Assembly (NCBI GenBank): GCA_003566715.1
Contig: PXCF01000144.1
Location: 1-33,462 of the forward strand
DNA: 33,462 bases
Direction: 5' to 3'
Origin: Cryomorphaceae bacterium
Lineage (GTDB): Bacteria; Bacteroidota; Bacteroidia; Flavobacteriales; Schleiferiaceae
Shown here: positions 1-33,462 of the stretch, in pieces
Position numbering within the stretch: position 1 is the first letter of the stretch
Layout: each line of letters begins with the position of its first letter
Notes under the pieces: model-generated
Told to the model about the DNA's origin: nothing
Databases searched by the model: none
The model's input: the letters and a program-made list of their open reading frames with translations, nothing else
Made by a program: the position numbers and the translations under genes

Positions 1-252
1 AACCGCCCCGTGACCGATATGTGCATTTTCCTCAAGAACAACCGTCACCCCGGGAAACATATGCACCGTGCAGTTTTCTTGCACATTGCAGCCATCGCTG
101 ATGTGGATTCTCCCCCAGTCACCACGCAGTACACACCCCGGCCCAATGTACACATCTTTGCCAATAATGACGTCGCCAATAACGGTTGCTTGCGGATGCA
201 CAAAAGCAGAAGGATCCACAACAGGCGTAAAGTTGTTGAATTTGTATATCAC
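1..252 (-). CDS. Gamma-carbonic anhydrase / PaaY-like hexapeptide-repeat protein (3' end outside window)
   Basis: Reverse translation [68 protein letters not shown]... is a left-handed beta-helix hexapeptide pattern; GTG start overlaps the thiolase stop (GTGA). Confidence 0.75.
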   Translation of the reverse strand, partial: MIYKFNNFTPVVDPSAFVHPQATVIGDVIIGKDVYIGPGCVLRGDWGRIHISDGCNVQENCTVHMFPGVTVVLEENAHIGHGAV

Positions 253-1454
253 GATTTTTCTAATATTACAGCATAACCCTGCCCTACCCCAATACACATT
301 GTACAAAGCGCATAACGCTTCCCGGTTTTTTGCAGTTCAATGGCCGCCGTTTGCAGCAATCGTGCGCCACTCATGCCCAATGGGTGTCCAATGGCAATGG
401 CGCCACCATTGGGGTTGATACGCGGGTCGTTGTCGGCCAGTCCCATTTTGCGGGTACAAGCCAATGCCTGCGCGGCAAATGCTTCGTTGAGCTCAATGAT
501 GTCCATGTCGTCGAGCGAAAGCCCGGCTTTTTTAAGGGCTATTTCGCTGGCGTATACCGGTCCAATGCCCATGATTCTCGGCGCAACCCCGGCAACGCCC
601 ATGGAAACCACTCTGGCCATGGGTTTGAGGTTGTGCGTTTTTATGGCATCTTCCGAAGCGTAGAGCAATGCAGCCGCGCCGTCGTTTAGTCCGGAGGCAT
701 TTCCGGCAGTTACTGTTCCGTCTTTGCGAAAGGCGGGGCGCAACTTAGCCAAAATCTCTGCCGATGAATTGGGTTTGATAAATTCGTCCTGTTCAACCAC
801 CAAAGGATCCATTTTTCTTCTGGGGATGCTGACGGCCGAAATTTCTTCTGCCAAGCGACCGGAAGATTGCGCAGCGGTTGCTTTTTGCTGCGACCAAAGG
901 GCAAATGCATCTTGGTCTTCACGCGAAATTTTGTAGAGGTCAACCAAGTTTTCCGCCGTTTCGCCCATGGCATCGGTGCCAAATTGGGCATGCATGGCCG
1001 GGTTGACAAATCGCCAGCCAAAACTTGAGTCGTACATTTTACTGTCGGTGCCAAAAGCCTTACTGGGCTTACTCATCACGTAGGGTGCACGGGTCATGTG
1101 TTCCACTCCACCGGCAATAACTACCTCGGCATCGCCACAGCGAATGGCTCTGGTGGCGTGAATCCCGGCCGACATCCCACTGGCGCAGAGTCGGTTGATG
1201 GTTTCACCCGGAACGCTGTGTGGTAAACCCGCCAATAAACCCGCCATACGGGCAACGTTTCGATTGTCTTCCCCGGCCTGATTGGCACAACCCATCACCA
1301 AATCATCGATGGCGGAGGTGTCTAAATTGTTTTGACGTTTGATCAATTCAGCGATGACGTGTGCCGCCATATCGTCGGCGCGAATACCCGATAGGGATCC
1401 GCCAAATGAACCTACGGCTGTGCGACAACCATCAATAATATATGCGTCTTTCAT
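249..1454 (-). CDS. Acetyl-CoA acyltransferase (thiolase), PaaJ/PcaF-like
   Basis: Start at [15 protein letters not shown]; thiolase motifs [41 protein letters not shown]. Confidence 0.92.
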
Positions 1455-1574
1455 GTTTGAAATAAATTTTTTCTCGTCGGTCAAAAGTATGGAAGTCTGT
1501 CTAAATACCAATGTTCATCGCCACGCTTTAACCCCTTTGTATGATTTGGGTTGTATAGGTGGGTGTCGCGGCAT

Positions 1575-1582
1575 TATATTTG
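1575..1582 (+). promoter_or_regulatory. Candidate Bacteroidota -7 box (TATATTTG = TAnnTTTG) upstream of the S41 protease
   Basis: Match to TAnnTTTG, 62 nt before the ATG at 1644. Confidence 0.4.
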
Positions 1583-1643
1583 GGTCGTATATAAATGTAG
1601 TAGATTCAGGGCATGTCCTTAATCTACAACGGACATTTTTTAG

Positions 1644-3824
1644 ATGACAAATAAAAAACGAATGAACAACATTTTTTTCTACTTGAAATACCCCATATTA
1701 TTGGCCGGGATAACGGCTTTGGTATATACCAACCCGATTTCAAAAACAAATACGCCGAGCAAGAAGGATCAGGAAAAGGAGCGCATCATCGCCGAGGTGG
1801 TGCACAATACGTTGATGACGTCGCATTTTTCTCCACCGGAAATGGATGATGATTTTGCCGCCGATGTCTTTGATGAGTTTATTAATACTTTGGATTACAG
1901 CAAACGGATTCTCCTTCAATCGGACATCGATAAGCTGAAAGAACATCAACAAAATTTACTAAACTACATTGAGTCCAGCGACTTGCGCTTGTTTGATGAA
2001 GCCTATGAGATAGTGATGAAGCGCATGGATGAATTGCCTGCCATTTTCGAAGACATACTCGATAAGCCCATTGACTTTTTATCCAATCGCACCTTTGAAA
2101 CCGACGATGAAAAACGCGAGTGGCCATCAAGCGTAGCAGAGCAAAAAGCCCTTTGGGCCGATTATCTGACCTATAAAGTCATGGGACGTGTTTATCAAGC
2201 CGAACGCCGTCAAAAGCGAAAATTGGAAGAACAAGAAGAAAAAAGCGAAGAGGATGTTGACGAAGAGGATGATAGCGACGACAGAGAAGCATTTGAAGAG
2301 AAAACCTTTGAAGAGTTGGAAAAAGAAGCGCGGGAAAAGGAGCTAACATTTCAAAAAGAGTGGATAGACAATTATAAAGAGTTGGAGCGAATTGATTGGT
2401 TTGCTATGTATGTCAACAGTTTTGCCAACAACTTCGACCCCCATACAGAGTATTATCCCCCACAGCAAAAAGAAGATTTTGAGGTGGAAATGTCCGGTCA
2501 GTTTGAAGGAATCGGCGCCCAACTCATGACCAAAGGCGATTACATCACCATTGATAAAGTTGTGACCGGTAGTGCGTCTTGGCGTCAAGGCGATTTAGAA
2601 GTGGGCGATAAAATACTTGCCGTGGCCGAAGAAGGTGAAGAAGCGGTTGACGTGGTTGGGATGAGCATTCGCAAGGTCGTGAAGCTCATTCGTGGTAAAA
2701 AAGGCACCACCGTGGTACTGACCGTTCGCAAAATGGATGGCAGTCGCATGGACATTCCCATCGTGCGTGATGTGGTAGAAATTGAAGCCACGTTTGCCCG
2801 TGGTGCGGTGATAGAAGACGATGGGAAAAAGGTGGGGTACATACGCTTGCCAAAGTTTTATGTCGATTTCAACAAGAAAGATGCCCGTAACTGTGCCGAT
2901 GATGTCAGAGCTGAAATTGAGATGCTCAAGGCCGAAGGCGTAGAAGGCATCATTCTCGACCTTCGCAACAACGGTGGAGGCACGTTGGAAGGTGTGGTGG
3001 ATATCGCCGGATTTTTTATTGAAACCGGTCCGATTGTACAGGTACAGTCCAGCGGTTTTAGTCCGCGTGTGTTGAAAGACCGCGGTAAAGAGATTGAATA
3101 CGACGGGCGCCTGGTGGTGATGACCAATCGCTTTAGTGCCTCGGCCAGTGAGATTTTTGCGGCCGCCATTCAGGATTACAAACGCGGCATTATTGTCGGC
3201 TCACCCTCGACCTTTGGTAAGGGGACGGTTCAGAACATGGCCGATTTAGACCGAGTTGTTGGTTTTCGTCATGGCGACATCAAGCCCCTTGGTGCATTAA
3301 AGCTTACCATTCAGAAATTCTACCGCATCAACGGAGGTACACCTCAACTTCGCGGCGTGGAAAGCGATATCGTCATCCCCGACCAATTTCACTACATCGA
3401 TATTGGCGAATCCGATCGCAAAAAAGCCATGGCCTATTCGGAGATTAAACCGGCTAATTACAACGAATGGCCGCGAGACGACGATTCATTTAATAGCATC
3501 ATAGAAAGCAGTAAGGAGCGCATTGCCAACAACCTTGAATTTCAAAAAATTGAAAGTTACGCCCGCTGGCTGGCTGATCAACGCGAGGATACAGAGGTGA
3601 GTCTGAATTACCAAACCTATACCGCCCAGCAGGACGAATTACGTGAGTTGGGCGAAAAGTATAAAAACATTTTCACCACCGAAAATCCCCTTACCACCCA
3701 TATTCCCTCTAAGCGAAAGGCAGATTTGAACGAAGATGATTTGAAGGATTGGGAGAAATGGGTGAAAGATGTAGGGAAGGATTTGCAGGTGGTGGAGGCT
3801 TTTAGGATTGTTGATACATTTTGA
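1644..3824 (+). CDS. prc: Carboxy-terminal processing (tail-specific) protease, S41 family, with PDZ domain
   Basis: PDZ region and S41 motif RFSASASEIFAAAIQDYKRGIIVGSPSTFGKGTVQ with catalytic Ser/Lys retained. Confidence 0.93.
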   Translation: MTNKKRMNNIFFYLKYPILLAGITALVYTNPISKTNTPSKKDQEKERIIAEVVHNTLMTSHFSPPEMDDDFAADVFDEFINTLDYSKRILLQSDIDKLKEHQQNLLNYIESSDLRLFDEAYEIVMKRMDELPAIFEDILDKPIDFLSNRTFETDDEKREWPSSVAEQKALWADYLTYKVMGRVYQAERRQKRKLEEQEEKSEEDVDEEDDSDDREAFEEKTFEELEKEAREKELTFQKEWIDNYKELERIDWFAMYVNSFANNFDPHTEYYPPQQKEDFEVEMSGQFEGIGAQLMTKGDYITIDKVVTGSASWRQGDLEVGDKILAVAEEGEEAVDVVGMSIRKVVKLIRGKKGTTVVLTVRKMDGSRMDIPIVRDVVEIEATFARGAVIEDDGKKVGYIRLPKFYVDFNKKDARNCADDVRAEIEMLKAEGVEGIILDLRNNGGGTLEGVVDIAGFFIETGPIVQVQSSGFSPRVLKDRGKEIEYDGRLVVMTNRFSASASEIFAAAIQDYKRGIIVGSPSTFGKGTVQNMADLDRVVGFRHGDIKPLGALKLTIQKFYRINGGTPQLRGVESDIVIPDQFHYIDIGESDRKKAMAYSEIKPANYNEWPRDDDSFNSIIESSKERIANNLEFQKIESYARWLADQREDTEVSLNYQTYTAQQDELRELGEKYKNIFTTENPLTTHIPSKRKADLNEDDLKDWEKWVKDVGKDLQVVEAFRIVDTF

Positions 3825-3854
3825 TTGTGTCTTTCTATAAAGTCCGATAGCTGC
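3821..3854 (+). repeat. 34-nt repeat copy 1 (31/34 identical to 23038-23071); contains the stop codon of the S41 protease
   Basis: TTGATTGTGTCTTTCTATAAAGTCCGATAGCTGC. Confidence 0.8.
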
Positions 3855-3867
3855 GTTACGCTCAGTC

Positions 3868-3907
3868 AAAAATTTAGTCATTTACTAAGGTAAACTCCTA
3901 AATTTTT
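3868..3907. repeat. Nested perfect inverted repeat in intergenic DNA
   Basis: AAAAATTTAG-TCA-TTTAC-TAAG-GTAAA-CTC-CTAAATTTTT (outer arms 10 bp, inner arms 5 bp). Confidence 0.85.
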
Positions 3908-4025
3908 AACTTTCGCAAGCCTTGCTCTCGAACTTTCTAGTTCAGACACTAGGCTTTTAAATACAGGTTCATTCTAAACCAAAAACATTCGACCTCATTC
4001 TCAACCAATTAAACAAAAGTAACCT

Positions 4026-5069
4026 ATGCGTTTTCCTCTCTACGGTTTTGCTGCAGTTGCTGTGATATTGGGCATGGGCACCATAGCAGTGTTGGGGTAT
4101 CTCATTACGCCGGATAACAGCGCGTTTGCCAACCGTATGGAGGTCTCGCAAGCCACCCAAAAACCCGGATTTAAGGCGCAGTACGTTCACGTAAAAAAAG
4201 ATTTAGCTTTCCCACAGACACCTTGGTGGAAAGGGATGTTTTTTGGCTATCCGGTTCAGGACAATGAAATACCTGTGGAATACGCCATGCAAATGGGTGA
4301 TTCTATCACGTACATCGACGCCGCGTCTGGAATAGAATCAACCAAACACAAAGACGAGCTGCAGCCATTTAATGGCTCCTATGTGGATGAGCGCACCTAT
4401 CATTTGGGATCCGATAGATATGGTCGAGATTTATTGAGCCGGCTGATCATCGCTACGAGGGTGTCCTTTATCATCGGCTTTATCGCCGTTGGTATCAGTT
4501 TGTTGATAGGATTGCCTCTGGGATTATGTGCTGGTTACTTTGGCGGATGGGTAGATAAAGTCGTCATGTGGTTGGTTAACGTGGTGTGGTCCATTCCCGG
4601 TTTGCTTTTGGTCATTGCATTGACATTGGCATTGGGGAAAGGCATTTTTCAAGTATTCATCGCCATCGGCTTAACCATGTGGGTAGAGGTAGCAAGGGTG
4701 GTTCGCGGACAAGTGCGCAGTTTGCGAGAGCGCGCTTATGTGGAGGTAGCCCAAATGATGGGGTTTTCTGCCGGGCGCATCATGTTTCGGCAAATCTTAC
4801 CCGGCGTTTTACACCCCGTTATTGTGATTTCTGCGGCAAATTTTGCCACCGCGATATTGCTGGAAAGCGGATTGAGCTTTTTGGGATATGGCGCCCAACC
4901 GCCGTTGCCAACCTGGGGAGGCATGGTAAAAGACCACTGGCCATATTTATTGATGGGAAAACCACATCTTGTTTTGTGGCCGGGTGGATGTATTCTAATT
5001 TTGGTGCTGGCATTTATGATGTTTGGAAATGCCTTGAGAGACCTAACTGATCCACGTAAAAACGAATAA
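4026..5069 (+). CDS. ABC transporter permease, OppC/DppC type
   Basis: HLGSDRYGRDLLSRLIIATRVS and ESGLSFLGYGAQPPLPTWGGM typical of BPD-type peptide/nickel permeases; multiple TM segments. Confidence 0.9.
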   Translation: MRFPLYGFAAVAVILGMGTIAVLGYLITPDNSAFANRMEVSQATQKPGFKAQYVHVKKDLAFPQTPWWKGMFFGYPVQDNEIPVEYAMQMGDSITYIDAASGIESTKHKDELQPFNGSYVDERTYHLGSDRYGRDLLSRLIIATRVSFIIGFIAVGISLLIGLPLGLCAGYFGGWVDKVVMWLVNVVWSIPGLLLVIALTLALGKGIFQVFIAIGLTMWVEVARVVRGQVRSLRERAYVEVAQMMGFSAGRIMFRQILPGVLHPVIVISAANFATAILLESGLSFLGYGAQPPLPTWGGMVKDHWPYLLMGKPHLVLWPGGCILILVLAFMMFGNALRDLTDPRKNE

Positions 5070-5071
5070 AA

Positions 5072-6769
5072 ATGAAGCGATTTTTTCCAATTGTCATATC
5101 CTTGATTGCATTGGGTGCATACGCGCAAGATGGTGCAGAAACTTGTGTTCCTGTCGACTCTTCGATGATTTCTCGAATTTCACAAGACATCCGTTTCCTC
5201 GCTTCTCCTGATTTGGAGGGAAGAGCGCCAGCTTCCAATGGCTCGGAACTCGCCGTTAACTTTATCATCGAAAGATTGGACGCCATGGGTATTCGACCGG
5301 CAGGCGATTACGGTGATTGGCAGCAACGTTTCACTTTGCCTAAACCCGTAGATGTAAGCGAGTCATCTCACTTGCTATTCAGCGATTTCAATCCCAAGTT
5401 GGGTAAGGCCTTTTTTGCAACCGAATACAGCAATAATGGTGAATTGAAAATGCGTACGCGCTTCATTGGAAATGGTATTCATGCGCCGGAATTGGATTAC
5501 TCTGATTACAGTTGGAGAAGAAAACGTCTTAAAAAACGCATCGCTGTTATTGACCTTTCGTATCCCGATGCGCCCAGTCCGTATATTCCCATTATAGAAC
5601 ACATCGATATTAAAGAAAGGGTGCAAGAGGCGATTGAACATGGTGCAAAGGGCGTTATTTTAATGAACCCCTCTCTGATGGGGCCGGAACCCGCACAAGA
5701 ATACGATGCGTTGGATACCTTAGGCGTGCCGGTTGCCTTTCTGAGAAATCCCAAGATGACCAAAAAACTCAAGCGTTGGTGGGGTAAGAAGGTGTCTTTG
5801 AAAATTGAGCAAAGTCCAGCCTCAACCATGGGAGAAAATATCATTGGGTTCATTGATAATAGTGCACCATACACCATCATTTTATCAGCCAATTACGACG
5901 GTATGGGCAAAGGGAATCGAGCGTCTAATGCGCCGGGGAGCACGCAGATACACCCCAGTGCAGACCACAATGCCAGTGGCGTGTTGATGGTGTTGGAGTT
6001 AGCCAGAAAGTTGGTGAATAGCAAAGATTATAAGCAGTTCAATTACCAGTTTGTCTTTTTTACCGGTACCTATCCAGAGAGATACGGCGTACAACACTTT
6101 GCCGAAAAAATCATTGAATCTGGCTTGGAGTACGCCTTCCATATAAATTTTGACGCGGTGGGACGCATGGGTGACGGTCGACAGTTGTTGATAGAAGGCA
6201 CCGGTTCATCTGACTTTTTGATTTATTTTCAAAAGGATATGGCGTGTAATAACATCATGCCGATGGTTACACCAACCAACAGCAAAGCAGCTGCTCATAC
6301 CGATTTGTACCAGTCCAAAATCCCCGGATTGAGAGTTACTACCAATCGGCATCAAGACAGCTATAAGCCCACAGATGACGCCAGCCGCATACAGATAAAT
6401 GGAATGATGGATATTGCTTCATTGATGTTGACTTATCTCAAATATCTTCCCGAAGGTGAACACGTCGTTTATGACGAATCCTTTGAGGGCGCACCTAATA
6501 CAGATAACGATCACTTGCGAATTAACCCCGGTATTGTGGTTGATTACAGCCATACAGGCAAAGGAATCAAAGTGCAGTTGGCTAAACCAGATATGCCGGC
6601 ATTTAAAGGTGGACTTCACACCGGCGACATCATTACCCACATCGATGGTTATGAAATTAAGCACATTTACCACTACATGGACTACTTTACATTTTTAAAA
6701 CCGGGAAGCCGCATCGTTTTTAGATATCTACGTGACGGACGAGTCGGTAACGCCATTATTGATTTATAG
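5072..6769 (+). CDS. M28 (PA + M28 + PDZ) family protein with degenerate metal-binding motifs; signal peptide
   Basis: N-terminal signal sequence; M28-like blocks IILSANYDG, SADHNASG, HINFDAVGR, HQDSYKPTDD; C-terminal PDZ-like GLHTGDIITHIDG. Confidence 0.82.
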   Translation: MKRFFPIVISLIALGAYAQDGAETCVPVDSSMISRISQDIRFLASPDLEGRAPASNGSELAVNFIIERLDAMGIRPAGDYGDWQQRFTLPKPVDVSESSHLLFSDFNPKLGKAFFATEYSNNGELKMRTRFIGNGIHAPELDYSDYSWRRKRLKKRIAVIDLSYPDAPSPYIPIIEHIDIKERVQEAIEHGAKGVILMNPSLMGPEPAQEYDALDTLGVPVAFLRNPKMTKKLKRWWGKKVSLKIEQSPASTMGENIIGFIDNSAPYTIILSANYDGMGKGNRASNAPGSTQIHPSADHNASGVLMVLELARKLVNSKDYKQFNYQFVFFTGTYPERYGVQHFAEKIIESGLEYAFHINFDAVGRMGDGRQLLIEGTGSSDFLIYFQKDMACNNIMPMVTPTNSKAAAHTDLYQSKIPGLRVTTNRHQDSYKPTDDASRIQINGMMDIASLMLTYLKYLPEGEHVVYDESFEGAPNTDNDHLRINPGIVVDYSHTGKGIKVQLAKPDMPAFKGGLHTGDIITHIDGYEIKHIYHYMDYFTFLKPGSRIVFRYLRDGRVGNAIIDL

Positions 6770-6778
6770 CTGTTCAAC

Positions 6779-7783
6779 ATGGAAGATTCAGAAAAGCCCT
6801 ATAATATTGCCGTCATCGGAGGTGGAAGTATGGCCACTGCCTTGGTGAAGATTTTTACCGAAAACGACAACCAAGTCAATTGGTGGATGCGCAGCGAAGA
6901 ATCGGTGGAGCACATCCGCGTACACCGCAATAATCCCCGCTACTTATCGTCGGTAGAACTCAACGTCGATCAGTTGTTTGTTTCCACCGACATCAATGCG
7001 GTGGTAGAAGATGCCGATGTGGTGGTCTTGGTCGTCCCCTCGGCGTTTTTGAAAGACTCGTTGGTGGATTTGACCGTGCCATTGAAAGAGAAAATTGTGT
7101 TTTCCTCCATCAAAGGGATTGTCCCCGGCGACAACATGATTGTGGGTGAATATCTGCACCAGCGACACGAAGTGCCTTTTGAGCAAATAGGCGTAATAGC
7201 AGGGCCGTGTCACGCCGAAGAGGTCGCCTTAGAGCGTTTGTCGTTCCTTACCTTGGCTTGTGCCGATATGGAAAACGCTCGTCAACTATCGGAGGCCATG
7301 AAGGCCGATTACATCATTACCCGTCTCTCCGACGACATTTACGGAACCGAGTATGCGGCCATTCTCAAAAACATCTACGCATTGGCGGCCGGGATTTTTC
7401 ACGGATTGGGTTATGGTGATAACTTTCAAGCGGTTTTGGTGTCTAACTGCGTTCGTGAAATGAAGCGCTTCATCCGTGCCGTTCATCCCATCAAGCGCGA
7501 TATTAATGCCACGGCGTATCTGGGTGATTTATTGGTGACCAGTTACTCGCAATTCAGTCGCAACCGCACTTTTGGTAACATGATTGGAAAAGGCTACACC
7601 ATACGCTCAGCCATGCTCGAAATGAACATGGTTGCCGAAGGGTATTACGCCGCAGGGTTGATTAAGAATCTAAAAAAGTCATACGATGTTAAGATACCTA
7701 TTTGTCAATCAGTGTATAAGATTCTCTACGAAGAGAAATCCCCCAAGAAAGTGATGAAAAAATTAGCCGAGCGATTAAAATAA
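6779..7783 (+). CDS. gpsA: Glycerol-3-phosphate dehydrogenase [NAD(P)+]
   Basis: N-terminal Rossmann GGGSMATAL; motifs AGPCHAEEVA, EYAAILKNIYALAAGI, AEGYYAAGLIKNL. Confidence 0.93.
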   Translation: MEDSEKPYNIAVIGGGSMATALVKIFTENDNQVNWWMRSEESVEHIRVHRNNPRYLSSVELNVDQLFVSTDINAVVEDADVVVLVVPSAFLKDSLVDLTVPLKEKIVFSSIKGIVPGDNMIVGEYLHQRHEVPFEQIGVIAGPCHAEEVALERLSFLTLACADMENARQLSEAMKADYIITRLSDDIYGTEYAAILKNIYALAAGIFHGLGYGDNFQAVLVSNCVREMKRFIRAVHPIKRDINATAYLGDLLVTSYSQFSRNRTFGNMIGKGYTIRSAMLEMNMVAEGYYAAGLIKNLKKSYDVKIPICQSVYKILYEEKSPKKVMKKLAERLK

Positions 7784-7828
7784 TTGTCAATCGTACATTT
7801 TTCATTTTCACATCTGATTTTTTCGTTC

Positions 7829-7836
7829 TACTTTTG
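7829..7836 (+). promoter_or_regulatory. Candidate -7 box (TACTTTTG) for tRNA-Leu
   Basis: TAnnTTTG match 13 nt before the tRNA 5' end. Confidence 0.5.
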
Positions 7837-7849
7837 CACCTTCTTACAT

Positions 7850-7931
7850 GCGGGCGTGGCGAAATTGGTAGACGCACTAGACTTAGGATCTAGCGCCGCG
7901 AGGTGTGGGAGTTCGAGTCTCCCCGCCCGCA
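7850..7931 (+). tRNA. tRNA-Leu (anticodon UAG); CCA not encoded
   Basis: Acceptor GCGGGCG/CGCCCGC, anticodon arm ACTAGACT-TAG-GATCTAG, T-loop GTTCGAGTC, long variable arm. Confidence 0.95.
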
Positions 7932-7940
7932 CTGAAAGCA

Positions 7941-7975
7941 AGGCTGTTTCATTTATTTGAAACAGCCTTTTTTTT
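7941..7975 (+). terminator. Rho-independent terminator after tRNA-Leu
   Basis: AGGCTGTTTCA-tttatt-TGAAACAGCCT followed by a T run. Confidence 0.9.
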
Positions 7976-8070
7976 TAAATTCATTTTCACTTACTTTTAC
8001 AGAGAGTAAAAGTCGTTGTGTTTTAAGAATAATAAAGCCAATGACTAAATATTGAATTCACTATAGTCCT

Positions 8071-9654
8071 ATGCGTTTATTTTTAAAAATCACGGGAGTC
8101 GTTTTGCTATTGATATGCATTTCGGCTTATGTATTTTGGAAATACTTCGCAGAGGACATAGTGGTTGAGGCTTTGCAAAAAGAAGCGGAGACGGCTGTAA
8201 ACGATATTTGGCAAGAGGAAATCATCTATCATCCCGGAACGATTGTGATAGACATTGCCAGAAGAAAAGCCGTGCTTAGCAATTATTCGATTTATGTTTT
8301 GGCCAATGGAGATACCATGGCTTCCATTGTGCTTCCTTCGATTGAGGTCAAATGGAAAAGCACATTGGGGTTGATAAAACAGGAAAAGATTCATTTCCGC
8401 AGTTTGATTGTCAAAGAGCCAGAAATTAAATATTCCACGTCCGTTAACCTTAAAAAGAGAGATCAAGTAAAACCCATTGATGTTCACGTTGACTTGCTGG
8501 CGTTCCAAGGTGCAGCGATTGAAATTGATTTTGCAGAATCAACCCAAAATTTGTCGGCCAAGGCAACGGTGAGCACCCATAACTTTTCCTGGATAGCTCA
8601 GCAACCTTTCCACTTGGTCCATGATTTTTTGCGGAAGTCTAAGCTTAGTATAATCGATATTTACAGTGATCTGAGTGACGGGTTTCACCGAGTTATGCTC
8701 GATAAATTCATCTTGGATGGTGCGAAAGGTGTTGTGCATGTTAGTGGGCTTGTCTTTGAGCCTAAATTCGACCGTGCCACCTTTGCCAAAAAGCGCGGTG
8801 TTGAAACAGATCACATTGTATTTACAGCAGATTCGATTGATGTTCTTAGAACAAATTTTGCCGACAACGATTCATTAATGATTGAATTGGTCGCTTTCTA
8901 TGGTTCAGAACTGCTGGCGCATCGTGACAAAAACTACCAAATGCCCGAAGATCGCTTTGTACCAATCCTGGTGGATAATCTTCTTCAATGGTCGGTTCCT
9001 CTCTTTGTTGAGCAGGTAACATTTAAGGATGGAAACATAGTATATGAGGAACTAGCTGATGGAAAAGAGGAGGCCGGCAAAGTGATGTTTAGCGATTTTG
9101 ACGGCAGTGTATATAATGTCACGAATCTACCGGACTTAATAGAAGATGAGGAAAAGTTGTTGGTACTGGAGGCAACAACACGTTTGTATGGAAAGGGGCG
9201 ACTAACCGTCGAAGTAAACTATGACTTACTTTCTGAAAACGGGAGGTTTTGGGCACAGGGGCACCTGAGGGCTATGGATTTACAATCAGCCAATGATATT
9301 CTTACGCCGCTTTCTACACTGGAAGTTAAGACTGGCCATTCAGAAGCGGTTTATTTCACTTTCGGAGGGTCTCGTTTACGCGCACATGGCGATTTGATAT
9401 TTCGCTACGACGACTTAAAGTTGAAATGGGAGAAAGACAGTAAAATGATAAAGCGGTTTGTGAAAAACACATTAACCAATTGGGTTGTCCCAACATCTAA
9501 TCCCAATAGAAAAGGTCAGCACCGCATTGGCGCTATAGACTTTGAGCGAGACACTCAGCGCTCGATGTTTAACTACTGGTGGAAGTCACTGGAAACCGGA
9601 TTTTTATCGGTAATGGGTGTGCGTGATGCCAAGGAAATTAAGAAGGAGGAGTAA
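8071..9654 (+). CDS. Membrane-anchored protein, possibly AsmA/DUF748-like
   Basis: 527-aa ORF with one N-terminal TM helix; overall pattern resembles AsmA-like repeats, no firm family match by eye. Confidence 0.6.
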   Translation: MRLFLKITGVVLLLICISAYVFWKYFAEDIVVEALQKEAETAVNDIWQEEIIYHPGTIVIDIARRKAVLSNYSIYVLANGDTMASIVLPSIEVKWKSTLGLIKQEKIHFRSLIVKEPEIKYSTSVNLKKRDQVKPIDVHVDLLAFQGAAIEIDFAESTQNLSAKATVSTHNFSWIAQQPFHLVHDFLRKSKLSIIDIYSDLSDGFHRVMLDKFILDGAKGVVHVSGLVFEPKFDRATFAKKRGVETDHIVFTADSIDVLRTNFADNDSLMIELVAFYGSELLAHRDKNYQMPEDRFVPILVDNLLQWSVPLFVEQVTFKDGNIVYEELADGKEEAGKVMFSDFDGSVYNVTNLPDLIEDEEKLLVLEATTRLYGKGRLTVEVNYDLLSENGRFWAQGHLRAMDLQSANDILTPLSTLEVKTGHSEAVYFTFGGSRLRAHGDLIFRYDDLKLKWEKDSKMIKRFVKNTLTNWVVPTSNPNRKGQHRIGAIDFERDTQRSMFNYWWKSLETGFLSVMGVRDAKEIKKEE

Positions 9655-9678
9655 CGTTATTTTCCTTGTTTAATGTGA

Positions 9679-9786
9679 ATGGTAGACTCGCTGAGCGTTT
9701 CTCCGCGGATCGACGACAAATTGATGATTAAATTTGCCATTGATAAGCCGGAAAAGAATGTGGTGATTGGGTTTTATCATGAATAG
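9679..9786 (+). pseudogene. Possible remnant of a T9SS type-A sorting domain (35 codons)
   Basis: MVDSLSVSPRIDDKLMIKFAIDKPEKNVVIGFYHE* resembles the start of a CTD; no upstream body. Confidence 0.25.
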
Positions 9787-9818
9787 GTGTTGTTCAGAGC
9801 AGATTATCATTTTAACCA

Positions 9819-9880
9819 ACGATACTTAAAATTATCGTTTATTTAAGCGATATTTTGAATTATCGTTTATTTGTACGATA
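9819..9880. promoter_or_regulatory. Array of five alternating ACGATA/TATCGT half-sites, 14-nt pitch, upstream of the SatD-family gene
   Basis: ACGATA 9819, TATCGT 9833, GCGATA 9847, TATCGT 9861, ACGATA 9875. Confidence 0.75.
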
Positions 9881-9888
9881 TTTGCATT

Positions 9889-10533
9889 ATGATTGCAGTC
9901 ATTAATGGAGATATTATCTCATCAAGGAAATTGGTAAACCAGAAAATATGGTTGTCGCCATTGAAAAACCTGTTCGCTACATGGGGTATAAGTCCTAAAA
10001 ATTGGAAAATACACTCGGGCGATTTTTTTCAATTGGAGATTGCTAACCCCCAAGATGTGCTGATTAAGGCTTTAGAAATAAAAGCACTCATCAAAAAAGT
10101 AGAACCACTTGATGAAAGAAAAAAAATAGGTGCCATAGATGTTAGGCTGGCTATTGGGATTGGTGAAAAAACGTATGCCGGTAATGGTGTATCTGAGAGT
10201 AATGGACCTGCATTTCATTATTCGGGCGATAAATTTGAATCGCTGAAAAAAGAAAATGTAACCATGAGTATAAAAACCCCATGGCCTACATTTGATGAAG
10301 AAATGAATTTGTACTTAAAGTTAGCCGGAATCTTTATGGACAAATGGTCGGTTTCGTCCGCAGAATTAATGCAAATTGTACTTAATAATCCAAACTTAAC
10401 TCAAGAAGAAATAGGACGTCTATTAGGAATCAAACAAAACTCTGTAAGTGGTAGGTGGAATAGAGCCAACGTAGATGAAATAATGGAAGTCAACAAAATG
10501 TTTCAGAAAAAAATCAAAACCCTGTTGCAATGA
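9889..10533 (+). CDS. SatD family protein with C-terminal HTH
   Basis: MIAVINGDIISSRKL...IHSGDFFQLEI...VRLAIGIG...; HTH-like LTQEEIGRLLGIKQNSVSGRWNRA; ATG chosen over the earlier TTG at 9871. Confidence 0.8.
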   Translation: MIAVINGDIISSRKLVNQKIWLSPLKNLFATWGISPKNWKIHSGDFFQLEIANPQDVLIKALEIKALIKKVEPLDERKKIGAIDVRLAIGIGEKTYAGNGVSESNGPAFHYSGDKFESLKKENVTMSIKTPWPTFDEEMNLYLKLAGIFMDKWSVSSAELMQIVLNNPNLTQEEIGRLLGIKQNSVSGRWNRANVDEIMEVNKMFQKKIKTLLQ

Positions 10534-11243
10534 TGGTGCTTATAAAACTCTTGCTGGCTCATTTAGTAGGAGATTTTCTATTGCAACCGAAGTCATGGGT
10601 TTATGATAAAGAACTATTCAAGGCGAAGTCGTTCAAGTTATATGTGCATATAGTCATTCACGGCCTGCTCGTGCTGTTGGTGTTTTGGGATTTACAATAT
10701 TGGTTTTTGGCGTTATCAATCACAGTGGTTCACGGAATAATCGATGCCATTAAATTATACGCCCAAAGAGACAGCAATAGACCTCTTTGGTTTTTAATAG
10801 ATCAAGGTCTTCACTTACTGAGCATTTTCGGATTGTGGGTGGTGTTCTTTGAGCCGGAGATTAATCTACATGCAGTATTAGAAAACCCAAATGTTTGGAT
10901 CTATTTCGTTGCCATACTTTTCATAACGGTGGTTTCGGGAATCGTTATGAAAGAGCTTATGTCTAGTTGGTCTAGTGGCTTATACGACGACGATGAAGAA
11001 TCGTTAAACAATGCGGGCAAGTACATCGGCATGTTGGAGCGCATTTTTGTGTTCATTTTTGTGATTACAGGTAATTGGGAAGGTATTGGCTTTTTGTTGG
11101 CCGCTAAATCCGTATTCCGCTTTGGCGACTTAAAAGAGTCGAAAGACAGAAAACTCACCGAATACATTTTGATTGGAACATTGTTGAGTTTTGGTATTGC
11201 CATCGCAACAGGCATGATCGTGCTAAATCTAATAAGATATTGA
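10530..11243 (+). CDS. DUF3307 membrane protein
   Basis: LLLAHLVGDFLLQPKSWVYDKE...HGIIDAIKLY pattern; ATGA overlap with the SatD gene. Confidence 0.8.
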   Translation: MMVLIKLLLAHLVGDFLLQPKSWVYDKELFKAKSFKLYVHIVIHGLLVLLVFWDLQYWFLALSITVVHGIIDAIKLYAQRDSNRPLWFLIDQGLHLLSIFGLWVVFFEPEINLHAVLENPNVWIYFVAILFITVVSGIVMKELMSSWSSGLYDDDEESLNNAGKYIGMLERIFVFIFVITGNWEGIGFLLAAKSVFRFGDLKESKDRKLTEYILIGTLLSFGIAIATGMIVLNLIRY

Positions 11244-11408
11244 ATGAATAAAATCATCGTTAAGATGACAAACAATATCATTTACCCGTTGTAGTTTGCC
11301 TTTGAAGAATAAAATGAGCTTTAGAATTTGTAATCTTTTCCTTGGTGATATAAATAGTGAGGATACATTTACAGTTTTATCGTTTGTATAGTGCCTTAAA
11401 AATTTACC

Positions 11409-12098
11409 ATGAAAACAAAATCATTAATTTCATCACTTTTAGTCATACTTTCAATATCCCTCAAAGCACAACTCGATCTGGGCATTACTGGTATGCCAAC
11501 GGCTTCTGCTTTTCATTATGAAAATATAAACCCTCAAAAAAATTCTATTTACCCCGTTAATTTTGGACTGAACGTCAATTACAATTACCACAAATTTACT
11601 TTTTCGACAGGCGTTTTGCACCTAACCCAAGGCGTAAGGTTTGACCTCGATAATGCTTCTGAGGAGAATCGAAATGGATCTGAAACTTACGATTTGTTTG
11701 ATCGAAATCGATCCGTCGTGCTGCCATTATTGGTCAATTACAACATACTTCAAGGGGAATCCTATTCTTTTTTTGCCGGAACGGGGCTTTATATGGGCTA
11801 TATGTATTCTCAAGAGCAAGAAAACACCGCTTATCCTGAAGACTGGCAGCCGGATCCCACGAAAACCTATCCCTTATCGGTAGGCAGGTTCGTGGAAAAT
11901 GAAATCTTCGATCCCTTTTTTGTAGGCATTAATTTTGGCATTGGGTGGACGCAAAAACTCACCGAAAAATTGATCTTTCAACTCAGACCGAATTTTCTCT
12001 ATCACCTCCGTGAAACATCAGCCAACAACCCGTATGGCATAAGATTAATGACTTGGTCACTAGACATTGGCTTCTATTATCGCTTAGAAAAGAAATAA
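11409..12098 (+). CDS. Outer-membrane beta-barrel family protein
   Basis: Signal peptide MKTKSLISSLLVILSISLKAQ, alternating aromatic beta-strands, C-terminal aromatic end. Confidence 0.65.
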   Translation: MKTKSLISSLLVILSISLKAQLDLGITGMPTASAFHYENINPQKNSIYPVNFGLNVNYNYHKFTFSTGVLHLTQGVRFDLDNASEENRNGSETYDLFDRNRSVVLPLLVNYNILQGESYSFFAGTGLYMGYMYSQEQENTAYPEDWQPDPTKTYPLSVGRFVENEIFDPFFVGINFGIGWTQKLTEKLIFQLRPNFLYHLRETSANNPYGIRLMTWSLDIGFYYRLEKK

Positions 12099-12103
12099 AA
12101 CCA

Positions 12104-12159
12104 GCTCCCAGCTCACCGCTCATTGCTCACCGCTCACCGCTCACCGCTCACCGCTCCTT
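12104..12159. repeat. Heptamer tandem repeat, 8 units (consensus GCTCACC)
   Basis: gctccca gctcacc gctcatt gctcacc gctcacc gctcacc gctcacc gctcctt. Confidence 0.9.
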
Positions 12160-12162
12160 CCC

Positions 12163-13251
12163 TCACTTCTTCCTCCTCTTCGTCACCGGCACATCAACTG
12201 GAAAGGTCACAGCTTCGGTGGATACGAGATTGCTGGCGTCGTTGCCCCATGTAGACAATAACGCTGCCCAGTCGTCGCGGTCGTTTAAGCAGGGAATATA
12301 GTGGAAATGGCCACCGCCGGCTTCTTCGAAAATCTCCTTACCTTCTTCCTCAATTTCCTCCAAGGTTTCTAGGCAGTCGGTAACGAAGGCTGGGCAGACA
12401 ACCAGTAGTTTTTCGGTTCCGGCCTTGCCCAATTTTTCGAGTGTTTTATCGGTGTAAGGCTGTAACCAAGGATCTGCGCCCAAGCGCGATTGAAAGGTGT
12501 GTACGACTTTCTCTTCCGGGATGTTTAGGGCTTCCGTCACTGCTTTGGTTACGGCATAGCACTGATGGCGATAGCACCAGTCGTGCGCCTCAGAGGGTTG
12601 GTGACAGCAGTCTTCGCACTTCAAACAGTGTTTGCTGGTGATGTCACCACGATAGATGTGACGCTCAGGTACACCGTGGTAACTGAACAAAATTTTGTCA
12701 AATGGCTCCTTTGTAGCTGGTTCAATGCTCTTAATGAGTAGGTCCAAATACGCTTGGTGGTTGTAAAACGGCGGCACCCACCTCAAGTTTAAGTCGAAAT
12801 GGTGTATCTCCATCACCGACTTCACTTTTTCCACCACCGTTTCGTAAGTAGACATGGCGTATTGCGGATAAAGCGGTATGATGTGGAGGTTTTTCAATTC
12901 CGGGTTCTCCTTCAAAAGTTCTTTGATGGCATCGCCGATGGATGGGTTACCATAACGCATGGCCAAGCCCACGGGAATGTGACTTTTTTCCGCAACCTTG
13001 TCACGCAGACGTTCGTTGAGTACCACCAGCGGGCTCCCTTCTTCCCACCAGATACTTTTGTAAGCGGCGGCAGATTTTTTCGGGCGAAAGTTGAGAATGA
13101 TGCCACGCACGAGCAAACTGCGTTTCCAGTACGAAAGGTCAATGACTCGTTCGTCCATAAGGAATTCGTCCAAGTATTTTTTTACATCCTTGACGTTGGT
13201 GGAATCGGGAGACCCCAAGTTTATCAGTAAAATGGCATCGTTGTGGTTCAT
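12163..13251 (-). CDS. hemH: Ferrochelatase
   Basis: AILLINLGSPDS, SYHGVPERHI, QSRLGADPWLQPYTD, CPAFVTDCLETLEEI. Confidence 0.96.
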   Translation of the reverse strand: MNHNDAILLINLGSPDSTNVKDVKKYLDEFLMDERVIDLSYWKRSLLVRGIILNFRPKKSAAAYKSIWWEEGSPLVVLNERLRDKVAEKSHIPVGLAMRYGNPSIGDAIKELLKENPELKNLHIIPLYPQYAMSTYETVVEKVKSVMEIHHFDLNLRWVPPFYNHQAYLDLLIKSIEPATKEPFDKILFSYHGVPERHIYRGDITSKHCLKCEDCCHQPSEAHDWCYRHQCYAVTKAVTEALNIPEEKVVHTFQSRLGADPWLQPYTDKTLEKLGKAGTEKLLVVCPAFVTDCLETLEEIEEEGKEIFEEAGGGHFHYIPCLNDRDDWAALLSTWGNDASNLVSTEAVTFPVDVPVTKRRKK

Positions 13252-14144
13252 ATGTTCTCTTTGGTGTATTGTTTGGGTGTGATTCCGTATTTTTTCTTAA
13301 AGGCGGAAATGAAGTGACTGGGATTGGAGTAGCCGATATGAAAGGCAATCTCGTTGATTTTATGCTGTCTACTTTCCAACATGGCTCTGGCCGTTTCCAG
13401 TTTGTAATCAAGCACAAATCCGTAAACGGTGTTGCCGTAAACCTCTTTAAATCCGGTTTTCAGTTTGAGCTCATTGAGTCCTACTTTACGTGAAAGCTCG
13501 TTGAGTGAGGGCGGACTGGTGTAGGCATTGATCAAAATTTCCTTGGCTTTTTTTACCCGTTTCACCGAGTCTTCGTCTTTTAAAAACGGGCAAGATTCGG
13601 TGTCGACGGAATTCTCAAAGCTAAAGTAACACGCCAGTATTTCGTAAAGTTTACCCTTGAGAAAAAGCCGTTGCGCTTGGGCGCTTAGACGGGTGCTGTA
13701 GAGTTGTTGCAACGGTGCAAATAGGTTGGCCGGTATGTCGCGCTCTTCGTAATACTTTCTTTCGCGGCTTTCCGTAGATAAAAAGGCCATTTCCGGTGCG
13801 TCTGATACAAAGAGTTCATGTAGATAATCAATGGTGGTTTGAAGGTGGATTACTTTACAATCGTCTTCGCCACTGAGCTCGATTGGAACGTCACGGCTTG
13901 GGTCATATATGAGGAAACTCTTTCCCGGCCCCAGTGTTTTTGCATACTGCGGACTAAAAGAGAAAATGGCTTCATCGTGCAAACAAAAGAAGAAATGGAC
14001 GTCTAATTTTTTCGCTTTGATATATATGGAATCCGTTTCTTCTTCACTTTTGGCGTAAAGACTCAGTTTTATTTGACCGTCATCGTCGAATGTCAATACA
14101 TTACCAATGGCGTTATTTTTTTCTCTGATATTGGGTTTAATCAT
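13248..14144 (-). CDS. AraC-family transcriptional regulator
   Basis: C-terminal double HTH SLNELSRKVGLNELKLKTGFKEVYG...INEIAFHIGYSNPSHFISAFKKKYGITPKQY; ATGA overlap with hemH. Confidence 0.93.
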   Translation of the reverse strand: MIKPNIREKNNAIGNVLTFDDDGQIKLSLYAKSEEETDSIYIKAKKLDVHFFFCLHDEAIFSFSPQYAKTLGPGKSFLIYDPSRDVPIELSGEDDCKVIHLQTTIDYLHELFVSDAPEMAFLSTESRERKYYEERDIPANLFAPLQQLYSTRLSAQAQRLFLKGKLYEILACYFSFENSVDTESCPFLKDEDSVKRVKKAKEILINAYTSPPSLNELSRKVGLNELKLKTGFKEVYGNTVYGFVLDYKLETARAMLESRQHKINEIAFHIGYSNPSHFISAFKKKYGITPKQYTKENI

Positions 14145-14215
14145 GCCGAGGTTCTTATTTAGAATCTTTCAAAACAGTAGTGTTTAAAGGGGTTTTTGGC
14201 CTGAATGTTTTTTTG

Positions 14216-14223
14216 CAAATATA
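14216..14223 (-). promoter_or_regulatory. Candidate -7 box (TATATTTG on minus strand) for the AraC gene
   Basis: CAAATATA on plus = TATATTTG on minus. Confidence 0.45.
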
Positions 14224-14229
14224 AATTCC

Positions 14230-14259
14230 AGCGACATTAAAAATACGTTTAGCGGCATT
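14230..14259. promoter_or_regulatory. Direct repeat AGCG(A/G)CATT at 21-nt pitch; candidate AraC-type operator
   Basis: AGCGACATT 14230-14238 and AGCGGCATT 14251-14259 between the divergent genes. Confidence 0.55.
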
Positions 14260-14278
14260 TTTTGTTTTTATCTCATTG

Positions 14279-14286
14279 TAATTTTG
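14279..14286 (+). promoter_or_regulatory. Candidate -7 box (TAATTTTG) for hemA
   Basis: TAnnTTTG match 18 nt before the ATG. Confidence 0.5.
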
Positions 14287-14303
14287 CACAGCATTCAATA
14301 AAT

Positions 14304-15518
14304 ATGAAATTGAAAGATCCGAATAAGCTAGAGCATTTTCATGTGATAGGCGTGAGTTATCAGTCTGCAGACGTATCCGTACGTGAGCAGTTCAGTATAA
14401 CCACCGACAGGGAAGAGGCGTTCTACGATGCACTTCGCGAAGTTGGGATGACCGATGTTATGGTTATTTCAACCTGTAATCGTACGGAAATTTACTTTTT
14501 CTCAGAGAATATTCACCCTCTCGTTAATGTCTGGCTATCGTTTACCAACGGCGATACCGAAACATTGATGAACGCGCATTTTCATCACCGAGGCGAAGAG
14601 GCATTGAATCACTTGCTTCGTGTGAGTTGCGGATTGGAGTCGCAGATTCCCGGCGATTTTGAAATCGTGATGCAGGTACGTCGAGCATTCCGACAGGCCA
14701 AATCTTTGAAAATGGCCAACGGTTTGTTTGAGCGCATGCTCAACACCGCCATTCACAGCAGTAAGCAGGTGAAAAATCAAACATCTTTCAGTACCGGAGC
14801 TTCTTCTGTATCCTACGCTACCGTTAGGTATATGCGCGATTACTTTTCCGTACATACAACGCCAAATATACTACTGGTCGGTCTGGGTGAGATTGGTCGC
14901 GTTGCCCTAGAAAACATACTCAAGCACTTCCCGCAGGAATCGCTTACGATTTCCAACCGCAGTGAAGAAAAATTGGCTGACTTTGCCGATACGTACGGAG
15001 TAGCCTCCTTGCCATTTTCGCAATTGACCAATTCTTTGGAAAACTACGATGCTATTGTGTTGGCCACGGGCGCTCCCGAGCCCATCATCAAACTTGAGCA
15101 TATTACACCGGCGTTTAACGGCGTTATCATTGATTTGGGTGTGCCATCTAATACCGAGCATGCCATTGGTAAAATTGCCAATTTGGTCAATGTCGATGCG
15201 CTTTCAGAAATAACCAAAGCCACGTTGGAAGCACGCTTGGAAATGGTGCCTATTGTGGAGTCCCTCGTATCTGAAAATATTCAAGATTTTCTTATTTGGT
15301 ATCGCAAGCGTGAACTTTTGCCCATCATTCACGATATGACGCAACAGTTGAAGGAGAGTTTGTCATCGGAACTCAATACCAATCCCGTGGTCGACTACAG
15401 CAATCAAGAAGCGTTTATTGAGCGCATGACTAAGCGTTATGAAGCAGAGCTCTTCCGCCGAATTGAAGACGGTGTACGTCAGGGCAAAATGGAAAGCCTG
15501 ATGTCCATCGCATCATGA
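14304..15518 (+). CDS. hemA: Glutamyl-tRNA reductase
   Basis: HVIGVSYQSADVSVREQF, STCNRTEIYF, GLESQIPGDFEI, GLGEIGRVALENI; internal ATG MKLKDPNKLEHF preferred as start. Confidence 0.95.
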   Translation: MKLKDPNKLEHFHVIGVSYQSADVSVREQFSITTDREEAFYDALREVGMTDVMVISTCNRTEIYFFSENIHPLVNVWLSFTNGDTETLMNAHFHHRGEEALNHLLRVSCGLESQIPGDFEIVMQVRRAFRQAKSLKMANGLFERMLNTAIHSSKQVKNQTSFSTGASSVSYATVRYMRDYFSVHTTPNILLVGLGEIGRVALENILKHFPQESLTISNRSEEKLADFADTYGVASLPFSQLTNSLENYDAIVLATGAPEPIIKLEHITPAFNGVIIDLGVPSNTEHAIGKIANLVNVDALSEITKATLEARLEMVPIVESLVSENIQDFLIWYRKRELLPIIHDMTQQLKESLSSELNTNPVVDYSNQEAFIERMTKRYEAELFRRIEDGVRQGKMESLMSIAS

Positions 15519-16423
15519 GCATACGCATTGGAACCCGCGATAGCAAACTCGCCCTTTGGCAAGCAGAAGCTGTGGCAAAAAACCTGAATAATATTGGCGT
15601 TCAAACCCAAATTGTTCCCGTTAAAAGTCGCGGCGACCTCGATCTCAAAACGCCGCTTCACCAAATGGGAGGAACCGGTTTGTTTACCAAAGTTTTGGAC
15701 GACATTCTTCTTCAAGGAGATATCGACATTGCCGTTCATTCTCTTAAAGATTACCCCACCGTTTCGCCACAAGGCATCGCCTTGGCTGCGGTATTACCCA
15801 GAGAAGATCACCGTGATCTACTGGTTTACAAAGAAAATACCGATTTTTTATCTCTGGATGAGGCCGTTATTGCCACCGGAAGTATCCGACGCCGAGCGCA
15901 ATGGCTCAATAAGTACCCCACGCACGAATTAACCAATCTTCGCGGCAATGTGCAAACACGCATGCAGAAGTTACAAGACAATCCCTGGCACGGCGCTGTA
16001 TTTGCTAAAGCTGGTTTACTGCGAATGGATATGATACCTGATTCAGCGATGGAGCTGGACTGGATGATACCCGCACCGGCGCAAGGGGTAGTTGGGATTA
16101 CTTGTAAATCAATGGACTTTGATTTGATAGATACACTCCATTCCATCAATCACCAAAAAAGTTGGGATACCAGCATGATGGAACGTGCTTTTCTCAATAC
16201 CCTCGAAGGCGGGTGTTCTGCACCCATTGGCGCTCTGGCAATTAAAAATAGCGGTGGCTATGATTTTCGAGGCGGTGTGTTTTCTCTTGATGGCAAACAT
16301 TCGGTCGTCATAGAACGTCACTATACCGGAGACGACCCTACCAAATTGGGTAAAGATGCGGCCAATGAAGTGTTGGCTAAGGGTGGAATTGCTATAATGA
16401 AGGACATTCGTGAAAACCTATAG
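15515..16423 (+). CDS. hemC: Hydroxymethylbilane synthase
   Basis: IRIGTRDSKLALWQAE, VHSLKDYPT, GSIRRRAQW, LEGGCSAPIGA. Confidence 0.97.
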   Translation: MSIRIGTRDSKLALWQAEAVAKNLNNIGVQTQIVPVKSRGDLDLKTPLHQMGGTGLFTKVLDDILLQGDIDIAVHSLKDYPTVSPQGIALAAVLPREDHRDLLVYKENTDFLSLDEAVIATGSIRRRAQWLNKYPTHELTNLRGNVQTRMQKLQDNPWHGAVFAKAGLLRMDMIPDSAMELDWMIPAPAQGVVGITCKSMDFDLIDTLHSINHQKSWDTSMMERAFLNTLEGGCSAPIGALAIKNSGGYDFRGGVFSLDGKHSVVIERHYTGDDPTKLGKDAANEVLAKGGIAIMKDIRENL

Positions 16424-17087
16424 CATACTTTTCAGTAAAGAAGCTACGGATAAGCAACGACAATTGGCTAAAACCTTGGGCTGGTCGATGGATGAAACAC
16501 CGGCACTTAGACCAAGAGCCATGTCGTTACCGGCTTACGAAACGCCCTGGGATCATATGTGGTGGATGATTACTTCGGCCAAGGCCATTCCAGCATTCCA
16601 GCATTACCACGAAATGAAGCCCATTAAAAATATTGCATGTACGGCTCCGGCCGTTCGAGAGCGCTTAGTGAAACTGGGCATTACGCCAAAAATTGCCGCC
16701 TTTAGCGCCGCCGATCTGGCCAAACGCATGACCGTACATAAACCGCACGGTGTGGTTCACTTGTGCGCCAAGCATAGCCGACCGGAAGCCGGTGATATTC
16801 TTCGCGAACATGGCATCGATTACCGCAATATCCCTGTTTATGAAACTGTTCCGGAAAACCACTGCATAACTTGGAAGGATTTTGACGCCTGGGTGGTGCT
16901 GAGTCCACGTTCCATCGAGGCTTTTGTATGCCAACTCCCGCCGAGAGAAATGCCCGTAGCTGCCATCGGACCAACCACCGAAGAAGCACTGAAACATCAC
17001 GGTTTTACCCGTATTTTTGTCCCTTCTAAACCAGATATAGATCTTTTAATACCAGAATTCGATGCCTACCTCAGAGATAAAAAATGA
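16410..17087 (+). CDS. hemD: Uroporphyrinogen-III synthase
   Basis: Divergent HemD-like, [10 protein letters not shown]...[11 protein letters not shown]...[15 protein letters not shown]; position between hemC and hemE. Confidence 0.85.
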
Positions 17088-18099
17088 CTTGTTTTTGCGT
17101 ACATTGCGCGGAGAGAAAGTAGAACGTCCACCCGTTTGGATGATGAGACAAGCCGGGAGATATTTGCCGGACTTTATGAAGCTCAAGGAAAAGTATCCTT
17201 TTTTTGAGCGGGTGCAAAATCCGGAATTGGCCACGGAAATAACGGTCATGCCCATCGATCAAGTGGGGGTAGATACCGCCATTTTGTTTTCCGATATTTT
17301 GGTGATTCCTCAAGCCATGAACTGCGAAGTACAGATGGTTCCCGGTAGAGGGCCGGTTATCCCAAATCCCATACGCAAGATGAGCGATGTGGAGGCCTTG
17401 ATTACGCCACCAGCTGCCGATGCACTTGACTACGTAATGAAAGCCATCAAGCATACCAAACAGGTGCTCGACAACCGCGTGCCATTGATTGGATTTGCTG
17501 GTTCTCCTTGGACCATTTTGTGTTATATGGTCGAAGGTCACGGGTCCAAAGACTTCAGTACGGCCAAAGGATTTTGTTTCTCTCAACCGGAAGCGGCCAA
17601 GGCACTTTTGCAGAAAATAACCGATATTACCATCGATTACCTCAAAGCCAAAGTAGCTGCCGGATGCGATGTCATCCAGGTATTTGATTCATGGGGTGGA
17701 TTGTTGAGTCCGGCTGATTACAACGTTTGGTCCATGCCTTATATGAACCAAATAGCCAAAGCCATTAAGCCTTTGGCTCCGGTGATTTTATTTGGCAAAG
17801 GGTGTTGGTTTGCCTTGAACGACTACAAGGCAGCAGGCGCTTCTGCCATCGGAGTTGACTGGACTTTGTCACCCGATAAAGCAAGAGCCATTGTAGGTAA
17901 CGAAACCGTCCTTCAGGGCAATTTTGACCCATCAAAACTATTGTCGCCCATTCCCGTCATTGAAAAGGAAGTGAAAGCCATGATCGATGGCTTTGGCCCC
18001 CAGCATTACATTGCCAATCTCGGACATGGAATTTTACCCAATATTCCGGTGGACCACGCTAAAGCCTTTGTTAATGCGGTAAAAAACTACCGTTCATGA
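17062..18099 (+). CDS. hemE: Uroporphyrinogen decarboxylase
   Basis: [54 protein letters not shown]. Confidence 0.97.
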
Positions 18100-19013
18100 G
18101 CATACGCGAGTCCTTTACCGAGTACATCCACCAATTGCAAGACGACATCTGTGCACAGTTGGAGTCGGTAGGAGGTGGCGCAAGGTTTAGAGAAGACGCT
18201 TGGGATAGGCCTGGTGGCGGTGGCGGCAAAACCCGCATTATGAGAGGCGACTCGGTCTTTGAAAAAGGCGGCGTGAATACTTCGGTGGTACACGGCAAGT
18301 TGCCACCGGTAATGCAAGAGCGGTTGGGCGTAAAGCACGAAGATTTCTTTGCCTGTGGCATATCATTGGTCATTCACCCGGCCAATCCGCACGTGCCGAC
18401 CGTTCATGCCAACTTTCGTTTTTTCGAATTGTACGACGACAAGGGAAATCCTGTAGATCGATGGTTTGGCGGAGGTTCGGACTTGACGCCCTATTACTAC
18501 CAAAAAGAAGATGTCGTGCACTTTCACCGTACCTTAAAACAGGCAGCAGACGCTTTTGGACCGGAATATTACCCGATGTATAAGCGCGAGTGCGACAAGT
18601 ACTTTTTCAATACCCATCGCAATGAAAATCGCGGGGTAGGTGGGGTGTTTTTTGATTATCTCAAGGCCGATGAATCGCGTGATGATCACTTTTGGTTGGA
18701 CTTCACCAAGGCCATGGGCAATGCGTTTTTACCGGCGTATATTCCCATTGTGGAGCGAAGAAAAGAAGATGAATTTACCGAAGATCAGCGCGAATGGCAG
18801 CAAATACGTCGCGGAAGGTACGTGGAGTTTAACCTCATTCACGACCGAGGCACGTTGTTTGGCTTAAAGACCAACGGCCGCATAGAATCCATTTTGATGA
18901 GTTTACCGGCATTGGCACGCTGGGAATACGATCATCATCCAGAACTTGGTTCGGAAGAAGCGCTCTTGTTGGAAGCACTGAAGCCACGCGACTGGATTAA
19001 TAACCCATTATAA
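18096..19013 (+). CDS. hemF: Oxygen-dependent coproporphyrinogen-III oxidase
   Basis: [67 protein letters not shown]. Confidence 0.97.
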
Positions 19014-19024
19014 ACGAATCACAT

Positions 19025-19999
19025 ATGGAATTCCCGTATACCAGAAACCGAATTTTGCGTCAATCGGCGGCCATTAGAGAGATGGTACGAGAAACCCACT
19101 TACACGCTTCTGATTTTATCGTGCCTTTGTTCATCATCGAGGGCAGCAGTCAGCGCGAAGAAATTGCTTCCATGCCGGGTTACTATCGGATGACGCTAGA
19201 CCTCATTGAAGCCGAGGTAAAAGAGTTGTGGCAGATGGGACTTAAATCGGTATTGTTGTTTGTAAAAGTGCCGGATTCGTTAAAAGACAATGCCGGTACA
19301 GAAGCCCTCAACGACGATGGATTGATGCAGCGCGCCATCCGAGTGATTCGTCAGACGGTACCCGATATGTTGGTGATGACAGACGTGGCTCTAGATCCGT
19401 ATTCTTCCTATGGCCATGATGGCATCGTGGTAGACGGTAAAATTATCAACGACGCCACTGCAGAGGTGTTGGGGGAAATGGCCGCCAGTCATGCAAGAGT
19501 AGGGGCACAGTTTGTAGCGCCCTCAGATATGATGGATGGCCGAATCGCCATGATACGCGAGTCGCTAGAAGCCGAGCGTTTTCACAACGTGGGCATTATG
19601 GCCTATAGTGCTAAGTACGCCTCTTGTTGTTACGGGCCATTTAGAGATGCCTTGGATTCGGCACCCGGTTTTGGCGATAAAAAGACCTATCAAATGGATC
19701 CTGCCAACGGAAGAGAAGCCGAACGCGAGGCATTGATGGACGTAAACGAAGGCGCCGATATCATTATGGTAAAACCCGCCATGATGTACCTAGATATCAT
19801 TCGTCGATTGCGCACGAAGATGACACATCCCATTTCGGCTTATCAAGTTAGTGGCGAGTACGCCATGATTAAAGCAGCCGGAGAGAAGGGGTGGTTGGAT
19901 GAAGAGGCTGCCATGATGGAATCGGTATTGAGTATTAAGCGTGCCGGTGCAGATTTGATCGCTTCATATTTTGCCAAAACGATCGCCTCAAAGTTATAA
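19025..19999 (+). CDS. hemB: Delta-aminolevulinic acid dehydratase (porphobilinogen synthase)
   Basis: MTDVALDPYSSYGHDG (non-Cys, zinc-independent-like), FVAPSDMMDGRI, MVKPAMMYLDIIR, YQVSGEYAMI. Confidence 0.97.
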   Translation: MEFPYTRNRILRQSAAIREMVRETHLHASDFIVPLFIIEGSSQREEIASMPGYYRMTLDLIEAEVKELWQMGLKSVLLFVKVPDSLKDNAGTEALNDDGLMQRAIRVIRQTVPDMLVMTDVALDPYSSYGHDGIVVDGKIINDATAEVLGEMAASHARVGAQFVAPSDMMDGRIAMIRESLEAERFHNVGIMAYSAKYASCCYGPFRDALDSAPGFGDKKTYQMDPANGREAEREALMDVNEGADIIMVKPAMMYLDIIRRLRTKMTHPISAYQVSGEYAMIKAAGEKGWLDEEAAMMESVLSIKRAGADLIASYFAKTIASKL

Positions 20000-20085
20000 G
20001 TCCATTTATATTCGGTGGTATGTTTATTGATTGAAAATAAATATTCATCGTCTGAAAAGGCATAACCTAATTAAACAATAATAAC

Positions 20086-20589
20086 ATGAAGAAAGCATTG
20101 CTATTTTTAGTTGTGGGACTAGGCATTATGGGATGCCGTAGAGAAGGTCCGGAAGGCCCTCCAGGCCCTCCGGGTGCACCGGCATCGTTTACCATACTTG
20201 ATATCACCGTTCAGCCACAAGACTGGATGCCATTTGGCGAAGCAGAGGAACCGGATTTTCAGTGGACTGCTGGTTTTGATGCGCCGGAAATTTCACAAAG
20301 AGTATTTAACGAAGCTTTAGTTATTGGGTATCTCATTGATAATGGTGTGGCATTTATACTACCTAATACCATTAATTTTGAGGTCTTTACAAGAGAGTTC
20401 AGTATGATTCATGCTGTAGGCGTGGTAGAGTTTATTGTCAAAGACAGTGATTTAAAATCTACCCCTCCCGAGGGGCCTATTAATTACCGCGTGTACATCA
20501 TCGATGCACAAGCGAGAGTTGACGGTATGGAAGACTGGGAATTGGAAGAAATGGAGCAATATGTGGAAATGATGAACGACGAAGAATAA
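20086..20589 (+). CDS. Lipoprotein with short collagen-like GXY stretch
   Basis: Lipobox GIMGC followed by EGPEGPPGPPGAP; acidic C-terminus. Confidence 0.75.
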   Translation: MKKALLFLVVGLGIMGCRREGPEGPPGPPGAPASFTILDITVQPQDWMPFGEAEEPDFQWTAGFDAPEISQRVFNEALVIGYLIDNGVAFILPNTINFEVFTREFSMIHAVGVVEFIVKDSDLKSTPPEGPINYRVYIIDAQARVDGMEDWELEEMEQYVEMMNDEE

Positions 20590-20608
20590 GCACTATCGTT
20601 CAAAATAA

Positions 20609-20645
20609 ATAAAAAGAGCCACTCATCGAGTGGCTCTTTTTATTT
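20609..20645. terminator. Bidirectional Rho-independent terminator between convergent genes
   Basis: AAAAAGAGCCACT-catcg-AGTGGCTCTTTTT. Confidence 0.9.
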
Positions 20646-20660
20646 TGAATTTACAATAGA

Positions 20661-22079
20661 TTATTTGAGAAGAATCTTTTTATGCGACTGCTGGTTGCCG
20701 TCATTAAAAATAATGGTGTAAAGCCCTCTCGATAGTTGAGTTACGTCAATCACAGTTTTGTCGTTTCCGTTGATGTTATTGATCAATACGGTGCGGCCTT
20801 GCATGTCTATCACACGATACGTTATATCGCGTTGGGGGGTGTTCCATTCAATGAAAACCTCCGAACTGGCCGGGTTGGGATAGACGTTTGGTGACAATGA
20901 TTCTTGTTGTGTAAAAGTGCGATTGCTAAGTGTGGTTTGTTCGGCAAACATGGCCACATTGTCGTAACGGTTATTGCCGTTGATTTGATTGGTGTTGCCG
21001 TCCCAAGTAATTCTTACCTTGAAGTTTGGATTGTTATTTACGGTAGTAATGCCTCTAAAATCAAAGGTAAAGGTTTGGTAGTTTTCAGAAATGGAAACTT
21101 GTCTGACGGCCAAACCGGTGGTGTCGTAATTTACACCATCAACGCTATAGGCAATGTTGTTGAACAACATGCCGCTTCCTGAACGTTTAACGTCATAAAC
21201 CAGATAGATATCGGAAGACTGATCAGTAGGAAGGTCAATAATAAGGGCACGATTAAACGATGGGTTTCTCACGCGAAGCGCAGCGCCCGGAGGTTCATTT
21301 AACTGCAAGTTTAGCGATGAACCGGGTGTATAGTCATCCACATAACCATCGCCTACACCCACATAACTGATTTCTGGAGTGGTATTGGGAACCAGTGTGT
21401 AGTCGGCTGCGATGGGGTTATCTTCTCTCCCGCTAAGCGTGTTAAAGTGCCAATAGTGCACCAAAGCATCCGAAGGAGGGGGTGCGGTTGTTGATTGACC
21501 TTCAATAACAATGTTGTCGAAGCGGTTATTGCCGGATATGTTTGAAGAACCATTAAAAAACTGAATGCGCACCATAAAGTCGGGATTGTCGTTGACATCG
21601 GAAATGGCCGAAAAGTCATAGCTCTCCACGGCATAATCCGTCCCTACAGTAATACTGTCGGCAAAAGGCGCGGCATTAGACCAATTGTTCCCCCCGTCTA
21701 CAGAGAAAGATAAAAACTGCGTTTGCGCACCATTATTGGTTCTTTTTACGGCATAACTAAAAACAATATCCTCGTGATCATTGGTTGGCAAGGGAATGAT
21801 TAATTCTCTTAAATCGGATGGGTTCCTCACGCGCAGTCCATTTCCTGGAACCTGTCCTTGGCGAAGGTTCAGATCGTCGCCGTCACTCACATCATCCATA
21901 TAGCCGGGGCCGGTTCCGGGATAAGTGATTTCCGGAGCAGTGCTAGACAAAGAGTAATCTGCCGGCACAGCACCAACACTGTCGTTGAGATTGTTGAAGT
22001 GCCAATAGTGAATGATGTTTTGTGCATTCATTGACAATACAAGGAACGTCAAGATGAAAAGTGTAAAATATTTTCTCAT
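20661..22079 (-). CDS. Secreted T9SS type-A sorting domain protein with two tandem homologous domains
   Basis: Signal peptide MRKYFTLFILTFLVLSMNAQ; repeated HYWHFN...VRNPS... blocks; C-terminal VYPNPASSEVFIEW...GLYTIIFNDGNQQSHKKILLK. Confidence 0.85.
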   Translation of the reverse strand: MRKYFTLFILTFLVLSMNAQNIIHYWHFNNLNDSVGAVPADYSLSSTAPEITYPGTGPGYMDDVSDGDDLNLRQGQVPGNGLRVRNPSDLRELIIPLPTNDHEDIVFSYAVKRTNNGAQTQFLSFSVDGGNNWSNAAPFADSITVGTDYAVESYDFSAISDVNDNPDFMVRIQFFNGSSNISGNNRFDNIVIEGQSTTAPPPSDALVHYWHFNTLSGREDNPIAADYTLVPNTTPEISYVGVGDGYVDDYTPGSSLNLQLNEPPGAALRVRNPSFNRALIIDLPTDQSSDIYLVYDVKRSGSGMLFNNIAYSVDGVNYDTTGLAVRQVSISENYQTFTFDFRGITTVNNNPNFKVRITWDGNTNQINGNNRYDNVAMFAEQTTLSNRTFTQQESLSPNVYPNPASSEVFIEWNTPQRDITYRVIDMQGRTVLINNINGNDKTVIDVTQLSRGLYTIIFNDGNQQSHKKILLK

Positions 22080-22315
22080 GGTTGTTAAGACTTTCTGCAA
22101 AAATAGTGGACGCATGGTTGTTACATAAATTTAAAAGACACCAAATAATTACCCCTAAGTTAAATTTTGTATTTTACATGGATGTGGGTGCTTGTGTTAA
22201 TGGCACGATATTTCTATAGTTTGATGCAAATTAACAGGTCTTATTTGTTGATTACTTTAATTGTTGTGTACCTTTACCCTTATTGCGTAATTTGTCTAAC
22301 TAGAAGACATTTTTA

Positions 22316-23041
22316 ATGAAGTGGCTGTTTATTTTCCTTCTGTTTTCTTCTATGCTCTACAGTCAAAACGGAACTGTGTGGGGTGTTGTCGTTAATGTGG
22401 AGGGCACGACTCTCTCGGAAGTTCACGTGGTAAATAAACACTCCACGAAGGGGACCATAACCAATGTCAATGGTCGCTTTAGACTCAGTGCTCAAGTTGA
22501 TGATACCCTAGTGTTTTCGCTCTTGTCTCACAAATATTTATATTACCGCGTTAAGCAGTCAGATTTTGACAATCCTTTGAAAATCACCCTCAAAAAGGAA
22601 GAGTTTTTATTGGACGAGGTTAGCATCTTTTCCTATAAGCTGACCAGTAATGAACCCAAGGCGATGAAGCTGAGAAAGCCTGCTGTGCCCGAAGATGAGG
22701 ATATCCGAGAGCCTGGTTTGCCATCTCCAGCCGGATTGGCCAATCCCATTGATGCCGTTTACCAGGCATTTAGCAAGCGTATAAAGCAATTGAAAATTCT
22801 TGAAGAGTACAAAGTACGCGATCGCTTTCAAAACAAACTGGAAGAAGGTAACAACCGCGCAATTTTGATGCGGGTAACAGGCATGTCACAAGAAGAGTTA
22901 AAGCCCTTTTTGTTTTTTTGTCAGATGGGCCCCGACTTTATCGCCTCGGCAACGGATTATGAGTTGTTGATCTCCTTGTTGGTGTGTTACAAAGAGTATG
23001 TGCATAATAGGGAGATGCAGGAGTACATGTCTGATTATTGA
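22316..23041 (+). CDS. Carboxypeptidase-like regulatory-domain protein (exported)
   Basis: Signal peptide; GVVVNVEGTTLSEVHVVNKHSTKGTITNVNGRFRLSAQVDDTLVFS pattern. Confidence 0.75.
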   Translation: MKWLFIFLLFSSMLYSQNGTVWGVVVNVEGTTLSEVHVVNKHSTKGTITNVNGRFRLSAQVDDTLVFSLLSHKYLYYRVKQSDFDNPLKITLKKEEFLLDEVSIFSYKLTSNEPKAMKLRKPAVPEDEDIREPGLPSPAGLANPIDAVYQAFSKRIKQLKILEEYKVRDRFQNKLEEGNNRAILMRVTGMSQEELKPFLFFCQMGPDFIASATDYELLISLLVCYKEYVHNREMQEYMSDY

Positions 23042-23071
23042 TTGTGGCTTTCTATAATGTCCGATGGCTGC
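23038..23071 (+). repeat. 34-nt repeat copy 2 (see 3821-3854); contains the stop codon of the upstream ORF
   Basis: TTGATTGTGGCTTTCTATAATGTCCGATGGCTGC. Confidence 0.8.
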
Positions 23072-23110
23072 TGTTGGTGTTATCCCCCAGCAAAACACCC
23101 CGCATTCAAA

Positions 23111-23139
23111 TAAAAAAAAGGGTCAGCAAAAGCTGACCC
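23111..23139 (-). terminator. Rho-independent terminator for icd
   Basis: GGGTCAGC-AAAA-GCTGACCC adjoining an A run on plus (T run on minus). Confidence 0.88.
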
Positions 23140-23146
23140 ATACAGA

Positions 23147-24577
23147 TTATTGTCCTTGTCCCATTGAGAAGGCCTTGACCCCGTCAAACTGATAGAGGTG
23201 TTCGGTCTTGATGATGTCGATGCCATTTTTGTGGCAAATTTCCAGTGTTTTATGAATCAATTCATACGTGATGGGTGTGGCGCTCATGAAGCGGCAACGC
23301 CAGTGGTCGGTACAAAATGTTTCGTCAAATCCGTTGGGATATACCTTGATGCCGCGGTTGGTAATCATGGTAAGTGGCAGTTCGTCGGTGCCAATTTCTG
23401 CCAATTTATCTCCCAGTTCATCGGGGTTTTTACCTTCCCAGTAAACGAAGATGTCGGAACCGAGTAATTCGCGCTTTTTGGCTTTGGGGCGAACGGGTTC
23501 AGGCACACTGATGGCGCTGTTTTTAGGGAAGCTTGCCTCAGCAAAGTGGTTGGGTTTTTTGCCGAGATTGTTGACAACCGCTTCAGCAAATTCTTTAGTG
23601 CCTACCTTTTGCTTACTCACTTGAGGATTATAGATGTCTGCCGTGTGAAGACCTTCTTCGATGGTGGTTAACCAAGCGTTTTGAATGGTTTCGGCAATGT
23701 CGCTCATGCCTATGTGCTGAAGCATCAACAAGGCTCCTTGTAACAAACCACTGGGGTTAGCAATGTTTTTTCCGGAAATATCCGGCGCAGAACCGTGAAT
23801 GGCTTCAAACATAGCGTAGTTCATGCCAATGTTGGATGATCCGGCCAAGCCAACCGAACCGGAAATTTGTCCGGTGATATCGGAAATGATATCGCCGTAA
23901 AGGTTAGGCATAACCACTACGTCGAAGTTTTCTGGGGTGTCAGCAATACGGGCGGCCCCAATATCTACAATAAAGTGATCGTTTTTGATGTCCGGATACT
24001 CAGGTGCTATTTCGTCAAAGATTTTGTGAAACATGCCATCGGTCAGTTTCATGATGTTGTCTTTTGAGAAACAGGTTACACGCTTGCGGTTGTTGGCACG
24101 CGCATATTCAAATGCGTAGCGAATGATTTTTTCGCAGCCCGGACGAGAGATGAGTTTAAGGCACTGGGTAACCTCTGGGGTTTGTTGGTGCTCAATACCG
24201 GCGTAGAGGTCTTCTTCGTTTTCTCGAATGATGACCAAATCCATTGACGGGTGAAGTGTTTCTACAAACGGATGGTATCCGCGGCAAGGACGAACATTAG
24301 AAAACAAACCGAGTGTTTTTCTCAAGGTAACATTCAAGCTTTTGTAGCCGCCGCCTTGAGGTGTGGTGATGGGTGCCTTGAGAAATATTTTGTTTTTGGC
24401 AATAATATCCCAGTCTTCAGGGGCGATTCCCGAAGTGTGGCCAGCTTCATAAGCTTCTTTGCCTACGGTAATTTCATCGTAAGCTATTGGTGCTTTTGCG
24501 GCTTCAAGAATGGACAGAACGGCGTCCATAATTTCGGGTCCGATACCGTCGCCCTTGGCTATGGTTACTCTTTTCAT
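23147..24577 (-). CDS. icd: NADP-dependent isocitrate dehydrogenase, Thermus-type with C-terminal extension
   Basis: AKGDGIGPEIMDAVL, IIRENEEDLYAGIEH, MPNLYGDIISDITGQISGSVGLAGSSNIG, EAIHGSAPDISGKNIANPSG. Confidence 0.92.
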   Translation of the reverse strand: MKRVTIAKGDGIGPEIMDAVLSILEAAKAPIAYDEITVGKEAYEAGHTSGIAPEDWDIIAKNKIFLKAPITTPQGGGYKSLNVTLRKTLGLFSNVRPCRGYHPFVETLHPSMDLVIIRENEEDLYAGIEHQQTPEVTQCLKLISRPGCEKIIRYAFEYARANNRKRVTCFSKDNIMKLTDGMFHKIFDEIAPEYPDIKNDHFIVDIGAARIADTPENFDVVVMPNLYGDIISDITGQISGSVGLAGSSNIGMNYAMFEAIHGSAPDISGKNIANPSGLLQGALLMLQHIGMSDIAETIQNAWLTTIEEGLHTADIYNPQVSKQKVGTKEFAEAVVNNLGKKPNHFAEASFPKNSAISVPEPVRPKAKKRELLGSDIFVYWEGKNPDELGDKLAEIGTDELPLTMITNRGIKVYPNGFDETFCTDHWRCRFMSATPITYELIHKTLEICHKNGIDIIKTEHLYQFDGVKAFSMGQGQ

Positions 24578-24684
24578 AATGGTTTAGTTTATATTAAGGT
24601 GTGCAATTTTTTAAGTATATCAATAAGACCATGATAGCCTTTTTTTATTTCAGCGGAGCAAAGAAACAACGCAAAGTTATTTTG

Positions 24685-24707
24685 ATGGATAAAAATCCAT
24701 AGCTTTG
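24685..24707 (+). promoter_or_regulatory. Perfect inverted repeat ATGGAT-AAAA-ATCCAT abutting a TAGCTTTG -7 box upstream of panB
   Basis: IR 24685-24700; TAnnTTTG match 24700-24707. Confidence 0.45.
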
Positions 24708-24729
24708 TCGTTTAAATAAATCTAAAAGT

Positions 24730-25548
24730 ATGTCATCAATAGTTCCCAACAGTAAACGAATTACGACCCATGGTGTGCAAGAACTGAAGCGAAAAGGGGT
24801 GAAAATAAGTATGCTTACTGCCTACGATTATACAATGGCCCGTATGGTAGATGCTGCAGGGGTAGACGTTATCTTGGTTGGTGATTCTGCTTCGAATGTT
24901 ATGGCGGGTCACGAGACAACCTTGCCCATTACCCTTGATCAAATGATTTATCATGCCAGCAGCGTGGTCAGAGGTGCGGAACGCGCGCTTATTATTGTAG
25001 ACTTGCCATTTGGATCATATCAGGGCGATTCGAAGCAAGCGCTGAATTCTGCCATCCGCATTATGAAAGAATCTGGTGGGCATGGTGTGAAACTCGAAGG
25101 AGGTATAGAGGTTATTGACTCCATCAAGCGAATCTTAACAGCCGGTATTCCGGTGATGGGGCACTTAGGACTTACTCCACAAAGTATTTATAAGTTTGGC
25201 ACCTATACCGTTAGAGCAAGAAAGGAAGCCGAGGCGGAAAAACTTTTAGAAGACGCCAAGGCTTTGGAAGCAGCCGGGTGTTTTAGTTTGGTTTTGGAAA
25301 AAGTACCGGCAGCATTGGCGGAAAGAGTAGCCAAAGAGCTTACCATCCCTGTTATTGGTATTGGTGCTGGTTCAGGTGTAGATGGTCAGGTGTTGGTGCT
25401 TCACGACATGTTGGGCATGACCCATGAGTTTTCGCCCAGGTTTCTTAGAAGGTATTTGAACTTGTATGATGACATCACCAAGGCAGTATCGCATTATATT
25501 GAAGATGTGAAACTCCTCAACTTCCCCAACAAGGATGAACAGTACTGA
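24730..25548 (+). CDS. panB: 3-methyl-2-oxobutanoate hydroxymethyltransferase
   Basis: [72 protein letters not shown]. Confidence 0.97.
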
Positions 25549-26215
25549 TCTAGGCAATCGCATCATTTACGAAGACAACCATTTGTTGGTGGTCGATAAG
25601 TTGGCCGGTGAATTGGTGCAAGGAGATGCAACAGGCGATGCCGATATCTTGATGTTAGCAAAGGCCTATATTGGTACCAAATATAACAAACCCGGTAAAG
25701 TGTTCACTGGTTTGCCACATCGATTGGACAGGCCAACGTCTGGGGTGGTCGTGTTGTGCCGAACCTCAAAGGCTTTGACTCGAGTGGCAGGGATGTTTAG
25801 AGAGAGGGAGGTTGACAAGACTTACCACTGTTTGGTCGAGGGGAAAATGCAGTCAAAAGAAGGCGAGTTAAAACACCATTTAAAAAAAGATGGTAAGTTA
25901 AATAAATCATTTGTCTCCAAGCAATCAGACGCTAAGTTGGCGCACTTAGCATTTAGATGTATTAAAGAATTTAACCATTATTCTTTGCTGGAAATTAAAC
26001 TTTTTACAGGAAGACATCACCAAATACGTGCTCAGTTATCGGCCATCGGTCACCCCATTAAAGGCGATGTAAAATATGGGGCAAAGCGTTCTAACAAACA
26101 CAAGAATTTTTGCTTGCACGCTTATTCCTTAACTATGGTTCACCCAACAACCAACGAGCAGATGACTTTCACATCTAATGCAAATACTCTTTCAGACTGG
26201 GGAATGGAAAAATAG
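25535..26215 (+). CDS. RluA-family RNA pseudouridine synthase
   Basis: Catalytic motif [38 protein letters not shown]. Confidence 0.93.
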
Positions 26216-26253
26216 ATTTTTGTATCTTATATTGCACTTTAAATTTTAAAGGC

Positions 26254-27204
26254 ATGGGTGAGAATGAGAAACTACGAACTATTCAGGCTAAATTTTTTAG
26301 TGTATTAAGAAACAAAAACTTTGGTGAAGAGCGTTTGGCAACGCAAGTTGCTGACTTAACGGGGGTGTCACAAAGTACGGCGTACAAAAAAATTCGCTGT
26401 GATTCCCCGCTGACGGCTAGAGAGTATATGATGCTCTCAAGCCATTTTGGTGTTTCTTTGGATGCATTGGTTTTGCCGTCAGATACCGATTTTTTGGTAC
26501 GTCGGCCAAACTATATAAGATCGGAAAAACATATTATTGAATACCTGTCCGCTACAGCTAATGAACTGAAGAGGCTTTCTTCTGTGCCTCACGATTTTTA
26601 CTATTCAGCTAGAGATTTACCGGTATTTCTATTCTTTACCAGTGAGCCACTTATTCGTTTTAAAATTGCCGTGTGGCTAAGTGAGCTAAGCGAAGGAAAG
26701 GACTTTTCTCACTACTATGGAATAATTTCCAGAGATTTATTGACTGCCTGTAAATCCTTTTACAATGGCTATAAGGCTTTAAATCGCACAGAGATATGGT
26801 CTCAAAACACCATGGATAATCTTGCTCATCAGATAAAATACTATAATGAGATCGGCCAACTAAAGGATAGAGAGGTAAATGAGTTAAATACGGAGATAAT
26901 CAAATTGCTCGATTTTGTCATGTTAAACATGAAGCAGTCAGAAGAAGATGGAAAACCTTGGGAGATTTATGAGGCCGACTTTCTTATGATGGCGAGTAAC
27001 GGGTTGGTATTAACGCCCAAGAAATCGGTTGCGTATATTTCGTACGCTGGGATTAATTACTTGCGCGTAGAGCAAAATGAATTTTGTAAAGATTTGGAAT
27101 CGTCTTTTATCAAACAAAAAGCGAATGCCACCTCATTGGTGGCATCGCGTAAAAGCAGGGTGTTGTTTTTTAACCAACTCAAACAGCGTTTTCAAGATAC
27201 TTAG
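26254..27204 (+). CDS. HTH-domain protein (putative regulator) of unknown family
   Basis: N-terminal HTH-like ERLATQVADLTGVSQSTAYKKIRCDSPLTAREYMMLSSHFGVSLDAL. Confidence 0.65.
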   Translation: MGENEKLRTIQAKFFSVLRNKNFGEERLATQVADLTGVSQSTAYKKIRCDSPLTAREYMMLSSHFGVSLDALVLPSDTDFLVRRPNYIRSEKHIIEYLSATANELKRLSSVPHDFYYSARDLPVFLFFTSEPLIRFKIAVWLSELSEGKDFSHYYGIISRDLLTACKSFYNGYKALNRTEIWSQNTMDNLAHQIKYYNEIGQLKDREVNELNTEIIKLLDFVMLNMKQSEEDGKPWEIYEADFLMMASNGLVLTPKKSVAYISYAGINYLRVEQNEFCKDLESSFIKQKANATSLVASRKSRVLFFNQLKQRFQDT

Positions 27205-27592
27205 CTCTTTTTAACTGCTTAACTTTTCTGAGATCGGCTTTTAAATCCTTTATGATAAACAATATGAGTTCTGTTTCAATCAAGGGTGCAAACCCTCTAA
27301 CATTTGCGTCTTTCCACATTTTAGTTAGATCAGTGGTGTAGCCATTAAGTTTTATCCAAAGTGCGTCAGAGCCAATTAATTGCTTGTAGTTCTCTGCAAG
27401 TTCATAACCAAGATTACAAACTTTAATTTGTGCACGTTTGCTAAAGTGTGGATTACTTTTAGCTGGAAAGATACTGGTGCACTCCAACGTAATCTGGCGA
27501 AGTAAATCTGTTTTTTTCCACATCGAATGAATAATCTTGAGAAACGTTTGATTCTCATTTCTCACATCTTCTGTACATACGAACTTTTTCAT
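27179..27592 (-). CDS. Hypothetical protein, convergent overlap with the HTH gene
   Basis: 137-aa ORF with ATG start, not antisense to a known CDS except at its last 26 nt. Confidence 0.55.
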   Translation of the reverse strand: MKKFVCTEDVRNENQTFLKIIHSMWKKTDLLRQITLECTSIFPAKSNPHFSKRAQIKVCNLGYELAENYKQLIGSDALWIKLNGYTTDLTKMWKDANVRGFAPLIETELILFIIKDLKADLRKVKQLKRAKYLENAV

Positions 27593-27724
27593 AACAAATA
27601 AGAATTAATGGTTTATTAACCCTGCAAATATTTCATTTGTCCTGTTATTTTTGGTGTCGGTAGATAGATAAACATTAAAAAAATCATTAAAATTTTTTCT
27701 AATGTTGACAGCCGTTTGGTATTG

Positions 27725-27743
27725 ATTGTCGTTCAGCGACAAT
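27725..27743. repeat. Hairpin-forming inverted repeat
   Basis: ATTGTCG-ttcag-CGACAAT. Confidence 0.6.
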
Positions 27744-27760
27744 ATTAATTGAAAATCAAT

Positions 27761-27792
27761 AAAAAAGGCCGAGCATTGCTCGGCCTTTTTTT
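27761..27792. terminator. Strong Rho-independent terminator for the 1080-aa T9SS protein
   Basis: AAAAAAGGCCGAGC-att-GCTCGGCCTTTTTTT. Confidence 0.92.
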
Positions 27793-27809
27793 ACACTTGA
27801 TAAATAAGC

Positions 27810-30800
27810 TTATTGAACTTTAATCACTTTTTGCGTTTTATCAATGCCATTTCCGTGTACATGAATAATCAGTGTTCCGTTGGCAATGCCTTCAAGATTT
27901 AATTCTAAATCTTGAATACCGGGCGCTATTCCGGGATATTTAGCATGTCTAACGACACGTCCACTCAAGTCTCTGACGGATATCTGTACATCGGAATAGT
28001 TATCCAACTCTACTCTGACGTTGGTATACGATCCGGCAGGATTAGGATAGATTTTAAAGTTATCTATCTCTGCTGAGACTTCATCACCAAAGTTTTTAGC
28101 GGTAAGCGCATTAGCCGTAGCTAGTGAGCCAGTTTTCCACATACCACGTCCATGTGAAGCGGCGTAGATTAAACCGCTAAACGTTGTGTCCGTCGTATTA
28201 GGACTTCCAAAAGGATTGATTTCTTGGCGCAGCATAAATACAGGGACATTGGCAAACCCGCCTTTATCAGCAACCCAATTAGTATTTCCAGAAGTGATGT
28301 TTTCTGTAGAGAAGATTCCGAAATCTGTTCCAACAACTACTTCTGATGGATTGTTGCTATTGATGACAGCCGCATAAACAGGCATGGCCGGTAAATTACC
28401 TTGTCTTGAATTAAATGAAGGTGAAGCAGCAGTTGCATTAGTTGAAAATCTCACATTATTTGCACCTCCATATCCTCCTAGTGTTACAATCACCCGATCA
28501 TCGTTATTGGGATCAATTGCAATGGAGGTTATAAACCTGCCAAAGGTGGCAATTTCATCCATTTCTAGTTTGGAGTCTGCACCAAACAGTGAAATGTCTG
28601 AATCCATAATATCGCGGTGATCGGAAAGGCCAGAGATACGGAAAAGTCTACCGGCTGTTGTTCCGACAAATAATTTATCACCATCAGAGGTTACAGCCAA
28701 TGCAGATGGGGTTGTATTTGGTCCTCCGGGAGAGCCGCCAAAGTGGGCAACGTGTATCCATTCTGGGGCAACTGTTGTGAAATCATGCAGTTTTCTGGTC
28801 ATCCAGATACCACCAAGGTTGATGCCTTGATTACTCACTCTTGAAGTTAGCCCCACAAAGAACATGGATTGTACTTTATCTACAATGGGTTCTTGGTCTC
28901 CTGGCCCCAAATTGTTATTGAGAACATGGGTTATAGGAATATCTAAGGTTCTACTAGGAACGATAACAGTGTCACCCTCTGTATAAAACACTTGACATCT
29001 TACGGAAACAAGTGTAAAGATTCCGTCGGGGTTATTAAATGTTACATTAAATTCACCGGTTGCATCGTTAAACGTTCCTGAACCATTGCCCTGAATATTT
29101 CCTTGCGCATCCGTAGTAAGTGTATCGACTCCACCTGCAATAACAAATGATCCAGGAACAAACTTAGCGGATTGTTGTGGACGAAGAACAGTTCCTGTAA
29201 ACGTTCTAGCACCTTGACCAAAACCTAAGCTCTGTTCAACAGGGTTGGCTCCAAAGTTTAAGGTGTCTTGTGATTTGTCATCAAATTGATTTTCCCACAG
29301 TAAGAAAGGCGTAACGAAGGGGGCAAAATTCGGAGACAAATCTTGAGCTCTATTAGGCTCACCAGCTCTATCCATACGCCCAAAATTATAGAACTCAGTA
29401 AAAGACTCACCAAAGTTGTTGGTTCTTCCCAAAATTCCGTACTGCATGGCTTTTACCATGATGTTTTTGTCAAAAGAGCTAATTTCTGCGTATCCACCAT
29501 CCCCGTCTCTGATAGCACTACGGAAGTCAATTCCAACGGTACGAACGCCGGTCATGGGGGTGTTGCCTTGACCGTCAACCAGGATGGTACCGTTATCTTG
29601 GGTTCCGCCCATGACTACGCCATCACGACTAAATCCAATTCCGTAAAACTGTGTAGTATTGTATCCATTGTTGATTTCAGCCCATGTTTGCCCGTTGTCA
29701 ACACTACGGAAAATACCCCCATCGTTCACGGCATAGATTCTACCGGGACTTGTGGTATCATAAACAAATCTGTGGTGGTCGACATGCACGTATAAACCGG
29801 CCGGGCGCAATGCACGAGATCCACTGGCAACTTGGCTCCAGCCGCCTTGAAGTGACCACTGCCAAAAATTAACCCCACCAACGAGAATCCTATCTTTGTT
29901 AAAAGCGTCTACCGTAACTGCATGATCAAATCCACCTTGTCGGCCATGAGGATTTAGTGAAGCCGTTCGCTGTCCAATACGTTGCCAATTATCACCACCG
30001 TCAGTGGTTCTGAAAGCGGCAAGAAATTCGGAAGGTGCGTTTGAAAATCCTGTGGTTTGTACACTATATACATAATTTTCGTCTTGAGGCGATACTGCAA
30101 AAACCATACGCCCAACAGATCTTGGTAGTTCATTGTTGGCGGCCGTATTGCGATTCACGGTTACCTCGGTAAATGTTCCGGGAAGTCCGGTGGGAGAGTA
30201 GAAACCGTATATTCCTGCTGAAATCCAAATGCCACCATTTTTATCCATAACTCCATCGGTAATCCATTCAAAGGATCTATTGGCGTTGTCTCTGGTTCGC
30301 AGTTCAATACGCTCCCATGTGTCACCACCATTGTTAGAAATGTATATGCCGTTATTGGTTCCGGCCCATACACGGTTGGCGTTAGACAAATCCGTTAGTA
30401 CAACGCCTACTGAGGCCCAATCAGTACTATTGTTATTGGGGGTAGGAATGGTGCTGGCTAGCTGTGTAAACTCTGTTTCGTTGGCACCTTTTTTAAAGAT
30501 ACCAGCACCAACAATACCACCTGTTCCCGTTCCACCGGCATTATAATACATACCCTCGCCCGTTCCATAGTATATGTCTCCATTAACGGCTTGGGAAATA
30601 GAAACGATTGCCAAGTTTTCCTGAAAGTCGTTGATTTTTTGCCAAGACGAACCTCTGGTCGTAGAAATAAATAAACCACCACTTACAGCACCGGAGTATA
30701 AAATGTTGGGATCATCTCTATCGATAAGAAATGCTCTGGTTCTACCACCTATGTTATCTGGTCCCAGTTCTTCCCATTCCAATGACCCAATGGCCTCTTG

Positions 30801-31052
30801 CTTACGCATTGTATTCACTGCATTTTTAGCCTGCAAATAAGCGTGGGGGTCCACCTCTCCTGTACGGGGGTCCATACGCATTTCGTGAAGCCACTGGGCA
30901 GAGCCCTTAGCGTCGTCATTACTCACAGACGCTTTTCTTGGAGAATAAATTGGTTCGTTAACACTTGTAAACAACCCATTGGTGAATATCGCAACACTAA
31001 AAATCATCAGTGTTGCACCAACTGAGCCGATAAGTAAGTTTCTCTTTTTCAT
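27810..31052 (-). CDS. Large secreted BNR/sortilin-like beta-propeller protein with T9SS type-A sorting domain
   Basis: Repeated S..G..W motifs (STTRGSSWQKI, NNGGDTWERI, TTDGGDNWQRI, SVDNGQTWAEI); C-terminal IYPNPAGSYTNVRVEL...GTLIIHVHGNGIDKTQKVIKVQ. Confidence 0.88.
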   Translation of the reverse strand: MKKRNLLIGSVGATLMIFSVAIFTNGLFTSVNEPIYSPRKASVSNDDAKGSAQWLHEMRMDPRTGEVDPHAYLQAKNAVNTMRKQEAIGSLEWEELGPDNIGGRTRAFLIDRDDPNILYSGAVSGGLFISTTRGSSWQKINDFQENLAIVSISQAVNGDIYYGTGEGMYYNAGGTGTGGIVGAGIFKKGANETEFTQLASTIPTPNNNSTDWASVGVVLTDLSNANRVWAGTNNGIYISNNGGDTWERIELRTRDNANRSFEWITDGVMDKNGGIWISAGIYGFYSPTGLPGTFTEVTVNRNTAANNELPRSVGRMVFAVSPQDENYVYSVQTTGFSNAPSEFLAAFRTTDGGDNWQRIGQRTASLNPHGRQGGFDHAVTVDAFNKDRILVGGVNFWQWSLQGGWSQVASGSRALRPAGLYVHVDHHRFVYDTTSPGRIYAVNDGGIFRSVDNGQTWAEINNGYNTTQFYGIGFSRDGVVMGGTQDNGTILVDGQGNTPMTGVRTVGIDFRSAIRDGDGGYAEISSFDKNIMVKAMQYGILGRTNNFGESFTEFYNFGRMDRAGEPNRAQDLSPNFAPFVTPFLLWENQFDDKSQDTLNFGANPVEQSLGFGQGARTFTGTVLRPQQSAKFVPGSFVIAGGVDTLTTDAQGNIQGNGSGTFNDATGEFNVTFNNPDGIFTLVSVRCQVFYTEGDTVIVPSRTLDIPITHVLNNNLGPGDQEPIVDKVQSMFFVGLTSRVSNQGINLGGIWMTRKLHDFTTVAPEWIHVAHFGGSPGGPNTTPSALAVTSDGDKLFVGTTAGRLFRISGLSDHRDIMDSDISLFGADSKLEMDEIATFGRFITSIAIDPNNDDRVIVTLGGYGGANNVRFSTNATAASPSFNSRQGNLPAMPVYAAVINSNNPSEVVVGTDFGIFSTENITSGNTNWVADKGGFANVPVFMLRQEINPFGSPNTTDTTFSGLIYAASHGRGMWKTGSLATANALTAKNFGDEVSAEIDNFKIYPNPAGSYTNVRVELDNYSDVQISVRDLSGRVVRHAKYPGIAPGIQDLELNLEGIANGTLIIHVHGNGIDKTQKVIKVQ

Positions 31053-31151
31053 TACGTTGAAATTAATTTTAAGGTATTTGCAGTGTGTGTGGTATCAAAC
31101 TTCAAAAACCAACTGCTAAATAACTACAAAAATTTGGGTTAATAAAATGTT

Positions 31152-32051
31152 TTAAAACAAATGTTTTTCTGCGTGGTATGAAGACCGAACCAATGGTCCA
31201 CTCTCTACATATTTAAAGCCTAATTCCATACCTACAGTCTTGTAGTAATCAAATTGACTTGGTTCAATGTACGCCACTACAGGCAAGTGCTTGGTGGTTG
31301 GTTGAAGGTATTGTCCGAGCGTGATAATATCCACATCGTTGTTGCGCAAATCTTTCAAGGCTTCAATCACTTCTTCTTCCGTTTCTCCCAATCCCAACAT
31401 GATTCCGCTTTTGGTTCGCTTGATGCCTTGGGATTTGAGGTAAGCCAATACGTCAAGACTTCTGTCGTATTGTGCTTGAATGCGCACTTGTCTGGTCAAT
31501 CGTCGAACGGTTTCCATATTGTGCGAGACAATCTCAGGATGCACGTCTACTATGCGATCGATATTATGCGTTTCTCCTTTAAAATCAGGAATAAGCGTTT
31601 CAAGCGTTGTGCCGGGACTGATTCTTCGAATGGCTCTTACAGTTTCTGCCCAAATGATGCTGCCACCATCGGCCAAATCATCGCGATCAACAGACGTGAT
31701 GACGGCGTGCTTGATTTGCATACGCTTCACCGAGAGGGCCACTTTTTCGGGCTCATCCCATTCTACAGTGTCCGGTCGACCAGTGTTGACGGCGCAAAAC
31801 CCGCACGAACGCGTACAAGTGTTACCCAATATCATAAAGGTAGCTGTTCCTGCTCCCCAACATTCGCCCATGTTTGGACAGTTGCCACTTTCACAAATGG
31901 TGTGTAATTTATAATCGTCAACCAATTTTCTAACAGCCTTGTAGTTTTTGCCTACGGGCAATTTAACTCTTAGCCATTTTGGCTTGCCTTTGTTGATTCT
32001 TTCCTTCTTGTTTTCTTGCGTTTTCGCAATGGTATCTTCTACAATGTCCAT
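31152..32051 (-). CDS. lipA: Lipoyl synthase (radical SAM)
   Basis: [12 protein letters not shown] and CTRSCGFC cluster motifs; C-terminal [11 protein letters not shown]. Confidence 0.97.
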
Positions 32052-32797
32052 TTCTTACCAAAATTAATAGCCAAATACAGCTGAATAAAAACTGAGTGGT
32101 TGTTGACCTCGTGCATGATGGTCATTTCTTTTAAAAATGTATCGATGATCACACCGACTTCCAAACTTCTTACCCGTTCATCTTTCTCGTGATTGTCAAA
32201 ACTAAACCCGCCTTTAAAATACAATCCGGGTACGATGGTTGTTTCGTTAATGCCGCGAAAAAATCCGGCTTGTCCGCGAATAATGCGATCCGGGGCCGAT
32301 GGGTCATAACGTTCTTCTAAAATAAAATTATTCCCTTCTTGTGATTGCACCTGAACAAAAATAGGTTTTAAAAAGCCCCATGAAACGCCCGTAGCGTAGT
32401 GGAAATTCACAGAAACCGTGCCTCTATCTGTTTTGTCGTGTAAAATGCGTTCGCGATAGTATCCCGTTCTTACGACATAAAGTGAATTGACTCTGCCGAA
32501 AACAAAACCTGCGGAGTTGCTTAAGAAATCTGGATAAGTTTTGTTTTCTTTGGGGTGGCGAATGTTGACAATGTCTAGTTCAATGGCGTCTTTGGTGTAG
32601 CCTGAAGTGAGAAATCCGTATCGTCCATTTATTCCATACCCTTGGGTATTCAGCATGATGCCAAAAGTAAAGTCACGGTCGTAAACCTGACGTTTGAAGT
32701 CGGCATCGGTGGTCAATTGCCCATTTACTTGAATTGATGCAACGCATGCAATGGTCAGTGAGAGCAGATATTTCCATACATCATTGCCCTTCAGCAT
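32039..32797 (-). CDS. Exported beta-barrel-like protein of unknown function, overlapping the lipA start
   Basis: Signal-peptide-like N-terminus [17 protein letters not shown]; strand-rich sequence; 13-nt overlap with lipA. Confidence 0.7.
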
Positions 32798-32807
32798 ATC
32801 TGTAATT

Positions 32808-32939
32808 TTAAATCCTGACTTCTTGAGATACGTCCATTTCGGTAAAGGCAGGGCATTTTTCTTTAGAGCCGCACGATGCGGTTGCTATGCCTAAAACCAA
32901 AAAGCATAAAAACACTTTGATAACGTTTAACTTCTTCAT
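32808..32939 (-). CDS. Small lipoprotein (43 aa), absent from the supplied ORF track
   Basis: MKKLNVIKVFLCFLVLGIATASCGSKEKCPAFTEMDVSQEVRI*; lipobox-like TASC; 10 nt upstream of the next CDS. Confidence 0.7.
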   Translation of the reverse strand: MKKLNVIKVFLCFLVLGIATASCGSKEKCPAFTEMDVSQEVRI

Positions 32940-33252
32940 CTGTTCTGTCGCGTATGCATCTAATCTAAACGTTTTTATCTTCTCTTGTTCTGATGAAATG
33001 CGTGGATTTAATCAAAGTTAAAACCACTCACCCTTACATAGAAGCACGCCAAATCTTTGTGATGCTTTAAATAATAACGAGGTTAATAATTCGTTTTCTC
33101 AATGATTTATAGCAGTTCATTGAATCTACAAATATACTAAAAAATTCGTTTCTTTGTTTATGTAATCATCATTTGTAACATTAACGTTGCCAAAAATATA
33201 AAAATTGCCGTCTTTGTCCTTTTTAACACGTTTATTATTTTTCTTCTGCACA

Positions 33253-33462
33253 ATGATAGTGGTTGCAAATACAAACGCACAGTTTGTAAAATTTCATCCC
33301 ATGGACTCAGTAACGGAGCAAGTGGTTGAGCAGTTTAGAGGCAACAACTTCGACGATGTGTATCACGCGGTGAAAACGGGAAGAAGACTCCTCAACCAGT
33401 TGCTTCGTGATAATTACTGGTTGGCCTCAATGGAAGTGGATTCGTCCTTTTTGCCAGATACG
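33253..33462 (+). CDS. Partial exported protein, possibly an Omp85/BamA-TamA-like N-terminus (3' end outside window)
   Basis: Open frame MIVVANTNAQFVKFHPMDSVTEQVVEQFRGNNFDDVYHAVKTGRRLLNQLLRDNYWLASMEVDSSFLPDT; upstream in-frame TTG codons would give a fuller signal peptide (LSFLTRLLFFFCTMIVVANTNAQ). Confidence 0.45.
   Translation, partial: MIVVANTNAQFVKFHPMDSVTEQVVEQFRGNNFDDVYHAVKTGRRLLNQLLRDNYWLASMEVDSSFLPDT

What the first reader, a model, noticed from the sequence alone, without database searches (positions are those of the whole stretch)
9819..9880. Five-half-site operator array with exact 14-nt pitch in front of a SatD/DUF3307 gene pair
Seen directly: ACGATA, TATCGT, (G)CGATA, TATCGT, ACGATA start at 9819, 9833, 9847, 9861 and 9875. 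Orientation strictly alternates, so each adjacent pair is a dyad. The last half-site ends 8 nt before the ATG of a protein with a C-terminal HTH. Inference: a cooperative, probably autoregulatory, operator for the SatD-family protein, which would make SatD plus DUF3307 a self-regulated module.
Basis: partly seen in the sequence, partly recalled or inferred. Interest (0 to 1): 0.66.

Follow-up and report, generated by a model that had tools for sequence, protein, structure and literature searches.

The report
Self-regulating operator with a coevolving code
In front of an uncharacterised two-gene unit lies a row of six evenly spaced, alternately flipped DNA words; across the Bacteroidota the spacing stays fixed while the word changes together with the DNA-reading residues of the protein encoded just behind it, so this is very probably that protein's own switch.

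Summary
Half-sites lie exactly where stated, at 14-nt pitch, and a sixth, TATCAT, lies at 9805, so the array is 9805-9880. It is unique in the genome. The same architecture, with 4 or more alternating half-sites at 14-nt pitch (14/15 in some lineages), precedes 151 of 180 homologous genes, against 0.4 expected in dinucleotide shuffles and none of 1,734 control windows. The half-site word (usually NNNATA) takes more than 20 forms. Its three variable bases covary best with recognition-helix residues 184, 185 and 188 of the downstream protein (R/K188-G, E188-C, S/T185-C, A185-T, N185-A, A184-A, N184-G). In ten Flavobacterium-type genomes the array occurs only at this locus. The Bacteroidota -7 element overlaps the array in phase in many homologues, which points to repression by occlusion. 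DUF3307 follows in 177 of 180. The N-terminal domain is predicted to be a GGDEF/class III cyclase/Cas10-type palm with two nearly invariant Asp. I conclude that this is a single-target, cooperative autorepressor, probably nucleotide-responsive, of a palm-HTH plus membrane-protein operon. Autoregulation is strongly supported by sequence; repression, ligand and DUF3307's role are inferred. The window protein itself misses the Pfam SatD model.

The parts
9805..9880 (.). Operator array: six alternating inverted half-sites, 14-nt pitch (28-bp period)
9805..9810 (-).
9819..9824 (+). Half-site 2 ACGATA
9833..9838 (-). Half-site 3 TATCGT
9847..9852 (+). Half-site 4 GCGATA
9861..9866 (-). Half-site 5 TATCGT
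9875..9880 (+). Half-site 6 ACGATA, 8 nt before the ATG. Its TA is where the TAnnTTTG -7 element begins in many homologues; the window's copy (ATATTTG) is a poor match
9889..10533 (+). Regulator gene, 214 aa: N-terminal palm domain (GGDEF/class III cyclase-like; D8, G44-D45) and C-terminal HTH (recognition helix 183-192)
10530..11243 (+). DUF3307 membrane protein (PF11750, E 9.8e-27), overlaps the regulator by 4 nt (ATGA); operon partner in 177 of 180 homologues

Best explanation
The array is the operator of the gene directly behind it. The encoded protein (palm domain plus HTH) binds each half-site through its recognition helix: residue 188 reads base 1, 185 base 2 and 184 base 3 of NNNATA. 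Subunits bind side by side, in alternating orientation every 14 bp, using two alternating two-fold contacts, so that they coat the whole array cooperatively. The array overlaps the sigma-A-type -7 element, so binding blocks RNA polymerase and represses the regulator-DUF3307 operon. The palm domain, which keeps both metal-binding Asp, probably binds or makes a nucleotide, and this would switch DNA binding and so set the level of the DUF3307 membrane protein. Shown by sequence statistics: array, conservation, covariation with the HTH, single target, operon, overlap with the -7 motif in many homologues. Inferred: binding itself, polymeric contacts, repression rather than activation, nucleotide ligand, role of DUF3307.
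For: Array at (14,14) in 129/180 homologues by the fixed-grid scan against at most 2 in shuffles, and 151/180 allowing 14/15 against 0.4 in dinucleotide shuffles and 0/1,734 control windows. More than 20 half-site words. Mutual information of half-site bases with protein columns peaks at recognition-helix residues: N1-188 z 5.8, N2-185 z 6.2, N3-184 z 4.1. In 73 disjoint relative pairs the top columns are 185, 188 and 184 (p 2e-8 to 6e-6). Code: R/K188-G 51/52, E188-C 25/33, Q188-C 12/16, S/T185-C 46/63, A185-T 59/70, N185-A 6/7, A184-A 27/29, N184-G 40/45. Four HTH residues predict bases better than the nearest N-terminal domain does (0.76 vs 0.60 per base below 60% identity; random 4-residue sets mean 0.42, max 0.70). 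Array only at this locus in the own genome and in 10 other genomes. TAnnTTTG in 84/138 against 16 expected, 44 in one phase with the half-site. DUF3307 adjacent in 177/180. Fold; D8 177/180 and D45 179/180.
Against: No binding or expression data. The window's own promoter does not match TAnnTTTG exactly, and the array so close to the ATG would imply a nearly leaderless mRNA if that element were used. 18 of 180 homologues lack a clear array, and some of these keep an intact HTH (L126, L138). Foldseek E-values for the palm domain are modest (best 2.5e-3, TM about 0.4). Some of the covariation is shared ancestry: a few columns outside the recognition helix also rank (82, 115, 171).
Confidence: 0.85

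Rival explanations
1. The protein binds the array but acts as an activator, or switches between both, recruiting RNA polymerase when nucleotide-bound.
For: In some homologues the array ends up to about 100 nt before the ATG, leaving room for a promoter downstream.
Against: In the commonest arrangement the half-site itself supplies the first two bases of the -7 element (44 cases in one phase), which fits occlusion rather than activation.
Confidence: 0.12
2. The repeats act as RNA: alternating half-sites form hairpins in a 5' leader (attenuator or translational control).
For: The strand folds better than shuffles (z -3.1), as any inverted repeats would.
Against: The words covary with the protein's recognition helix, pitch is fixed at 14 whatever the letters, stems are short and AT-rich, and the array overlaps or lies upstream of the likely -7 element, so most of it may not be transcribed.
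Confidence: 0.03
3. Another cellular regulator with many targets binds here, and the adjacent protein does not.
For: None specific.
Against: Array found at only one locus per genome tested; specificity follows the adjacent protein's HTH.
Confidence: 0.02
4. A selfish or neutral 28-bp tandem repeat that expanded by slippage.
For: Copy number varies from 4 to 18, and spacers are partly repeated too.
Against: Half-sites are conserved while spacers vary; geometry is kept across more than 20 unrelated words and many families; covariation with protein residues.
Confidence: 0.02

Closest known systems
SatD family (Pfam PF16264), named after a protein of the Streptococcus mutans sat operon (from memory)
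   Same: 32 of 46 close homologues hit the model (best E 1.7e-10)
   Different: The window protein does not reach it; I found no description of a DNA target or function for the family in the literature held
Cooperative repressors on repeated short boxes such as MetJ on met boxes, and RptR (PMC12255303), which represses a defence island through three direct repeats
   Same: Array of short boxes at the promoter; RptR represses its native promoter
   Different: Here orientation alternates strictly at 14 bp, both dyad spacings are equal, and the word diverges rapidly with the protein. MetJ is cited from memory
GGDEF diguanylate cyclases, Cas10 palm, class III adenylyl cyclases, Pycsar cUMP synthase (7r65)
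   Same: Predicted fold of the N-terminal domain; Asp at the end of beta-1 and Gly-Asp in the beta2-beta3 hairpin
   Different: No sequence match; E-values 2.5e-3 or weaker; fused to an HTH; catalysis unknown
DUF3307 (PF11750)
   Same: Second gene is a clear member (E 9.8e-27)
   Different: Function unknown; no structural relative found
Protein-DNA specificity correlation in MerR regulators (Korostelev et al. 2016, PMC5045206)
   Same: Same kind of analysis; [quoted passage not shown]
   Different: Different family; here one regulator with one target

Membership tests
SatD (PF16264) | Hit above curated cut-off by this protein | tested here: not met
   no hit
SatD (PF16264) | Close homologues hit the model | tested here: inconclusive
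   32 of 46 at E<1, best 1.7e-10
DUF3307 (PF11750), second gene | Hit above curated cut-off | tested here: met
Autoregulatory operator | Array conserved upstream of orthologous genes | tested here: met
Autoregulatory operator | Operator specificity covaries with the recognition helix of the adjacent gene product | tested here: met
Autoregulatory operator | Overlap with promoter core | tested here: inconclusive
   clear in many homologues; window's own -7 element is imperfect
Autoregulatory operator | Binding by the protein and change of expression | not testable with these tools
   needs EMSA and reporter assays
Nucleotidyl cyclase / GGDEF palm domain | Fold | tested here: inconclusive
   probability 0.99-1.00 to many GGDEF, Cas10 and cyclase structures, E from 2.5e-3, TM about 0.4
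Nucleotidyl cyclase / GGDEF palm domain | Two metal-binding carboxylates | tested here: met
   D8 in 177/180, D45 in 179/180
Nucleotidyl cyclase / GGDEF palm domain | Nucleotide binding or cyclase activity | not testable with these tools
   needs biochemistry
Known anti-phage defence system | Match in PADLOC | tested here: not met
   only a weak HTH match, E 0.006

The most novel reading that the evidence does not exclude
A widespread, undescribed Bacteroidota regulatory system: a nucleotide-sensing or nucleotide-making palm-HTH protein that polymerises in alternating orientation along a 14-bp-pitch array, represses only its own operon, and releases a DUF3307 membrane enzyme or effector when the nucleotide signal changes. 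Its DNA specificity diversifies so fast that more than 20 words exist, giving a readable recognition code.
Probability: 0.4. Interest if true: 0.8.

Novelty: new variant of a known kind. Interest (0 to 1): 0.64.

Why it matters
It gives an uncharacterised operon a testable regulatory mechanism and a partial recognition code (residues 184, 185 and 188 to three DNA bases) that can be checked by simple swaps. The fixed 14-bp geometry with a drifting word is a natural series for studying how a transcription factor and its only operator coevolve. If the palm domain binds a nucleotide, it links an unknown nucleotide signal to an unknown membrane protein.

Tried and rejected
A first pitch scan with 7-nt windows was the wrong test, because an odd window shifts inverted copies out of register; it was replaced by 6-nt windows with two independent spacings. 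The single control window scoring 1.0 was a run of N and was discarded. Phage contigs and plasmids: no relatives found. PADLOC and PHROGs: nothing useful for the regulator. DUF3307 structure: no PDB match. Literature: no paper on the SatD-DUF3307 pair found. The accession look-up was a dummy and returned nothing. Sigma-70 promoter scan: no more sites than shuffles. The other genomic dyad, C153:38131, was not pursued beyond listing nearby ORFs.

Full report
Observation. A sixth, TATCAT at 9805-9810, continues the 14-nt pitch with one mismatch, so the array is 9805-9880: TATCAT, ACGATA, TATCGT, GCGATA, TATCGT, ACGATA. The dyad pattern is expected 0 times by chance in the window; the array score is not reached in 3,000 dinucleotide shuffles and no other place in the window shows such an array. 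In the whole genome every triple of half-sites with at most one mismatch lies here.

Genes. The ORF at 9889 (214 aa) has a C-terminal HTH; the next ORF (10530-11243) overlaps it by four bases and is DUF3307. The regulator gets no significant Pfam or NCBIfam hit, but 32 of 46 close homologues hit SatD (PF16264) with best E 1.7e-10. I therefore call it SatD-like.

Conservation of geometry. Homologues came from relatives, a phylum sample and named genomes (regions 21-23), 180 non-redundant after location by HMM. Scanning the 150 nt upstream with two free spacings, the only spacings that stand out are those adding up to 28 (with a minor class at 29); (14,14) gives 129/180 arrays at or above 0.8 against at most 2 in shuffles. 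Allowing 14/15, 151/180 pass 0.8 against a mean of 0.4 in dinucleotide shuffles and none of 1,734 control windows from the same loci. Six half-sites is the commonest length (60 of 138 arrays), range 4 to 18.

The word changes. The half-site is usually NNNATA, but the triplet differs by lineage: GTA, CCG, GTG, ACG, GGA, CTT, ATG, CTA, CAG, CAT and others. This is not a fixed motif of a global regulator.

Covariation. Between protein columns and half-site bases, mutual information peaks in the recognition helix (helix 183-192 in the model): residue 188 with base 1 (z 5.8), 185 with base 2 (z 6.2), 184 with base 3 (z 4.1). To lessen shared ancestry I used 73 disjoint pairs of near relatives on a tree of the N-terminal domain: columns 185, 188 and 184 again lead, though a few other columns also score. 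The code is chemically sensible: Arg/Lys188 with G (51/52), Glu188 with C (25/33), Ala185 with T (59/70), Ser/Thr185 with C (46/63), Asn185 with A (6/7), Ala184 with A (27/29), Asn184 with G (40/45). The window protein has N184, S185 and G188, and its word is ACG, as the code predicts. With relatives above 60% N-terminal identity removed, the four residues 182/184/185/188 predict bases at 0.76, the nearest N-terminal domain at 0.60, and random residue sets at 0.42 on average (max 0.70). Those four residues were chosen on the same data, so this figure is somewhat optimistic. A similar method found real contacts in MerR regulators (PMC5045206).

Single target and promoter. In ten Flavobacterium-type genomes all array matches lie at this one locus. 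The Bacteroidota -7 element TAnnTTTG (PMC7366714) occurs in 84 of 138 upstream regions against 16 expected, and in 44 it starts at the last two bases of the half-site: operator and promoter share bases, which fits repression by occlusion. The window's own -7 element is a poor match, so here this step is inferred.

Protein. AlphaFold gives a confident model (pLDDT 93.3, pTM 0.91). Foldseek finds GGDEF cyclases, Cas10 palm domains, a cUMP synthase and adenylyl cyclases with probability up to 1.00 but modest E-values and TM about 0.4. D8 at the end of strand 1 and G44-D45 in the strand 2-3 hairpin match the metal-ligand places of this fold (positions from my knowledge of the fold) and are nearly invariant. 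The one homologue found that has lost both Asp (L160: K and N) also lacks the array and a detectable DUF3307.

Partner. DUF3307 is adjacent in 177/180, most often with a 4-nt overlap. It is an all-helical predicted membrane protein with invariant His/Asp (H11, D15, H40, H44, H68, D72, D91, H95), which suggests a metal-dependent membrane enzyme (inference). No fold match. No phage or plasmid relatives of the regulator were found.

Mechanism. Both dyad types have the same 14-bp spacing and arrays are open-ended, which suggests a chain with two alternating two-fold contacts rather than isolated dimers (inference). Binding would cover the promoter and repress the operon; the palm domain would sense or make a nucleotide that changes this (inference).

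Verdict. Autoregulatory operator arrays are a known kind; this one is a new variant with a readable specificity code and an unusual sensor domain.

Noticed in passing
L022 (G002:C163) against L006 (G002:C35): One relative carries a second, broken copy of the operon whose array uses GCAATA/TATTGC while its intact copy uses a GGAATA-type word: two specificities in one genome.
   Followed up: partly
L160 (G075:C8): Homologue with D8 to K and D45 to N, no array and no DUF3307 detected downstream: joint loss of all features.
   Followed up: partly
window 10530-11243: DUF3307 has invariant H11, D15, Q19, H40, H44, H68, D72, D91, H95, E170, R171, E184: looks like a metal-dependent membrane enzyme of unknown type.
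   Followed up: partly
L011, L103, L104, L106, L164, L166, L174: Some lineages use 14/15 alternating spacing (29-bp period) instead of 14/14; L166 has at least 18 half-sites next to a masked (N) stretch.
   Followed up: no
L167, L168, L171: A divergent lineage uses a longer word, AAATCAACC, at the same pitch.
   Followed up: no
window 8071-9654: 527-aa protein upstream with no Pfam hit.
   Followed up: no
L007 and L026: L007 (G016, same family as the window) appears to be the same contig as NZNV01000001.1 (equal contig length and upstream DNA), so the window is probably from the family of Owenweeksia sp. EAC74 in Flavobacteriales.
   Followed up: partly
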